Source: Haloarcula sp. CBA1129 (GTDB lineage Archaea > Halobacteriota > Halobacteria > Halobacteriales > Haloarculaceae). Taken from it: a stretch of DNA of 64,000 nucleotides. The translations under genes were made by a program, and so were the position numbers. Below the pieces are notes generated by a model, which ran no database searches, was not told where the DNA came from, and was given only the letters and a program-made list of their open reading frames with translations. Positions 1 to 64,000 of the stretch are shown piece by piece (within the stretch, counting starts at the first letter, position 1; every line of letters starts with the position of its first letter). The stretch covers positions 1,116,001 to 1,180,000 of the forward strand of contig NZ_RKSM01000001.1 of assembly GCF_008729015.1 (NCBI RefSeq), written 5' to 3'.

Positions 1-401
1 GCTGCTCGTTGAATATCCTGATACGAGGTGTGTCTATCTGCACCGACAACCATCGCTTCGGGATTGTCTTCTGTAATTTCGATACCTGCCTCTTGGAGTT
101 CAGTTTGTAGTTCCTCGCTGCCCACGACAGCAGCGGTGGTTACACCCTGTTGAGAGAGGTAATGTGCAGTCGCCCAGCCCGATGTGATAATCTCGTCTTC
201 CCCTGCGTCAATGCCGAGGTTCCGAAGATTGCTTGCAATAGTCTGCCGCTTCGGACGTGGGTCGTTCGTCAGGAATCGAGCCTCCTTGTTCATCTCGTAC
301 AGACGATTCACCGATTCAGCTGCATCGGGAAGCGCCTCATCCCCTAAGTAAACTACGCCGTCGAGGTCGAGCAAAAATACGTCAAACTGATTAACAATCA
401 T
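1..401 (-). CDS. HAD-superfamily IIA phosphatase (NagD-like), 3' end outside window
   Basis: Translating the minus strand from ATG at 401 gives an open frame to the window edge (133 residues). It begins MIVNQFDVFLLDLDGVVYLG. DLDGVVY is HAD motif I with the catalytic Asp and the acid-base Asp two residues on, and LTNDPRPKR matches the motif II region (T/S-N) of the class IIA p-nitrophenylphosphatase/NagD/phosphoglycolate phosphatase group. A cap-like region follows (VVGSEELQTEL, VVGADRHTSYQDI). The family dephosphorylates small cytosolic phosphometabolites; the substrate cannot be told from this part. The C-terminal half with motifs III and IV lies beyond the window. It is divergent from the small-gene run starting at 568. 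Confidence 0.85.
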   Translation of the reverse strand, partial: MIVNQFDVFLLDLDGVVYLGDEALPDAAESVNRLYEMNKEARFLTNDPRPKRQTIASNLRNLGIDAGEDEIITSGWATAHYLSQQGVTTAAVVGSEELQTELQEAGIEITEDNPEAMVVGADRHTSYQDIQRA

Positions 402-567
402 ACAACAGGATTACACAATCAACAACTTATATTCTCTTGTAATAGGCTGAAGAGACTTTTATATACGCAGACAGACTGAGCGGGCATTTCGGGCACCTAA
501 GTAGGTAAATAAACCGAATACATAGCCCCCTCAGCCCTAATTTTGTGTTCCTCTGGCGGGTGAGAGG

Positions 568-870
568 ATGTCTCGAAATATGTCTCGTCGTGGCCCAGAA
601 GACCTGTCTCGGTCAACCACTCCGAAGCTCGTTGAGTCCATCGCGACGACTGTTCGAGCGCAGTCTGACAACGTCGATGTTGAGGCTGCGGTCCTCCGTG
701 CTGTGGCCCGCCGCTCGGACAGCATTGCCCTGCCGGACGTACTCGAACTTCGCTCACTGCTGGACGTCGACGGCGAGCAAGCCGACACTCTAGAGGAACG
801 AGTCCGGACCATCATCAACGCTATCGACGCCGAACTGGCTGGCTGGGACCGACGTGAGGTCACTGCATGA
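568..870 (+). CDS. hypothetical small acidic protein, first gene of plasmid small-gene run
   Basis: A 100-residue acidic protein beginning MSRNMSRRGPEDLSRSTTPK; an in-frame second Met at residue 5 is an alternative start. Residues 19-90 read as helical, with heptad-like hydrophobics and a C-terminal TLEERVRTIINAIDAELAGWDR segment. No signal peptide, membrane segment or metal ligands are seen. It ends by ATGA overlap with the gene at 867, so the genes from 568 to 1611 are probably one transcript. I do not recognise the family. Haloarchaeal plasmids and integrated elements commonly carry such runs of short genes. Confidence 0.6.
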   Translation: MSRNMSRRGPEDLSRSTTPKLVESIATTVRAQSDNVDVEAAVLRAVARRSDSIALPDVLELRSLLDVDGEQADTLEERVRTIINAIDAELAGWDRREVTA

Positions 871-1181
871 CGCCAGCTTGTGCGGCGACGTTGGGCGATT
901 TCGGCGCTGGTGGTCGCCGGTCGGATGCACTGATCGACACGGAGGCCGCAGCACAGGAGGCCGTCGCCGGCGAGTGGGAATTTCTCGCCGTCGGAAACGA
1001 CACAATCGGCTGGCACATTCCCGACACCGGAGCCACAGTCCTGCTCAAAGGCGGCGACGATGGTTGGAGGCTCGAACGCGCAACCAAACTGGTTGGGACC
1101 CGAAGCTCACTCGATGCCGGGCTGGAACTCGCCCACTCCTACATGGCGGATCGACCGGAGGGGGCATCCACATGGCGATGA
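867..1181 (+). CDS. hypothetical protein
   Basis: A 104-residue protein starting in the ATGA overlap with the upstream stop. Its middle (AGEWEFLAVGNDTIGWHIPDTGATVLLKGGDDGWRLERATKLV) alternates polar and hydrophobic residues like a small beta-sheet fold. Its 3' end overlaps the next gene by 10 nt. The tight overlaps on both sides support real coding and co-transcription. No family was recognised. Confidence 0.6.
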   Translation: MTPACAATLGDFGAGGRRSDALIDTEAAAQEAVAGEWEFLAVGNDTIGWHIPDTGATVLLKGGDDGWRLERATKLVGTRSSLDAGLELAHSYMADRPEGASTWR

Positions 1182-1378
1182 TCGAACGCGACAACTGGCA
1201 TCGCGAGGAACGCCAACGGGTTCTGGCCGCGCTGGCACGGGCCCGGTTCTGGCAGTCGGTTACGCCGCACAAGGTTGGGTTCTGGGAAGCCGTCGATGAG
1301 ACCCTGTTAGCTGATTATCCGCACTGTCGGTACAGGCGCAAGACAACACTCGCTGACTTCCGGGAGGGAGATGCATGA
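1172..1378 (+). CDS. hypothetical 68-residue protein
   Basis: The frame is open further upstream, but ATG at 1172 (MAMIERDNWHREERQRVLAA) is chosen because it overlaps the preceding gene by only 10 nt; Met3 is an alternative. The protein is rich in Arg, Trp and aromatic residues and contains FWQSVTPHKVGFWEAVDETL. It ends in an ATGA overlap with the next gene. Function unknown. Confidence 0.55.
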   Translation: MAMIERDNWHREERQRVLAALARARFWQSVTPHKVGFWEAVDETLLADYPHCRYRRKTTLADFREGDA

Positions 1379-1611
1379 GCGACGCCGACCCGATTCTCGA
1401 CAAACTCCCGCCGGAGCGGCTGCTGGACGCCGATGATCTCCAGCCAATCGTCGCTGGCATCAACTGTATGCACTCAATCGAGACGATCCAGCAGTATCTC
1501 GCCCACGAGAATCAGCACGCGAACCGGACGCCAGTCCAGTCTCGCCTTCGAGAGCGGGCACGCGAGATCCGTCGCGACGAATCGGATGCTGGGGAGCGAG
1601 CCGCCACGTAA
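1375..1611 (+). CDS. hypothetical 78-residue protein
   Basis: Starts in the ATGA overlap at 1375. The product MSDADPILDKLPPERLLDAD... is acidic and probably helical, with a basic C-terminal helix (RLRERAREIRRDES). It is the fourth member of the overlapping run. Its end lies inside the first copy of the duplicated leader segment (1571-1716). Function unknown. Confidence 0.55.
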   Translation: MSDADPILDKLPPERLLDADDLQPIVAGINCMHSIETIQQYLAHENQHANRTPVQSRLRERAREIRRDESDAGERAAT

Positions 1612-1716
1612 TTTCTGTGCCCCAACTGGGTGAGGGGCGTCCGACAGCGGGCGCTCTACCTACCGATCATGACTAAGAGCAAGACAGACGAAACGGCCGC
1701 ACAGCAGTGCGACGAC
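1571..1716 (+). repeat. direct repeat copy 1 (leader plus gene start)
   Basis: About 145 bp here align with 2170-2315. The shared part holds a micro-ORF ending EPPxxFCAPxG (1586-1633 here), then GGGTGAGGGGCGTC, a GCGGGCGCTCT block, and the first ~15 codons of the downstream gene (SKTDETAAQQ versus NKTVETTAQQ). It looks like a duplicated leader and gene start, perhaps a shared promoter or translated leader. Confidence 0.75.
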
Positions 1717-2034
1717 CTCGATATCGAACCCGACGCGGTAGATATCGGTGACGGACTGAAAACAGCCGAAGACGCGCCCGAAGTTGTCGTCGGTGGTGTT
1801 GACGCGGAAAACAAACGCGTGAAGGTGTACTCTTCGTCCGGCGAACTCCGAATCAATCGCTGGGTCAGCATGGACCTGTTCAGCGTCCACTCTCCAAACG
1901 AGGACATCCAGACTGACGCCGACCGCGAAGAGTGGCTGAACGAGACGCTGCCGAAGAAGGCCACGCATATCGACGGAAACGTGTACCCACTCAGGTATGC
2001 CATCGACGAGAACGGGAATGTGGTCACAAAATAA
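1669..2034 (+). CDS. hypothetical 121-residue acidic protein
   Basis: ATG at 1669 (MTKSKTDETAAQQCDDLDIE) is preferred over an upstream in-frame start because the matching gene at 2266 begins at the same place in the duplicated segment. The N-terminal 50 residues are strongly acidic and probably disordered. Residues 55-121 (RVKVYSSSGELRINRWVSMDLFSVHSP, HIDGNVYPLRYAIDENGNVV) look like a compact beta domain. There are no catalytic motifs. It shares its N-terminus with the protein at 2266. Confidence 0.6.
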   Translation: MTKSKTDETAAQQCDDLDIEPDAVDIGDGLKTAEDAPEVVVGGVDAENKRVKVYSSSGELRINRWVSMDLFSVHSPNEDIQTDADREEWLNETLPKKATHIDGNVYPLRYAIDENGNVVTK

Positions 2035-2083
2035 CCAAGGAGCCGTACCAGCCCTTCTCTGGCTTTATCTCACACTCACGGTT

Positions 2084-2136
2084 CCCGAGCGCAAGCGCTC
2101 GGGGGACACGCTCCACCTTGGACCGGCAGGCCGGTC
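2084..2136 (+). other. two adjacent perfect hairpins in intergenic spacer
   Basis: 2084-2103 is a perfect 9-bp inverted repeat around AA (CCCGAGCGC/GCGCTCGGG). 2121-2136 is a perfect 7-bp inverted repeat around AG (GACCGGC/GCCGGTC). They follow the stop of the gene ending at 2034 and precede the second leader copy. They could be a terminator, an RNA structure or an IS end; no T-run follows. Confidence 0.5.
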
Positions 2137-2169
2137 CGGCGGTCCCGCTTCTGGAGGCAGGTGGACTCA

Positions 2170-2315
2170 TCGCGATGAATCAGATGGCTGTGAACGAGCC
2201 GCCGTGTGATTTCTGTGCCCCAGTCGGGTGAGGGGCGTCCCGCTGCGGGCGCTCTGCTACCGATTATGTGTGAGAACAAGACAGTCGAGACAACTGCACA
2301 GCAGTACGACAACTA
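2170..2315 (+). repeat. direct repeat copy 2 (leader plus gene start)
   Basis: The partner of 1571-1716. Its micro-ORF runs 2175-2231 (MNQMAVNEPPCDFCAPVG, with a C-x2-C pair) and stops in GGGTGAGGGGCGTC, as in copy 1. The coding starts downstream of both copies are homologous. Confidence 0.75.
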
Positions 2316-2469
2316 CCCCGATCCCGACGCCATCATTCACTTTGGCGATGTTTCGGAGGAACTGGTCAAGTTGGTCGAGGAAACGCTGGAGACGTCCGAG
2401 TTCCTGTCGGCTTCTCGCGACGACCTGCCCGAAACAACACTACTCGTCGAGGAAGTCGAAAATGAGTGA
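2266..2469 (+). CDS. hypothetical 67-residue acidic protein
   Basis: ATG at 2266 (MCENKTVETTAQQYDNYPDP) is the position equivalent to 1669 in the duplicated leader. The first ~17 residues are related to the protein at 1669; the rest (FGDVSEELVKLVEETLETSEFL) is a different acidic helical tail. Its stop overlaps the next gene. Function unknown. Confidence 0.55.
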   Translation: MCENKTVETTAQQYDNYPDPDAIIHFGDVSEELVKLVEETLETSEFLSASRDDLPETTLLVEEVENE

Positions 2470-2677
2470 CGACCAGCTGTTCATTGTGGTTGAGGGTGTC
2501 GGGCCAGCAGATTTTCCCGAGAACGAGGCGAGTTCCAACAAGCAAGATGAGGCCGTTGCTCTCGCGAACGATATCCACGATCTGATTCGTGAGGAGTACG
2601 GCAACGAAGAGATCGAGGGCGTCATCCCAGTGGTCAACCCCGACGCCCACGAGCAGATGCAGGCAACGGAATTCTAA
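2462..2677 (+). CDS. hypothetical 71-residue acidic protein
   Basis: ATG at 2462 overlaps the preceding stop, which supports this start over a longer open frame. The product (MSDDQLFIVVEGVGPADFPE...) reads as beta-alpha-beta: LFIVVEGV, then a helix DEAVALANDIHDLIREEYG, then GVIPVVNP. It is the last member of the small-gene run; about 130 bp of spacer follow before the histidine kinase. No known family was recognised. Confidence 0.55.
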   Translation: MSDDQLFIVVEGVGPADFPENEASSNKQDEAVALANDIHDLIREEYGNEEIEGVIPVVNPDAHEQMQATEF

Positions 2678-2804
2678 CCGAGCGGCGAGAAGGCAATTTC
2701 TTTAGCCGTGGTGCTGGCTGCAATGCCTGCTCGAATTTACGGGGTCACAGTGCGGGCTGATTGGGCCACACAACTTTCATACGAGTTGATGAGGGTATTC
2801 CGAT

Positions 2805-4358
2805 ATGGAGTCCGTTGCGTATCGAGACCAAATCTACGAGATATTTGCCGATCCGAACACCGAATTTGAGACTCAAATCAAGCAGGCACTCACTACGGGT
2901 ACTGAATATCTCGACCTCTCTGTGGGATTTTTCACGCGTATTATTGACGGTACGCAGAAAATCCTTTACGCGACTGGAGATCACCCGTTGATCCAGCCCG
3001 GCGAGAGCTGTCCGCTCGACGAAGCGTACTGTCGTCGAACCATCGAAATTGATAGCCAACTCGCCATCGAAGACACTCATGCGTCCCCGGAAATCTCCGA
3101 CACCGCTATTGAGACGTTTGATTTAGGCGCGTACATCGGCGCAAAAGTCATCGTCGATGGTGAGGTGTATGGGACGGCGTGCTTTGCCGATACGGAGCCA
3201 CGCGACGATTCCTTCGATGACGCAGAACGGTTCTTCGTCGAACTGGTCGCGCGACTCGGTGGGCAAGCCATCGAAAGACGACGATACGAACAAGAACTCA
3301 CAGAGCGCCAAGAACGGTTGAACGAACAGCGAGAGATATACCGAACCGTCATCGACGCCAGTTTCGACTCCGTCTTTCGCCTCAATACCGACGGAGTATT
3401 CACGTATGCGTCTGAAGGCGTCCGGGACCTGTTGGGCTATTCGCCGGCCGAACTGATCGGTCAACCGATAACGATCACCCATCCGGACGCACAGACCAGC
3501 GAGTGGGCGTTGCAAAATCGCTCACAGATACTGAGCGGGGAGCTGGCCGAAGCCAAAGATATGCCACTAAAAACGAAATCGGGTGACATCGTCTACACGG
3601 ATATTCGTGGTGTCCCAGTATACGACGGGAGCGTTCCTGAGCCGGAACGCTCAGAGGACGACATCGTCGGGATACAGATACTGATTCGTGATGCAACGGA
3701 ACGTCGCCAGCGGGAAGGACTCATCAGCGTGATCAACCGAGTTCTCCGGCACAACGTACGAAACGAGATGTCTGTGATCCGAGGTTGGGCCGATATGCTT
3801 GCCGAAGACATGGATGGAGAGCAGGCTACCAAAGCGACGGTTATCAGGGCAGCTGCGACGCGGTTGCTTGACCTGACCGAATCCGCACAGCAAATAGAAG
3901 AAAACCGCGATATTTCGCCCGAGTTGGAACCGACGGACATCATGCCGCTGGTTGATCGTATCGTCACTGAGTGTGAAACACGGTACTCGGATGCCTCAAT
4001 AACTGTTGACGCGCCGGACAAAGCGATTGCGGAGACGCTTCCACGCGTCGAAGTGGCGCTATTCGAACTTGTGGACAACGCCGCGAAGCATGGGGGGAGT
4101 CCCGGATCTATCGAAATTGATGTAGATGTATCCGATCTGCAGGTAATCTGTCGAATACGCGATGACGGACCCGGACTTCCGAATACAGAACGGGGTGTAT
4201 TAGAGAAAGGCGAAGAGACACCACTCGTCCACGGACAGGGGCTTGGACTGTGGCTGTGTTATTGGATCATCACGACGTTAGAGGGGAAGATCGAAGTCAC
4301 AGAATTCGATCGAGGGACAACAATCGAGGTTCATCTGCCGACACCATCACGGGAGTAG
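2805..4358 (+). CDS. sensor histidine kinase with GAF and PAS domains
   Basis: A 517-residue soluble sensor kinase. Residues ~15-165 form a GAF domain (GESCPLDEAYCRRTI, LGAYIGAKVIVDGEVYGTACFADTEPR), ~160-178 a short coiled-coil linker, and ~180-300 a PAS domain (VIDASFDSVFRLNTDGVFTYASEGV...). The haloarchaeal H-box LRHNVRNEM places the phospho-acceptor His at 316. The ATPase has N-box ELVDNAAKHG (421-430), G1 DDGPGLP and G2 GQGLGL. There are no membrane segments, so the signal is probably cytoplasmic. No response regulator is adjacent, as is usual for haloarchaeal orphan kinases. The gene is intact, unlike the related kinase at 5858. Confidence 0.92.
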   Translation: MESVAYRDQIYEIFADPNTEFETQIKQALTTGTEYLDLSVGFFTRIIDGTQKILYATGDHPLIQPGESCPLDEAYCRRTIEIDSQLAIEDTHASPEISDTAIETFDLGAYIGAKVIVDGEVYGTACFADTEPRDDSFDDAERFFVELVARLGGQAIERRRYEQELTERQERLNEQREIYRTVIDASFDSVFRLNTDGVFTYASEGVRDLLGYSPAELIGQPITITHPDAQTSEWALQNRSQILSGELAEAKDMPLKTKSGDIVYTDIRGVPVYDGSVPEPERSEDDIVGIQILIRDATERRQREGLISVINRVLRHNVRNEMSVIRGWADMLAEDMDGEQATKATVIRAAATRLLDLTESAQQIEENRDISPELEPTDIMPLVDRIVTECETRYSDASITVDAPDKAIAETLPRVEVALFELVDNAAKHGGSPGSIEIDVDVSDLQVICRIRDDGPGLPNTERGVLEKGEETPLVHGQGLGLWLCYWIITTLEGKIEVTEFDRGTTIEVHLPTPSRE

Positions 4359-4756
4359 AGTGAACAAGAACAGCTTGAACGGGGTTTTAAGATTGCTATT
4401 GAACAATTTATATACCATTCTATAGAGTCGGGTGAATGCTGCGGTGGATGAGTCCAACTGACCCGCTCATACCGTCGTTTGAATCGGTGATCTTCTGTCG
4501 ACCTTCATGTATTCTTCGACGATCTCGGTAACATAGGGTAGGATATGAACCATCATAGCACCGAATAGATTGATGGGATGCTGATTTCATTCTCTATATC
4601 CAGCGGTCTGTTCTTTCTACATCTCGGATATATCAATGACTGATTCGGTAACTGGTTCACCTCTACTGACCGAATCACGGCTTATTAGACAAGTAATCTC
4701 TTTTTATTTCAACAGCAGACACTACTATCCTGAGTAATATTATACTCTATTACATA
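4359..4756. other. gene-free spacer with a possible ISH11-type IS scrap
   Basis: About 400 A+T-rich bases. 4428-4471 resembles the left end of the ISH11-type element near 7705-7745 (both contain GGTGGATGAGTCCA and a shared GGGTGAA). No protein is supported. The 3' part carries the promoter-like element at 4665-4694. Confidence 0.5.
4665..4694 (+). promoter_or_regulatory. 30-nt element shared with the RHH antitoxin promoter
   Basis: The 30 bases match 10980-11009 at 26 positions, with the core CGACTTATT or CGGCTTATT followed by RGACAAGT. Both copies lie 48-72 bp upstream of a toxin-antitoxin-type gene. It could be a common promoter or operator, or a trace of a duplicated region. Confidence 0.45.
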
Positions 4757-4765
4757 GTGAGGCGT

Positions 4766-5143
4766 ATGCCCATCGACATCGAGCGCTTCGAGCATGGTTC
4801 CAGCGAGGACCTCCGCTCGGGTGGCCGGACGAACGCCGAGGACATCCTCTCGTTTCTGGCGACTCACCAAGAGCAAGCTTACACGCCCAAGGGAATTCAC
4901 GAGGCGACGGATGTCGCTCGTGGGAGCGTCGGCGTCGTTCTGTCACGCTTGGAAGACCGGGACTTCGTGCGGCATCGCGGTGAGTACTGGGCCATCGGCG
5001 ACGCTGAGGACATCGAGAAGACTCTCAGTGCGATGGCCACAGCCCGTGCAGCGACTGACCGCCTCGGTTCCGAAGACCCCGACGAGTGGGGCCCGGCAGT
5101 GAGGAAGTTGGGGAGCAGGAGTGATGCCCTACGAACAGGGTGA
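4766..5143 (+). CDS. MarR-like winged-helix regulator (antitoxin-like partner of PemK)
   Basis: 125 residues from MPIDIERF; a Met three codons upstream (4757) is less likely. The middle (ILSFLATHQEQAYTPKGIHEATDVARGSVGVVLSRLEDRDFVRHRGEYWAIG) is a winged helix-turn-helix, with recognition helix RGSVGVVLSRLEDR and a wing HRGEYW. In haloarchaea this type is commonly followed by a PemK/MazF-type toxin gene, as here with a 20-nt overlap. It probably represses the pair. The toxin partner is frameshifted. Confidence 0.75.
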   Translation: MPIDIERFEHGSSEDLRSGGRTNAEDILSFLATHQEQAYTPKGIHEATDVARGSVGVVLSRLEDRDFVRHRGEYWAIGDAEDIEKTLSAMATARAATDRLGSEDPDEWGPAVRKLGSRSDALRTG

Positions 5144-5461
5144 TATGTGTTGGGGCCCTGCGCCACATAAATCTGGACCGTCGTACCGACCGTGGGTTAT
5201 CGTCAGTGACAGTTCTCATCCGTTCGTACACACGGAATGTATCGCACTCGCGATGACAACCCAGCAACACTCGGTGCAATCACTGTTCCAAATGATGCCT
5301 GGCTCGATGGTGGCTCGGATGCGGATGCGTACATCTCGCCGTGGTATACGATGACGATCAAGCATCGCGACTTTGACCGGCAGCAGGGAACCCTTGCACC
5401 GTCACTCGTCGCCGAAGCCGTGACCGAACTCTATCGATACACACCGGCACCCAACACCTGA
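5124..5461 (+). pseudogene. PemK/MazF-type toxin, frameshifted
   Basis: The frame from ATG 5124 reads MPYEQGDMCWGPAPHKSGPS...RPWVIVSD...ALAMTTQQHSVQ, the N-terminal half of a PemK-like mRNA interferase. The C-terminal half continues one frame away (VPNDAWLDGGSDADAYISPWYTMTIKHRDFDRQQG...) and stops at 5461. The break is near 5275-5290. Both halves fit the family in order, so a single indel is the simplest explanation. The toxin is probably inactive unless the shift is a sequencing error. Confidence 0.75.
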
Positions 5462-5857
5462 CGCGTATCGTTGCCTGAGGGCCTGTATTCGAACCAACGG
5501 CAACAGCTGGTCGGTAGCCGTGTTTCCTTCTGACGCTGTGAAAATATGGCTGGGTACAGAATCCAGAAGAAGCGACTCTGTGTGGAACACTCACATGGTT
5601 TATACGTGCGCGGGTATTCTGGAATCAAGGAGAGAGGGGGAGATTGAGACACAAAATACGCGAAATACTTGGGTGCCGGCGTGGTCGGCAAGTCCTCCTG
5701 CTGTCGGACGATAGACGACACTCACAGCGGCAACGACATGACGCAGGTCACCGCCGCGTCTATCTCATCACAGTGGCTGTGGTTATCCAAGGCAAGCAGT
5801 GATCGATATCTCTGGTCTATCGGAACAACAAGAAACGGGCGACAAGACTCAGACGAC
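5462..5857. other. gene-free spacer
   Basis: About 400 bases between the PemK remnant and the truncated kinase. Short frames exist but none resembles a protein, and none has a supporting start or neighbour. Nothing is called. Confidence 0.5.
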
Positions 5858-6612
5858 CTATTCAGCCGCGAACTCGACATTGGTGATTTCGAATCGGGCT
5901 CCGCCATCGGAGCTCTCGGTTGCGCGAATATCCCAGCCGTGGGCCTGAACGATTTGTTTAACGATGCTCAGTCCGAACCCAGTCCCGTCCTCGGCGGTCG
6001 AGTACGCTGCCTCGAACACGTCGTTCCGATCGTCTTCAGGGATGCCTGGCCCGTCGTCTTCCACGTAGAATCCGTCCTCCAACTCGCCAATGGTGATCGT
6101 CACGTCCTTGCCACCGTGTTTGATCGCGTTACGCAGAAGGTTTTCTAGGAGTTGCTGGAGACGACTCCGGCCGGCCTGAATTCGCCGGGTCATCTCGATC
6201 GTGAGTGTCGCCTCGGCGGTAGCCACATTCAGCCAGCAGTTCTTCGTGAGGGGCACCAAATCAACTGGTTCAAACTCATTGACTGCGTCGCCTTCGCGAG
6301 CAAACGTCAGGAGATTTTCGATCAGCTCGGTCATCCGATTCTGAGCCCGCATCACGGCGTCAAGATGCTCACTATCGCACTCCTCGCGGGCCAACTTTAG
6401 TCGGCCCTGGGCGACGTCCAACGGACTCCGAAGATCGTGGGAGACAATCGACGCGAACTGCTCCAGTTGTTCATTTTGCGCTTGGAGCCGGTCGTTCACC
6501 TGTTGTCGCTGTAGTTCGTGGCTCACCCAGCTACTCATCAGATCGACCAGCGTTTCCTCCCACTCGGAAAACTGGTCGGCTCGTGGTTCTGTGTCGTAAA
6601 AACAGAACGTCC
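5858..6612 (-). pseudogene. histidine kinase truncated by an IS5-type element
   Basis: The C-terminal part of a GAF-type sensor kinase. The frame is open from the IS border at ~6613 and first reads the end of a GAF domain (RTFCFYDTEPRADQFSEWEE), then a coiled linker, the H-box SIVSHDLRSPLDVAQ, N-box LLENLLRNAIKHGG, G1 EDDGPGIP and G2 GTGFGLSIV. The sensory N-terminus is missing and was not found on the other side of the IS, so the insertion came with loss of sequence. An internal ATG at 6538 could give a 226-residue kinase core. Confidence 0.8.
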
Positions 6613-7550
6613 GGCCGTGGTGAATCAGCAGACGTAGCTTGATTTCACGGTTTCAGAGACTGCTTGATGTTGTGAACGACACACATCAAGACGAGTTCAC
6701 GAAATTCGCCGTACCAAGTTCGCGCACGCACGGTGTCGCCGAGCGTGCGCTTAATCGTGGAGAAAACGGTCTCACACATCGCTCGTTGGCGGTATTGAGG
6801 TCCATCGATCCGCGCGTTATGCGCGTGATCGATGGGCTGGAACTCACGATGTTTGATCAACGGTCTTACGCCCTCTTCGCGGAGTTTTTCGCGTAAATCC
6901 ATCCAGTCATAGCCTTTGTCCGCAGCGAGGCTGGCGAGGTCGCCCGCGTTGCGTCGGGCGACCTGCCAGCCGAGCTGTGTGTCGTGGCGTTTCTCAGTCG
7001 TACAGTGAACGTCTAGAATCGCTTGGCTTTCTGTGTCGACGAGAGCTGTCGCTTTGAGCGTCTGAACCCGGTAATTCGTCCGCCGACAGTAGTGTTTGCT
7101 AGCGTTTTCGCGGTCGAAAAACGTCGCATCGATAGCGGCGTGATCGCTTGGCTCGTGCAGCTGCGCCGACAGGCGCAGCAGCACTCGCCAGAGTTCGGTT
7201 TTGATTCTGTCAAACCACTTGACTAGCGTGGAGTGATCGGGGAGATCGGCCGCGTCAAGGCCGATCTTCCCAAGTATTTGTGGCATCTCGCTCAGCAAAT
7301 CAAGTGCTTCTCGGTAGGACTTTCCTAGGTAAACCCGCAGACAGTGCAGCGACACCACCGCATACTCGGCGAAGCCGCCACCCCCTTCGGGGGCGGCGAC
7401 TTCGCCTCGCTCACCAACAGCATTTTTAGCTAACTGAACGACATTGCTCGTGAAGCGGGAAATTTTCGACATGAACCATCGGCGGTTTCCCGCTTCATTC
7501 CACTAGTTCTAACGGTCGAAGTCGACGCTTTCCAGCGATTCACCAGAGCC
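6613..7550 (-). mobile_element. IS5-family element, ISH9-like, copy 1 (938 bp)
   Basis: The ends are near-perfect inverted repeats: GGCCGTGGTGAATC at left and, reversed, GGCTCTGGTGAATC at right. A second copy of exactly the same length lies at 44997-45934. It carries one transposase gene on the minus strand. No convincing target-site duplication was seen. It interrupts the histidine kinase gene. Confidence 0.85.
6645..7472 (-). CDS. IS5-family transposase (ISH9-like)
   Basis: 275 residues starting MSKISRFTSNVVQLAKNAVG. It contains the GGGGFAEYAVVSLHCLRVYL segment and DDE-type transposase signatures: AIDATFFDR (first Asp), LAADKGYDW (second Asp) and the C-terminal R-x6-E region ERAMCETVFSTIKR-like (QRAMCETVFSTIKRTLG). 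The protein is full length and nearly identical to the copy at 45029. It catalyses cut-and-paste movement of its own element. The ISH9 assignment is from memory of the family. Confidence 0.9.
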   Translation of the reverse strand: MSKISRFTSNVVQLAKNAVGERGEVAAPEGGGGFAEYAVVSLHCLRVYLGKSYREALDLLSEMPQILGKIGLDAADLPDHSTLVKWFDRIKTELWRVLLRLSAQLHEPSDHAAIDATFFDRENASKHYCRRTNYRVQTLKATALVDTESQAILDVHCTTEKRHDTQLGWQVARRNAGDLASLAADKGYDWMDLREKLREEGVRPLIKHREFQPIDHAHNARIDGPQYRQRAMCETVFSTIKRTLGDTVRARTWYGEFRELVLMCVVHNIKQSLKP

Positions 7551-7669
7551 GGTATTTTTGATTGTGGGCGGCTTTAGTCTATTACTCCGAGAAAGCTATC
7601 AGTTAATCCTTAAATAACGCTTTCAAACAAAAGATCGTCAATACTGTCGAATAGTATTATAGTGTCGAA

Positions 7670-8737
7670 GAGGGTGTCATAGAACGAGTAGCACACCAAA
7701 GAGCAGGGTGAACGCTGAGGTGGATGAGTCCAGCGACCCTGCAAGATGATCCTTCGGTAGAGTCGTTCTTCAATGTCGTGGAGACGGAAACGTTAGCGTT
7801 GTTTGAGCACCTCTCCTTCGAGTTTCTCGAAGGGTTCGACGTGTTCGCCCCGGCAAAGACGGGGCGAACACGAGACCACGAACCACCAGAGCTGATGCGT
7901 GGCTTTCTCCACTGCTACTACAAGGACATTTACGGCATTCGTCCGGTTGAGCGGGAGCTTCGGAACACGGTTGTTTGGCTGAGCTGTGGCTTCGATCGAC
8001 CGCCGTCGAGAGACGCGGTCGATCGCTTTCTCACCGACCTCGAACACGTCGTCAACGAGGTCTTTGACCGACTCGTCGAGCAGGCCGCCCGACGCGGCCT
8101 GCTCGACTTGACCTACTGTATCGATTCAACCGACGTGAGGGCGATGCCCACCGATCCAGACGCGTCGAAGTGCTACGATCCAACCGACGACGAGTACTAC
8201 TACGGCTACGGTTGCACGATCGTCTCGACCGGGCAAAAGATCCCGATTGCAGCCGAGTTCACCGAGAGCAAACAAGCACCGGAAGAGACGGCGATGCGCG
8301 TCACACGTGACGCGCTCGCCGTTGAGCAACCAATCTGGATGGTTGGTGACAGCGCCTACGACACGCTCGACTGGCACGACCACCTGCTGACCGCAGGGGT
8401 CGTGCCAGTCGCTCCGTACAACGCGCGAAACACTGATGACCCGAAAGACATCGAGTACAGGATCGAAGACCGCATCGAGGAACACAGTGAGGGCGTCCAG
8501 CTGAAGCAATCAATCCTAGACGAGACGTACAACCGCCGTACTGGCGTCGAACGAACCAACGAATCAGTGAAGGACTGCGGCCTCGGGCGAACGCACGCCC
8601 GAGGCCGCGTCCACGCACGATCGCAGGTGTTTCTTGCTCTGTGCCTTCGCCTCGTCGTCGCTATCACCAACTACGAACGCGGAGACAATCCGGGAAGCAC
8701 GATCATCACGGTGTGACAAGAGTTCTATGACACCCTC
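7670..8737 (+). mobile_element. ISH11-like IS element, copy 1 (1068 bp)
   Basis: Perfect terminal inverted repeats GAGGGTGTCATAGAAC and GTTCTATGACACCCTC bound 1068 bp. The flanks are an exact 8-bp direct repeat GTGTCGAA (7662-7669 and 8738-8745), the target-site duplication. The copy at 15287-16354 encodes an identical transposase, so transposition is recent. Confidence 0.92.
7724..8716 (+). CDS. IS5-group transposase (ISH11-like)
   Basis: 330 residues, MSPATLQDDPSVESFFNVVE.... DDE core: YCIDSTDVRAMP (first Asp), WMVGDSAYDTLDWHD (second Asp) and YNRRTGVERTNESVK (Glu). It is full length, identical at protein level to the gene at 15341, and the only gene of its element. The intact pair of ends and the target duplication suggest it is active. 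Confidence 0.92.
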   Translation: MSPATLQDDPSVESFFNVVETETLALFEHLSFEFLEGFDVFAPAKTGRTRDHEPPELMRGFLHCYYKDIYGIRPVERELRNTVVWLSCGFDRPPSRDAVDRFLTDLEHVVNEVFDRLVEQAARRGLLDLTYCIDSTDVRAMPTDPDASKCYDPTDDEYYYGYGCTIVSTGQKIPIAAEFTESKQAPEETAMRVTRDALAVEQPIWMVGDSAYDTLDWHDHLLTAGVVPVAPYNARNTDDPKDIEYRIEDRIEEHSEGVQLKQSILDETYNRRTGVERTNESVKDCGLGRTHARGRVHARSQVFLALCLRLVVAITNYERGDNPGSTIITV

Positions 8738-8800
8738 GTGTCGAAGTGAACGGACGTGTTTAGTTAAGCGTGAAAAGTGGGTGGGAGCATTCGTCTTTAG

Positions 8801-9871
8801 TTAGGCCTCACTCCTCGGTTGCGTAGCGGTAGCGAGCGTCTCTTGGAGAATCGGTCGTTGCTGATGGATTTTTTGTGCGTCCTCGAGTAGCCGTTCTAAC
8901 AACGGTGGCGGCGAGTAGCCGAGGTACTCGCCAAGTTCGTGGAGGATGAGCTGGGCGTGCGACCGGAAGGTCGCCGCCCAGCGTTCCGGCGGAAACACGA
9001 TTTCGTCGTCGGCTTGCTCGGTGACCAGATCCAACAGATCACGGCTCACCAGCAGCGACAGCAACGCTGCGTACACCAGAATCTCCACGATGTACGTCTT
9101 GCTCGTATCGAACTCATCCAGATTGTACTGCGTCTTCAGCTCACGAAACAGCAGTTCTACTTCCCACCGACATCGATAAATCGTCGCTAGATCTGCCGGC
9201 AGAAACTCCTCTCTCGGCAGATTCGTTATGTAGAGATGGTAGTCGTCGGCGTCCTCGTCACGGACGCCGACGACACGGAACGTCTTGCTATCGTACGATT
9301 GCGTGCCTGCGTACTCTCGTCGATGAAACGTCGCTTCTACCTCAACATCAATGTACTCTCGGTGGAGATCGTCCACGACATCTTGGATCTGTTCACCTTC
9401 CAAGGGAATGGCGTCGCCACGCCATTCCCGCAATTCCGCCGTTATTTCCGGGTTTGCGTTCGGTTTCAGCCGGCTCACGAAGTAGCCGTCATTCTCATCA
9501 ATCAGCGCAAAGCGGCGGTACTTGAAGTCTGCTTGATCGAACAGCACCAACCGATCTTCCAGCCACGATCCCGTGGAAAACTCGGTGCTGCCGTGTGTTT
9601 TCTCGTCAGTGACGCTGAACCGATCAATCGTCTGGTCGGTGACGTTGTGGACCAGGTCGAGTCGCGCTCCACCCTGCTCCCCTCGCCGAGGTTCGAACTC
9701 ATCTGGGAGAAGCCGATGCAACCGCAACACGGTTCCATCGGCGATCATCACGTAGTCACCTTCGGAGTTAGGCGTCAGCTCAACTATCGGATTCGGAACC
9801 ACATTGACAACTGGTTCCAAACTGTGACCATGCGAATTGACCGCTTTCACGTGCTCTGGCGCGGCAGTCAA
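8801..9871 (-). pseudogene. ISH8-like IS4-family transposase, N-terminally truncated
   Basis: 356 codons of a DDE transposase with YVMIADGTVLRLHRLLPDEF, RLKPNANPEI, the YRCRWEVELLFRELK motif (IS4 Y-(2)-R-(3)-E-(6)-K) and a normal C-terminus. The frame begins after a stop with only a TTG available as start, and about 80 N-terminal residues expected for the family are missing. The break at ~9872-9890 adjoins a foreign integrase scrap, so the 5' end was lost by recombination. Confidence 0.8.
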
Positions 9872-9889
9872 TTCAGCGCGAAACAGTGA

Positions 9890-9976
9890 TTACGACGCTT
9901 CAGACACTACTGCAACCACGAGCGGCCGTACCAAGCACTTGATGGCAAAGCTCCAGCCGATGTCATCCAGAACTAG
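9890..9976 (+). pseudogene. C-terminal scrap of an integrase-core transposase
   Basis: The plus strand reads LRRFRHYCNHERPYQALDGK followed by APADVIQN and a stop at 9974-9976. HYCNHERPYQALDGK.P is the typical C-terminal end of rve-type integrases (IS3/IS481-like). Nothing else of that element is present. It overlaps the 3' end of the gene at 9963 on the other strand. Confidence 0.7.
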
Positions 9977-10823
9977 ACAGTGCCGCCTCAATGATATTTC
10001 CCGTTTCTACATCAAGTTCTAGTGTCGGTTTCCTTGCGTTTTCGTTTAGTCCCGCGGTAGAGCAGAATAGGCGGCCATTATAAGACCAAATTCGGCGATA
10101 TGTATACTGTACTCCGGTATCGTCAGTTCTCGATTGAGCTGTCCAGGCGACCTTGCCACCGGATTTAATGGCAAGTAGATTTCGGGTCGGTTCAAGACTT
10201 GGAATATCTGTTATATCCATGTTCATTTCGGGATCGAGAACCATCACCAGCACACCGTTGACTGGCAATATATCTCTGACTCTACTGGGGAGTTGTAGTT
10301 CGGTATTTGGGCCCTCAATCCGTCCTTGATAGTCTACCTGACAATCGAATTCTGGGAAGGCGGTCACCTGATGTGCCTCATCTGTGGACTCTCTACTGTC
10401 TTCGGCCGATAGAGAGCTTTTTCCGGTGTCGTACTTCAATGTCACCGTCACGAAACACTCCGGGGGGAGCCAATCAACGCCGTCTTGATCCGTCCACGAC
10501 AAGTGAAATGGCTCCAAGTGTATGCGGCCCTGAAATTCGCCTTCGCTCAACGATTCGAGACCGAGCATTGTTCCGCCTGCAATCATTTCACCCCGGAGTT
10601 CGTGACGTGTCATTGTGGGGCTTGAAATGTCACCGTTCCCCTGTGGCTGAGATGTGATTTCGATGTCAACTTGGTACCATGCACCCACATTTTGGCCACG
10701 CACAGGCAGTAAATCTGAATGTATCTCGATGTTTATCGCCTCACCAGCCCCTGAGAACTTGCAAAAACCATCTTGTGTGGTCCTCTCAAACACCGAAACT
10801 CCCCTAAATGTTACAAGAGACAT
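9963..10823 (-). CDS. unknown cytoplasmic protein, paralogue of 11376 gene (immunity-like candidate)
   Basis: 286 residues without signal peptide or membrane segments, built mainly of predicted beta-strands. It aligns over its length with the product at 11376: WYQVDIEITS/NYHIEVSFTS, a shared LEPF motif, GVDW.P, DYQGRIEG/YYQGRISG, and the C-terminal block NLLAIKSGGKVAWTA...ELDVETGNII versus NLFAIGPSGEVAWCG...ELDPETGEVI. That last block resembles a bacterial domain often seen as small stand-alone proteins. The extreme C-terminus (AALSSSG) comes from the integrase scrap, so the end was replaced. Proximity to a large secreted effector suggests an immunity or partner role; this is inference. Confidence 0.7.
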   Translation of the reverse strand: MSLVTFRGVSVFERTTQDGFCKFSGAGEAINIEIHSDLLPVRGQNVGAWYQVDIEITSQPQGNGDISSPTMTRHELRGEMIAGGTMLGLESLSEGEFQGRIHLEPFHLSWTDQDGVDWLPPECFVTVTLKYDTGKSSLSAEDSRESTDEAHQVTAFPEFDCQVDYQGRIEGPNTELQLPSRVRDILPVNGVLVMVLDPEMNMDITDIPSLEPTRNLLAIKSGGKVAWTAQSRTDDTGVQYTYRRIWSYNGRLFCSTAGLNENARKPTLELDVETGNIIEAALSSSG

Positions 10824-10979
10824 TGTCTGTACTATACGTAGATTAGGATTTAAATCTTTTAGAATTAAAATTTTGCTGACAGTTTGCGTTTAGTTGAATA
10901 CTCGGCTGTCGAGCTCATTATAACAGTCGACAAGACGATACGGTTGTATTCAAAGCGACAGAATGTCTATAAACGCCGT

Positions 10980-11009
10980 ACTAACCGAACCACGACTTAT
11001 TGGACAAGT
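10980..11009 (+). promoter_or_regulatory. 30-nt element shared with 4665-4694
   Basis: Second copy, 48 bp upstream of the RHH gene start, with 26 of 30 bases identical. The DNA context on either side is otherwise unrelated, so conservation is local to this element. A promoter or autoregulatory operator of toxin-antitoxin genes is the likeliest role. Confidence 0.45.
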
Positions 11010-11056
11010 CCCTACGCTGGGGAACACTCTTCACCTGTTGAGTGTAATACGCTTGT

Positions 11057-11329
11057 ATGTCGGATACGGATACAGTCAATGGTGGCGGCGACAAGACCAA
11101 CATCAATATTCGGTTGACTGAGGCGTTTCTAGAAGACATTGACGCAACGTGGAAGGACGAAGGCTACAACAGCCGCAGTGAATTCATCAGGGACGCGCTA
11201 CGGGATGCTGTCAAGCATCCGGATCTGTCCCGCGAATCGTGGAAGGAAATAGCCGCCGTCGAACACGCGCGACGCACAGGCGAGAGTGAGGCGTTCTCCC
11301 GCAACGAGATTCTCGGCGACGATGAGTGA
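11057..11329 (+). CDS. ribbon-helix-helix antitoxin (CopG/ParD type)
   Basis: 90 residues. KTNINIRLTEAFLEDIDATW gives the RHH strand and first helix, and GYNSRSEFIRDALRDAVKHP the second helix with the conserved NSRSEFIR turn. The C-terminal tail (SWKEIAAVEHARRTGESEAFSRNEIL) is the usual toxin-binding arm. The start of a RelE/ParE-type toxin overlaps its stop but is cut short. It sits between the two paralogous genes, on the opposite strand, as if inserted there. Confidence 0.85.
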   Translation: MSDTDTVNGGGDKTNINIRLTEAFLEDIDATWKDEGYNSRSEFIRDALRDAVKHPDLSRESWKEIAAVEHARRTGESEAFSRNEILGDDE

Positions 11330-11390
11330 CGAGTGGACTTGGCAATTTCGCAAGCCTGTGAAGCGAACAGTATTCTCAGATTCCTGTTGA
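11322..11390 (+). pseudogene. truncated RelE/ParE-type toxin start
   Basis: ATG at 11322 overlaps the antitoxin stop by ATGAGTGA. The frame reads MSDEWTWQFRKPVKR, typical of the N-terminus of ParE/RelE toxins in haloarchaea, then drifts and stops after 22 codons inside the 3' end of the opposite-strand gene. About 70 residues of toxin are missing, so the antitoxin is orphaned. Confidence 0.6.
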
Positions 11391-12161
11391 GATGACTTCT
11401 CCTGTTTCCGGGTCAAGCTCGACGATAATACTTCTACCGCCGTCAGCTGGAGACATCTTCGAAAACAGATGATCGTCGACAAGCCAGTGAATTCGGTGGA
11501 CAAATTGCGTATTCTTCTCAGTGACGGCTCGGCCGCACCATGCCACTTCACCACTGGGACCAATTGCAAAGAGGTTTCGCCCATTTTCGCATTCACAGGT
11601 AGGATCGTCAACACCGGCTTCGTCCGTATCAAGTACAACTAATGCAGTTTGATTATACATGATGCAATTGTGGATCGAATGTGGGAAGCGTTGCTCTACC
11701 GCAGTTCCAGATATCCGACCTTGGTAGTACGCCTGGAGATCGTCACTGAGTTCAATTGCATCACCTGAGTCATATCTAATTTGTAATTTGCTATAGCTGT
11801 CCTTAGGCTTCCAGTCCACGCCTGTCTGAAAAACTCCTGCTGGGTCGTGTCCAAACGGTTCGAGTGAAAAAGCTCCAACAACCCCATCTTGACCAGTTAA
11901 CCGCAAAAATCCACCCTCGGAGTGTAATTCAGCGCTACATTCATGTACAGCAGTATTCGGTCCGACGTCGCTACTGATCCCCTGTTTATCAGAAGTGAAT
12001 GAGACCTCAATGTGGTAGTTTGCTCCGGCCGAACGTCGTTTTGGCAACTGTAATTTGCTGAAATCTAGGGAGAAAAAGCTGGGCTTTCCGGTCAAATGAA
12101 CGAAATCTTCAGCCGTATCTTCCTCTTCCCATGCAGTAAATGTGAATTCAACGATTGTCAT
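11376..12161 (-). CDS. unknown cytoplasmic protein next to the secreted MBL effector (immunity-like candidate)
   Basis: 261 residues, no signal or membrane segment, mainly beta. It is the paralogue of the gene at 9963 (see the shared blocks there) and keeps a natural C-terminus (ELDPETGEVISTGI). It lies directly downstream of the large secreted protein on the same strand, with 94 bp between the effector stop and this start. This is the position an immunity gene takes in polymorphic toxin loci, and duplicated immunity genes are common in those. It could instead be a carbohydrate- or Ca-binding accessory. No database family is asserted. Confidence 0.75.
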   Translation of the reverse strand: MTIVEFTFTAWEEEDTAEDFVHLTGKPSFFSLDFSKLQLPKRRSAGANYHIEVSFTSDKQGISSDVGPNTAVHECSAELHSEGGFLRLTGQDGVVGAFSLEPFGHDPAGVFQTGVDWKPKDSYSKLQIRYDSGDAIELSDDLQAYYQGRISGTAVEQRFPHSIHNCIMYNQTALVVLDTDEAGVDDPTCECENGRNLFAIGPSGEVAWCGRAVTEKNTQFVHRIHWLVDDHLFSKMSPADGGRSIIVELDPETGEVISTGI

Positions 12162-15100
12162 TTATTTACTCAAGTACAGCCAATAATAAATCACTTATCG
12201 ACCATTTTTGACAGATGCCAAGTCGGTCGCTTTTCCGGTTTTCAGATCTCAGATATCAGTCACATTGATATGGTAATTCTGTTTGAAGTTCCTCAGCATC
12301 TGACGTGGTGCTTTTGTCCGCCCTTCCATACGATCCTCCGTGGAATTGAATATCACCGTGAATAGCAGTCCAGTAAAGTGACGAATTGTGACTACTAACT
12401 CTGTCAAAGACAGTACAGTCAGGAGCATAACGGTCAGTCGGCGAAACCCTCATCTCATTACTGTTAGATATGACGACCGTTTGAGGAGAGGATGCTTTTA
12501 ATATCTGCTCACTTGTGACATTGTGCTCACCACTACTTGTCCCGTGATGGCTTGCCATGAGTACATCAACGGTTCTCAGTTTTGAACCGTACTTGTTAGC
12601 AATATAGTCCTCCTCAGAGTCTCGAATATCACCAGTTGTCAATAACTCACCACCCGAATGTTGTACATGAAGAATAATAGAATGGCTGTCGTGGACCTCT
12701 GAATTGCCAGACCTCTCAACAGTATTCACCGAACCATTGGGACCAAGAACCTCAACCGTAGCCTCACCAAGCGAGAACGTGTCTCCTTCGCGTGCGTTAT
12801 AGACATCTGTGTGGCTATTTAAGTTATTATCAATTTCAGATTGCACCTCAATGGTGTTACCATTGCTATCAGTATTAGTTATACCATTGAAGTATATATT
12901 ATTCACTCTTATGTTGTCGCTTTTGATGATCTCATCAACATACGAGATGTGATCAGTGTGGTTGTGACTCACAACAAGATGATCAATGACATAGTTCCCC
13001 TCAGAGTTTGTCGGAAGTCGTGAAGTCAAATCGCTTCGGTAGTGATCGTTCCAACGTGAAGAACTAACACTTGAGCCGGCATCCACGAGAAGTGCCTGAC
13101 TGCGTCCTTCAGCAGGAGCTTTGATCAATGTGCTCTGTCCCTTGCCCATATCTATGGCTGTCGTTTCTAGTTGGGCGTTGTCATCTTCATCGTCCTCATC
13201 CATCTCTTCGACGATCTCAGAGGCTCTATAGACATCGAGGGCGAAGTCACCGACGGTCCTGATCCAGAGTTTCTCGCGCTCGCTGAGTCGCCAGTCCTGT
13301 TCAGTACCGGGTGCATCGTCAATCTCTTCTTCGTCGGTAAGTTCTTCGTCACTCTGTTCGTCTTCTTTCTCTCGCTCGATCGTGTCCTCAACTGTTTCGA
13401 CACTGGTGGCACCGATAATCGTCGAGCCCAGTATATACAGTGCGATATGGCCATCGCCATTGGGGTTCTCTCCGATGACGACATCGTATCCCTCCGACGT
13501 TTCAGCAACTACTGCGGTAGACAAGACGTGATCGATGTCTGCTGGCGAGTTCAACGGCGAGGTTTCGTAGACGTACTCTGCTCCGTATCCGGCGACGTAC
13601 TCAGCGTCCCCACGAACGGACGTGGCTCCCGCTGACAGCGTCAGCGGCACATCGATATTCCCGCTCTGGAGGAGTGCCTGTGTTTCAGTAGAGAAGTCCT
13701 TCTGATCCCACTGTCTGACGACGGTACTTGTCGGGACGGTCCGCTGGTAGCCCTGCTGGACCCCACTCGCAGAGCCTGTTGTCTCGGCGGCGACAAAGTA
13801 GACTGTGCCAGCGGCTGTGCCAGCGGCTGCGCCTGTTCCAATTGCACCGACAGCAACGACTCCCGCCGGGCTGAGGCTAATGCCACTTACTGCTGCACCG
13901 CCCGTTGTAGAGATCGTTCCACCAGCTGTGGAACCGAAAATGGTGACCGGAACAGTCGCTTTTGCAGCTGAGACACCAGCCCCGATATCGGCATCATACT
14001 CCTTGGCATCATGGTTAACGATGGCATGGTTTCCATCGTCGTCAACTACGACAATTTGGACCTTCGAAGGAGTACTGAGCCCGACTTCGTCACCGTAGGT
14101 TGTTCTAACCCCAACATAATCCTCTTCTGCCCTCGTCAGCTCATCAGATGCATATGTGTTATTCCGCCATCGGTTGCTGCTGAACGATACTGAGCTAGTA
14201 ACGTATTGTCTGATCCGAATCTCTTTGATATTGTCAGCACTACCAGTTGGACGAGCAGCGACAGTAAACGTATCTCTAATAGCAGCCCCAGGCGCCAGTA
14301 CCGGAATCGTGACTCCAGTGACTTCTGGACTAAGTGTTTCTGTTACTGGTTTGGAAGTATATTGGAATTCAGGTGGTGTGTTGACACGGAGTGGCTCTGG
14401 GTCAACTAGATCGTTCAGACCATCGCCGTCGGTATCTCTATCCCTTGGGTCAAGGGTTTCTGGTTGTTCACCAGTCGCATCATCTTGACGAGTCGTAGCT
14501 AATTCTTCACCGTCGTTAACACCGTCATAGTCCGTGTCAGGAGTAGTAGGATCTGCAGTATGCTTGTAATAGGAGATAGTCGTGCCGCGATACCTGACTT
14601 CCGTGTACTGGCCGATTTCTTTGCTGTCTGAGAGGCCGTCGCCGTCGGTATCGGTATCGGTCGGATCTGTTTGGATCGTCCTCCCGCTACCAATCCGTGT
14701 CTCAGCCCGCTCGACAGTATCTGGCAGTCCATCGTTGTCGCTATCCCGTTTAACGCGCACTCGGTCGACCGAAACGGTTCTACTCTCCGCCGTTACTGCC
14801 AGTTCGAGTCGGCCGTTCGTTTCGGTGCCCGACGCATTGAGCCGGTAAACATCCCGCCCGGTAATGGACGCATTGTCGAGGACACTGCCATTCGCGGTCT
14901 GGAGTGCGACCCGGCCGCTGCCGGTCGACGTGGCATTGATCTGTACGGTGAAGTTCTTGATCCCGTTAATCGATCCAAGGGTGCGCGTCACCTGACCATT
15001 CTCAGATGATTCGTTGGACGAACCATCGTCAGGAGACACAGCAGAGCCGTTGATGATTGCCGACTCTCCGAAGTATGATGGATCATCATGGTTGTCAGCA

Positions 15101-15286
15101 ACACGATACTCAATGCCACCAGATTTGAGGGTCGTATCGACGCCAGAGATGTTGGCATACTGGTTGCCTTGGGTGTCCGTCACGGTGAGTGATATCTGGC
15201 CCTCCTTTCCCCACTCGATGCGGCCACGGAGCCAGCGGTCTTTAGGGAGCTGCGTATCTGTTTCCGCGAACACATACTTGTTAGAA

Positions 15287-16354
15287 GAGGGTGTCATAGA
15301 ACGAGTAGCACACCAAAGAGCAGGGTGAACGCTGAGGTGGATGAGTCCAGCGACCCTGCAAGATGATCCTTCGGTAGAGTCGTTCTTCAATGTCGTGGAG
15401 ACGGAAACGTTAGCGTTGTTTGAGCACCTCTCCTTCGAGTTTCTCGAAGGGTTCGACGTGTTCGCCCCGGCAAAGACGGGGCGAACACGAGACCACGAAC
15501 CACCAGAGCTGATGCGTGGCTTTCTCCACTGCTACTACAAGGACATTTACGGCATTCGTCCGGTTGAGCGGGAGCTTCGGAACACGGTTGTTTGGCTGAG
15601 CTGTGGCTTCGATCGACCGCCGTCGAGAGACGCGGTCGATCGCTTTCTCACCGACCTCGAACACGTCGTCAACGAGGTCTTTGACCGACTCGTCGAGCAG
15701 GCCGCCCGACGCGGCCTGCTCGACTTGACCTACTGTATCGATTCAACCGACGTGAGGGCGATGCCCACCGATCCAGACGCGTCGAAGTGCTACGATCCAA
15801 CCGACGACGAGTACTACTACGGCTACGGTTGCACGATCGTCTCGACCGGGCAAAAGATCCCGATTGCAGCCGAGTTCACCGAGAGCAAACAAGCACCGGA
15901 AGAGACGGCGATGCGCGTCACACGTGACGCGCTCGCCGTTGAGCAACCAATCTGGATGGTTGGTGACAGCGCCTACGACACGCTCGACTGGCACGACCAC
16001 CTGCTGACCGCAGGGGTCGTGCCAGTCGCTCCGTACAACGCGCGAAACACTGATGACCCGAAAGACATCGAGTACAGGATCGAAGACCGCATCGAGGAAC
16101 ACAGTGAGGGCGTCCAGCTGAAGCAATCAATCCTAGACGAGACGTACAACCGCCGTACTGGCGTCGAACGAACCAACGAATCAGTGAAGGACTGCGGCCT
16201 CGGGCGAACGCACGCCCGAGGCCGCGTCCACGCACGATCGCAGGTGTTTCTTGCTCTGTGCCTTCGCCTCGTCGTCGCTATCACCAACTACGAACGCGGA
16301 GACAATCCGGGAAGCACGATCATCACGGTGTGACAAGAGTTCTATGACACCCTC
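15287..16354 (+). mobile_element. ISH11-like IS element, copy 2 (1068 bp), inside the secreted effector gene
   Basis: Same 16-bp inverted ends and length as 7670-8737. The flanks GTTAGAA (15280-15286 and 16355-16361) are a 7-bp target duplication. The host frame is restored exactly when the IS and one flank copy are removed. Confidence 0.93.
15341..16333 (+). CDS. IS5-group transposase (ISH11-like), second copy
   Basis: Identical 330-residue protein to the one at 7724, with the same DDE signatures. It runs antisense to the host gene. Identity between copies shows that one gave rise to the other, or that both arrived recently. Confidence 0.92.
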   Translation: MSPATLQDDPSVESFFNVVETETLALFEHLSFEFLEGFDVFAPAKTGRTRDHEPPELMRGFLHCYYKDIYGIRPVERELRNTVVWLSCGFDRPPSRDAVDRFLTDLEHVVNEVFDRLVEQAARRGLLDLTYCIDSTDVRAMPTDPDASKCYDPTDDEYYYGYGCTIVSTGQKIPIAAEFTESKQAPEETAMRVTRDALAVEQPIWMVGDSAYDTLDWHDHLLTAGVVPVAPYNARNTDDPKDIEYRIEDRIEEHSEGVQLKQSILDETYNRRTGVERTNESVKDCGLGRTHARGRVHARSQVFLALCLRLVVAITNYERGDNPGSTIITV

Positions 16355-18320
16355 GTTAGAACCGTGTTCCCTTCTGAGTTGAATTGGACTGTCACCCTGT
16401 CCAAGATAAGCATTGTAGAAGTGGTCGGCTTCATCGGTGACACCGAATCTGAAGCCCAGATCTCGTTCTTGCCCGTATTCGACGCCGTTGAAATGGACCC
16501 AGAAATCGAACGTATCACCTGCCGACGGATACCGGTCGAGGCCGGACCTCGACTGGAGTTTGACACCAGATGCGACTTCGAGCAAGTTGCTCCCGTTCCG
16601 CGGTGTCACTTGGGGCGAGTCGGTTACTCTCACGTGATCGGACGGACCCTCGCGAAGATAATATTCGGACAAATCACCGTCTTCGAAGGTATCGATCGAT
16701 TTCAGGCCGGTAGTCGACTCGTCTCCCGGACTCGTCACCTGCAGGCTGCCGTTCGTTACGCCAGCTTGGACTGCCATCCCTTGGGTCTGGGTCCACGATG
16801 AGAGATTCGCGATGGTCGTATTGGTGAAATTCTGATCAACACTCCAAGGAGAGGTTCGATTCCCGTTGAACTGTTTGACCCATTCCGTATAATCCATCGC
16901 CACGTACCGCGAGAAATGCGGCGTCTGTGTCCGTACAGTATCGTTCGCCGTATCGACAGTTGTATTCAGCGGGACATAGGTTTGGGCCGACCGGTTGTAT
17001 CGGAATATCGCCAGCGTGGATTCGTTGTTCGGCACCGCCGACTCATTGTAGGAGAACGCGATGGTCGCGTTGTCGAACTCGCGTTCACTTTCGAATTCGA
17101 CGACAGGTGAAACGCTTGCATTCTGTAAGGAGTCAGTGACAACCGGTCTGTCGGTAACTCCCAAAGTACTCACGCTGGACGCGACGTCGCCGGAGCCGTT
17201 GACTCGGACAGTCAAACCCAAGTCTTCGTCCGTTGTCGTTGTCGTGAACGTCTCGTTGCCGTCGCGGACACCATCGCTGTCCGAGTCCGGATTTGTCGGA
17301 TCGGTACCCAGTGTGATCTCTTCGCCATCGGGTAAGCCGTCGTCGTCGGTGTCCGGATTCGACGCGTTCGTTCCATGTTCGATTTCACGTCCATCGGTGA
17401 AGCCATCGCCGTCGGAATCAGCTAGGAACGGATTAGTCCCGGCCTCGAGTTCTTCGCCGGTAGTCAAATTATCTTGGTCTGGATTCCATTCGGAGTCTGA
17501 AACACCGTCCCCGTTTGTGTCGGAGTCGGTCGGATCAACGTCCTGAAGTCGTGATTCGACGCCATCAGGGAGTCCGTCACCGTCTGTATCGTTGCTCTGA
17601 GGGTCAGTGCCGAGTCGGTATTCGCGATATGCCGGTAACGTATCATTGTCCAGGTCTTCTGCGCCGTCGATCACCGCATCCCCGTCAGAGTCTGCTACCC
17701 TGGGGTCGGTTTTCGTGACGTTTCGCTCGTATGCATCGGGAAGTCCATCACCGTCAGTGTCGTTCGAGGCCGTCGAGCGTGTGGCGACGAGGAGCCACTG
17801 GATATCCCCGACGTCGGTTCGGTTGTCTCCCGTGTAATCGTACGCACTCCAGTTGGCACCGGCTGCTGTGGATCCCAAGTGACGAGACAGTGCGTCGACG
17901 TCAACGATATTGACAGCCCCATCGCCATTGATATCTTCGTACAGGCCGTCACCATCTGGATCAGTAGGCTGGTTATCATCGACGAGCGGGTACGGGTGAG
18001 AGTCGTTTTCCCGGGGCGGTAACTGCGCAATGGCACTCGCATTCGGCTCTGTTGAGCCATTCCAGCTGGTCGAAAGTGGCCCAGTCGCTTGGTTCCCGGC
18101 CGCTGCGGCGGGGATGTCATTGCCGGCCGTCTGCAGCGGGCCAGCCCCGGTCCCGGTCATCATTCCCGAGACCGGACCGACAGTCACTAATAGTAATACA
18201 CCAAATATCGCTTGTAATTTTGTCGCCGAACTTGTCATATAAACCCCCACCAGAGGTATTGTTGTGAGCTTGAATCAGTAACCAGAATACTTAATCCTAC
18301 TTATTGAGACTATACATTTA

Positions 18321-19289
18321 ATGAGGAAGCTTGCGACAGTATTCGGCGTTTGTATAGCAGTATCCCTCTTGGCGGGAGTGGCGATGGGGGCGGGGACGAC
18401 CACTGTTGAAGTCCAGCCATCGACTGAGACCGTTGCGGTTGGCAACGCAACCACTGTTGACATTGTAATCACGTCGACCACAGGCGGGGTGGGTTCACTG
18501 GATATCGAGCTTGTAAGCACCAACGAGTCGGTTGCAACAGTCTCAAACACGACTGTTGCCGGGAACCCAGAAACAGTCCAGTCCTCTGAAGAAAGCAATG
18601 GCGTTCGCATTGCGGCGACTGGAATGGATACCGCTGACAGTGGCTCGGCGTCTGTTGTCTCGGTGACGCTTACGGGCGAGGCTGTCGGGACGAGCGATGT
18701 GGAGATGACCGTTGCAGCCGTCGGTGACGAATCCGGGAACGCGTACAATGTCACCAGCGTAGGTGGTGGAACGCTGACAGTCGAGTCCGGAAATGACACA
18801 ACAGCAACTCCAACGGAGACGCCAACACCAACTCCGACGGAAACACCAACAGAGACTCAGACGGAGACGCCGGCAGAGACCCAAACGGAAACACCAACAG
18901 AAAATCCTACCGAGGAGGACTCTTCCAGTTCCGGCGGTAGTAGTAATGAGGACGACGATGATAGCGATTCAAGCAGCAGTGACTCGAGCGACTCCAGCGA
19001 CACAGCGACGGACACACCGACAGTAACGGAACCGACGCCCAGTGACACGCCAACAGCGACGACGACCGAAGTGACTGAACGCTCGACCGAAACGGACACC
19101 GAGGAATCAACCTCGACCCAGACCAGCAGTGGTGGGCCAGCAATCACTCCGAACGTGACGGACACACCGTCTCAGGCCGCGGCCACAGACACTGTCGAGC
19201 CGTCGGGCGGCTCACCGACGAATCTGCTCATCGGTGGGAGTATTCTCGTTGCTGTTGTCGGTGGGATCATCATCTACCGTCGGTTGTAG
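18321..19289 (+). CDS. cell-surface cohesin-like protein with Thr-rich stalk and C-terminal anchor
   Basis: 322 residues. Signal peptide 1-23 (KLATVFGVCIAVSLLAGVAMG). Residues ~25-157 form a cohesin-like beta domain: VEVQPSTETVAVGNATTVDIVIT, GSLDIELV, VSVTLTGEAVGTSDVEM and GGTLTVE are typical cohesin strands. A Thr/Pro/Glu and Ser/Asp stalk (~160-280) follows, then a membrane anchor NLLIGGSILVAVVGGIIIYRRL with a basic end. It is divergent from the dockerin-bearing protein across 70 bp, so a cell-anchored receptor for that dockerin is the natural inference. Cohesin-dockerin pairs are known in some archaea; specificity here is untested. Confidence 0.8.
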   Translation: MRKLATVFGVCIAVSLLAGVAMGAGTTTVEVQPSTETVAVGNATTVDIVITSTTGGVGSLDIELVSTNESVATVSNTTVAGNPETVQSSEESNGVRIAATGMDTADSGSASVVSVTLTGEAVGTSDVEMTVAAVGDESGNAYNVTSVGGGTLTVESGNDTTATPTETPTPTPTETPTETQTETPAETQTETPTENPTEEDSSSSGGSSNEDDDDSDSSSSDSSDSSDTATDTPTVTEPTPSDTPTATTTEVTERSTETDTEESTSTQTSSGGPAITPNVTDTPSQAAATDTVEPSGGSPTNLLIGGSILVAVVGGIIIYRRL

Positions 19290-19380
19290 AACCGATTCCA
19301 AGACACACGATACATTCTCACCTCACTGACGACTCAATTGGAGGTCGTCTGTAGCTTCCCTCTGAAGAGCGGCCGGCAAC

Positions 19381-20403
19381 TTACTCACTGCCGATGATAT
19401 CGTTCGCTTCATCGCGAGTGCGTTTCGCAGCTTCCTGAGCGTAGCCCTTGTGTGTCGTCTCGATTGACTTGTGACGGAGTACATCTTGGGCTAGTTGTGG
19501 ATTTTCGCGATAGATTTCTCGTCCGAGGCCACGGCGAGCGCCGTGGGGCTTCAGGGGTTCCTCGAAGTCATACTCTGACCAGTCACAGAGGTTAGCGAGG
19601 ATATCCCGAGCCGACTGGGTTGTGATTGACGGCGTCGGGTCAAGTGATTTCGCAGCGTTGTCGAGTCTGGGGAACACAGCCTCGTCCTCATCTGGGTCCC
19701 GGCGTTGTTTCCAGCGCCGGAGTGGATCAAGAGCGTCGTCGAGGATCGGCGCAGACTCACGAGTGCGATTCTTGCCGAACACCTGCATCGTGCCAGCGTC
19801 GAGATCGACGTGCCGCCACCGAAGGCCGTTGCGGTCTTGATCGTCGGAGACGGCGACGAGTTCCGCGCTGCGAGCCCCAGAATAGGCGAGGAGGAAGACA
19901 AGTGCTTGATCGCGGTAGGCTGCCGTGCGGTCGATACCCTCGCTCTCGCCGGCTTCATCGACGCGAGCAGTGGCAGTCGCACAGATGGCTTCTCGGTCGC
20001 GTGTGGTCCAGTACTGCTGGTCACTCTCTGTCTCGTCGGTCGGAAGCGGGTCTTCGGCGTGGTTGGTCTTGGCCGGGTTTGTCTGGATCAGACCCTCGTA
20101 GACAGCCCAAGTGAGGAACGAGCGCAGATAGGCGAAGTAGCGTCGTGCTGTCTCTGGGGAGATATCGTCTCGACTCTCGGCACGGGCGAGGTCACGAGCG
20201 TACTGTCGACAGACGTCGTCGTCAATCTCCTGAGAGCTGCTGATTCCGTGCTGGTCGCGACTCCATGCTGCGAATTTCCGGAGGACGCTCGCGACGTTGG
20301 TTCGATAGCGTCCGGAGTCGATATCGACGAGCCGCTTGTCGATGGCTTCTTCGAGGGGGTCATCCCCGGGAGTAGCGTCGTACTCAGGCGGAAGACGATT
20401 CAT
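19381..20403 (-). CDS. tyrosine recombinase/integrase (XerC/D-like)
   Basis: 340 residues from MNRLPPEYD; a GTG 22 codons upstream is less likely. Residues ~15-115 form the SAM-like core-binding domain (YRTNVASVLRKFAAW...YLRSFLTWAVYEGLIQTNPA). The catalytic domain has YSGARSAEL (first Arg), KPHGARRGL (His-x-x-Arg), VLRHKSIETTHKGYAQ (His/Trp position and Tyr nucleophile), so all key residues are present. Such recombinases resolve plasmid multimers or move integrative elements. No attachment-site pair was identified beside it. Confidence 0.88.
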   Translation of the reverse strand: MNRLPPEYDATPGDDPLEEAIDKRLVDIDSGRYRTNVASVLRKFAAWSRDQHGISSSQEIDDDVCRQYARDLARAESRDDISPETARRYFAYLRSFLTWAVYEGLIQTNPAKTNHAEDPLPTDETESDQQYWTTRDREAICATATARVDEAGESEGIDRTAAYRDQALVFLLAYSGARSAELVAVSDDQDRNGLRWRHVDLDAGTMQVFGKNRTRESAPILDDALDPLRRWKQRRDPDEDEAVFPRLDNAAKSLDPTPSITTQSARDILANLCDWSEYDFEEPLKPHGARRGLGREIYRENPQLAQDVLRHKSIETTHKGYAQEAAKRTRDEANDIIGSE

Positions 20404-20570
20404 GCTTCCCGTACAGCGGCGGTGCGGGTAAAACTGGTGGTGCTTATTAGGGTAATACAAACCTAACACTGAAACTCGAAATCCGGTGTTTCAGGTCTTG
20501 TAGCGTATGTTGTGTGGGTTTTCGGTTGTTTGTAAACTATATGGCGCTATATGATTTTCCGATTGGGGAA
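20404..20570. promoter_or_regulatory. upstream region of the recombinase gene
   Basis: A+T-rich spacer between the recombinase start and the end of an IS remnant, probably holding the recombinase promoter. An imperfect palindrome around TATATGGCGCTATATG lies near 20538-20553. No gene is supported. Confidence 0.35.
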
Positions 20571-21451
20571 AGTTGAGACTACAGCGGGTGTAGCGGGCCT
20601 GTAATGCATGTATTTGGACGAATTGCCGATCGAAAACAGTTCCAGATAAGCTCTCAATCACTCATTCATGTTGAATTTCTGACTGTATCGCCAGATTATG
20701 GAAACTTTCGTAAGTGTAGCCACTCAAACTCCGCATTCACCTGGATTGAGTCCCCTCTCTACCCAATTCCAGTCTCCTTCTTCAGCAGTGTCAGCGTATT
20801 ATCTGCCGTCACCATCGGTGAGTGTTCATACTCACCAGTTAATTCGACCTGCACGAGCAGATCCACCGCTCGCCAAATCGAGTATAGTAGACACGCGAAC
20901 GCGAAGTAGAAAAATCGCAGTCCGAAATGCTTCGATGTGGTAGCGGCCATGAACCGCTTGATTGACCGATAGCCGCTCTCGATCTCCCAGCGATAGCCGT
21001 ACTCGGTGAGAAAACTACCCCCATGATTCGACATGAACACCGAGTACTGCCGGTGATCATTATGCTCGGAGTCGTCTTTGCGTCGGTAGATCAGCGTCGT
21101 CTCGTGCCACTCGTTCTTCCCGAGGTGGAGTTTCCTGTCGGTCTCGTATCGATCCTGGCCGCGCTGGAGCAGGCGTTTGGCTTGGGCTTTCTCGCTGGTC
21201 TGCATTCGTTTCGGCACCACATACGAAAGCCCTCGTTGGCTGAGCATCTCCAGAATGTGCTGGCTATCGAACTCCCGATCGATCAGTACGTTATCGACGT
21301 GAACGGCGTCTTGGGCTGAATCCAGCAGATCCTCAACGATCTCTTTCCGTGATTCGCCTCTTCGTACAGGCCGTGCATCCAATACGATTGGAACAGTGTT
21401 GCCGACTAACTGGACCGTCGCCCACTGATAGGCGTACTCGTCGGTTTTCTC
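20571..21451 (-). pseudogene. IS4-superfamily transposase remnant with conserved 3' tail
   Basis: The minus strand is open from ~21451 to a stop at 20759. It reads ...KTDEYAYQWATVQLVGNTVPIVLDARPVRRGE, then NVLIDREFDSQHILEMLSQ (DDE Asp region), YGYRWEIESGYRSIKRFMA (Y-(2)-R-(3)-E-(6)-K type) and a hydrophobic C-terminus. The N-terminal half is lost at the stop near 21451. The ~190 bp downstream of the stop are conserved in a second remnant at 58740-59100, so they belong to the element. The exact IS name is not certain. Confidence 0.75.
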
Positions 21452-21789
21452 CTAAATTCCGGGCAGTAGCAACCGTACGCGGCTGAGGCCCGGGCTGAGT
21501 CAGAGATGACCGAAACGAAGTCCAGCCCAGCCTCGTCGCAGTTGGCGGCTACGAGCGTGACAACGCGACCCTCGCGGCGGTCGAAGTCTACGAGCGTGTC
21601 ACCGTTTTGAAGTCGGTGACGTTCATTCGTTTGATTTCCCCGGCCGGTACCCGTGGGTGCCGACGGTTCGGGTCCGGTTTGCTGGCAGCTCAACCCGCCG
21701 CAGGGGGGTGGGTAGTATACTCGTAGTTCACCGTGGTTAGCCCTTGGCCGTAACCGGTGTATTCCACGCTCTGATTGTCTCGGTAACAA
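21406..21789 (-). other. unidentified open frame in remnant DNA
   Basis: A 127-codon open frame rich in Arg, Gly and Pro (NQTNERHRLQNGDTLVDFD, LVAANCDEAGLDFVSVISDS). It overlaps the transposase remnant and has no clear start context. It may be non-coding debris of a mobile element. I would not call it a gene on this evidence. Confidence 0.25.
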
Positions 21790-22082
21790 TCACGCTATGA
21801 GAACAGTTCTGCACCACTGCCCTCTAGCGGACGATTGTTCGACTCACGTAGCTCCTGCACCGAGACCGAGTGACTGACGCGGACTCAGTTCGGTTTCTGA
21901 AGCCTCGGTTGTAAAGTACCGACTATACTGGCCATCGCATCTGGGAACCGCTCCAATACTCAGAGTCACAATCGTACGCATGTTATATCAAGCTGCGTTG
22001 GAGTGCTTATTTCAAAAAAGGGCAGGGGTGGGCCAGAGTATAGGCTGCATCGGCCGCGAAAATCGAGGGCGTAAAATTGTAG
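21790..22082. other. gene-free remnant DNA
   Basis: About 290 bases between two decayed mobile-element pieces. No coding, repeat or RNA feature could be supported. Confidence 0.4.
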
Positions 22083-22510
22083 CCTAGCCGTGTGGAAGAA
22101 CAGCGGGGACTGCGGCACCGTAGTCTTGGATTACCTTGACCACGTAGTGAGCGGCGACGGTCACGTACTCGCGGACCCCGCTCGTCGAATCGGGTCGCCA
22201 AGCGCGAGAGAGGACGGCCTCGTCGGGAACGTGGTCTAGCCCAACGGTTCAGCGAGTTCTTGGTACGTTTCGAGCGTCCGGTAACTATCGACCGTAATCT
22301 CCCGATAGATGAACAGCCGAATCATTCCTAGGAATGAATCGGATGCTGGTGCCAGTCCGGGTAGCCGTCTTCGAGATGCTCCGTGTAGATGGTGACCTCG
22401 CTCACAGTCGCTCGGAGGCACACCTCATCTCGTAAGGTTTCGATGAGTTCGATTCCGGTCTTGTAAGCATGGGTCGTCCGACAGGCGCGATCAGACAGCG
22501 GGTCCATGTC
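22083..22510 (-). pseudogene. decayed N-terminal part of a DDE transposase
   Basis: Frames join as ELIETLRDEVCLRATVSEVT...HLEDGYPDW, then FLGMIRLFIYREITVDSYRT, then LETYQELAEPLG and LDHVPDEAVLSRAW...VREYVTVAAHYVVKVI. At least two frameshifts (near 22330 and 22242) separate the segments, and the frame ends at a stop at about 22084. The order and wording match the N-terminal region of a halobacterial transposase. The catalytic domain is absent. Confidence 0.6.
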
Positions 22511-22677
22511 TCCGACATTGATTCGCGCTTGTGTCGGCGGGTAGAACCGATCGCGGTCTCGTCTATACCAGCATCCGCTCTCGACAGAGATGCTCAGTGG
22601 AGGCTTCGCTGGCCAGCGCAGAACCACCGGATTGAAGCGATTGGTCGTGAAAGACGGCCACATACCCGACCGAGTCG

Positions 22678-22912
22678 ATGAGTGAACCGGAACAGCCGCC
22701 AACGCCCGACCGCCTGACTGCCCTTCTCGAGGAGGGAGATGATGACCGCGAAGCTGTTCGTCACGCTGGCCCAATCCGAATCGGCGGCCGTCCTCCCCGC
22801 TGTCGACGCGCTCGCCGACCGGTTGGCCGACGAGGGGAAGTGTCCCCATTGTGGGCTCGCCTTCTCAGATGATGCCCCGCCGATGTGTCCGCGCTGCGGG
22901 GCCCCACGCTGA
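22678..22912 (+). pseudogene. small zinc-ribbon protein gene, apparently frameshifted
   Basis: ATG at 22678 (MSEPEQPPTPDRLTALLEEGDD) starts in an ATGAGTGA overlap with an upstream frame ending KRLVVKDGHIPDRVDE (stop at 22685). The continuing sense lies in another frame from ATG 22742: MTAKLFVTLAQSESAAVLPA...CPHCGLAFSDDAPPMCPRCGAPR, with two CxxC zinc-ribbon knuckles. Either the 56-residue downstream frame is a complete gene, or the two frames were one gene of ~78 residues broken at GGAGATGATGACC. Function unknown. Confidence 0.5.
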
Positions 22913-22951
22913 GAAGTTTCGGCTGCCCTCATTCCGGAATTCTTTTAGTTA

Positions 22952-22967
22952 TTTAGGCTAGCCTAAA
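22952..22967 (+). promoter_or_regulatory. iron box 1 (perfect palindrome)
   Basis: TTTAGGCTAGCCTAAA, a perfect 16-bp palindrome ending 4 bp before the ATG at 22972. It fits the TTTAGG-N4-CCTAAA consensus found seven times in this window. DtxR/IdeR/SirR-type repressors bind such sites. Confidence 0.85.
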
Positions 22968-22971
22968 ACAC

Positions 22972-23505
22972 ATGGTAGCTGATTCAGGCGGTCACGAGGC
23001 ACCGACGCGCAGAGAGTACGTAAAGTACGGTGGCGCAACGTGGCTCGACTCGGACCTTGACGGGGAGCGCGGCGGGACGCCCGTCGACGGCCTGTGGCTG
23101 GCCGGCCCGACCGCTGGCGTCGAAAGCCAGATCGCCGTCGCCGTCGGCCACGGGGCCCGCGTCGGGCTGGATGTCGTAGCCGACTACTGCCGCGTCGAAG
23201 AGGGACTGTGGGGGCCCGCTGCCGACCACACCGACTGGGTGGTCCAAGAGGGTCGCTACGCCGGCGACGACTGGCTCGAACGTAGCGCCGGGTACACCAC
23301 CGAGTCGGCTTACGACGAGCTGGACGAAGAGTTCGTCCAGCGTAAAGCTCGCGATTTCGCAAAACAACAGCAGGACCAGCAGATCAACGAGCCCGAAGTC
23401 GAACGCCGCACAGAACGAGCTCATCGGCGACTTCTCGATCACGTCGACGATGAACTCATCCGTGACTATGTATCTGATCCCGACGCCCCAGAGGTGACCG
23501 GATAG
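22972..23505 (+). pseudogene. deletion fusion: siderophore-binding-protein start joined to FAD oxidoreductase C-terminus
   Basis: Residues 1-22 (MVADSGGHEAPTRREYVKYG) are the beginning of a Tat-exported binding protein of the iron ABC family (RREYVKYGGA, normally followed by a hydrophobic stretch and a lipobox Cys). The sequence then switches in frame to DGERGGTPVDGLWLAGPTAGVESQIAVAVGHGARVGLDVVADYC..., the C-terminal part of an NAD(P)/FAD-dependent oxidoreductase (GLWLAGP flavin-binding end). No signal hydrophobic core or binding lobes remain. A large in-frame deletion between two neighbouring genes explains this. The product is probably non-functional but is still iron-box controlled and stop-to-start adjacent to the permease. 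Confidence 0.7.
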
Positions 23506-24621
23506 ATGGCGACCGAAACCTCATCCGATCCGGAGACGACCGGCTGGCGAGAGCAGTGGTCCGGCTGGTTCGACGGCTCGCTGTTCACCCTCATCGTTGG
23601 CAGTCTCGCCGTCGTCATCGGCGGCGGCCTCGTCCAAGTGAGCTTCGGTTCGTTCTCGATGAGTATCCTCGATGCCTGGCAGGCCGTCTTCAACCCGAAC
23701 GTCATTTTCAACGCACAGGCCTGGGAGGCGTTCCTGCTCGGCGCGGAGGTACCCGAGATGAACAAGCGCAGTTTCATCGTCTGGAACATCCGCCTGCCGC
23801 GCGTGTTCGTTGGCGCGCTGGTTGGGATGAACCTCGCCGTTTCTGGCGCCATCTTCCAAGCGGTCACCCGGAACGAGCTCGCTAGCCCGTTCATCCTCGG
23901 CGTCTCCTCCGGTGCCGGCCTGATGGTCCTGCTGACGCTGGTCGTGTTCCGGGGTCTGGCGGCCTTCCTCCCGATTATCGCCTCCATTGGTGGTGCGATC
24001 GCGTTCCTGATCGTCTACGCCATCGCCTGGAAGAACGGTACCTCACCGGTCCGGCTCGTGCTGGCGGGCGTCATCGTCGGGACGGTGTTCGGCTCGGTAC
24101 AGACGGCGCTGTTCTTCTTCGCCGACGATATCGGTGTCGTCCAGTCTGCTATCGCGTGGACCACCGGGTCTCTCACGGGGACCGACTGGGAGCAGGTGCG
24201 GATGGCACTCCCTTGGACCATCGTGGCGATGGGACTCGCGCTGATCAGCTCCCGACAGCTGAACATGCTTCTGCTCGGTGAAAAGACGGCCAGTTCGCTC
24301 GGAATGAGCGTCGAGAGGGTTCGCTTCGCGCTCTCGGGTGTCGCCGTCTTGGCGGCGGCTGCGAGCATTGCCGTCGCGGGTATCGTCGGCTTCGTCGGCC
24401 TGATCGTCCCGCACATGGTGCGCAACATCGTCGGCAGCGACTACAAGAAACTCGTCATCGGGTGCGTGTTCGCTGGCCCGGCGCTGATGGTCGCCGCCGA
24501 CGTCGGCGCCCGGCTCGCGCTCAATCCCGTCCAGATCCCCGTCGGTATCGTCACGGGGCTGGTCGGCGGCCCGTACTTCCTCTACCTGATGCGCAAGCAG
24601 GACGAGATGGGTGAGATCTGA
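23506..24621 (+). CDS. FecCD-family iron-siderophore ABC permease
   Basis: 371 residues with about nine to ten membrane segments. Family marks include RLPRVFVGALVGMNLAVSGAIFQAVTRNELASPFILGVSSGAGL near the N-terminus and GIVGFVGLIVPHMVRNIVG.DYKKLVIGCVFAGPALMVAADVGARL near the C-terminus (EAA-like loop contacting the ATPase). It imports Fe(III)-siderophore across the membrane with a binding protein and ATPase. The ATPase gene overlaps by TGATG but is frameshifted, and the cognate binding protein is deleted to a stub. A complete binding protein exists at 30422. Confidence 0.9.
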   Translation: MATETSSDPETTGWREQWSGWFDGSLFTLIVGSLAVVIGGGLVQVSFGSFSMSILDAWQAVFNPNVIFNAQAWEAFLLGAEVPEMNKRSFIVWNIRLPRVFVGALVGMNLAVSGAIFQAVTRNELASPFILGVSSGAGLMVLLTLVVFRGLAAFLPIIASIGGAIAFLIVYAIAWKNGTSPVRLVLAGVIVGTVFGSVQTALFFFADDIGVVQSAIAWTTGSLTGTDWEQVRMALPWTIVAMGLALISSRQLNMLLLGEKTASSLGMSVERVRFALSGVAVLAAAASIAVAGIVGFVGLIVPHMVRNIVGSDYKKLVIGCVFAGPALMVAADVGARLALNPVQIPVGIVTGLVGGPYFLYLMRKQDEMGEI

Positions 24622-25526
24622 TGGCACAAGAGCAAATGACCGATCAACGGACGAACGGAAGTAGTACAGCGAGTACAGACACTGAACGGCCGACAGCAAG
24701 AGCGATGGCAGTCTCGACGGTGAGGGCCTCGTGCTCTCGTACCCCAGCAGCGACGGCCCGATCATCCACGGCGAGTCGATAACGGTCACGTCCGGTTCGG
24801 TGACGGCTCTCGTCGGCCCGAACGGGTCGGGGAAGAGCACCCTCCTGAAGGGACTGGCCGACCAGCTCGCGCCCGACGCCGGTTCGGTTCTTGTGGATGG
24901 GCGGGCGATTCAGTCGTTCGACAAGAAGGAGCTCGCCCGGACGATGGGGCTCTCTCCCAAGAGAGTACCTCGCCGAACAACATCACCGTCAAGGACCTCG
25001 TCTATTATGCCCGCTACCCCCACCGCGGGTTCTTCGAGAGTACGACCGAGGAAGACGAGCGGGCCGTCGGCCGCCCATCGAGCTGGCCGGCTGTGGGCAT
25101 CTGCGCGACCGAGAGGTCGGGAGTCTCAGCGGCGGGCAGAAGCAAGTCGCGTGGATCGCGATGGTTCTCACCAAAGACACCGACGTCCCTCTTCTCGACG
25201 AGCCGACGACGTTCCTCGACCTCCACCACCAGCTGGAGGTGATGGAGATCATCGAGACGCTCCGCATGGAGAGCGACATCACCGTCGTTGTCGTCCTGCA
25301 CGACATCCAGCAGGCGGCCCGGCTCGCCGACGAGATGGTCGCGCTCAAGCAGGGCGCGATTCGGACGCGTGGGACGCCCGAGGAGGTCGTCTCCGAGGAG
25401 TTGCTCGCGGAGGAGTTCGAGATCGACGCCGAGGTCGACCTGACGCCGCGCGGGCCCCGTATCGAACCACTCCGGCCTCGCCACGACGATGACGAGCGGG
25501 AGCGGCCGACCGAACGTGTCTCCTAG
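24621..25526 (+). pseudogene. FepC/FhuC-type siderophore ABC ATPase, multiply frameshifted
   Basis: Pieces in three frames make one ATPase in order: DGEGLVLSYPSSDGPIIHGE then VGPNGSGKSTLLKGLADQLA (Walker A), SPNNITVKDLVYYARYPHRGFF, VGSLSGGQKQVAWIAMVL (signature), LLDEPTTFLDLHHQLEVME (Walker B/D-loop) and HDIQQAARLADEMVAL (H-loop). Shifts occur near 24700, 24955-24970 and 25075. It partners the permease at 23506. As read it cannot make an ATPase, so uptake through this permease would need an ATPase from elsewhere. Confidence 0.85.
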
Positions 25527-26129
25527 GTTGACGGCGGGGTAGGCTGATAGCCGCCGGCGACGAGTTCGAGACCGAACTGGACGCCTACCACGAACAGGTC
25601 GAGCGCCCGCTGTGGCGACTCTTCCGCGCCTATACCCCGATCACGCCCTGTGGCTCACGGTCGGCTTGGTCACGAGCGTGCTCGCCTACGGGACGGTACT
25701 CGTGACTCCCATCGTGCTCGGAACGACCATCGACGCGGTGTTTACCCAGGAGAGCGCGTACGTGCTCCCGCTCGTGTCCGATGCGTAGCTACCGACCGTA
25801 CGCGCAGTTCTGGCTCTCGACGGCCGTTGTCGCCGCTGCGCTGTTGGGCGGTGATCTAATGGGTGCGTGGTGGGGCGATCAACTTCTTCGCCCACGGTGT
25901 GATGTACGCGATCCACGTCGCCGCCTACGAGAAGATGCAGCGCCTCGACATGACCTTCTTCGACAACAAGGAGACTGGCGAGATCATGTCCGTCCTCAAT
26001 AACGACACTGAAAATCTCGAGATCGTCTTCGACAACGTCCTCGGCGACAGCGTTCGGATCGGCGTGATTGTTGTCGGTGTCATGGCGGCACTCCAAAGGG
26101 ATGCAACTCGAACTGCCGCCAAGCATTGA
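25527..26129 (+). pseudogene. remnant of a siderophore ABC exporter (N-terminal part)
   Basis: Fragments in several frames match the start of the intact exporter at 28397: RPLWRLFRAYTPI, LVTPIVLGTTIDAVFTQESAY-like text, YAQFWLSTAVVAAALLGG, then INFFAHGVMYAIHVAAYEKM and QRLDMTFFDNKETGEIMSVL. The ATPase domain is absent and several indels are present. It is oriented opposite to the intact copy, so it may be an older duplicate or part of a second siderophore locus. Confidence 0.7.
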
Positions 26130-26240
26130 CTACACGTAGTCACGCAGTCGGTTCGACGAACTATCTTTTGATTGGTCAGACCTTTTATTACTATTCTCAG
26201 TAGACGACGCTATCAGCCGTTTCAGCGTCGACAGACGGTA

Positions 26241-28325
26241 TTACCGAGATTTTGTCCGTTTGGATGGTATCTCTGACAGTGGGTTGGAGACTGTCGTGTA
26301 CGGTTGTTCACCGTTGGACCCCATCATTCGCATGGCAGTCAGTGGTTTATGCACCAGCTGTGGTGCAAACAGCGACTCGCGGTCGGCCGAGACGCGAACA
26401 TCAGGAACCGACCGGTCGGCAGCCAGACGGTCGAACACCCGCTCACAGCGATCTCTCACCAGCGACCAGCAGTCGTCTGTGTCGACCGGTTCCGTTGCGA
26501 CAAGTCGGCCGATCAACTCACCCAGATGGTTCTGGAACAGGGAGTACCACAGCTTCTCACGGGCTGGCTGTGGGTCGGCTGTACAGATCTCCGACTCGGG
26601 ATAGAGGTCGAAGCCGAGATCACCGACTCGCGGTATGCAGAGACTGACATCGCCGAAATCACTACACAGTGCGCCTGTGGGACGACCGTCGTTGAAAACG
26701 ATGGCCGTATTCTGGAGGTGGGCTTCTAGCGCAATACCCTGCTTCACGAGGAGCGTGAGTGGCCCGGGAATAACAGCGTCGAGATACTCCTCGAGAAACG
26801 CCCTGACTGTCTCAGACCGATCTGCCGTCATCATGTTGGTGGCAGTGGTATCGATGAGTGCAGCGAGAACCGACTGATCGCCCGATGGCGGACAGGAGAG
26901 GATACTCGCAGCCGTTACTGCCTGTTCGCAGTCAGCGACGATCGAGTGGGCTGCAGGGGGGTGTCGAATGAGTGATCCGAGATGACGGGCATCGTCGTAC
27001 CCCTCTCCGCCAGAATAGGGGCCATCAGGTGGGTGATAACAGGCGGCAGCTGGTTCGGTGAGGACTCCGAAGCGGTCGAAGGATTCGGTTTCACACCGCT
27101 GTCTGATGAGTTCTCCGAGCGGTGGGCCGTTGGCAACGACGCTTGGCGACAGTGTTCGGACCGCGTTGGTCGTCTGGACGCCGATGGCGAGTTTGAGGTG
27201 TGGCGGAGCAGTGAGCGACGTTTCCTCGGGATCAGGGACGACTGTCCGAAGCGATAACAGCGGTGTTGCCGACCGCGAATAGTCTACAATGGGGACAACG
27301 TGATCTCTTCGGCACGCCTCGGCATAGCGCTCCGGCACCACATGTCTGAACTGCCACGGGTGAACAGGGAGAACGATGTAGTCACTCCGGTCACGACCAG
27401 CAGGGAGTGACTGTTCGACCGCTGACGCCAACCCGGGGAACAGCTCATAGAGCCACTCGGTGATCGATCTCTCCTCGGCCGACACTGACAGCGTGTGCCT
27501 GCTGTGGACCGCAACAAACCGGAGGGAGATTAAATCGGTGAATTCCGGCGTGAACGACAACAGCTCCGTCGGCGACATATTCCGCCGCAGTTTTGCACCT
27601 GGATGGATCGGGTGCCCGTCAGTCACGAGCCGATCAAAAAAGGCACCAGTGTCGGCGGCCCGACGTGGCCGGTCAGCTGTCGGCACCGGCGTTTGGTCGA
27701 GATCGTTCCAGAGAGTTTGTCGTCCAAGATGCGCCAACGCGAGGTTTGCAACGCTCTCGCCCACCTCCGAGCGGAAGCGGTCGGCGTCGTCGGCCGTTGG
27801 AAACGCTTCTTCCCGTTCGAGAAGTCCCACGATTGTTTCTGGACTCCCAACTGGCTTGACCTCATCGGGACGGCAGATCACGGCCCACCCACCAAACCGA
27901 AAACGACCGTACGGTCCACTCGTTATCACAGGAGCAACGACCGAAGCCGACACAGTCGGAAACCGGATCACAAGCAACTGTTCGGCCGCACCTAGATCAG
28001 GAACGCGCTCTATGAGTGTCGCTACATCGTCTGCGCCTGGAACCGTGTCTCCAGGCGCTGTCGTGGCCCCATCGATGCTGACGGTCACTGGCTCCGGAAT
28101 ACCTGCTGGGGCATCCCGGGCCAAGCCACCGAGTAACCGTTCGAGGATCGATCGTCTGGCGTCGACCAGTTGGCGGCGGTAGCCCTTGTCAGCCGGGTGC
28201 CTAAATTCGTGTTGGTCAGCATAGTAGCAGGCCGCAGGCAGTGCGCTCCGTTCGTGCTCCGTCAACGCCATGTGGGCGAGCATATCACTCTCACCGTTCG
28301 TATCGGATAGTAGATGTCTTGTCAT
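26241..28325 (-). CDS. IucA/IucC-family siderophore synthetase (NIS synthetase)
   Basis: 694 residues. NIS synthetases adenylate a carboxylate such as citrate and condense it with an amine or alcohol. Visible family marks are GHPIHPGAKLRRNM (nucleotide-binding region), LPVHPWQF, LKLAIGVQTTNAVRTL, VKQGIALEAHLQNTAIVF (active-site and Mg region) and the FhuF-like C-terminal tail (HKPLTAMRMMG). The start at 28325 lies 9 bp below iron box 2, which suits a leaderless transcript. It is one of three paralogues in the window. The protein is intact; its position in the pathway cannot be assigned by reading alone. Confidence 0.9.
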   Translation of the reverse strand: MTRHLLSDTNGESDMLAHMALTEHERSALPAACYYADQHEFRHPADKGYRRQLVDARRSILERLLGGLARDAPAGIPEPVTVSIDGATTAPGDTVPGADDVATLIERVPDLGAAEQLLVIRFPTVSASVVAPVITSGPYGRFRFGGWAVICRPDEVKPVGSPETIVGLLEREEAFPTADDADRFRSEVGESVANLALAHLGRQTLWNDLDQTPVPTADRPRRAADTGAFFDRLVTDGHPIHPGAKLRRNMSPTELLSFTPEFTDLISLRFVAVHSRHTLSVSAEERSITEWLYELFPGLASAVEQSLPAGRDRSDYIVLPVHPWQFRHVVPERYAEACRRDHVVPIVDYSRSATPLLSLRTVVPDPEETSLTAPPHLKLAIGVQTTNAVRTLSPSVVANGPPLGELIRQRCETESFDRFGVLTEPAAACYHPPDGPYSGGEGYDDARHLGSLIRHPPAAHSIVADCEQAVTAASILSCPPSGDQSVLAALIDTTATNMMTADRSETVRAFLEEYLDAVIPGPLTLLVKQGIALEAHLQNTAIVFNDGRPTGALCSDFGDVSLCIPRVGDLGFDLYPESEICTADPQPAREKLWYSLFQNHLGELIGRLVATEPVDTDDCWSLVRDRCERVFDRLAADRSVPDVRVSADRESLFAPQLVHKPLTAMRMMGSNGEQPYTTVSNPLSEIPSKRTKSR

Positions 28326-28334
28326 ATGTCTTTA

Positions 28335-28350
28335 TTTTAGGGTGGCCTAA
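28335..28350 (-). promoter_or_regulatory. iron box 2
   Basis: TTTAGGGTGGCCTAAA, matching TTTAGG-N4-CCTAAA, just upstream of the synthetase start at 28325. Confidence 0.85.
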
Positions 28351-28396
28351 AAATTGTTTCGTATCCGATCGTTGGGGGATTTGGTGTTGGTGGTCG

Positions 28397-30310
28397 TTAC
28401 GTGTTACTTAGAGAGGATTTTGACGCCTGCTCGAGGAACTCATTGGGAAGTGAGTCGGTTTCGCCCGCCTGGACCCTCCAGAGGTTCGCATAGAGACCAT
28501 CTTCGGCCAGCAGCTCTTCGTGGCTGCCACGCTCGACGATCCGTCCGTTATCGAGTGCAAGGATCGTGTCGGCATCCTTGATTGTCGACAGCCGATGAGC
28601 GATGGCGACAGTGGTCCGGTCAGTCGTGACGCGATCAAGCGACCGCTGTATCAACGCCTCCGTTTTGGTGTCGACGCTGGCTGTCGCCTCATCGAGTAGG
28701 ATGATATCGGCGTCCTGGAGAATGACTCGTGCCAGCGCGATCCGTTGGCGCTGTCCGCCGGAGAGTTTGACGCCCTGCTCGCCGACGCGGGTGTCGTATC
28801 CGGACGAAAGTGCCTCGATGAATGTGTGGGCCTCGGCAGCCCGGGCGGCCTCCCTGACCGCCTCATCACTCGCATCAAACTGTCCATACCGAATATTTTC
28901 GGCCACAGTTCCATCGAACAGTACCGTTCCCTGACTGACGTAGCCAATAGACTCACGGAGATCGCCAAGGCGGACATTCTGTACGTAGTGGCCATCGATC
29001 CGGACCGTCCCCTCGTCGGCATCGTACAGTCGCAACAGGAGCTTGGCGACTGTCGATTTACCGGCTCCCGTAGGACCGACCAGCGCTATTGTCTCGCCCG
29101 GCTCAGCAGTGAAACTAATACTGTCGAGGATCTGCTCGTCAGCTTCGTACGCGAAGCTCACGTCTTCGTATTCGACACGGCCATCGGCGGCCTTGAGCGA
29201 AACGGGGTCGGTCGACTCGTGGATGCGGACCGGGACATCGAACAGGCCACAGATTCGCTTGCCCGAGGCGCGGGCGTTTTCGTACCAATCGACAATGTTT
29301 GACAACTGTGCGAGGGGTGCAGTGAGCTGTTGGACCAACAGAATGAAGACGACAAACTCGCCAACGCTGAGTTCGCCGGAGAACCCCGGCGGCGGACCCG
29401 AGAACACCCAGATACCGCCGATAATGAACGTTGTGAGCAGGGCGGCACCGGTCAGCAGTTTCATTCCCGGCCGGTAGAGGAACGCCAACTTTGAGACGTT
29501 GACTCTCGCCTCGAACAGTCCGTGTGAAACTCCCTCCATCCGCCTGTTTTCGCGCGTGGCCGTGTTCGCTGTTTTGACGAGTTCTATCCCACTGATCCCG
29601 TTTTCGATCTGTGTGTTCAGCTTCCCGATCTTTGAGCGTAGCGTCGCATACCGTGGCTCAACGACGCGCATGAACCACCACGTAAAACCGACGAGAAACG
29701 GAACAACAACCAACGTAACAACAGCGAGTTGCGCATTCGTGTGGAACAATACGACCGAGATGCCCACGACAATGGCGAGGATACGGACAGCCTGGCTCAG
29801 AGCGTTGTCGAGGAACCGTTCGAGATTCGAAGTGTCGTTGTTGAGGACGGACATGATCTCGCCGGTCTGTATGTCGTCAAAAAACGACATATCCAACCGT
29901 TGAAGCCGTGCGTAGGCATCGATGCGGATCTCGTGTAACACTTTGTATGCGAACACGTTCATTGCCACACCACGCACCCACGTCAGCGAGGCCGTGATAC
30001 CGAGTGAGGCACCGATGAGCGTCACTGACAACCAGAACTGCGCGCTCTGTTCGACAGGCAGCCACGCTGTTGGGACCAGCGGGAGTCGGTACGGGCTTTG
30101 TCCGGTGAAGATGGCGTCGATGGTCGTCCCGAGGATAAGCGGCGTCACGAGCGTCGCAGTGTGGGCACCGAGGCTGGCCAACAACCCTACCCCGAGCCAG
30201 CTGGCCTCCGGGCGGCCGTAGTTCAAAAACAGCCGGAGAAGGGGACTTGTCACCTCCTGTTGGCGTGCCCCGAGTTCACCTGTGCCGGAATCAAATTTAC
30301 CTGAACTCAC
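28397..30310 (-). CDS. ABC exporter (fused membrane and ATPase domains), probable siderophore exporter
   Basis: 637 residues. Residues ~30-330 carry six membrane segments with the usual YARLQRLDMSFFDDIQTGEIMSVLNNDTSNLE coupling region. The ATPase has VGPTGAGKSTVAKLL (Walker A), VKLSGGQRQRIALAR (signature), IILLDEATASVD (Walker B/D-loop) and VAIAHRLSTI (H-loop). This is the MsbA/LmrA-type half-transporter, working as a dimer. Lying between synthetase and binding-protein genes, it most likely exports the finished siderophore. No iron box precedes it, but it could be read from the box-2 unit upstream, ~70 bp away across a different orientation of decay; co-transcription is uncertain. Confidence 0.88.
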   Translation of the reverse strand: MSSGKFDSGTGELGARQQEVTSPLLRLFLNYGRPEASWLGVGLLASLGAHTATLVTPLILGTTIDAIFTGQSPYRLPLVPTAWLPVEQSAQFWLSVTLIGASLGITASLTWVRGVAMNVFAYKVLHEIRIDAYARLQRLDMSFFDDIQTGEIMSVLNNDTSNLERFLDNALSQAVRILAIVVGISVVLFHTNAQLAVVTLVVVPFLVGFTWWFMRVVEPRYATLRSKIGKLNTQIENGISGIELVKTANTATRENRRMEGVSHGLFEARVNVSKLAFLYRPGMKLLTGAALLTTFIIGGIWVFSGPPPGFSGELSVGEFVVFILLVQQLTAPLAQLSNIVDWYENARASGKRICGLFDVPVRIHESTDPVSLKAADGRVEYEDVSFAYEADEQILDSISFTAEPGETIALVGPTGAGKSTVAKLLLRLYDADEGTVRIDGHYVQNVRLGDLRESIGYVSQGTVLFDGTVAENIRYGQFDASDEAVREAARAAEAHTFIEALSSGYDTRVGEQGVKLSGGQRQRIALARVILQDADIILLDEATASVDTKTEALIQRSLDRVTTDRTTVAIAHRLSTIKDADTILALDNGRIVERGSHEELLAEDGLYANLWRVQAGETDSLPNEFLEQASKSSLSNT

Positions 30311-30421
30311 AGCTGTAACTCACCGCGTTTTAGGTAGCGGTTATTTATCGAGACTGGTGGGGCTGTCAGCCGTTCAGAGCCACCATCTCCAGTCGCGTGG
30401 CGTGTTGACTGCATTCGTCAG

Positions 30422-31612
30422 TTAGAGGTGTCCTTGAATGATGTCTGTCACCCGCTGGCGGTCGAACAACTGTTTGTCGGCGGCCACCTCGGGGAACTTC
30501 TTGGCGTCGAACTCACCGAACTCTTCGGGATACAGCTGTTGAGCGACCACCTCGGTCTGGAGCAGATTCACCAGTGGCCCCTGCGAACCGAACGCACCGG
30601 GGTAGACGTTGCCCTTCTGGACCGCGCTGAGCCGGCTCCCAGTAGAGTCCTCTTCGAACGGCGTCACGAATTGCTCGGCGAACGCTTCCGGGGAGAAGCT
30701 ATCGGTGTCGCCAGTGGTGCCGATCCCCCAGTGAACGACGATAACCTCGGGGTCGACTTCGAGCAGTGTTTCGTAGTCGATAGTTCCTGATTCGATGTGG
30801 TCTGCGGTGAACGCACTCCGGATATCGAGATCCCGATACGGCTTCAGCTCGACGCCCTCGACCTGCGTCCGCATCGGATAAAACGTCCCTTCGTTCGGGT
30901 TCGACGCGCTGTTGATCAGTGCGATTTCTGGGCGTTCGTCAGCGGGCGGGAGCCGGGATTGAACCTCCTGGTGAAGCTCGTCGTGAACCTCAGCGAGCGC
31001 CTCGTAGCGTTCGCGCTCTTGGAACAGTTCTGCGAGCCGTTCTAACGCTTCGTACATCGAGTAGAGTTTGTAGTCGTGCCACTCGCGGCGGCGGAGGATG
31101 TTGTTGCCGAAGAACGGAGCGACGTTCTCGCTGATCTCGTCGGTGTCGGACTCGTCCCACGACTCGTCCCACCCGGTGCTGTGCATGTAGTTGGGGTCCA
31201 TCAGGATCACGTCGGGATCCTGCTCGTAGAAGATTTCCTTGTCCCAGTTCGTCTGCGACAGCGACTCCGTCTCCGAGAGCGGTGGAACATCGAGTCCGAA
31301 CGGCTTGAAGAGAAAGCCGGGAATCATGTAGGCCGAGGTCAGGAACCCCTCGCGCTGGCCCAGCGCAAAGGCCATGTCGGCCCACTCGCCGTTGTTGACG
31401 ATGTAGGTCTCCGGCACCGATTCGAGGGTCTGACAGCCTATCGGCTCGATACAGGCCTCGTAGCTGTCTGCCTGTTCTGTTGTGGTCGACTCATCGGAGT
31501 CGCCCGTGTTGTCTGATTCGGTACTCGACATACAGCCAGCCAGTGCTGCACCGAACGTGAGGCCCGTCCCCGCGAGTAGCTGGCGGCGTGTTACTGATTT
31601 GTGACACACCAT
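30422..31612 (-). CDS. iron-siderophore ABC binding protein, Tat lipoprotein
   Basis: 396 residues. N-terminal RRQLLAGTGLTFGAALAGC is a Tat signal with a lipobox, so the protein is lipid-anchored outside the cell. An acidic linker (SDNTGDSDESTTTEQ) follows, then a periplasmic-binding-protein fold of the FepB/BtuF cluster with a helical spine (DPDVILMDPNY, DPEVIVVHWGIG). It captures Fe-siderophore for a FecCD permease such as the one at 23506. ATG at 31612 lies 3 bp below iron box 3. Confidence 0.9.
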   Translation of the reverse strand: MVCHKSVTRRQLLAGTGLTFGAALAGCMSSTESDNTGDSDESTTTEQADSYEACIEPIGCQTLESVPETYIVNNGEWADMAFALGQREGFLTSAYMIPGFLFKPFGLDVPPLSETESLSQTNWDKEIFYEQDPDVILMDPNYMHSTGWDESWDESDTDEISENVAPFFGNNILRRREWHDYKLYSMYEALERLAELFQERERYEALAEVHDELHQEVQSRLPPADERPEIALINSASNPNEGTFYPMRTQVEGVELKPYRDLDIRSAFTADHIESGTIDYETLLEVDPEVIVVHWGIGTTGDTDSFSPEAFAEQFVTPFEEDSTGSRLSAVQKGNVYPGAFGSQGPLVNLLQTEVVAQQLYPEEFGEFDAKKFPEVAADKQLFDRQRVTDIIQGHL

Positions 31613-31615
31613 ATT

Positions 31616-31631
31616 TTTAGGCCCTCCTAAA
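31616..31631 (-). promoter_or_regulatory. iron box 3
   Basis: TTTAGGCCCTCCTAAA abuts the ATG of the binding-protein gene. A repressor here would cover the start of a leaderless message. Confidence 0.85.
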
Positions 31632-31798
31632 ATTACTTAATCCTTGTCGTTTCTGTTTATCAGAACCATCCAGCCCTACGAAGAGTCGGGCCGACAGTCG
31701 GAGGTTCTTACCGATCGAGCGATGAGTTCCGCAGCAGACGCTGTCTGTCGGCTCAGTCAGATCCTCATTCCCCACTGGGACCGCCACTGGATGTGGGG

Positions 31799-33652
31799 TT
31801 ACTGTCGGTTGACCTCTGAGAGTGGGTTGGAAAGCGTTCCATGAGTTGCTACGTCCGGACGGGTGGTCGTATCCTCGTAACCGTGTCTCATCATGCGGTT
31901 ACGGTTGAGACAGTACTTTTTGAACCGTGGACGGTAGAGATCGAACAGTTCGAACCGGGCTTCGAGTTCGGGGAACCGGGATTGATACTCGTCGATGGCC
32001 GCTCGGATCTGCTGCCAGAACCGTTCTTCGGAGTAGTTGTGGTGACGAGCCAGCAGATCGGCCATATACCGGAACACACCGACCAACAGCGTGCCGACGA
32101 TCCGGTGACAAAGTGATTCCGGCCGTGCCTGATGAAGGATATGGTGTTTGTATCGGTCGTCGTCTCGAAGCTCGTTCGGGAGCATGGCTGTCAGCTCCGG
32201 GAAATCGCGGTCGCTGATGGCTACCTCGTCGACAAAATCCTTCACAGCGATCCGTGTCGGATACCCATCGTCATGGATGAGGACGACGTTCGTCCCGTGG
32301 GGCATGAACACGAGTCCGTACTTGTAGAGGTAGTGGAGCAAGGGATCGAGGAGTGTGCCGAGGAACTCGTCAAGCCAGGCTTCGAGGTCGAGACCGGCTT
32401 GATCCGCCAGCTGCGAGACGACCGGCGTGCCGTCGATATCTTCGTGGATGAGCGCAGCCAGCGTGAGTGGGCGCTCGTCGGCATCGATAAGCGATGTCAC
32501 GCTCTCCCGCCAGACACAGCCAAGCAGTTCGTGGTACTGGTAGGGAGCCTCGTCGAACTGTGAGAACGTCGGATGTTCGTAATTAACGCTGGCAACCTCT
32601 CCCGGAAGTAACAGCTTGCAGTCGTCCCGGAGGAAGGCGTCGTTGTCCCGGATCGACTTTATGAACTCGGTTACTGCCGGGGCAGCCTCGGCCTGCTCGC
32701 CCAAAATCCCCCGATAGACGTTGGTGTTGAGCACTCGGATGGGGAGTTTCACGTGGCGCTTTTCCGAGTCGGTGACATTCGAGAACGTCCGGATCGACTG
32801 CTGGGGAAGATATTCGTCGGGTCCCTCACCCAGAGGGACGATCTTATCGGTTGCGATATCCCCGGCGAACAACTGGACGATGCTGTCGTTCCACTGCCAG
32901 TCGTGGACCGGCAACAGGAGGTAGTCGGCCGGATCGAGTCCGCGGTCGACCAGCTGCTCGCGGAACTGGTCGTAGTAGTCACCCAGTTCGTCGCTGAGTA
33001 ACCCAGCGTGCTCAAGGCCCTCAATGGCCTGAAACGTCCCCCGGTCACGGCTCACCGCGATCCAAGAGAGACGCTGGCGCTGTTTCGACTCGGGGGCGTA
33101 CTGACAGTAGTCGTCGTAACCGAACCCGATCCGCCCCTTGTTGTACGTGTACCATGGGTGTCCCTCCATCTCCCCTTCGACCGCTGCATAGGGGAGTTCG
33201 AGTATCGATTCCGCGTCGTGTTGGCTTTTTCGAGCATGAAGGTGGGCGTCGGCGATGAGAGTGTTGTTATACTCTCTGACGAGGTGGGAAGCAGTCGTTG
33301 GTTCAATACCGATATACTCCCGAGCGTCGAGCAAAAACTGGATGGGGTCGCTCGCCGACTGCCACTCCCCGCTGCCGTTTCGTCGACGGATCGTTCCATT
33401 CCGGACGCGGTAGCTGTCGAGGGGGCGCTGCTGGGCCGCAAATCGGTATTCGACGCCGTCGGTCAGCCCGAGGTGGTACTGCGTCCAAGAGTCGCCGGGT
33501 TCGTTCTCGTCGGCAGGAACTGTCTTCGTGGGTACTGGAAGTACAATATCCTCGTACATGAACTCCGCGAGTACCTTCAGAAACAGGTCGCGGTTGACGG
33601 CTGTCCAAATCTCCTCGGTAAGTGCCGACTCGAGTTGCGGGCGGTTCTGCAT
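31799..33652 (-). CDS. IucA/IucC-family siderophore synthetase (DesD/IucC-like)
   Basis: 617 residues. Family marks: EGHPWYTYNKGRIGFGYDDYCQYAPE, LLLPVHDWQWN, LPIRVLNTNVYRGI, YGLVFMPHGTNVVLIHDDGYP and the C-terminal FhuF-like part with a Cys-poor tail. The GHPWYTYNKGRIGF block is closest to the synthetases that join the last amide (DesD/AlcC/IucC group). Its ATG overlaps the stop of a 24-codon frame (TAATG), which itself starts 4 bp below iron box 4. It probably forms the final bond of the siderophore. Confidence 0.88.
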   Translation of the reverse strand: MQNRPQLESALTEEIWTAVNRDLFLKVLAEFMYEDIVLPVPTKTVPADENEPGDSWTQYHLGLTDGVEYRFAAQQRPLDSYRVRNGTIRRRNGSGEWQSASDPIQFLLDAREYIGIEPTTASHLVREYNNTLIADAHLHARKSQHDAESILELPYAAVEGEMEGHPWYTYNKGRIGFGYDDYCQYAPESKQRQRLSWIAVSRDRGTFQAIEGLEHAGLLSDELGDYYDQFREQLVDRGLDPADYLLLPVHDWQWNDSIVQLFAGDIATDKIVPLGEGPDEYLPQQSIRTFSNVTDSEKRHVKLPIRVLNTNVYRGILGEQAEAAPAVTEFIKSIRDNDAFLRDDCKLLLPGEVASVNYEHPTFSQFDEAPYQYHELLGCVWRESVTSLIDADERPLTLAALIHEDIDGTPVVSQLADQAGLDLEAWLDEFLGTLLDPLLHYLYKYGLVFMPHGTNVVLIHDDGYPTRIAVKDFVDEVAISDRDFPELTAMLPNELRDDDRYKHHILHQARPESLCHRIVGTLLVGVFRYMADLLARHHNYSEERFWQQIRAAIDEYQSRFPELEARFELFDLYRPRFKKYCLNRNRMMRHGYEDTTTRPDVATHGTLSNPLSEVNRQ

Positions 33653-33726
33653 TACTGTTCCTCCATGGTCGGTTCGACGGATCGATGTGATCTAGCCCAA
33701 TCGGTTCGTACTGGTCGGGACGCCAT
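33652..33726 (-). CDS. 24-codon leader or remnant gene ahead of the synthetase
   Basis: ATG at 33726 lies 4 bp below iron box 4, the same spacing as real genes in this regulon. The 24 residues (MASRPVRTDW...VEPTMEEQ) end TAA, overlapping the synthetase ATG. It is too short for an enzyme. It may be a translational leader, or the fused ends of one or more genes lost by internal deletion, as seen at 22972. Confidence 0.5.
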   Translation of the reverse strand: MASRPVRTDWARSHRSVEPTMEEQ

Positions 33727-33730
33727 ACTT

Positions 33731-33746
33731 TTTAGGTCTACCTAAA
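33731..33746 (-). promoter_or_regulatory. iron box 4
   Basis: TTTAGGTCTACCTAAA, upstream of the 24-codon frame and the synthetase at 31799. Confidence 0.85.
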
Positions 33747-33816
33747 AATATAAAACCTTTTTGACCTTCTTCTCCAATTTGCACTGTATTCTGACTGTTG
33801 TTTCTACGGGAAGCCT

Positions 33817-33832
33817 TTTAGGCTCGCCTAAA
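33817..33832 (+). promoter_or_regulatory. iron box 5
   Basis: TTTAGGCTCGCCTAAA, 23 bp upstream of the ATG at 33856; about 70 bp from box 4, so the divergent region has one box for each direction. Confidence 0.82.
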
Positions 33833-33855
33833 TAACTGTTGGTACAGGTGTACGA

Positions 33856-35193
33856 ATGACGTCTACAAACAGAGTAAGCGAGATATGTACCGATGAGGAG
33901 ATCAATCTCATTCGCCTGTTGTTTGTTACCCAAAGCGGGGCGATCAGGGCTCATGCAGTCGATATCGAGAAAGTCGACTCGGCGGTCGAAACCGGTATCA
34001 CGATCTCCGAGTTGGTCCAGACGTACAACGCGTTTGGTCGACGCGACAAGGACGGTCGGTTCGACGCGGCGGGAGAGGTGATACTCCACCCCGATCGGGA
34101 GACGTTTCGGCGGCTTCCGTACGCCGCGCGCGCTGGGGCGATGCTGTGTGATATTGAGACACTCGACGGTGAGCCGTGGACCGTCGACGCACGGTCCTCA
34201 CTGCGAACACTCCAGACGGAGTTCGCCGACGCCGGGCTGGCTCCGTCTGTTGCGTTCGAGAGCGAGTTCCATCTGTTCGAACAGCAAGACGGAGAGAGCC
34301 AGCGTGTCGACCATCGGGGTGCCTATTCGACGGCAAGCACACGGGAAACCCACGAAACGATTCTGGCGATCACTGACGCGCTCAAGGCACAGGAGATTCC
34401 GGTCGAGAAGTACTATCCGGAGTACGCTGCCGGAAAACACGAAATCGTCACCGGACACCGCTCGGGACTCCAGGCGGCCGACGACTGCGTGTTGCTCCGG
34501 GAGACGGTCGACAGCGTTGCGCGCAAGCAGGGTTACCAGTCGACGTTCGTTCCGAAGCCGTTCGATAACGCGACTGCCGGCTGCCACATCCACGTCTCCC
34601 TGTGGGACGACGACAACGTGATGTACGACGCCAATCAGGAGGGGCTTAGCCGGACCGGGCGGCAGTTCGTCGCAGGCGTACTCGAACACGCGCCCGGACT
34701 CTGTGGGCTCACCGCCCCGGCGGTCAACTCGTATGCCCGCCTGCGTCCGCAATACGGTGCAGCCGCCTTCGTCTGCTGGGGACGGGGCAACCGCGAGGCA
34801 CTCGTTCGGATTCCGGCCCCAGACCCACAGGATCCGGCGGGCTCGACACGGATCGAGTTCCGGGCGGCCGACAACACTGCTAACCCATATCTAGGGCTGC
34901 TCGGGCTGTTAGCAGCCGGACGCGACGGGATCGAACGCGACCTCGAACCGCCGGAACCGGTTGCCGTCGACCCCGGATCCCTCTCAGAAGGTCAACGAGT
35001 CGACCGTGGGATCGACCGTCTCCCCCGGACGCTCGGCGAGGCACTCGACGCACTCGAAGCCGACACGACGTTCCAGGAAGCGCTTGGCGATGATCTCTTC
35101 GAGACGTATCTCGGCGTCAAACGCAGTCACTGGGAGGCCTTTACCCGGAGCGCCAACTCATGGCAACGTGATCGGCTCCGGAGCGTCTACTGA
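33856..35193 (+). CDS. glutamine-synthetase-like ligase (gamma-glutamyl-amine type) in the iron regulon
   Basis: 445 residues of the GlnA fold: N-terminal beta-grasp ([20 protein letters not shown]), then [16 protein letters not shown] (metal-site ExE), [32 protein letters not shown] (HIHxS metal region), [19 protein letters not shown], and [17 protein letters not shown] (catalytic Arg/Glu region). The lack of NRY-type adenylylation marks and the family wording suit PuuA/GlnA3-type ligases that glutamylate amines rather than ammonia. Its own iron box and its place beside diaminopropane-forming genes suggest it acts on a siderophore diamine or its intermediate; this is inference. Confidence 0.82.
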
Positions 35194-35282
35194 CTCCCGC
35201 CGGAGACCTCGTTATCTGTGGAACTGATAGTTCGAACTCACAGTTCTCCGACATATTACTGGTATCAAAGCTTTTATGAATT

Positions 35283-35298
35283 TTTAGGCCAACCTAAA
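35283..35298 (+). promoter_or_regulatory. iron box 6
   Basis: TTTAGGCCAACCTAAA, 8 bp upstream of the ATG at 35307, controlling the dat-ddc-synthetase operon. Confidence 0.85.
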
Positions 35299-35306
35299 AA
35301 CACATC

Positions 35307-36707
35307 ATGCAAACAAACAATCCGGATGACCAGCCATCGTCGGCCGACTCACCGCCGAGGTACGATCATTCGAACGAACAGCTGCGGCGGAGTCAGGCCG
35401 CACGCGAGTCTAGTGCTCGGACATATCCACGGTCGCTGCCGTTTGCGGTCGAGCGTGCACAGGGTGCCGAGATCGTCGATGCCGACGGAGAGACGTATAT
35501 CGACTGTCTTGCCGGGGCTGGGACACTCGTGCTCGGACACAACCACCCGGAAGTGATTCAGGAAGTCGAGCGGCTGCTGGCCGAAGACAGACCTCTCCAC
35601 ACGCTCGATGTAACAACACCCGAAAAGGAAGCATTCGTCGACACGCTGTTCGAGAGCCTGCCCGACGAGTTCACCGACACCGCCAAGGTACAGTTCTGCT
35701 CGCCCGCAGGCACTGATGCGGTCGAAGCTGCCCTGAAGCTCGTCAAAACCGCGACAGGAAACCGGAGCGTCCTCGGGTTTCAGGGCGGCTATCACGGGAT
35801 GACCAATGGGGCACTCAGTCTGATGGGAGATACGGCGGCCAAGGAGGCGGTGCCGGGACTGATGTCGAACGTCCATCATCTTCCGTACCCCGACCCGTAC
35901 CGACATCCGTTCGGCCTGGATCCGACCGACCACGAACCGGTGAGCCGGTTTCTCGAACGGGTAGTAACCGATCCTGAAAGTGGCGTCACCGACCCTGCCG
36001 GACTGATTCTCGAACTGGTGCAGGGAGAAGGCGGTGTCAACCCGGCCCCCGTCGAGTGGATCCAAGAGGTGCGGCGGATCACCGCCGAACATGATATTCC
36101 GATGATCGTCGACGAGATCCAGACCGGGATGGGCCGGACGGGCGAAACGTGGGCCTTCGAGCATGCAGGCATCGTGCCAGACGTGATCACCTGTTCGAAG
36201 GCGATCGGCGGCGGCCTCCCGCTTTCGGTCGTTATCTACGACGAGTCGCTCGACGAGTGGGAGCCGGGTGCCCACGCTGGCACCTTCCGTGGCCACCAGC
36301 TCGCAATGGCAGCCGGACGAGCAACTATCGACTACGTACTCGAAAACGATCTCGATGAGCATGCCGCAACGGTCGGCGAGCGCCTCCGGAATCAGCTAAC
36401 CGATATTGCTGCGAACGTTGATGCCGTTGGTGACGTTCGAGGACGGGGGTTGATGCTCGGCGTCGAGTTCGTCGATCCGGTGGCTGGCGGCGAACTCCCA
36501 CCGCCTGACGGTGAACTCGCATCTGCAGTCCAGACGGCCTGTTTCGACCGAGGGTTGGTGATCGAGACTGGCGGCCGTGACTCCGCAGTCGCGCGCTTTC
36601 TGCCTCCACTGACTATCTCTCGCACACAGGTCGACGAGATCGCCGACCGGTTCGAAGCAGCCGTCGAGGCGGCTGTCGACGATCACGTCGGAGGGAATCA
36701 TGCGTAA
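35307..36707 (+). CDS. dat: diaminobutyrate-2-oxoglutarate aminotransferase
   Basis: 466 residues, class III PLP aminotransferase. Marks: QFCSPAGTDAVEAALKL (~129-145), FQGGYHGMTNGALSL, MIVDEIQTGMGRTG with Asp269, and the PLP lysine K298 in CSKAIGGGLPLS. Makes L-2,4-diaminobutyrate from aspartate semialdehyde with glutamate. It overlaps ddc by 8 nt, and ddc overlaps the next synthetase by 4 nt, so the three form one operon. Dat-Ddc pairs supply 1,3-diaminopropane in rhizobactin/schizokinen-type pathways. Confidence 0.9.
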   Translation: MQTNNPDDQPSSADSPPRYDHSNEQLRRSQAARESSARTYPRSLPFAVERAQGAEIVDADGETYIDCLAGAGTLVLGHNHPEVIQEVERLLAEDRPLHTLDVTTPEKEAFVDTLFESLPDEFTDTAKVQFCSPAGTDAVEAALKLVKTATGNRSVLGFQGGYHGMTNGALSLMGDTAAKEAVPGLMSNVHHLPYPDPYRHPFGLDPTDHEPVSRFLERVVTDPESGVTDPAGLILELVQGEGGVNPAPVEWIQEVRRITAEHDIPMIVDEIQTGMGRTGETWAFEHAGIVPDVITCSKAIGGGLPLSVVIYDESLDEWEPGAHAGTFRGHQLAMAAGRATIDYVLENDLDEHAATVGERLRNQLTDIAANVDAVGDVRGRGLMLGVEFVDPVAGGELPPPDGELASAVQTACFDRGLVIETGGRDSAVARFLPPLTISRTQVDEIADRFEAAVEAAVDDHVGGNHA

Positions 36708-38325
36708 CCGCGAGGCTGCCGAGCAGGATGCGGGCCCCGCAGGAGAGACTGCTACCGAACCCGATGGGCGCGTGCTTGCCGAGGAGCTGTTCCTCGGGAC
36801 TCCGGAGGGTAACGAAGCCTACGAGGCGGCGATAGAGCACTGTTGTGAGGCGGTTCTCTCGGCAGTTGGTGAGACGGACAGCCCCTATTCGGGCAGTACG
36901 TACGCGGCACTTCGGGACCGACTCGATCAGGAAACGATCCCCGAGTCGGGCCGGGATCTCGAAGCGGTGATCGCCTCTGTCACCGATGATCTGCTCGAAG
37001 AATCGGTCTACCCGAGCAACGAGGCCTGTAGTGCACACCTCCAGTGTCCGCCGATGGTTCCGGGGATGGCTGCCGAGGCATTGCTGTCGGCACTCAACCA
37101 ATCACTGGACTCGTTCGATCAGGCTCCCGCCGCCACGGTACTCGAAGAGCAGCTGATCGCGGACTTCACAACGCTGTTCGACCTCGGGGAGGGTGCCGAT
37201 GGCGTCATCACGTCGGGGGCGACACAGTCGAACCTACAGGCGTTGCTTCTCGCACGCAACTGGTATGCTAGCGAGATGTTCGACCACTCCGTACAGGCGT
37301 CGGGTCTTGCGCCAGAAGCCGACCAACTGCGGATCCTGACCTCTGCGGACGCCCATTTTACTGTTGCACAGGCGGCCGCCCAGCTCGGTCTCGGCGAGGA
37401 TGCCGTCGTCGCGGTGCAGACTGACGACGACCATCGGATGGACCCCACCGCTCTCGCCGACGAACTTGCCCGGCTACAGCAGGCCGACTGCCGACCGTTT
37501 GCACTCGTCGGGACGGCTGGCACGACTGACTTCGGGAGCATCGATCCGCTGGCGGAACTCGCCGACCTTGCCGACGAGCACGACCTCTGGTTCCACGTCG
37601 ATGCAGCACTGGGCGGTGCACTCGCGTTGAGTGAGAGCCATGCCGACAGGCTCGACGGCATCGAACGGGCGGATTCCCTCGCCGTCGACTTCCACAAGCT
37701 GCTGTACCAGCCGATCTCCTGTGGGGCCTTCCTGCTGGCCGAAGGCAGTCGGTTCGAGCTGATGGGACGCAACGCCGCCTATCTCAACCCAACAGACGAC
37801 CAGGTACCCAACCTCGTCTCGAAATCACTCCAGACGACACGTCGATTCGACGCCCTGAAACCCTACGTCGCGTTTCGGACTGTTGGCCGCGACGGAATGG
37901 GAGCACTCGTCGATCGGACGGTCGATCTCGCGGGGCGAGTCGCGGAAGTCATTCACTCGGAACCCGCCTTCGAGCTCGCCTGTCGCCCAACGGTCAACAT
38001 CGTCACCTTCCGGTACACGCCGGAGCGTGACCATCCCACGAAACCCCCCGAGGAGTTCGCCGACAAAATAAACAGCCGGACGCGGGAGCAGCTGTTCGGC
38101 TCCGGAGACGGCGTCGTCGCCCGAACCGAGGTCGAGGGCCGCGTCCACCTGAAGTTCACACTCATGAATCCACGCACCACAGTCGAGGATATACGCGAAC
38201 TGCTAGTCGAATTGAAACGGCATGCTAGTCGGGCCGAGACGGCGATGCTCGATCCGACGGGCGGCTCGGCCGATGATATCGATACCGCTCCTGTTCGGGG
38301 ATTACCCACGGAGGTGGAACAATGA
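36700..38325 (+). CDS. ddc: L-2,4-diaminobutyrate decarboxylase (PLP group II)
   Basis: 541 residues. Group II decarboxylase marks: GVITSGATQSNLQALLLAR (~169-187), TSADAHFTVAQAAAQLGLG, VGTAGTTDFGSIDPL, WFHVDAALGG (His299, Asp301) and the PLP lysine K333 in SLAVDFHKLLYQPISCGAFLL. Converts diaminobutyrate to 1,3-diaminopropane. The Dat-Ddc order and the overlap with both neighbours fix the substrate better than sequence alone. The N-terminal ~25 residues are an acidic extension. Confidence 0.88.
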   Translation: MRNREAAEQDAGPAGETATEPDGRVLAEELFLGTPEGNEAYEAAIEHCCEAVLSAVGETDSPYSGSTYAALRDRLDQETIPESGRDLEAVIASVTDDLLEESVYPSNEACSAHLQCPPMVPGMAAEALLSALNQSLDSFDQAPAATVLEEQLIADFTTLFDLGEGADGVITSGATQSNLQALLLARNWYASEMFDHSVQASGLAPEADQLRILTSADAHFTVAQAAAQLGLGEDAVVAVQTDDDHRMDPTALADELARLQQADCRPFALVGTAGTTDFGSIDPLAELADLADEHDLWFHVDAALGGALALSESHADRLDGIERADSLAVDFHKLLYQPISCGAFLLAEGSRFELMGRNAAYLNPTDDQVPNLVSKSLQTTRRFDALKPYVAFRTVGRDGMGALVDRTVDLAGRVAEVIHSEPAFELACRPTVNIVTFRYTPERDHPTKPPEEFADKINSRTREQLFGSGDGVVARTEVEGRVHLKFTLMNPRTTVEDIRELLVELKRHASRAETAMLDPTGGSADDIDTAPVRGLPTEVEQ

Positions 38326-40136
38326 CTGGCGTAAGTGCAGGCTGCGAGACGGCGGCCGACCGCGCGGAGTCGGCAACGCTACACGCGTTTCTGAACTGCT
38401 ACCTTCAGGAGACCGATGCAGGCGAGATCGTCGACCGGGGGCGCGCGCTCTCGGATCCGGATACCGACGGGAAAGCGGTCCGTGTCCGGTTCCCCCGACA
38501 GCGTATCGCGGTGGTCGTGCCACTACGCTACGAGTCGCCGACCGGTCGACATCTCTTCGAGCTGCCGGCCTACAGTCTGACCACTGACTCGGCTCCCGAA
38601 CCGATCGATACTGGAACGCTCGCGGCACTGGGCCGACGGGAACTCGCGCTCTCGGCTGATGGTGCTAGTCTGACCGAGGGGATCGACCTCCTCAGGCGAC
38701 TGCTCGCCTCACGGAGCGCCATCGAACGGTTCGTTCGCCAGCGCGACGACAGCTGCCGGGCTCCGAACGAGATTCCGTTCCACGAGGCCGAACAGTCACT
38801 CGTCTACGGCCACCACCTCCATCCAACCCCGAAGAGTCGGGAGGGAATCGCCGATCACGATGCCCAGACGTACGCGCCCGAACTGAACGGATCGTTCCAA
38901 CTCCGGTATTTCGCCGCCGATCCCGCCGTCGTCTCCCAGTGGTCGACCGATGACAGAGAGGTCACCGAATGGCTCCAGACAGGGCTTGCCGAGGCAGCGA
39001 CTGATCTCCCACCCCGTGCCGAGGATGCGATCGATGACGGCCGTCTGCTGATTCCGACACATCCGTGGCAGGGGTCCTATCTCGAATCCCAGCCGCATGT
39101 TGAGCAGGCACTTGATACGGGGACAATCACCGATCTCGGCAGCTTCGGGCCGACGTTCTACCCAACCACATCGGTTCGCACACTGTGGTCTCCGGAGGTT
39201 CCGTTCATGGTAAAAACCTCACTCGCTGTCGAAATCACGAACGCCGAGCGCACGAGCAAGGTGCCGGAGTTGAAGCTCGGTGTGGCCGCAGCTGAACTGC
39301 TCGACACTGGGTTCGGCGATCGACTCGACGACCGCTTCCCGCGGTTCTCGATCCTAGAAGATCCAGCAGCACTGACACTCGGTCTCGGAGAGGGTCCGGA
39401 GTCCGGGTTCGAAACAGTGCTCCGTGAGAACCCGTTCCGCGATGAGAAAGCACAAAACGTCTCACCCGTTGTTGCGCTCTGCCAAGACGGTATCACTGGC
39501 CCGTCGCGTCTTGGGCGAATCGTGGAAAATATTGCAGAACAGACCGGCAAATCGACCAACAGCGTCGCCCGAGAGTGGTTCCGTCAGTATCTGGCTGTCA
39601 CACTCAGACCAGTGATTTGGACATACTTCGAACTCGGTATTGGCCTCGAAGCCCACCAACAGAATACACTCGTTCGACTCGACAGCGATGGATGGCCAGT
39701 CGAAGGATTCTACCGTGATAACGAGGGGTTCTACCTCCCCGAGTCACGCCGTGAGGACGTCGAGCAGTGGCTTCCGGATCTCTACGACCGGGTCGATACG
39801 GTCTGCCCGGACGAGACAGCCGACGAATGTATCCGCTACTACACGGTTCTCAACAACGCCTTCGGCGTGATCAATGCGCTTGGAGTCGCCGGACTCGCCG
39901 ACGAGACAGCACTTCTCGAAGATCTACGTGCCGAACTCACCGACCTCGCAGCGAACGAACCATCCGAATCAACGTTCGCCACAGCATTGCTCGAAGAGCC
40001 GTGTATCCCCTGTAAGGGTAACCTCCGCACGCGATTCGAGGGTCGTGACGAACTGGCGGCACCACTCGAAGAAGAGTCCGTCTACATCGGTGTCGAAAAC
40101 CCATTAGTTACGCAACTGTCGACCACTCACAACTGA
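38322..40136 (+). CDS. IucA/IucC-family siderophore synthetase (third paralogue)
   Basis: 604 residues, starting in the ATGA overlap with ddc. Marks: LVYGHHLHPTPKSREGI, LIPTHPWQGSYLE, FMVKTSLAVEITNAERTSKVPELKLG, LEAHQQNTLVRLD and a C-terminal tail with LEEPCIPCKGNLRTRF (FhuF-like). It probably performs the first citrate-amine condensation with the diaminopropane made by the two upstream enzymes. It is intact. Confidence 0.9.
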   Translation: MTGVSAGCETAADRAESATLHAFLNCYLQETDAGEIVDRGRALSDPDTDGKAVRVRFPRQRIAVVVPLRYESPTGRHLFELPAYSLTTDSAPEPIDTGTLAALGRRELALSADGASLTEGIDLLRRLLASRSAIERFVRQRDDSCRAPNEIPFHEAEQSLVYGHHLHPTPKSREGIADHDAQTYAPELNGSFQLRYFAADPAVVSQWSTDDREVTEWLQTGLAEAATDLPPRAEDAIDDGRLLIPTHPWQGSYLESQPHVEQALDTGTITDLGSFGPTFYPTTSVRTLWSPEVPFMVKTSLAVEITNAERTSKVPELKLGVAAAELLDTGFGDRLDDRFPRFSILEDPAALTLGLGEGPESGFETVLRENPFRDEKAQNVSPVVALCQDGITGPSRLGRIVENIAEQTGKSTNSVAREWFRQYLAVTLRPVIWTYFELGIGLEAHQQNTLVRLDSDGWPVEGFYRDNEGFYLPESRREDVEQWLPDLYDRVDTVCPDETADECIRYYTVLNNAFGVINALGVAGLADETALLEDLRAELTDLAANEPSESTFATALLEEPCIPCKGNLRTRFEGRDELAAPLEEESVYIGVENPLVTQLSTTHN

Positions 40137-40138
40137 TT

Positions 40139-40159
40139 TCCCGGGCGTTCGCTCCGGGA
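40139..40159 (+). terminator. possible hairpin after the dat-ddc operon
   Basis: TCCCGG and CCGGGA pair around a 9-base loop just after the stop at 40136. There is no T-run on the plus strand. The opposite-strand gene ends at 40196, so the hairpin could serve both converging units. Confidence 0.35.
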
Positions 40160-40195
40160 GTTCGGTGAGAGTATTTTCGGCCTCTCTCGTGAGAC

Positions 40196-40870
40196 CTACT
40201 CGCTATCGTGTAGATCTGCGATGCGCTCGTTTGCGCCGGAGATCTCGGCGAGCGACTCGCCATCGTAGAGCCGTTGTATGAGTGCTGCCTCCGATCCGTC
40301 GGTTCCAGTATAGCGCTCGATAGTCCGGTCGACCTGACCTTTGGGAACGAACACGACGCCATCCTCGTTTCCGATTGCGACATCTCCCGGATGAACCACT
40401 GCACCGCCGACCTGAACTGGCACGTTGACATCTCCCCCCAGACTATCGGTGAGACGCTGAACCGTCCGATTGGTCCGTGTACGGGCGAACACCGGGAATC
40501 CGATCTCGGTGATCTCTGCAGTATCGGTTACCGCACCATCGATAACAACACCTCTCGCTCCGTTCGCTACGGCTGCGTGGGTCGTGACCGCTCCCCACGG
40601 AGCATTCGTCTCGTGTCCACCCATCTCGATGACAATGACATCTGTGGATCCTGCCAACTCAATCGCTTTGTGGACCATCGTCCCGTCGACAGGGGGAATT
40701 CGTACAGTCAGCGCTGAGCCAACCATCTGTGCCGACTGGGCAGTTCCCATGAAGCTGATTTCAGGCGACGAATGACCGAAATGGTTGTGATGACCGAGTT
40801 CGTTTGGGTCGACCTCTTCGAGAGCCTCCAACTGGTGATCAGCTAGTCGATCGACATCACCGATTACCAT
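40196..40870 (-). CDS. RraA-like protein (HMG aldolase/oxaloacetate decarboxylase family)
   Basis: 224 residues. Marks: GSALTVRIPPVDGTMVHKAIELAG, VIVIEMGGHETNAPWGAVTTHAAVANGARGVVIDGAVTD (G-x-W-G and D-G-x-x-R/T-D substrate region) and VHPGDVAIGNEDGVVFVP. Enzymatic members cleave 4-hydroxy-4-methyl-2-oxoglutarate or decarboxylate oxaloacetate; others are RNase E inhibitors, a role unlikely here. The usual Arg of GxxRD is replaced (DGAVTD), so activity is uncertain. An iron box 95 bp upstream links it to the siderophore regulon. Confidence 0.82.
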   Translation of the reverse strand: MVIGDVDRLADHQLEALEEVDPNELGHHNHFGHSSPEISFMGTAQSAQMVGSALTVRIPPVDGTMVHKAIELAGSTDVIVIEMGGHETNAPWGAVTTHAAVANGARGVVIDGAVTDTAEITEIGFPVFARTRTNRTVQRLTDSLGGDVNVPVQVGGAVVHPGDVAIGNEDGVVFVPKGQVDRTIERYTGTDGSEAALIQRLYDGESLAEISGANERIADLHDSE

Positions 40871-40965
40871 TTTGCCACCATCCGTAGAATCGACTGGCTG
40901 CCGAATAAACCGTCACGTGTCATACACACGGTATACGATCCCAACTGAGCATAAAACCGTTGAAA

Positions 40966-40981
40966 TTTAGGCAGGCCTAAA
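40966..40981 (-). promoter_or_regulatory. iron box 7
   Basis: TTTAGGCAGGCCTAAA. It lies 95 bp above the RraA-like start, much farther than the 3-23 bp seen for the other boxes, implying a leader on this transcript or a different transcription start. Confidence 0.8.
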
Positions 40982-41049
40982 TAATACCCGTCCCGGATTG
41001 GTATCTCGTGTGAATCGCCTCGGAGTTAGGTGGTTCGAGAATCGTTGAT

Positions 41050-41458
41050 TCATTCCTCAGAGTGGGATGATCCAGCTGGGTGGCTATCGGCCGCAGCAGT
41101 GTCGACGTCGAGCACCGTTGAGGCCAACCGCTCGGTCACCGGTGGACTGACCATTCCCACGAGTGCCATCGCTTCGGCGTGGGGATCGGCAAGCGCCAAC
41201 ACGTCGTCGAAAAACTTGGTGCAGAACGAGATAGCTCTCCTGAAGCGCCGCCCCGCGTTCGCAGCCCTCGGCGGTGAGTGTTACACCCTCGTATAATTCG
41301 TGAATAAGAAACCCCTCCTCATCAAGCCGCTGGAGCATCTCGGTAGTCGCCGACGGCGATCGGTCGAGTTCAGCCGCGACCCGCCCCGTCGGGACGATTT
41401 CGGACTCGGATTCGACGAGCTGGAAGACGACGAGCAGGTAGTTCGCGGCGTCGGTCAT
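41050..41458 (-). pseudogene. DtxR/SirR-type iron-dependent regulator, one frameshift
   Basis: The first frame (MTDAANYLLVVFQLVESESE...RVAAELDRSPSATTEMLQRLDEEGFLIHELYEGVTLTAEGCERG) is the winged-helix DNA-binding half of the DtxR/MntR family. After AALQESYLVLHQ the sense continues one frame away: FFDDVLALADPHAEAMALVG, then VSPPVTERLASTVLDVD, stop at 41050. The shift falls in a run of five A (plus strand 41210-41214); four A would give a 135-residue intact protein. It is beside the iron boxes it could regulate. Sequencing error must be excluded. Confidence 0.75.
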
Positions 41459-41882
41459 CGGGAACCCTCCGGGGGACAGCAGGTCAGCGGACGTGCCCAG
41501 TCGATGGAAAGACGGTCCCGACTCATACGCATCGAATCAGATGGTCACGGACGGTTCGTTGGCAGTCGAGACACAGCTCAGTCAGTTGCGCAACCGTTGA
41601 TAGGGCAGAAAACTCTGTCGACAGCGGCTGGTAGAGGTACTCGACGAGGAGGTCGCTCGCTCGTTTCCGCCTGCGATCGTCGACGACCTGGTCGTCGTCC
41701 CGTTCCTAATCGGCGACGTGTTCGCGCTCGATCGAGCGGCTGGCGAGGTGGCGTGGCGACTTCGCCGAGTATGCAGTGATCGCTGCACTGTTTGCGGGTT
41801 TACTTGGGAAAATCCTACCCCCGGCCTGAAGGACCGAGGGTCGTATGTGTCGAGGGAGTAGGTGGGGTAGTTCATCTGTGAG
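41459..41882. other. gene-free spacer with an ISH9-like scrap
   Basis: 41752-41818 reads on the plus strand GDFAEYAVIAALFAGLLGKIL, matching the GGFAEYAVVSLHCLRVYLGK region of the IS5-type transposase at 6645, but as an isolated diverged piece. The rest shows no supportable gene. Confidence 0.5.
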
Positions 41883-42281
41883 TTACTTCATTCCGTAGCC
41901 CATCTTTCGCAGTTCATCTTCGACTGTCCGAGATTCATTATTAGCAGCCAATACGATTGCCTCGCAAACATCAATCTTGTACACAGATTCCGATGCGAAG
42001 ATATCGTCCATCGTATCAACAATCTCTTCAACTCGGGATTCAGCCTCGTCTCGAAGGAAGAAATTTGCGTGGCTTCGTTCGTCTTGAACGCCATCACGTC
42101 GGTACTTGTACGGCAGTGCCTCAGTGTCTTGATTAGCGGTTTCAACCACCTGTGTCTCGGTTTCGATTTGGTCGGCCTCTTTAGCCTCTTCTTCCCTCTC
42201 GTTCTTCTCAGCGTCGTCATTCTCAGCGTCGTCATCCACGTCGAAATCATCCTCGAACGGGGACCCTGCGCCGGATTTCAT
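41883..42281 (-). CDS. ParA-partner protein (small ParB-like, plasmid partition)
   Basis: 132 residues. The N-terminal half is acidic and low-complexity (DDFDVDDDAENDDAEKNEREEEAKEA). The C-terminal half LPYKYRRDGVQDERSHANFFLRDEAE...FASESVYKIDVCEAIVLAA...ELRKMGYGMK is conserved in the orphan gene at 59505. It overlaps parA by ATGA, the standard order for haloarchaeal plasmid partition. It probably binds the upstream repeat region; that role is inferred from position. Confidence 0.75.
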   Translation of the reverse strand: MKSGAGSPFEDDFDVDDDAENDDAEKNEREEEAKEADQIETETQVVETANQDTEALPYKYRRDGVQDERSHANFFLRDEAESRVEEIVDTMDDIFASESVYKIDVCEAIVLAANNESRTVEDELRKMGYGMK

Positions 42282-43150
42282 GCGTCAAACGCCTCCTCGA
42301 TGTCGGTCGCGAGGTCGTCGTACTTCTCTAGCGTTTCGTGCTCGCGGTCAGGAATCCGGCGGACGCCCTTCTCGCCGTCCTTGAAGGCCTCATCGACCAC
42401 CTCATAGGCAGTCGCCCGAGCGTCCCACATCTCCTGCATGAGCGACTCGCGCTTGCGGAATACCGCCGGCACGTCGTAGTCGATATCTTCCTTGAGCGTC
42501 GCGAGGTGTTGCTTCTGACCGGTTGTATCACCGAAGGCGACAGGCACGATTCCCAGAACCCCGACCTCGATGCTGAGGTTGTCCTCGAGGCCGTCGACCA
42601 ACTGCTCCAAGCCGTCGATACTGAGTGAACCCTTCCCCGACAGTTCGACCGGGATGAGTACCGTCTGTGTGACCATGACCGCGTTGTAGAGGCCCTGGCC
42701 CTCGGATGCCTGCGGGTCGCAGATGATAACATCGTACTGTTCGTGGATGCCGTTGCGGCCCAGCAGCTGGTACAGTTGCTCTTCTTCAACCCACTCAGCA
42801 TCAGGATTCATCTGCTCTTCAGTCTCTTTGGCACGACGCATCGTCGTATCCAGCGATGAGAGCATGTTGTGGGCTGGGATGACATCGAGGTTGTCGACAC
42901 CGGTGTCCTCTCGAATGAGATCCGCAAACGGTCCCTTGCCACGGCCGACCATGTGTCGGACTAGGTTGTCCGCAGCACCGTCATCGCGGTCGTCGTCGAC
43001 TTCGAAGATGTACGAGAGTGAGGCCTCCTGTGGGTCGAGGTCGATGACGAGCGTTTTGAGTCCGTTTCGAGCGTGCGCGTGGGCGAGATTCGCTGCAGTC
43101 GTTGTCTTCCCAACCCCGCCAGCCTCGCTGTAGGTTGTGTACGCCAGCAT
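42278..43150 (-). CDS. parA: ParA-family partition ATPase
   Basis: 290 residues. Deviant Walker A SEAGGVGKTTTAANLAHA (residues ~8-25) with the signature first Lys position shifted, switch LVIDLDPQEASLSY, and Walker B-like YDVIICDPQASEGQGLYNA. This type forms ATP-dependent dimers that move plasmids bound through a centromere-binding partner. The partner gene overlaps downstream and a repeat-rich region lies immediately upstream. Confidence 0.92.
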   Translation of the reverse strand: MLAYTTYSEAGGVGKTTTAANLAHAHARNGLKTLVIDLDPQEASLSYIFEVDDDRDDGAADNLVRHMVGRGKGPFADLIREDTGVDNLDVIPAHNMLSSLDTTMRRAKETEEQMNPDAEWVEEEQLYQLLGRNGIHEQYDVIICDPQASEGQGLYNAVMVTQTVLIPVELSGKGSLSIDGLEQLVDGLEDNLSIEVGVLGIVPVAFGDTTGQKQHLATLKEDIDYDVPAVFRKRESLMQEMWDARATAYEVVDEAFKDGEKGVRRIPDREHETLEKYDDLATDIEEAFDA

Positions 43151-43156
43151 TTGTTA

Positions 43157-43345
43157 TTACTGTGTTTTACTACTACTAATAATTAGCGTGTGTTAGTAAC
43201 GCTTGCTACTAGTGTATGTAATATATGGTAGTAGCTCCCGATAGTAATTCACTGTAGTAACTATAGCTAGTAACAAATAGTAATAATTCTCGTAGGTAAT
43301 GAGAAGTAGTAATTTATGTTAGTATTGTTTGGTAGTAACATCCCG
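43157..43345. repeat. TAGTAA-rich repeat region upstream of parA (candidate centromere)
   Basis: More than ten TAGTAAC/TAGTAAT or reversed TTACTA words in ~190 bp of very A+T-rich DNA (for example 43194-43200, 43242-43248, 43255-43261, 43268-43274, 43276-43282). They begin at the parA start and run upstream. Position and density suit a partition site and/or an autoregulatory operator. Confidence 0.65.
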
Positions 43346-43476
43346 GAAATAGAAGGGTGCGATAACACGTTGATGGCGGGGTGTTAGGCTAAAAGATTCT
43401 TTCAAATGTTATACCGACACTCAGACCAGTCCCATCACTCATTTTGTGTAACCATCCCGACTGAGGGTTTCAAACC

Positions 43477-43764
43477 ATGCACGACCTGTCCGACAGCCAA
43501 AACAAAGCATTGCTCACCGAACTCGCAACCTACCAGAACCGAAGGCTCCTGCTCTGGCAACTCGCAGCTGACGGCCGTTCGTTCTGCGGTGTTCGATTCG
43601 TTTCTCGGGAGCGCGACCTGCAGAACGCGCCCGTCGACGAACAGGTCCACGCGTTCGTCGACGATATGCTCTCGGACGGTGAAATCCGGCCAGAGTACGA
43701 TGCGATGGCTGACTGGGAAGCGCTTGAAGCAAACCACGGCGACACTGCCGACCAGTTCCTCTAG
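43477..43764 (+). CDS. hypothetical 95-residue protein
   Basis: MHDLSDSQNKALLTELATYQ..., helical with SFCGVRFVSRERDLQNAPVDEQVHAFVDDMLSDGEIRPEYDAM. Composition and codon use fit the surrounding plasmid genes. It lies after the partition repeats and before another unknown gene on the same strand, 57 bp away. Family not recognised. Confidence 0.6.
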   Translation: MHDLSDSQNKALLTELATYQNRRLLLWQLAADGRSFCGVRFVSRERDLQNAPVDEQVHAFVDDMLSDGEIRPEYDAMADWEALEANHGDTADQFL

Positions 43765-43821
43765 ATCTGACTCCCTCCCGTAGCGATTTTGTGTGGCCTC
43801 AGTAGCTGGAGGCGTTCCAGT

Positions 43822-44646
43822 ATGTTGCCTACAGCCGACGTTCCGTTCGAACCGATCTTCCTCGAAGAACCGCCCCTCAGTCCGAACTACTACAAAGCCA
43901 TCGCGAGCGATGTCGGCCTACCGTTCTACGTTGATCTCAAGCGTCCAGATGATGTCCCTGCCGAGAAGTGTGAGCGCACGATTGATCTTGCAGAACGCAT
44001 CCTACGTGCCGGCGGCGTCCGAACCGGCTTCGGGCACCACGAAGAGGTCCGAACCTCGATGGAATCGTGGGCTCCCGAGCGCGATGAGTATCGCGACGCC
44101 GATCCGGGCTACTGGCGACACTCTGTCCTCTTGATGTCGCCCCACGAAATGAACTTCGGGCAGCTAGACGGTGAACCAGAAGAGAAGCACAAGAAAGCCA
44201 AGACCGTGCTTGCTTGGGCCGGAGACTGTATCGACACCGACGTCCTTCAGGAGATCGAGCAGTCCCAAGCCGAGGATATCAAACAGGCGTGGCGAGATGC
44301 AGCGAAAGCCGAACTAACTCAGCGCAAGATCGAACAGTTCGCCGAGGAGCCGCCGGAAGAACTCGATGGCTGGCAGAGACTTGACGCCGGCCACGACGCA
44401 GTTGAAGTGGCCTACGTCGCCGACAACCACGGGACGTCGTCGGTTGCAACCGTGTTTGAAGCCGCTGACGGTGAGCTGAAGGCCCACGAGTTCACGCTGG
44501 AAGCGTGGGAGGAGAACGATGGGAATCCTCGCGAGGCCCGGCTGAACCGGTACTGCGTCACCACTGACGGCGACGGGGCCTTCGCCTGTCTTCGATCACA
44601 TCTGCTGACCTTCGAGGTCGAGCCCGTGGAGCAACTCGAAGTGTGA
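43822..44646 (+). CDS. hypothetical 274-residue protein
   Basis: ATG at 43822 (MLPTADVPFEPIFLEEPPLS) is preferred to an upstream in-frame start. The N-terminal ~100 residues read as an alpha/beta fold (YYKAIASDVGLPFYVDLKRP, ERTIDLAERILRAGGVRTGFG). The middle is charged and helical, and the C-terminus (HDAVEVAYVADNHGTSSVATVFEAADGELKAHEFTLEAWEE) is beta-rich. No catalytic motif was recognised. It may work with the preceding gene. Confidence 0.6.
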   Translation: MLPTADVPFEPIFLEEPPLSPNYYKAIASDVGLPFYVDLKRPDDVPAEKCERTIDLAERILRAGGVRTGFGHHEEVRTSMESWAPERDEYRDADPGYWRHSVLLMSPHEMNFGQLDGEPEEKHKKAKTVLAWAGDCIDTDVLQEIEQSQAEDIKQAWRDAAKAELTQRKIEQFAEEPPEELDGWQRLDAGHDAVEVAYVADNHGTSSVATVFEAADGELKAHEFTLEAWEENDGNPREARLNRYCVTTDGDGAFACLRSHLLTFEVEPVEQLEV

Positions 44647-44767
44647 GTTGATTTCGCGCTGAGTACATCGAAGGCCGACAGTACGGCTGGTCGTATTCCG
44701 CTCTGCTGAATTGATTAGAACATTGTAGGAGCCAGTCATCAGGTGCGGACCAGAACGTGATTGTATC

Positions 44768-44884
44768 TTAGTCACTTTTAATGGTTTCCTCAGGGAGCAG
44801 TATCTCGGGTCGTTGGCGGCAATCTGCAGCCCGTGCGAACGCTCTAATTCGATCCCACTCGTCGGGTGTGAGGTTGCTATCCAT
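44768..44884 (-). CDS. hypothetical 38-residue protein
   Basis: ATG at 44884 gives MDSNLTPDEWDRIRAFARAA..., stop at 44768. The LTPDEWDRIRAFA wording is typical of small haloarchaeal helical proteins. It is isolated between the unknown plus-strand gene and an IS. Confidence 0.4.
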   Translation of the reverse strand: MDSNLTPDEWDRIRAFARAADCRQRPEILLPEETIKSD

Positions 44885-44996
44885 AATTGACAACTACCTG
44901 TTTGGAAGCTTAATATTTTATGAATTTAGACGAAATAAATAGTGGTTAAGGGGGAGCAACGAGGACACTCACACCAATAAAGAATCATAATAATAC

Positions 44997-45934
44997 GGCC
45001 GTGGTGAATCGCCAGACATAGCTTGATTTCACTGTTTCATTGCCTGCTTGATGTTATGAACTGCACACCTCAGGACGAGTTCACGAAATTCACCGTACCA
45101 AGTTCGCGCACGCACGGCGTCGCCGAGCGTGCGCTTGATCGTCGAGAAGACGGTTTCACACATCGCTCGTTGGCGGTATCGAGGCCCATCGATCCGCGCG
45201 TTATGCGCGTGATCGATGGGCCGGAACTCACGATGTTTGATCAGCGGTCTCACGTCCTTTTCGCGGAGTTTCTCGCGTAAATACATCCAATCGTAGCCTT
45301 TGTCCGCAGCGAGGCTGGCGAGGTCGCCCGCGTTGCGACGGGCGACCTGCCAGCCGAGCTGTGTATCGTGGCGTTTCTTGGTCGTACAGTGAACGTCCAG
45401 AATGGCTTGGCTTTCTGTGTCGATGAGAGCTGTCGCTTTGAGCGTCTGAACCCGGTAATTCGTCCGACGGCAGTAGTGCTTGCTAGCGTTTTCGCGGTCA
45501 AAGAACGTTGCGTCAATGGCAGCGTGACCGGATGGCTCGGGCTCCTGCGCCGACAGGCGCAGCAGCACTCGCCAAAGCGCTGTCTTAATTCTGTCAAACC
45601 ACTTGACTAACGTGGAGTGATCGGGGAGATCGGCCGCGTTGAGGCCGATCTCCCCGAGTATTTGTGGCATCTCACTCAGCAAATCAAGTGCTTCTCGGTA
45701 GGATTTTTCCAGGTAAACCCGCAGACAGTGCAGCGACACCACCGCATACTCGGCGAAGCCGCCACCCCCTTCGGGGGCGGCGACTTCGCCTCGCTCACCA
45801 ACAGCATTTTTAGCTAACTGAACCACTCTGCTCGTGAAGCGGGAGATCTTCGACATGAACCATCGGCGGTTTCCCGCTTCAGTCCACTAGTTCTAACGGT
45901 CGAAGCCGACGCTGTCCAGCGATTCACCAGAGCC
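44997..45934 (-). mobile_element. IS5-family element, ISH9-like, copy 2 (938 bp)
   Basis: Same ends (GGCCGTGGTGAATC / GGCTCTGGTGAATC) and exactly the same length as copy 1 at 6613. Sequence differs from copy 1 at scattered positions, so the copies are not from one very recent event. Confidence 0.85.
45029..45856 (-). CDS. IS5-family transposase (ISH9-like), second copy
   Basis: 275 residues, about 95% identical by eye to the protein at 6645, with the same DDE signatures (AIDATFFDR, LAADKGYDW, MCETVFSTIKR). Full length. Differences include VYLEKSY for VYLGKSY and RLSAQEPEPSGH for RLSAQLHEPSDH. Confidence 0.9.
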   Translation of the reverse strand: MSKISRFTSRVVQLAKNAVGERGEVAAPEGGGGFAEYAVVSLHCLRVYLEKSYREALDLLSEMPQILGEIGLNAADLPDHSTLVKWFDRIKTALWRVLLRLSAQEPEPSGHAAIDATFFDRENASKHYCRRTNYRVQTLKATALIDTESQAILDVHCTTKKRHDTQLGWQVARRNAGDLASLAADKGYDWMYLREKLREKDVRPLIKHREFRPIDHAHNARIDGPRYRQRAMCETVFSTIKRTLGDAVRARTWYGEFRELVLRCAVHNIKQAMKQ

Positions 45935-46002
45935 TTTAGGACCAAAAATACCAATAGTGGTCAGCGTATTTGTAGAAAGACTACCGATGGAGTGAGATGA
46001 CT

Positions 46003-46150
46003 TCGCCTCGCTCACCAACCGCATTTTTAGCTAACTGAACGACTCTGCTCGTGTAGCGGGAAATTTTCGACATGGACATCGACGGTTTCCCGCATCATAC
46101 TCCTAGTTCTGGCGGTCGAAACCGACGCAGTCCAGCGATTTACCAGAGCC
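46003..46150 (-). mobile_element. right-end fragment of a third ISH9-like element
   Basis: About 148 bp repeat the last part of the element next to copy 2, from GACTTCGCCTCGCTCACCAA (start of the transposase gene) to a diverged end GATTTACCAGAGCC. The remainder is missing, so it is a solo fragment, probably from an older insertion. Confidence 0.75.
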
Positions 46151-46297
46151 AAATATTGGGGTTCCACCCGGGCTGTCTCCGGTGCTTTGTGGGACGGAGC
46201 GTACGCGATTCACGCCTGCCGTGAACGGTGGGATTCTCTCGCTGAATCAAGATCGTTCGACAGGACTGCTCCGTTGGTGCCATCAGTCAGTGATCTG

Positions 46298-47281
46298 GGT
46301 GCTGTAAAAAATGGGTACGCTCATGTGAAGCACGTTGTTGGTGAATCAGAGGACGGTTCGAACGATTTCTTTGAGCGCTTCTTGACCGGGTTTGCGTAGG
46401 ATTCGTCGGCGAAGTTGGAATGCTCTGAGATACGGCGTCAGTTTGTCTTTGGAGACGCCTCGGTGTGGCGAGAGCCACCGTCGCGCCAGCGACGCGTGGC
46501 TCTCGCAGGTATTCACGTGCGCGTCTCCATCCACATATTCACCCTCGCTGTGAATGACCGCTTCTCGCTGGTAGTTCTCGTCGTCTTCGAGTGGATCGTA
46601 CGCTCGAAATCCGTCCGTATAGACGGTCAGCGGCTCCTCCTCGCAGTCGCTGAGGAGGAGTCGCACGGTCGATTCGTCAGCGGATTTCGCCGGGACAACG
46701 TAGCGCTCACCGCTGCCACGATCGACCAACGTGAACACTGGTGGTTTGTCTCCATCGTACGATCCTCGTCCACGCGTGGACAGGCCACGCGAGCGCGGCT
46801 CTTGGTCGCGCTCGCGGCCCTTTAGCCCCGCAGTCACGTAGACTTCGTCGATTTCGACCGGGCCAACGAGGTTGATGGCTGGCGCGTCGAGCGTTCTGGC
46901 GAACTGCTCGACGCGCCGCCGTAGTGACCGATACGAAACGGGGAGTTCAGCGTCCAACTGGTGGATACTCGTGTTGAACCGAAGAAACGAGTAGAACGCG
47001 AACAAGAGCTTGTCGAGGCCGATCTTCGCGTGCGCGAAGATCGTGCCAGTCTTGTCGTTGAACGTGCGGTCGCAATCCTTACAGAGATACCGTTGATACG
47101 TTCGATAGCTGCCGTGTTTAATCACCGACTCAGACCGGCAGTGCGGGCAATAGAGGCCATCACGCCAGCGAACCTGCTCCGGCAGGTTCGCGGCGCTCGC
47201 CTCTGAGTTCAACACTTCGGATGGGAACATATCGGGTGACGCTGCTGCGTCACCCTTGCCCGCTACGCTTCTACAGCGCCA
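46298..47281 (-). mobile_element. IS1595-family element (ISH4-like)
   Basis: Bounded by imperfect inverted repeats GGTGCTGTAAAAAATGG at left and GGCGCTGTAGAAGCG reversed at right. No clear target duplication was found. It carries one transposase gene. Confidence 0.65.
46346..47230 (-). CDS. IS1595-family transposase (ISH4 group)
   Basis: 294 residues. An N-terminal zinc ribbon (CPHCRSESVIKHGSYRTYQRYLCKDCDRTF) is followed by the ISXO2-like DDE domain: VEIDEVYVTAGLKGRE, LTVYTDGFRAYDPLED and HVNTCESHASLARRWLSPHRGVSKDKL (typical N/H-containing third region). Full length. A decayed relative lies at 55480-55680. Confidence 0.9.
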   Translation of the reverse strand: MFPSEVLNSEASAANLPEQVRWRDGLYCPHCRSESVIKHGSYRTYQRYLCKDCDRTFNDKTGTIFAHAKIGLDKLLFAFYSFLRFNTSIHQLDAELPVSYRSLRRRVEQFARTLDAPAINLVGPVEIDEVYVTAGLKGRERDQEPRSRGLSTRGRGSYDGDKPPVFTLVDRGSGERYVVPAKSADESTVRLLLSDCEEEPLTVYTDGFRAYDPLEDDENYQREAVIHSEGEYVDGDAHVNTCESHASLARRWLSPHRGVSKDKLTPYLRAFQLRRRILRKPGQEALKEIVRTVL

Positions 47282-47317
47282 GCTCTATCTGACCAACAAC
47301 CTGCTTCCGAAGAGCGA

Positions 47318-47368
47318 AATGGGTAATAGTGGGTAAGACTGATATAGTCGTGGGCAATAGTGGGTTAT
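47318..47368 (+). promoter_or_regulatory. direct repeats in the toxin-antitoxin promoter
   Basis: TGGGTAATAGTGGGTAA (47320-47336) and TGGGCAATAGTGGGTTA (47351-47367) are near-identical 17-mers on the same face about three turns apart (31 bp), just before the antitoxin start at 47372. They are likely operator sites for autoregulation. Confidence 0.55.
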
Positions 47369-47371
47369 AAG

Positions 47372-47608
47372 ATGAAAGTTGACGCCGACAAACTCCAGAC
47401 GAACGAGACCGACGATCGGGGGCGAGTGTATCTTGGCACTGAGTACGCGAACAAGCGCGTCACGGTGGCTATTGTTGAGGTTGAGTCCGAGACCCCCGAC
47501 GAGGAGGAACTGGCCGCCGCGTATCGGGAAGCGTCCGAGAGCGCCAGTGATCTTGTCGACGAGTGGGGCGGGGCGTCGGACGAGGCATGGTCGGGACTTG
47601 ACGAATGA
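47372..47608 (+). CDS. antitoxin of MazF pair (AbrB/SpoVT-like)
   Basis: 78 residues from MKVDADKLQTNETDDRGRVYLG; GTG four codons upstream is an alternative. DDRGRVYLGTEYANKRVTVAIVEVE is a swapped-hairpin AbrB-like motif, and the C-terminal DEEELAAAYREASESASDLVDEWGG is the acidic toxin-binding tail. It overlaps the toxin gene by ATGA. It neutralises the toxin and probably binds the repeats upstream. Confidence 0.75.
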   Translation: MKVDADKLQTNETDDRGRVYLGTEYANKRVTVAIVEVESETPDEEELAAAYREASESASDLVDEWGGASDEAWSGLDE

Positions 47609-47958
47609 GCGATGAGGTCGAGATTCGGCGCGGTGATGTCGTTATCGTCCGACTCGACCCTGCCGAGGGGAACGAAATGCGGAAAACACGGCCTGCAGTG
47701 GTTGTCCAGAACGATGTCGGGAACAGGAACTCGAACACGACAATCGTCGCACCTGCGACGGGAACGTACCGAGGCTATCCCTTTGAGGTACTCGTGGAAG
47801 CGTCGGACTCACCGTTCGAGAAAGACTCCTCTGTACGGCTTGATCAAATTCGAGTCGTGTCTGTCGAGAAGCGAATCCATTCAGCGGCTGGCAGTCTCGA
47901 CGACTCGACGATGGACGAAATCGACGACGCGCTCAAATTGAGTCTCGGACTCGACTGA
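47605..47958 (+). CDS. mazF: MazF/PemK-family mRNA interferase
   Basis: 117 residues. RRGDVVIVRLDPAEGNEMRKTRPAVVVQNDVGN is the classic MazF N-terminus, followed by TTIVAPATGTYRGYPFEVLVE and SSVRLDQIRVVSVEKRI (conserved Arg in the active-site region is present: GDV...RPAVVVQ). Intact, unlike the PemK at 5124, so this is the functional plasmid-stabilising pair in the window. Confidence 0.9.
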   Translation: MSDEVEIRRGDVVIVRLDPAEGNEMRKTRPAVVVQNDVGNRNSNTTIVAPATGTYRGYPFEVLVEASDSPFEKDSSVRLDQIRVVSVEKRIHSAAGSLDDSTMDEIDDALKLSLGLD

Positions 47959-48019
47959 TCGGGAGACTCTTTGCGAAGACATCGGTGCCAGATCCGTATG
48001 TATTGAGAGCGCCAGTCTC

Positions 48020-48297
48020 AACTACTGGCGGGCGGTTCGACGATGAGACAATGCAGGTCGCTCCGTCGATGAGGGTCCTGTCTTCCCCGAGCATGAACAC
48101 GAGGAGACGGGACAGACGGTGTCCGTCATCAAAGGGGCTATCGAACTGTTCGGAGACCACCAGCAGGTACTGGAAGCGGGGGGACGCATTTATAATCGAG
48201 TCGGGCGTCCATCACGGGATACGCGGCGTCGCCAAGCGAACCAAGCTACTGGACACGTTCATGCCGCCGCTCAACACGATACCGGAGTAGCCACAGA
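48020..48297 (+). pseudogene. cupin-domain protein remnant
   Basis: One frame reads VDEGPVFPEHEHEETGQTVS followed by VIKGAIELFGDHQQVLEAG; the next frame continues GDAFIIESGVHHGIRGVAKRTKLLDTFMPP with a stop at 48290. EHEHEETG and ESGVHHG are the two cupin metal motifs. The shift is at a run of seven G near 48178-48184. The start region is not clear. Confidence 0.65.
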
Positions 48298-48490
48298 AGT
48301 CACGGCGTCGACACCTTCGTCACTGAGCAGGGCGTCGCAGACGTCCGCGGACTTTCGACGATTGAGCGGGCCGAGGATAACCGGGGCCTGTGCGAATCCG
48401 GACTTCCAGCCGGAGCTGCGGGCCTAACTGGACGACGTAAGAGCTCAGGACACCCATATCTCGCACGACATCCAGCGAGCGCCCGAGTAG
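48298..48490 (+). pseudogene. C-terminal scrap of an acetyl-CoA hydrolase/CoA-transferase
   Basis: Frames read GVDTFVTEQGVADVRGLSTIERAE, then ANPDFQPELRA and LDDVRAQDTHISHDIQRA. The VTE.GVADxRG and HPDF.xEL wording is typical of the C-terminal region of this family. Two or more frame changes and a stop are present, and nothing of the N-terminal part remains. Confidence 0.55.
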
Positions 48491-48566
48491 CACGAGTAGA
48501 AAGCCGCGTTTACTGACACGGGGAGAGGCGGTTCGACAACTGCGAACCGGCCCGCGTCGTCGGTTA

Positions 48567-48815
48567 TTATATCGGTACGCCGGACCCCCCCATCAGGTAG
48601 AGATACATCCACCAGATGTATCCGCCGGTGAGCGCGATGGCGGTGAGGGTCTCGAGCACCTTAACGTAGCTGTCACCGTGCGTCTCGCGGAACTCCTGAA
48701 TGAGTTCGATGCGACGCCAGATGGGTAGTAGCGGATCGGGGATGACCTCACCGAGGCCGCCGGCCTGTTTGGCTGAAGTCTCGGCGATATCTTCGGGTGA
48801 TTCCTCAGAACTCAT
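48567..48815 (-). CDS. small membrane protein associated with the TRAP permease
   Basis: 82 residues: a cytosolic acidic N-terminus (SSEESPEDIAETSAKQAGG), an amphipathic IWRRIELIQEFRETHGDSYVKVLETL, and one membrane segment TAIALTGGYIWWMYLYLMGG at the C-terminus. It overlaps the permease stop by ATGA, so it is co-translated. It is not a DctQ subunit by size; it may be a small accessory of this TAXI-type system. Confidence 0.7.
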   Translation of the reverse strand: MSSEESPEDIAETSAKQAGGLGEVIPDPLLPIWRRIELIQEFRETHGDSYVKVLETLTAIALTGGYIWWMYLYLMGGSGVPI

Positions 48816-50803
48816 TGTCCCGCCCCCGTGGTGAACGGCAGTTCAAGACCGCGAGACATTACCTTCTCCGCGAGGAAGATACCGACGAAAACCGAGATAC
48901 CCGCGAGTTTCATCACGTTGCTCGGATAGACCATGACGAATACGCCCAGCACTGTGAGCAACGCGCGGATGCCGACTTTCCGGCCGATACCCATCTTGAA
49001 CGGGTAGTTGAGCCCGTAAATCATCGTGATAGCGCCCATCAGTACCAGCGTGCCAATAAAAACGGTATTGAGCCCGATACTCATCGATACCAGCCCGGGG
49101 TTGTAGACGAATGCGATGGGCAGGATGAACAGCGGGGCGGCGATCTTGATGGCCGCGCCACAAGTCCTCCAGAAGTTCGCCTCGGCTATGCCGGCAGCCA
49201 CGACAGCCGCAGTCGCCACCGGTGGCGTGATACCCGCCAGAATAGCGGCGTAGAACATCGTATAGTGGGCCGTGATCGGGGTGACGCCGAAGTCCGAGAC
49301 GAACGTCGGGACGATGAGAATCGCGACGACGACGTAGGCTGCGACCGTCGGCATGCCGACGCCCATGAGAATTGCGACGAACATCCCCAGCAGGACCGCG
49401 AACAGCAGGACACCCCCGGAGATGTTGATCAGCAGAAGCGCTATCTTTGCTGGCACGCCGGTTGTGCCGAAGATGTTGACGACGCCGCTGATGACCACGA
49501 GGATGATAGCAATGGGTGCGAGGATGATGGCCCCGCGACGGAACCCGTGGACCGTGTTCTTCAGTTGGGACACCAGCTCTAACCCAGACCCGACATCGGT
49601 TCTGTCGACGAGTCGCTGGAGCGGCGGCACCAAGACTCCGGTGATAGTCATCGCCACGACGGTATATAGTGCGGAGGTCATCACCGTGAACTGCGCAACA
49701 CCAAGCAGGTAGATGAGGATGCCGAACGGGATGCCGAACCTGACCGTCTCGAACACCTTTTGCTTGTTCGAGAGGGTCTCATCAAAGAACTCCGAGAATT
49801 CCATCTCTTGGCTGCTAGAGTCCGAAATGGCAGTGTAGTGGACCGCGATGACGATTGAGATCACCAGAATCACCGCCGGCACGAAGCCGGCAACGACGAT
49901 GTCGAGGTATGGGACGCCGAGGTACGACGCCATCACGAACGCCGAGGCGCCCATAACCGGTGGTAACACTTGTCCTGACGTCGAGGCGACGGCCTCGATA
50001 CCGGCCGCGCGGTGACCGTCCATCCCGCTCTCCTGCATCGTCGGGATAGTGAACGAGCCGGTCATTGCGGCGTTCGCTGTGTAGGAGCCATTTATGGACC
50101 CGATGACGGCCGATGCCAGCACCGCTGTCTGTGCCACGCCAGACTCAATGTACTTTGCAGTCACGATAGCGATCCGGAGTATCAGGTCGAACGCGCCGTA
50201 GGCGAACAGCAACCCGGCGTACAGTAGGAATGGCGCGATCCAAGAGGCGGTAATCTGGGTCAGGCTTCCGTAGAAGCCATATAGGTCGGTGACCGTCGCC
50301 TGTAACAGCGTTGCTTCGCTCATCCCTGCGTGACCGAGCACACCGGGGACGAGGTTCCCGTAGACCGCGTAGATGAGTACGACAGCGACGAGGCCAAGGA
50401 AGACGTTCCCGAACTCGCGCCACGTGAGGTACATCAGCGAGATGATGACGAGTCGCGCGAGCATGTACTCGTGCTCGACCGCAAAGCCCTGCCGGAGCAG
50501 GTAGACGTCTTCGAAGTTCAGAGCGAAGAACGCGGAGGCGGTCATAAGCGCGAGCGACGCCGGTATCAACACCGCACCGTCGATCCAGTCGCCCTTTTCG
50601 ATGGCCTCGCGGGTCTCGTTTAGTGCGTACACAGTCATGATACCGCCGACGAACACCGTGGCGTACCGTACCGGTGAGATGGTCTGCGTCTGTGCCCAGA
50701 AGAGTACGCCGGCCCAGAACAGCACGGCAACCAGAGTGACTGTGATGTCTAGTCCCCGGAGCAGTCCGGCGACGCGACCAGCCGAAGTCGGTTGTGAGGT
50801 CAT
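48812..50803 (-). CDS. TRAP transporter fused permease (TAXI type)
   Basis: 663 residues, about 16-18 membrane segments. The N-terminal ~190 residues are DctQ-like, followed by the DctM-like domain with ASTSGQVLPPVMGASAFVMASYLGVPYLDIVVAG, GVGMPTVAAYVVVAILIVP and AHYTMFYAAILAGITPPVATAAVVAAGIAEANFWRT. This 4TM/12TM fusion is characteristic of TAXI-TRAP secondary transporters using an ion gradient. It follows the binding-protein gene 67 bp away on the same strand. Substrate is unknown; organic acids are typical. Confidence 0.9.
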   Translation of the reverse strand: MTSQPTSAGRVAGLLRGLDITVTLVAVLFWAGVLFWAQTQTISPVRYATVFVGGIMTVYALNETREAIEKGDWIDGAVLIPASLALMTASAFFALNFEDVYLLRQGFAVEHEYMLARLVIISLMYLTWREFGNVFLGLVAVVLIYAVYGNLVPGVLGHAGMSEATLLQATVTDLYGFYGSLTQITASWIAPFLLYAGLLFAYGAFDLILRIAIVTAKYIESGVAQTAVLASAVIGSINGSYTANAAMTGSFTIPTMQESGMDGHRAAGIEAVASTSGQVLPPVMGASAFVMASYLGVPYLDIVVAGFVPAVILVISIVIAVHYTAISDSSSQEMEFSEFFDETLSNKQKVFETVRFGIPFGILIYLLGVAQFTVMTSALYTVVAMTITGVLVPPLQRLVDRTDVGSGLELVSQLKNTVHGFRRGAIILAPIAIILVVISGVVNIFGTTGVPAKIALLLINISGGVLLFAVLLGMFVAILMGVGMPTVAAYVVVAILIVPTFVSDFGVTPITAHYTMFYAAILAGITPPVATAAVVAAGIAEANFWRTCGAAIKIAAPLFILPIAFVYNPGLVSMSIGLNTVFIGTLVLMGAITMIYGLNYPFKMGIGRKVGIRALLTVLGVFVMVYPSNVMKLAGISVFVGIFLAEKVMSRGLELPFTTGAGQ

Positions 50804-50870
50804 TGTTTTTTAGGTTGTGTAAATAGTCGCCACGCCCTGCACCGCGGGGCGGCAAGCGAGTGGTCGGGAC

Positions 50871-51947
50871 CTATTCACCTTCCTGCAGGTTACTGTCCCA
50901 CGCGTCGTTGTCCTTGTAGTACTGGACCGCGCCGGAGTGGACGGGGATGTTCTCCCGTGCGGAATCCAGCATGTCGCTGGTGGACTCGAAGTCGTTGAAC
51001 TGCTCTTCGCCCTCGTTGACCGTGTCGTTGTGTTCGTCGACGACGCGGCACAATTCGTAGACGGCGTCGTTGTTGGCCTCGGGGTTGAACGCGTAGTTCA
51101 CTTCTAGGTTCCAGTGGAACAGTTTGTCAGTGCCGATGTCTTGGTTCATACTCCAGTCGTCGTAGGCAGTGGTCCCCATCCCAGCACCGGGGTAGGACTC
51201 TGCAGACTCCTTGAGCGCGTCGGTCGGCTCGACGTAGTGGATGTCGACACGGGAGGCGAACTCCTGAACGAACCCGGTATAGCGGACGCCGGGGGTCCCG
51301 TAGGCGATGGACGCGTCGATGTTGCCCTCCTCTATCGCGCCCGGCGCATCGCTGACACTCATGTTCTGGATGTCCATTTCCTCGTAGACGTCGGCTGTTG
51401 GATCCTGCGACCAGACATCGAGCGTCGTCGCACGCGTCGAGTATCCTGGCTCCGCCGGGTAGACTTTCGCGCCGGCCAGATCGTCGAAGGTCTCGATGCC
51501 CGTGCCGTCACGGGCGATGACATAGATGCTGTACGGGAACGCGTAGAACCCGTAGTGGGGAATGCGGTCGACCGACTGATCCGCGAACTGACCGCGGTCG
51601 TCGATGGCCTTCGACAGGGAATTGTTGTCGGTGATGCCAGCGTTGAACTGGTTGTTGGCCATCCGGCGGATGGTGCCGACGTAGCCCGGGCTCTCGATAG
51701 TCGAGTACTCCAGCGTGTCGCTCTCCTGACTCACAGCCCGCTCGACAGCCAGCCCTACGTCCTGTGTCCCGCCGGCCGAGGTGCCGACGCGGAGTGACAG
51801 GTTCTGACTCCCGCCGCCACTGCTTCCGTCGCCCCCGTCATTACTGCCGCCTCCACCGTCGCCACCACCGCATCCGGCGAGACCGATAACGCCTGCAGTT
51901 GCTGCACCATACAGGAACTTGCGTCGATGTATGCTATCGTCTGACAT
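50871..51947 (-). CDS. TAXI-family TRAP solute-binding protein
   Basis: 358 residues from MSDDSIHRRKFLYGA. The Tat signal and lipobox (HRRKFLYGAATAGVIGLAGC) are followed by a Gly/Ser/Asp linker and the TAXI domain: LSLRVGTSAGGTQDVGLAVERAVS, AGITDNNSLSKAI, YVIARDGTGIETFDDLAGAKVYPAEPGYSTRATTLDVW and DASIAYGTPGVRYTGFVQEFAS. It presents substrate to the permease at 48812. Confidence 0.9.
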   Translation of the reverse strand: MSDDSIHRRKFLYGAATAGVIGLAGCGGGDGGGGSNDGGDGSSGGGSQNLSLRVGTSAGGTQDVGLAVERAVSQESDTLEYSTIESPGYVGTIRRMANNQFNAGITDNNSLSKAIDDRGQFADQSVDRIPHYGFYAFPYSIYVIARDGTGIETFDDLAGAKVYPAEPGYSTRATTLDVWSQDPTADVYEEMDIQNMSVSDAPGAIEEGNIDASIAYGTPGVRYTGFVQEFASRVDIHYVEPTDALKESAESYPGAGMGTTAYDDWSMNQDIGTDKLFHWNLEVNYAFNPEANNDAVYELCRVVDEHNDTVNEGEEQFNDFESTSDMLDSARENIPVHSGAVQYYKDNDAWDSNLQEGE

Positions 51948-52061
51948 CTTCAATCGGGATAAAACCGGGTATACTTAATAATCTATCTATCCCATGCATT
52001 GTTGACACTTATTGATACGGGAGCCGTGCAACCCGTGGCACCCACTCACCGCTCGACAGCA

Positions 52062-52496
52062 TCATTCGGGGAGATATACCATCACCGGGCAATCTGCCGA
52101 GAGCATCACCGACTGAGTGACGCTACCGAACAGCATTTTTCCCGCGGGACTCCGTTTGCGGCCGCTCAGGACAATACTTTCCGCATCTATCTCCTCAGCG
52201 ACGGCCACGATTTCCTCGGCCGGGTCACCGTGTTCGCGTCGCTTCGACACGGACACGCCGGCCGATTCGAGGTGGTCGGCCGCGGCGTTGACGCTCTCGG
52301 GAAAGTTGGTCTCGTCCCATATATCCTCGGACTTGACCTTCCCCTCACCGGTCGCCTCGAACTCCTCGTAGACGTTCAGAAGGACCGCTTCGACCGATTC
52401 GTCGGCGTTCAGGAGCGATTCGACTGCTCGTGCCGCGAGTAGCGAACGATCCGTATCCTCGTCGACCGGGACAAGTGCGTGGTACTCTCCAGACAT
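52062..52496 (-). CDS. universal stress protein (UspA family)
   Basis: 144 residues from MSGEYHALVPVDEDTDRS, preferred over a longer frame because it matches the family start. DxD-like N-terminus, then VEAVLLNVYEEFEA and the ATP-loop SGRKRSPAGKMLFGSVTQSVMLSADCPVMVYLP (G-x2-G-like with GS). USPs are commonly encoded beside TRAP transporters, where they may regulate transport. Intact. Confidence 0.88.
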   Translation of the reverse strand: MSGEYHALVPVDEDTDRSLLAARAVESLLNADESVEAVLLNVYEEFEATGEGKVKSEDIWDETNFPESVNAAADHLESAGVSVSKRREHGDPAEEIVAVAEEIDAESIVLSGRKRSPAGKMLFGSVTQSVMLSADCPVMVYLPE

Positions 52497-52540
52497 GAGG
52501 ACGGAATACGCACTTCGGCGGGAGGGACGGGATACCGCGG

Positions 52541-53452
52541 TCAGATCGCTCTCGATCGCTTCGCCCACCCGATGCGCGTTATCGCCTCCGCTCCAAGCTG
52601 GCCGAGGAGCCCGGCTGCCTCAAGGTCATGTTCTTTGAAGGCGTCGACGACGATATCGCCTGCGCTGAGCACGCCGTGGTTCCCGATAGGAACGTATAGT
52701 CCGGATCGGAGTTCGCCGCGGCTGTGGTCGTCTTCGATCATCTCGTGATCCGAATAAATCTCTGGTTCCCCCGTTCGGTAGATACGCGCAGCGGGCGTCT
52801 CCTCGTTGATGTCGTAGTTTGGCCGTTGACCGGCGCGTTCGAGACACTCCTCCGTGGCTTCAACGGTTCGGAGCGTGCTGTTATTCCTGTCGGCCAGTCG
52901 GACGGTGGTATTGACTAATCTGAGGATGTTCTTAGCGGCGTCGGCGATTATCTCGGCGACCTCCTGTCGGGTGCTGGCTTTTCGGAGTTCCTGGCTCGTC
53001 TTTCGGAGCACCTCGATTCGCTGTTCGCGTCGCTTCTCGTCGGTGATGTCCCGAACGGTACCATACATGGAGACGGTTTCACCGTCTTTCACGCGAGGAT
53101 CACAGCGCATTCGTATTGACTGCTCGGTCGTTCCCTCACCGACGAGTCCTACGTCGATCGTGAACTGCTCGCACTCTTTGATTGCCGCTTCGAAGGCAGC
53201 CATCGCTCGCGACCGGTCGGATTCCGTGTAGTGAGTGGCCAGTTCCGAAAAAGAGAGCATCCGCTCCGGTTCGAGGCCGTGGATTTCCTTGGCCTTGCGA
53301 CTCCAATGCATCTCCCCGGTACCCGCCTCATAATACCACACGCCGACGCCAGTAAGTCGCTGGATGCTCGATAGCATCTCGCGGTAGTCCCCGTATTCCG
53401 CGTCGGCGCCCAACCACATCGGTTCTACATCGTGTGGCGAATAGTCGTGCAT
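52541..53452 (-). CDS. PAS-GAF sensor protein without an output domain
   Basis: 303 residues from MHDYSPHDVEPMWLG. Residues ~25-140 form a PAS domain (LTGVGVWYYEAGTGEMHWSRKAKEIHGLEPE...GTVRDITDEKRREQRIEVL) and ~150-300 a GAF domain (RQEVAEIIADAAKNILRLVNTTVRLAD...GLYVPIGNHGVLSAGDIVVDAF). Relatives of the haloarchaeal bacterio-opsin-activator group continue into an HTH domain, but this ends at WAKRSRAI right after GAF. It may be truncated, or act through a partner. It is 44 bp upstream of the Usp gene on the same strand. Confidence 0.82.
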   Translation of the reverse strand: MHDYSPHDVEPMWLGADAEYGDYREMLSSIQRLTGVGVWYYEAGTGEMHWSRKAKEIHGLEPERMLSFSELATHYTESDRSRAMAAFEAAIKECEQFTIDVGLVGEGTTEQSIRMRCDPRVKDGETVSMYGTVRDITDEKRREQRIEVLRKTSQELRKASTRQEVAEIIADAAKNILRLVNTTVRLADRNNSTLRTVEATEECLERAGQRPNYDINEETPAARIYRTGEPEIYSDHEMIEDDHSRGELRSGLYVPIGNHGVLSAGDIVVDAFKEHDLEAAGLLGQLGAEAITRIGWAKRSRAI

Positions 53453-54045
53453 AAGGATTGATATTGGGGATTGTACTGTAAAATCTTTTGCGTACGCTCT
53501 CGGTCTTATGCAGTACTGTGGAAAGCCCCGATAACGAGACAATCAATGGTTGATCCAACATGTCTATCAGGTATAGTATGAACGAACAACTCCAAGTGTG
53601 TGAGTGGCCTATTCCAAGCCCTGCTTGGACAGGCCGTGGAATTTCCGCGGCTACGGATGACCGAACAAGAACAGACACTCAGCCTGATTAATGTGGACGC
53701 TGTCGGGCGATACCCCGCTCTTCCCGCGACTTACACAAGAGCTCTAGCGTTACCAGTCCGCACAGTTGCTACAGAACACGATTGCTGAGCCGGTGTCTCC
53801 AGCCAGATTAAAGACGGTTCAAATTCTCCTTCTCTCATTCCCGCTCCAATCAATGTAGGCCATTCGCCACCAAATATCTATCATATATATTATGTTTGGT
53901 GACATCGGGAATGTCGCTCGGCCAGGATTAATCTTCAGTGGCGGGTAATATTGACATATCAATATTCTCATTATGTTAATGCTAATTCTAGTCGAGCCAT
54001 TCACATTATGATAACGGTTTTTTACCCACATCATAAATAGTGGGT
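53453..54045. other. gene-free spacer between sensor and IclR gene
   Basis: About 590 bases, A+T-rich toward the IclR start. Short frames on both strands show no family resemblance. A possible IclR-type site lies at 54000-54017. Confidence 0.5.
54000..54017 (+). promoter_or_regulatory. possible IclR autoregulatory site
   Basis: TTCACATTATGATAACGG, resembling the two sites at 55049 and 55151 (ATCACATTATGCGAA). It sits 28 bp before the IclR start. Confidence 0.4.
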
Positions 54046-54813
54046 ATGATCGATGATACACGGGGTCGAACGCTCAAAACGACGCAAACCTCGCTGGAGA
54101 TTCTCACTCTCATCTTGGAGTACGACGGTCTCACTCTCACGGAATTGGACGAGATGGTCGATAGTCCTAAAAGTTCCATTTACAGCCACCTCAATACGCT
54201 CCGTCAGAAGCGGTACCTCCTCAAGGACAAAGGGACTTATAAAGTGAGTTTCAGGCTCGCGCTGATCGGTGAGACAGTCCGGTATCGCTATCCCAGCGAT
54301 GAGGTTGTCAAAGAGGAAGTCGAGCGATTGGCCGAGAAAACGGGTGAAGAAACGAACTTCACTATCTTCGAACACGGACGTCTGCTGATGTTCTACGGGA
54401 CCGCCGGAGCCGCCGCGGGGAAGGAGAGCGACGTCAACTACCGATCGGAGTACTACCTCCACAACACGGCCGCCGGCAAGGCCATCCTCGCCGAACTCGA
54501 CCGTAAGCAGGTCGAGCGCATTGTCGACAAGTGGGGACTGCCACGGGAATCCGAAGCGACAATCACCGACCGCAATCGCCTGTTCGAGGAACTGGCGGAG
54601 ATCGAGACACGCGGCTACGGAACCGTCGATGAGGAGTTCGCACCCGGTCTCGTCGCGGTAGGTGCGCCGGTCCACGACGAGGATGGCAACATCATCGGTG
54701 GGTTGAGCGTCGGGGGCCCGAAGTACCGCGTCAATCATACGCGGATCACTCAGGAACTGGCCGAACAACTCCTTGACGCCGTCAATTCATTTGAATCGAC
54801 TCTGCACTCGTAA
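54046..54813 (+). CDS. IclR-family transcriptional regulator
   Basis: 255 residues from MIDDTRGRTLKTTQTSLEIL; a GTG two codons upstream is an alternative. N-terminal winged helix ~10-75 (ILTLILEYDGLTLTELDEMVDSPKSSIYSHLNTLRQKRYLLKDKGTYKVS) and C-terminal GAF-like effector domain (EETNFTIFEHGRLLMFYGTAG..., YYLHNTAAGKAILAELD, RGYGTVDEEFAPGLVAVGAPVHDEDGNIIGGLSVGGPKYRV). Regulates catabolic or uptake genes in response to a small acid. The Tm-1-like/cupin/TIM-barrel operon downstream and the TRAP transporter upstream are the obvious candidates. Confidence 0.9.
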   Translation: MIDDTRGRTLKTTQTSLEILTLILEYDGLTLTELDEMVDSPKSSIYSHLNTLRQKRYLLKDKGTYKVSFRLALIGETVRYRYPSDEVVKEEVERLAEKTGEETNFTIFEHGRLLMFYGTAGAAAGKESDVNYRSEYYLHNTAAGKAILAELDRKQVERIVDKWGLPRESEATITDRNRLFEELAEIETRGYGTVDEEFAPGLVAVGAPVHDEDGNIIGGLSVGGPKYRVNHTRITQELAEQLLDAVNSFESTLHS

Positions 54814-55048
54814 CCTACTATTACCGGATTACGGTGTCGTTGAATAATAGGCGTACATCTGTTAGTTCTTGTTGAGTCGTCGCTGCTTCATTTGCAGGTG
54901 TGACCGCGGGCTACCGAATCAAGATCAGCGACATCGTTGACGAACTATGCTTTTCCAGATCCAAATGAGCCGTAATTCCGGATTCCAATGGCATCGATAT
55001 TCGTTATCACCGTAGTCTCGCAAGCGGATCTAAAACACATTAACGATA

Positions 55049-55063
55049 ATCACATTATGCGAA
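55049..55063 (+). promoter_or_regulatory. IclR-like operator site, left
   Basis: ATCACATTATGCGAA. It is the inverted match, with one mismatch, of 55151-55165. The pair is ~100 bp apart. Confidence 0.45.
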
Positions 55064-55150
55064 CGGTCGTGGGAATGGATGATCGTCACTGCCCGAAACC
55101 TCCGATAATCGTCTGCATCCAGACCGATGAAGGGGACATTGGTAGAGTGG

Positions 55151-55165
55151 TTCGCATTATGTGAT
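55151..55165 (-). promoter_or_regulatory. IclR-like operator site, right
   Basis: TTCGCATTATGTGAT on the plus strand, the inverted partner of 55049-55063 and similar to 54000-54017. Confidence 0.45.
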
Positions 55166-55479
55166 CAATCCACACGCTAGATTGTAGTAGTGATAGTGGA
55201 GCTGCCGCGGGATTTGTCTGTCACCAGCTCCAAATTTGCGTGGCTGATAATTTACATTTGTGGTGTCTGCGCTGGAGTGGTCACGCGATACAAGAGTCAA
55301 CAATGGCCTTCAATCGCTCTGTAGTCGGAGAGTTCGCCGTAGCATTAGCTCCCTTCCCTCTAGGATTCATGGGCAAAGGCATTCGATCTGGAACCTAAAC
55401 GTGACGGAACTGACGATTGCGAAATAGCAACCCGGACACTCAGCAGCCGGCGGTGAACGTGTACCCTCACTGAATCAGC

Positions 55480-55680
55480 GATTCTTCCCCCGGATCGTGG
55501 ACAGCCGGCAGGAGTTACTGACCGTCTATAGCGACGACTTTCAGGCGTACGAACTCCTTGAAGAGGAGACAGACTCGACCACAAATACGCCGACGAGGAG
55601 GTGCACGTTACACCTGCAGGTATCAAGAATACTGACACGAGGGTAGCTCTCGTTCACCCGTGGCGTCTCTATAAGTAAGC
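55480..55680 (+). pseudogene. decayed IS1595-family transposase fragment
   Basis: Frames read LLTVYSDDFQAYELLEEE and, one frame away, YADEEVHVTPAGIKNTDTRVA then LVHPWRLYK. These match TVYTDGFRAYDPLEDD and YVDGDAHVNTCESHASLARRWLSPHRGVSK of the intact transposase at 46346. Only the catalytic middle remains, with a frameshift and substitutions at catalytic positions. Confidence 0.65.
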
Positions 55681-55804
55681 TGATACGGTATCTCAGAGCA
55701 GTCCAATTACGTTGGAAGCTGTATCGAAACTCTGCGGGACGCTGTGGAAAAGCCGTTCTGGTGAGATAGGCTCCATTTAAGTAGTCCCCGAACTCGGAGC
55801 GTGC

Positions 55805-57031
55805 TTATGCCCCGGGTGCGAGTCCCGCCTCCCGTAGGTACGCGTCTAGCTTCTCGACGAGTGCCTCCGCGAACGCTTCGTCGTTGATATGGGTGTCCAG
55901 CTCCAGCAGTTCGACCCCCTCGTTGAGGTGCTCGCGCAGGGCGTCGAACAGTGCGGCATCGGCCTCGGGGTCGTAGAAGTCCTCGCCCTCTGTGTCAAGC
56001 ATCGAGACGCCATGCGAGGGCAGGTACAGCGCGGTCGGGCCCGTTGCGGCGTTCAGTTTCTCGGCTAGAATCCTCCCCAGTTCGGCGTTTTCATCGACGT
56101 TCGTCCGCATTAGTGTTACCTGCGGATTGTGCACGTGGAGCTTTCGTCCCTCGAAGGTCCCGGGGACCGAATCTCGGGGTCCGAAGTTGACCATATCGAG
56201 CGCCCCGACCGAGACCACCTGCGGCGTACCGGTCTGGGCAGCGGCATCGAGGCGCTCTGGTCCAGCAGAGAGGACGCCGCCGACCAGTTCGTCAGCCCAC
56301 TCTGTTGTTGTAACGTCAAGGACGCCGTCGATCGTACCCTGACGGATCAGCTCCTCCATCGCACGACCACCAGTCCCTGTGGCGTGGAACACAATCGTCT
56401 CATATCCCATAGCCTCTAATTTCTCGCGGGCGTGTTGGATGCAGGGCGTCGTCACGCCGAACATAGTGAGACCGATGGTCGGTTTTTCAGCAATCTCGGC
56501 ATCGGGTTCGTTGGTGATCATCCCGACCATCGCAAGGGCGGCGTTCGCGATGACCTGTCGCGAAAGCTGGTTCAGTCCTTCGATGTCGGCGACAGAGTAC
56601 ATCATCATCACATCCTTCGCACCCACGTAGGGCTCAGTATCGCCGGAGGCCATCGTCGAGACCATTACTTTCGGGATGCCGACTGGCAGGGCTCGCATTG
56701 CCGTTGTCGCGATAGAGGTGTTGCCCGACCCCCCGAGGCCGAGCACGCCGTCCAACCGTCCGGCTTCGTGCAGCCGGGTGACGATGGCGGCGGCTCCCTC
56801 CCCCATCGTCTCGATAGCCTCGCCGCGGTCGGCGTCGTCTCGGAGGTGACTGAGTGTGGTCCCAGCGGCGTCGGCGACTTCATTCGCGGTGGTGTCCGGT
56901 TCGAACTCGGGGTCGCCCATCACGCTCGTGTCGACTACGTGGACCTCGACACTCTCGGCCTGCAACACGTCGCGTGCGAAGCCAATCTCCTCACCCTTGG
57001 TGTCGAGCGTCCCGACGATCACGACACTCAT
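55805..57031 (-). CDS. Tm-1-like/UPF0261 ATP-binding protein
   Basis: 408 residues. Marks: VVIVGTLDTKGEEIGFARDVL, VLGLGGSGNTSIATTAMRALPVGIPKVMVSTMASGDTEPYVGAKDVMMMYSVADIEGLN, IGLTMFGVTTPCIQHAREKLEAMGYETIVFHATGTGGRAMEELI and the C-terminal LPSHGVSMLDTEGEDFYDPEAD. The family includes plant Tm-1, an inhibitor of tobamovirus replication, and bacterial proteins of unknown enzymatic role that commonly pair with the TIM-barrel protein encoded upstream. Overlaps the cupin gene by 4 nt. Confidence 0.88.
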   Translation of the reverse strand: MSVVIVGTLDTKGEEIGFARDVLQAESVEVHVVDTSVMGDPEFEPDTTANEVADAAGTTLSHLRDDADRGEAIETMGEGAAAIVTRLHEAGRLDGVLGLGGSGNTSIATTAMRALPVGIPKVMVSTMASGDTEPYVGAKDVMMMYSVADIEGLNQLSRQVIANAALAMVGMITNEPDAEIAEKPTIGLTMFGVTTPCIQHAREKLEAMGYETIVFHATGTGGRAMEELIRQGTIDGVLDVTTTEWADELVGGVLSAGPERLDAAAQTGTPQVVSVGALDMVNFGPRDSVPGTFEGRKLHVHNPQVTLMRTNVDENAELGRILAEKLNAATGPTALYLPSHGVSMLDTEGEDFYDPEADAALFDALREHLNEGVELLELDTHINDEAFAEALVEKLDAYLREAGLAPGA

Positions 57032-57456
57032 GATTCCTCCGTGACGTTCTCGGGTGTCGGCAGTTTCCCCGGCGGGACGATTTCACACTCTGGGAGGTCG
57101 CGCAGGACGTCCTCGGGGCCAGGAGGTGCATACACTGCAAACAACAGGAGCGGCTCCCACCCAGTATTGAGGGTCCCGTGTTCGACGCCTTCGGGAATGA
57201 AAACCATGTCACCAGCCGTGATATCGCGGGTCTCGTCAGCGACTTCCTGTTCACCCTCACCACGGATGACAAACAGAATTTCGTCGCTCTCAGGATGGGT
57301 GTGGCGCTCGTGGCCCTTCCCGGGTTCGAGTTTGACGACCCCGGCGCTGAACCGCTCGCCGCCGGTGACCTCGGGAGTGCTCATCCACTTCAGGACGCCC
57401 CAGTCGAACAGCTGACTCTCGATGTCATCGGGTTCGACGAAATGCCTGTCACTCAT
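57028..57456 (-). CDS. cupin-domain protein
   Basis: 142 residues. Cupin motif 1 GHERHTHPESDEILFVIRGEGE (His, His, Glu ligands) and motif 2 DMVFIPEGVEHGTLNTG (His) form a single small barrel with a metal site. It sits between the Tm-1-like and TIM-barrel genes with 4-nt overlaps on both sides, implying tightly coupled expression. It may be an isomerase, dioxygenase or binding protein for the pathway substrate. Confidence 0.88.
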   Translation of the reverse strand: MSDRHFVEPDDIESQLFDWGVLKWMSTPEVTGGERFSAGVVKLEPGKGHERHTHPESDEILFVIRGEGEQEVADETRDITAGDMVFIPEGVEHGTLNTGWEPLLLFAVYAPPGPEDVLRDLPECEIVPPGKLPTPENVTEES

Positions 57457-58286
57457 AAATCGATCTCCTTGAACTCGTGGGCTTGGTTCTCGATGGCCTG
57501 TTCGGTTGGGAGCCGTTCGATGCTGGAGGCACCGAAGAAGCCGACGACGCCCTCCGTGTGTTTGAGGACGTACTGGGCGTCGTCAGGCCACGCTATGGGG
57601 CCGCCGTGACAAATGACCATGACATCCTCGTTTACGTTTTTAGCGGCGTCGTGGTGTGCCTGCACCCGTTCGGCGGCGCTCTCGAGATCTAGTGCGGTCT
57701 CGGCCCCGATGTCGCCAGACGTGGTTAGACCCATGTGTGAGACCACGATGTCGGCCCCGGCCTCAGTCATCTCTCGAGCTTGTGACTCCGTGAAGACGTA
57801 CGGACAGGTTAGCATCTCCTGCTCGGCGGCCTCCTGTATCATGTTGATCTCCTCATCGTAGCCCATCCCCGTCTCCTCAAGATTCTGCCGGAAACTGCTG
57901 TCGTCGTCGATGAGGCCGACCGTCGGGAAGTTTTGGACTCCCGCGAATCCCCGCCGTTTCAGGTCTTCGATGAACACGTCCATCTGGCGGAATGGGTCGG
58001 TCCCGTTGACCCCGGCCAGCACTGGCGTGTCCTCAACGACCGGCAGTACTTCGTGTCCCATTTCAACGACGATCTCGTTGGCATCACCATAGGGCAACAG
58101 GCCAGCAAGGGAGCCACGACCGTTCATCCGATACCGACCGGAATTATAGATGATGAGCAGGTCGACGCCACCTCGTTCGGCGAACTTCGCTGAGATGCCC
58201 GTGCCTGCACCTGCACCTATGATCGGGCGACCGGTATCGACTTCTGCACGTAGCGATCGGAGTATCTGATCTCTCTGAGCTGTCAT
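57453..58286 (-). CDS. TIM-barrel phosphoenolpyruvate-hydrolase-like protein
   Basis: 277 residues from MTAQRDQILRSLRAEVDTGR; the frame extends 57 codons upstream without support. Marks: PIIGAGAGTGISAKFAERGGVDLLIIYNSGRYRMNGRGSLAGLLPYGDANEIV, TPVLAGVNGTDPFRQMDVFIEDLKRRGFAGVQNFPTVGLID and VMVICHGGPIAWPDDAQYVL. Belongs to the family annotated as TIM-barrel signal-transduction or PEP hydrolase-like. First gene of the three-gene operon. Confidence 0.86.
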   Translation of the reverse strand: MTAQRDQILRSLRAEVDTGRPIIGAGAGTGISAKFAERGGVDLLIIYNSGRYRMNGRGSLAGLLPYGDANEIVVEMGHEVLPVVEDTPVLAGVNGTDPFRQMDVFIEDLKRRGFAGVQNFPTVGLIDDDSSFRQNLEETGMGYDEEINMIQEAAEQEMLTCPYVFTESQAREMTEAGADIVVSHMGLTTSGDIGAETALDLESAAERVQAHHDAAKNVNEDVMVICHGGPIAWPDDAQYVLKHTEGVVGFFGASSIERLPTEQAIENQAHEFKEIDL

Positions 58287-58739
58287 CGCGTTCAGACCAT
58301 CGAAAGGAGAGATAGTAAGGATTGGGAATAGCACGGTGCACGTGAGTTGGTCGCTACACTGTTCGTGTCGGGTCTTCCAGTGATGACACGGCCACCGGAG
58401 GTCCGTTGATATCCAATCGGTTTCATGATTATCAATCCCCGGTTTATCAGAGTGCAATATGCCGGTTGACGATATCAGAATGTCCTATCAACCTGCTTGG
58501 CGTAACAAGCGATAAAATTAGAAGTGCTCTTGTGGGTAGACAGGTATAACAAAGCAGGCATACTCGGCTTCTTTGAGATTGTCTGGTAGTGGGGACTCTC
58601 TTTCCGAATCTGTTCAACACGGTCGCACAGACAATATGTAACCCTACTGAATAGCCGATCCTGCCAACATTTCTCTGAACGAAATCGGGGAAGCGTGGCC
58701 GTATGCATTGGTCGCGCCAGTCTCAGATACTGTAAGTCT
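58287..58739. other. gene-free spacer above the Tm-1-like operon
   Basis: About 450 bases. It should contain the operon promoter. A short stretch near 58421-58440 (ATGATTATCAATCC) is A+T-rich. No gene is supported. Confidence 0.4.
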
Positions 58740-59100
58740 CTGGAAGATGAGACTAAATTGGGTGTAGCGGGCTGTAAGCATGTATTTGACGATTAAGTGA
58801 CCGAGGGCAACTTCAGATTAGCTCTCAACCACTCGAACCTGTTGTAATACTGACTATATCGTCGGATTACGAAGATTTTCTGTATTGTAGCCACTCAGAC
58901 TCCAAGCTACCTCCGATTGATTCCCTTCTCTATCCGATTCCGGTTTCCTTCTTCAACAACGTTAGCGTGTTATCGGCTGTTACAATCGGTGCTTGCTCGT
59001 ACTCGCCAGTTAACTCAACTTACATGAGTGAATCGATGGATATCCAGATCCAGTATAGGAGACACGCAAACGCAAGGTAAAAGAACCATACTTGAAATCA
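58740..59100 (-). mobile_element. decayed second copy of the IS remnant at 20571
   Basis: Aligns with 20571-20900: GTGTAGCGGGC..GTAA..CATGTATTT at the outer end, then GTAGCCACTCA..CTCC and, within the old coding end, CGATTCCGGTTTCCTTCTTC. The reading frame is destroyed by substitutions and indels. It confirms that the ~190 bp beyond the transposase stop are part of the element. Confidence 0.7.
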
Positions 59101-59504
59101 TTCAGCGTGGTGACAGCCATGAAACTTCTAACCTATTTGTATCTGTTCTGGATTACTCGGTGGATACTCAAATTAGAGCTTGGAATGTCCACAGATTCAT
59201 ACTAACTGGTGGTGAGTGATATCATATGACCGAGCGTATCACGATGACTCCACATTACATTCTGGCTCTCGCGGGGCCACTCATCGGTGGGACTCTTGTT
59301 TTTCAATTTCGTGGCGTCCTGTGGGCCAGTCGGGTATTCGGAGGGCGAATCACCACCCAGTGCATTTCGATATGTCATCCTTGCGTGGCTGAATATTGCC
59401 AGAATACGCAGAATATGGTGTGTTCAACCGTGCTCGCGTCTATTATCTCGCCGTCCGCCCGGGACGGGTCCTCGAGTATGTGGTAAGTCAGTACGAATAG
59501 TAGA
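59101..59504. other. spacer of uncertain content
   Basis: A plus-strand frame at 59226-59486 (MTERITMTPHYILALAGPLIGG...) has one hydrophobic stretch but no recognisable family, and its C-terminal half looks random. I treat it as non-coding remnant DNA. Confidence 0.35.
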
Positions 59505-59876
59505 TCATTTCATCTCGTAGCCCATCTTCCGGAACTCGGTCTCAACGGTGCGGTCAGGCTCTCCGGCTCCGAGAAGCGCTGCCTCAAGCACGTCTACCTT
59601 GTAGACCGACTCAGTCTCGAAGACATCGCCCATTCGATCGACCAGCTCGTCGACGTGGTCTTGGGCAACATCGCGGAGGAAGATGTTCCCGTGGTCGCGG
59701 TCATTTTGGACACCACCGCGGCGGTACTTGTACGGAAGATCGCTGGTCGTATCCAGCGATTCCGTTGCTGTCGACTTGCCCGACGGTTCACTGTCGGTCT
59801 GGTCGGCCTCCTGAGTCGCTCCGTCATGGATGCGCTCACGATTGGCATTCTCGGTGGACCTCGTCAGTATCCACAT
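59505..59876 (-). CDS. orphan ParA-partner-like protein, altered N-terminus
   Basis: About 123 residues (start uncertain; [15 protein letters not shown] chosen). The C-terminal half [58 protein letters not shown]...FRKMGYEMK is clearly homologous to the partition partner at 41883. No parA precedes it; instead its 5' end overlaps the ABC ATPase by 41 nt on the same strand. The natural N-terminus and parA were probably replaced when the ABC operon was joined here. It could still bind DNA. Confidence 0.65.
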
Positions 59877-60651
59877 CGACCGGGCTCCCGAGTTCGTCTC
59901 TGATGCGGGCGACATAGTCGACGAACTCGTGGGCTGTTCGCTCGCGCGGCCGCTCTATGTCGATAGAGATAGTCGACTGTACGGTTCCGGGGTCGGCGTC
60001 CATCACGACGACCCGGTCGGCCAGCGTCACCGCCTCGTCGATGTCGTGCGTGACGAACACGACCGTCTGTTCGGTCTGGGCCCAGATATCCAGTAGTTCG
60101 GCGTGCAAGCGGTCGCGGGTCCGTGCGTCCACGCTCCCGAACGGCTCGTCCATCAGGAGAATCTCCGGGTCAGGTGCGAGTGCGCGAGCGATGCCGACAC
60201 GCTGTTTCATGCCGCCGGACAGCGCCTTCGGATACGCATCCTCAAACTCTTCGAGTCCGACGAGGTCGACCAGCTCCCGAACTCGCGCCTCGCAGTCCGC
60301 GCACTCACACGCGGGCCGGTCGAGTCCGAACCGGACGTTCCCGCGGACGGTTCGCCACGGAAACAGGGCGTACTCCTGGAAGACCATGCCCCGGTCGAGA
60401 CCCGGTTCGGTGACCGGTTCTTCGCCGACAAGGACCGACCCACTGTCCGGGTCGTCGAGTCCCGCAATCGCTCGCAACAGCGTAGTCTTTCCACAGCCGG
60501 ACGGTCCGACGACACAGCAGAACTCGCCCTCCGACACTGAGAACGAGACGTCATCGAGTGCTTGCGTCGACTCGTACGCCTTGCTGACGTTCCGAACAGT
60601 AATCTTCTCGCTGGGCGCCTCCTCGGGCTCCGTAGATGATTGCTCACTCAT
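59836..60651 (-). CDS. ABC importer ATPase (nitrate/sulfonate/taurine type)
   Basis: 271 residues from [23 protein letters not shown] in overlap with the permease stop; GTG two codons earlier is possible. Walker [21 protein letters not shown]-loop [14 protein letters not shown], signature [16 protein letters not shown], Walker [18 protein letters not shown]-loop [14 protein letters not shown]. Energises uptake with the permease and binding protein upstream. Intact. Confidence 0.92.
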
Positions 60652-61490
60652 CGCCACGCGAGCACCCGCCGCTCGACGAGTCGAAAACCAACGTCCATAC
60701 AGAGGAACGCGAGGCTGATCACAAACATATACGCGACACTTGTTGCCATCGCGAGGTTGTTCGAGGCGTTGATGATCTCGTAGCCGACGCCGGGGGCGCC
60801 GAACAGCTCAGCGCCCACGACGATCATCCAGCACCGGCCGATGCTCGTTCGGAATCCCGTCAACACTTGGGGCGCGGCGCTGGGAAGCGCGACGAGTTTC
60901 AGCATTGAGAAACTGCGTTCCACACCGAGCGTCGACGCGGCGTCGGTCAGGTCGCTCGAAACCCCTTCCACACCACCGTAGGCGCCGTAGAAGTTGATCC
61001 AGAACGCGCCGACGAAGACGATGAACGCCGCGCCGGTGTGATGGATGCCGAACCAGACGATGGCGAAGACGACCCACGCGAGCGGCGGAACCGGCCGCAG
61101 TATCCGGGCGAGTGGCCGCAACCAGTCGTCAAGTGCACCGTTCCAGCCCATCGAAAGGCCGAGACTGATGCCACAGAGAGCGCCGAGGAGGAGCCCCGGC
61201 ACGTAGTGGAACAGCGTCTGTGCGAGGTGTGCGAAGCCAGTCGGGAGTACAAGACTTGCCCCCAAGATGGGGACGACAATCGCAGTCGAAGTTGTGAACA
61301 GGTCGACGAAGGCATATGCCGACTCGAGGGGCCCCGGGACCAGATACGTGGGCTGGGTCGTCACTGCGCCGACCCACCACACGATGAGGAACGCAAGGAG
61401 TCCGCCCAGGCCGCGCAGATACCGCTGCAGGTCTCCCCCGAAGCTGCCGGCAAAGATGGTGTCGGACCGGGTGTTAGTACGCGTGCTCAT
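60648..61490 (-). CDS. ABC importer permease (SsuC/TauC-like)
   Basis: 280 residues, about six membrane segments. The EAA-type loop ...[57 protein letters not shown] is typical of the NrtB/SsuC/TauC group. It overlaps both neighbours by 4 nt, so all three genes are coupled. It forms the membrane channel as a dimer. Confidence 0.9.
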
Positions 61491-62515
61491 TTCTGGCTGG
61501 CGTCGTAAGATTCGAACGCGAACAGGGTCTCGGTCGCAATCGGTTCCTCGATGTTGCCGGCGTTCGAGGCGAACTCGCCCATCGTCGCGGCCTGTTTGCT
61601 GACCGCGTGCGGGTTCGAGATGAACTCGGACGCCTTCGAGTCCATGGCAGCCGTCGCGAGGTCCTCGCTCACACCGGATCCGATTACGGACGCGGCGTGG
61701 GCTGCGGCTGTATCCGGCGAGGATTCGATGAACTCGGTCGCGGCTACGTGTTGTTCGACCAGTGCTTGTGTGACCTCACTGTCGTCGAGCACCTGCTGGT
61801 TCGCGAACAGCACCGTCACCGGGTGGTTCTCCAAGATGCTCCCGGACCAAGCGAGTTCGCTGAAGCCGTCCTCTCGGTCGATGATGGTTGCGAACGGTTC
61901 CTGGATGATCGTCGCGTCGATGTCACCGGCCCGGATCGTCTGGACCGCCTTCGCCGGCGGGACCTTTGACTTGTTGACGACTGACTCCATCTTACCGACT
62001 GCGAGATCATCCTGAAGCCAGTACCGGAGGACGATATCAGGAACACTTCCGTCCGGTGGGGCACCGATCTGGACCTTCCGACCATGCTCTTGTTCGAAGT
62101 GCTCGAACGCGGCCGCCCCCTCCTGTTCGTAGAGATCGGCGAGTTCGGTCGTCCCCACGATCTTGAAACCATTTCTCGAGTTTGCTGCGAGGATACCGGC
62201 GTCGGTGCCTTTGTCCACGAGGAGCATCGCAGGCGAGATTCCAAAGAGTGCAACGTCGACGTCCCCGTTCGCGAACGCCTTGACGACGCTGGGTCCGGAA
62301 CTGAACCGATCTATTGTGACATCTGCTGGAACGTCCTCGTAGTAGCCCTCTTGTTCCATCACGTAATGTTGCATATTCGGATAAATTGGGACGTAGGCGA
62401 TCGTGACGGAATCGAGCGGGTCACTTCCGCGACCGAGACAGCCAGCGATTCCCACCGCAGCAACGGTGGTTGTGCTCGCCTTCTGGAGCAGCTTTCGGCG
62501 TGAGGTGTGAGTCAT
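61487..62515 (-). CDS. ABC importer substrate-binding protein, Tat lipoprotein
   Basis: 342 residues from MTHTSRRKLLQKASTTTVAAVGIAGC: Tat signal with lipobox. The mature part is an NMT1/SsuA-like binding protein: VTIAYVPIYPNMQHYVMEQEGYYED, VVKAFANGDVDVALFGISPAMLLVDKG, VQIGAPPDGSVPDIVLRYWLQ, IDATIIQEPFATIIDREDG. The ligand may be a sulfonate, nitrate-like ion, pyrimidine precursor or aromatic acid; the sequence does not decide. First gene of the operon. Confidence 0.9.
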   Translation of the reverse strand: MTHTSRRKLLQKASTTTVAAVGIAGCLGRGSDPLDSVTIAYVPIYPNMQHYVMEQEGYYEDVPADVTIDRFSSGPSVVKAFANGDVDVALFGISPAMLLVDKGTDAGILAANSRNGFKIVGTTELADLYEQEGAAAFEHFEQEHGRKVQIGAPPDGSVPDIVLRYWLQDDLAVGKMESVVNKSKVPPAKAVQTIRAGDIDATIIQEPFATIIDREDGFSELAWSGSILENHPVTVLFANQQVLDDSEVTQALVEQHVAATEFIESSPDTAAAHAASVIGSGVSEDLATAAMDSKASEFISNPHAVSKQAATMGEFASNAGNIEEPIATETLFAFESYDASQK

Positions 62516-63159
62516 CTGTATTATTAACTGGCGAACTAATTCTAATAACACCTGTGATTTCTATGCTGTATGTTAATATGATATGGAGTTTATGAATGCA
62601 GATGTTCCTAGAGTTAGCCTGAATGCAGCGAGGAGAGGAAACAGAATTTGGCAAACGGGCCGACGTCGTTCACAGGCAGGAAAGATTGCGAGTAAAATGA
62701 ATGTAGGTCAAAATCTCATGACGGGTTTAGTCGGGTCGATGAGAACAGAAGTTACACACCGGTTCTATCCTCCGAGGTTGTGTCATCCGAACAGTGCCCA
62801 GAGATATAGCGATAATTGGTTTATACAGTATTCAGCTTGAGTCCTCTATCGGTGGCAAGATGCTGGGTATCTCCCGGAAGACCCGTTCATTGATGACCTA
62901 TAAGATAGTTCTCTGCTGATGACGTCTGCGATAATCCCTGTCATTCGTCGTCGCTACAGTAGCCTCGGCGATTCGATCAAGTTCACTGGGTGCGTTCCGC
63001 CGATAGTTTTCCTTACTCTCTCGCGACCTTTCTTGTCTCGGTACCAATTATTGGTTCTGAAAAGATAATAAACTGTATATAGCTAATCACCGGCGAAAAT
63101 CTATCTCATCGAAAATAACCCTATCAGACACCATAAGGCTGGATGTCCGCATCACGCAA
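62516..63159. other. gene-free spacer
   Basis: About 640 A+T-rich bases between the ABC operon and the iteron region. A frame at 62583-62840 shows no resemblance to a protein. The promoter of the ABC operon should lie just above 62515. Confidence 0.45.
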
Positions 63160-63600
63160 CTGTGACAAGTATCTGTAACAGATGTCTGTAACTGATAGCT
63201 GTAATATGTCAAGTCACGATTCTTTAGTGCCATTCCACACAAAATTTAATAGTAAAGACCTCTAGTATATGTTTGAGATGGATATCTGTGCCAGTTATCT
63301 GTATTAGGTGTCTGTAACAAATGTCTGTACAATATTTCACACTCACAAATATTCTCCAGACAGCCATACGGGTGTTAGGTATGGGCGGTCAGCAATCTGT
63401 TGCCAAAATCTGTATTATTTATCTGTAATAGATATCTGTAACGCTTATCCGTATTATGCGCCTGTAACAAGCACCTGTGTAATATTTTTGCAGTTAGCAA
63501 ATCCTCTCCAGACATAATAACAGGTGATCTGAGAGGGCAGACCGCAATCTGTACCCATTAGCTGTACTGGACTTCTGTAATGGATATCTGTAACAAAAGC
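63160..63600 (+). repeat. four blocks of CTGTAA iterons with exact 13-bp phase
   Basis: CTGTAA-like words start at 63160, 63173, 63186, 63199; at 63286, 63299, 63312, 63325; at 63397, 63410, 63423, 63436, 63449, 63462, 63475; and at 63549, 63562, 63575, 63588. Within each block the step is exactly 13 bp. The spacers before blocks 3 and 4 are similar to each other (AATATTT...CTCCAGACA...GCAATCTG), so the whole ~110-150 bp unit is repeated. Extra copies flank the parA start. Likely a centromere for the adjacent ParA, or replication iterons. Confidence 0.8.
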
Positions 63601-63626
63601 AGGGAACGGAATTCAATGGTGAAGTA

Positions 63627-63647
63627 CCTCGGGGGCAAGCCCCGAGG
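63627..63647 (+). other. GC-rich hairpin beside the iterons
   Basis: CCTCGGGG (63627-63634) and CCCCGAGG (63640-63647) form an 8-bp perfect stem around GCAAG, in otherwise A+T-rich DNA between the iterons and parA. Confidence 0.5.
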
Positions 63648-63774
63648 CACTCGCCTTGCCTATCTGTAGATCAAGCTAGTGCTGATATGGCACACGTTAC
63701 AGATGTGTGTTACAGATACTCGTCTGTAATGTCTGACACAGATTTATGCATAATGCCATCTATACATTGACCGT

Positions 63775-64000
63775 ATGATAACGGCCGTAGTCTACTCAGA
63801 GTCAGGCGGGACGTATAAGACAACGATGACGGCCAACCTCGCTGTCGCGTTGGAACGAATGGGCGCACGCACACTAGTGATCGATCTTGACCCACAGGAA
63901 GGGAATCTAACGAGTCTGTTCGACGTTGGTGCAAATCGAAGCGACCCCGACGCAGACAATCTCGTCAAGCATATTCTCGATATGCCAGATGGTGAGTTCG
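63775..64000 (+). CDS. second ParA-family ATPase, 3' end outside window
   Basis: ATG at 63775 opens MITAVVYSESGGTYKTTMTANLAVALERMGARTLVIDLDPQEGNLTSLFD.... SESGGTYKTT is a deviant Walker A with a Tyr in place of the usual Gly/Val before KTT, and VIDLDPQEGNL is the switch I region, matching LVIDLDPQEASL of the ParA at 42278. The same family, but clearly diverged. Its repeats upstream differ in sequence from those of the first locus. The open frame runs off the window. Confidence 0.85.
   Translation, partial: MITAVVYSESGGTYKTTMTANLAVALERMGARTLVIDLDPQEGNLTSLFDVGANRSDPDADNLVKHILDMPDGEF

Follow-up and report, generated by a model that had tools for sequence, protein, structure and literature searches.

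The window analyzed here (the whole stretch of 64,000 nucleotides from Haloarcula sp. CBA1129, C1:1116001-1180000 of its genome) ends inside the gene of a ParA ATPase, and the DNA upstream of this gene carries an array of short words kept at an exact 13-bp step. A second complete module lies at 41883-43338. The features are given below in positions of the window, unless a contig or locus is named.

63158..63209, plus strand: array block 1, four contiguous 13-bp units, ATCTGTAACAGAT-like, at an exact 13-bp step
63284..63335, plus strand: array block 2, four contiguous 13-bp units
63346..63396, plus strand: inter-block DNA with a second copy at 63498-63548, within a 97-nt direct repeat (70%)
63395..63485, plus strand: array block 3, seven contiguous 13-bp units
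63547..63598, plus strand: array block 4, four contiguous 13-bp units
63692..63743, minus strand: promoter-proximal block, units at 63694, 63707, 63720 (degenerate) and 63733 (CTGACACAG), putative operator (role inferred)
63743..63748, plus strand: TATA-like TTTATG of the ParA-partner operon, conserved in A-type loci along with the unit that abuts it
63775..64000, continuing past the window, plus strand: ParA ATPase gene, 330 aa, P-loop ESGGTYKTT without the signature lysine
G000:C1:1180764-1181222 (= L008:2765-3223): partner gene, 152 aa, its start overlapping the ParA stop by 4 nt
42278..43150, minus strand: second ParA, 290 aa, SEAGGVGKTT, of the same superfamily as the ParA at the window end
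41883..42281, minus strand: partner of the second ParA, 132 aa
43222..43338, minus strand: array of the second ParA, nine positions at an exact 13-bp step, word TTACTA, one degenerate
59505..59915, minus strand: open reading frame of an orphan partner homologue without an adjacent ParA (profile match C1:1175508-1175741, E 3.4e-20)

The words of the window array stand at 63160+13n (four words), 63286+13n (four), 63397+13n (seven), and 63549+13n (four), and blocks 1 to 4 together span 63158-63598. CTGTAA is exact in 9 of the 19 words, the remainder having one or two changes (e.g., CTGTGC, CCGTAT, CTGTGT, or CTGTTG). The preliminary description, made from sequence alone, had claimed 19 words at a 13-bp step in blocks of 4, 4, 7, and 4, which held with all positions exact, and repeated inter-block DNA, which held for parts of it (63346-63442 versus 63498-63594, 97 nt, 70%). 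It overlooked the near-palindromic nature of the unit, a fifth block at the ParA promoter, and the second ParA operon, whose array has a different word at the 13-bp step. Each unit is an odd-centred near-palindrome of 13 bp, and the words are therefore readable on either strand. When the region 63150-63774 was scored with the palindromic core CTGTWACAG (at most two mismatches), 15 matches were found, with eight pairs at a lag of 13, five at 26, three at 39, and none at any other lag; 2000 dinucleotide shuffles of the same region gave a mean of 2.2 matches and a maximum of one lag-13 pair. The window array is real and lies far above the chance level. The fifth block falls on the same 13-bp grid, and its last promoter-proximal unit, CTGACACAGAT, runs into the TATA-like TTTATG before ParA. 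Blocks 1 to 4, each of 4-7 contiguous units, take the array to ~600 bp upstream of the ParA start. Phased triples of the CTGTAA-type word (at most three mismatches; single sites were outside this search) were found at no other locus of its own genome.

For the survey, 145 operons were assembled from plasmid records, 35 loci of the GTDB collection, and a class-wide search seeded with the second window ParA; in every one of them a partner gene immediately follows ParA. A DNA search with the ParA start region matched 72 plasmid records, and those listed were all haloarchaeal. Because the seeds were the two window ParAs, the survey covers their superfamily and not all haloarchaeal ParAs, and the operons are related by descent, a dependence that representative sets and counts on trees lessen but do not abolish. 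Upstream of ParA, 100 of the 145 operons had their best self-match lag (range 8-30) at 13 and 38 had it at 26 (together 138/145), and among 35 representatives (ParA <80% identical) lags of 13, 26, 39, or 52 were best in 31. A test free of any word gave a lag-13 score of 678, versus a median of 44.5, upstream of ParA in these representatives; the ParA gene body and the DNA 0.9-1.5 kb upstream were flat, and the downstream DNA was slightly raised. At least three phased words were present in 139/145 upstream regions versus 5/145 ParA gene bodies. In the A-type loci, i.e., the family of the window array, pooled lags numbered 169 at 13 bp, 119 at 26, 89 at 39, and 69 at 52, with single digits at other lags, and the ParA-partner coding DNA of these loci gave no lag-13 signal. 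The A-type units (n=352) form a symmetric odd-centred 13-bp palindrome, ATCTGTWACAGAT, and abut each other directly; of the 53 A-type loci, 52 have a unit adjoining a TATA-like box, 41-46 bp ahead of the ParA start. Upstream array extents at other loci were similar to that of the window.

Two loci of Halococcus thailandensis (L040 and L041) have a ParA frame broken after 29 residues, and their arrays are weak too. A haloarchaeal-type ParA module, 82% identical, was also found in a Candidatus Nealsonbacteria bin (L014, PUMP01000053.1), probably a binning error.

The window ParA has its P-loop at the very start, without an N-terminal DNA-binding domain, and matched AAA_31 (E 1.6e-18) and CbiA (E 1.4e-14). 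The signature lysine of the deviant Walker A motif (KGGxxK[ST]) was missing in 145/145 surveyed ParAs, where Ala (90) or Ser (55) was found, ESGG or EAGG replacing KGG in both window ParAs as well. Given this absence, it is possible that the motor cycle of these ParAs differs, and the formation of an ATP dimer without the lysine remains unexplained. Two other ParA-like genes of the own genome (L159 and L160) retain KGG and served as a negative control; their lag-13 score was 0 and no array was found. In all 145 operons the partner gene overlaps or abuts ParA, starting -4 to 0 nt from its end.

The window partner consists of an acidic low-complexity N-terminal part starting MNNFKSGSGNLDFG and a conserved C-terminal domain. 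A K/R-x-G motif was found inside the first 20 residues of 145/145 partners, and activation of ParA by this motif is inferred. The model of the partner showed low pLDDT to about residue 90. The C-terminal domain has the consensus PYxxRRxxVxDxRD....FLR...LGxxVxKTDxREAA...VAxxLREWGY (alignment, n=70), and its model (mean pLDDT 82, ~96 in the core) comprises an extended stretch followed by helices at 26-43, 50-63, and 65-74, a predicted order of elements that fits a ribbon-helix-helix monomer lacking the partner for its strand. Weak structural neighbours of this model (Z ≤3.5) were plant TCP domains and the plasmid regulator Reg576, mixed with histone folds, and TCP domains are known to fold as ribbon-helix-helix dimers (PMC10049435). 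We regard the C-terminal domain as a likely ribbon-helix-helix fold; this is unproven, its only support being a monomer model and weak structural matches, without a sequence match. With the full-length partner model, a structure search returned histone-like matches at chance level only. No credible family match was obtained for the partner members scanned in Pfam, NCBIfam, and PHROGs, the Pfam ParB family did not match the partner, and a search of PDB chain sequences with the partner profile (A4) gave no credible E-value. Public records annotate the partner as an acyl-CoA dehydrogenase (L003, L004, L006, and L007), which is unsupported by its sequence, or as a hypothetical protein. Of 197 genomes drawn across the phylum, 19 had the partner family, and all 19 belong to the order of the window's own genome.

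Classification by the most frequent phased 7-mers yielded 11 word classes (e.g., CTGTWACAG, TTACTA, TGTTCAT, TCTTAGA, TATAGCTA, AGTCTAAC/GTTAGGC, TTGAACC, and TCAGTGT), with the step constant at 13 bp. The word was common to 82-96% of pairs with a partner identity of at least 50% and to <1% of pairs at <40%. Changes of word numbered 13 and 14 on the ParA and partner trees, respectively, versus at least 41 with shuffled labels, and the word classes follow the ParA-partner lineage. Because the two trees fit the word equally, they leave its reader undecided and could not separate a word that goes with the partner from one that goes with ParA. Among pairs with ParA at least 60% identical, the word was shared in 1533/1706 when the partner was at least 50% identical and in 20/547 when it was <45%; such pair counts, which are not independent, alone favour the partner as the reader of the word, which is not proven. 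No module pair within one genome shared a word (0/28), versus 10.6% of pairs from different genomes. A strict rule of no two same-word modules per genome was nevertheless dropped as merely suggestive, since it is broken in Halorubrum halophilum, one genome of which holds two modules with the same word (L034 and L042). The difference in word between families points to an address code that distinguishes plasmids; incompatibility is inferred.

The window copy sits on a 3.48-Mb contig. To the left of the window lie orc1/cdc6 genes (G000:C1:1106893-1113107), one of them broken by a stop, and a broken ParA fragment. The orphan partner at 59505-59915 is closest to the TTACTA-family partners. As the region holds remnants of other replication and partition genes, the window copy is probably the module of an integrated plasmid, and the region appears likely to have been built from integrated plasmids. 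A phage origin was rejected, the phage collection containing no relative of the second ParA. A third module of the same genome (L009, C3) has AGCTATA-like, 13-bp-phased words both just before ParA and downstream of the partner (the latter at ~9850-10000), which indicates that the array may lie on either side of the module, as is also suggested in L021.

Very probably the array serves as centromere in a plasmid-type partition module composed of a ParA ATPase, a small partner, and upstream 13-bp units, with the promoter-proximal end of the array acting as operator, although DNA binding, segregation, and repression are all inferred. In this view, each partner dimer would read one 13-bp near-palindrome (ATCTGTWACAGAT in the A-type family) through its C-terminal domain, probably a ribbon-helix-helix. 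Dimers on contiguous, linker-free units would touch their neighbours with a rotation of ~86 degrees per step around the helix, and blocks of at least four contiguous units would create a patch of high partner density. The acidic, disordered tail of the partner, with the invariant K-x-G at its N-terminus, would contact ParA-ATP on the nucleoid and stimulate ATP hydrolysis, by which the plasmid would be moved and spread between daughter cells. Partner bound to the TATA-abutting unit would repress its own operon, and with the word varying by family and the step fixed at 13, each family would address its own plasmids only. The array, its step and conservation, the operon, the co-variation of word and module, the N-terminal motif, and the promoter overlap are shown; dimer tiling, ATPase activation, and incompatibility are, like binding, segregation, and repression, inferred, the mechanism by analogy with type Ib systems, and the same-word pair of H. 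halophilum speaks against a strict incompatibility code.

The proposal of a centromere or replication iteron in the preliminary description survived its own check, 13-bp arrays being present at orthologous and paralogous haloarchaeal ParA operons. The centromere side is favoured because the array is part of the ParA-partner module and an Orc1/Cdc6 gene lies near only 15 of the 145 loci; this role is inferred in the absence of binding or stability data. The predicted partner gene beyond the window exists, and binding by its product remains inferred; that bound proteins wind around the DNA remains a proposal without binding data. The claim of a new type of centromere held only partly, and a variant working like type Ib or SegAB centromeres is the better description.

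Three other explanations were considered. The one that survives best, and that remains possible, is that the window copy is what remains of an integrated plasmid, in decay and idle on a large replicon, its plasmid relatives being at work; this is compatible with the centromere reading. It is supported by the broken orc1, the broken ParA fragment, and the orphan partner on the same contig, and opposed by the intact state of ParA, partner, promoter unit, and array, and by the 93% identity of the window ParA to the ParA of a Haloarcula plasmid. A second explanation, that the array consists of replication iterons, i.e., an origin element for an initiator (Orc1/Cdc6 or a Rep protein) with ParA as a mere neighbour, is very unlikely. 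Arrays of iterons are typical of plasmid origins, and the 15 loci with an Orc1/Cdc6 gene close by (within the fetched flanks; e.g., L007) are in its favour. However, the array accompanies the ParA-partner module and not Orc1, its word co-varies with the partner, and it ends inside the ParA promoter; in addition, no Orc1 gene is listed in C1:1113108-1468518, which includes the window and the 19-kb locus L008, the nearest being those left of the window, ~66 kb away. It is equally improbable that the array is an operator only, repressing (or activating) the ParA operon without a centromere role, as the abutment of unit and TATA box might suggest, because four blocks over ~600 bp, with similar extents elsewhere, go far beyond what an operator needs, and the repeats of type Ib systems do both jobs (PMC5016525).

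A bolder form of the centromere reading is that haloarchaeal plasmids have one common segregation machine, in which the 13-bp step is fixed, the word is an exchangeable address that sets compatibility, and a ParA without the signature lysine forms a non-classical ATP-bound dimer; we would lean slightly against it at present. A review of segregation in archaea (PMC5120986) counts the form of the centromeres, chromosomal and plasmid, among the open questions. The open-access literature that we searched held no earlier description of such arrays, and a subscription paper could exist. The present analysis offers a concrete and testable sequence definition of a (putative) centromere for haloarchaeal plasmids, and identifies a partner family hitherto unnamed or misannotated. 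The 11 word classes on a constant step are a natural series for studying how proteins read and tile DNA, and possible uses are the typing of haloarchaeal plasmids by partition system and the making of stable vectors for laboratory strains.

Among known systems, those based on a ParB CTPase (ParABS) differ in that the haloarchaeal partner matches no ParB family of Pfam. The AspA-ParB-ParA system of pNOB8 likewise partitions an archaeal plasmid and has a palindromic site ahead of its operon (PMC5120986), but it has three genes and a single 23-bp palindrome with spreading, whereas a two-gene operon with phased 13-bp units is found here. In ParMRC of Clostridium perfringens plasmids, ParR proteins bind the arrays of their own family only, which is held to set plasmid compatibility (PMC9426499); this co-variation of binding protein and repeat array by family is a precedent for a word code, although the actin-like ParM motor is not a ParA ATPase and the systems are unrelated.

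SegAB of Sulfolobales resembles the haloarchaeal module in having an archaeal ParA-like ATPase and a small downstream partner, which binds DNA in SegAB and is inferred to do so here. SegB reads a 13-bp odd-centred palindrome, TCTAGA-S-TCTAGA, with sites in its own promoter too (PMC12284271), and the likeness to ATCTGTWACAGAT is one of length and symmetry only, the core sequence being different. The 46 SegB sites are scattered over the chromosome, whereas the units here stand head to tail, at one locus of the own genome as far as phased triples are concerned; SegAB is a chromosomal system and the modules here are of plasmids, and the haloarchaeal partner had no credible PDB sequence match.

The likeness to type Ib systems (TP228 ParF-ParG-parH and pSM19035 delta-omega-parS) extends to a ParA without a leading HTH domain, a small partner (DNA-binding there, inferred to be so here) with a disordered N-terminus and a basic residue (activating in type Ib; PMC5016525, PMC9499535), and contiguous short repeats that lie ahead of the par promoter and run into it, whose centromere activity is inferred here. 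The type Ib centromere precedes the operon, and the binding protein represses the operon and activates ParA through its disordered N-terminus (PMC5016525). The haloarchaeal module differs in its lineage-specific words at one constant step, in a partner without a Pfam, NCBIfam, or PHROGs match in the members scanned, in a ParA without the signature lysine, and in its restriction to haloarchaea within the phylum sample. We do not file the module as a member of type Ib or SegAB, because the lysine is absent in 145/145 ParAs, the ribbon-helix-helix fold is unproven, and homology to SegB has not been shown. The repeats of pSM19035 are 7-bp non-palindromic heptads and those here 13-bp near-palindromic units; at least four contiguous repeats are needed there for full ATPase activation (PMC9499535), to be compared with the window blocks of 4, 4, 7, and 4 units. 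Judging by analogy, with binding and segregation inferred, the haloarchaeal module would work like type Ib or SegAB.
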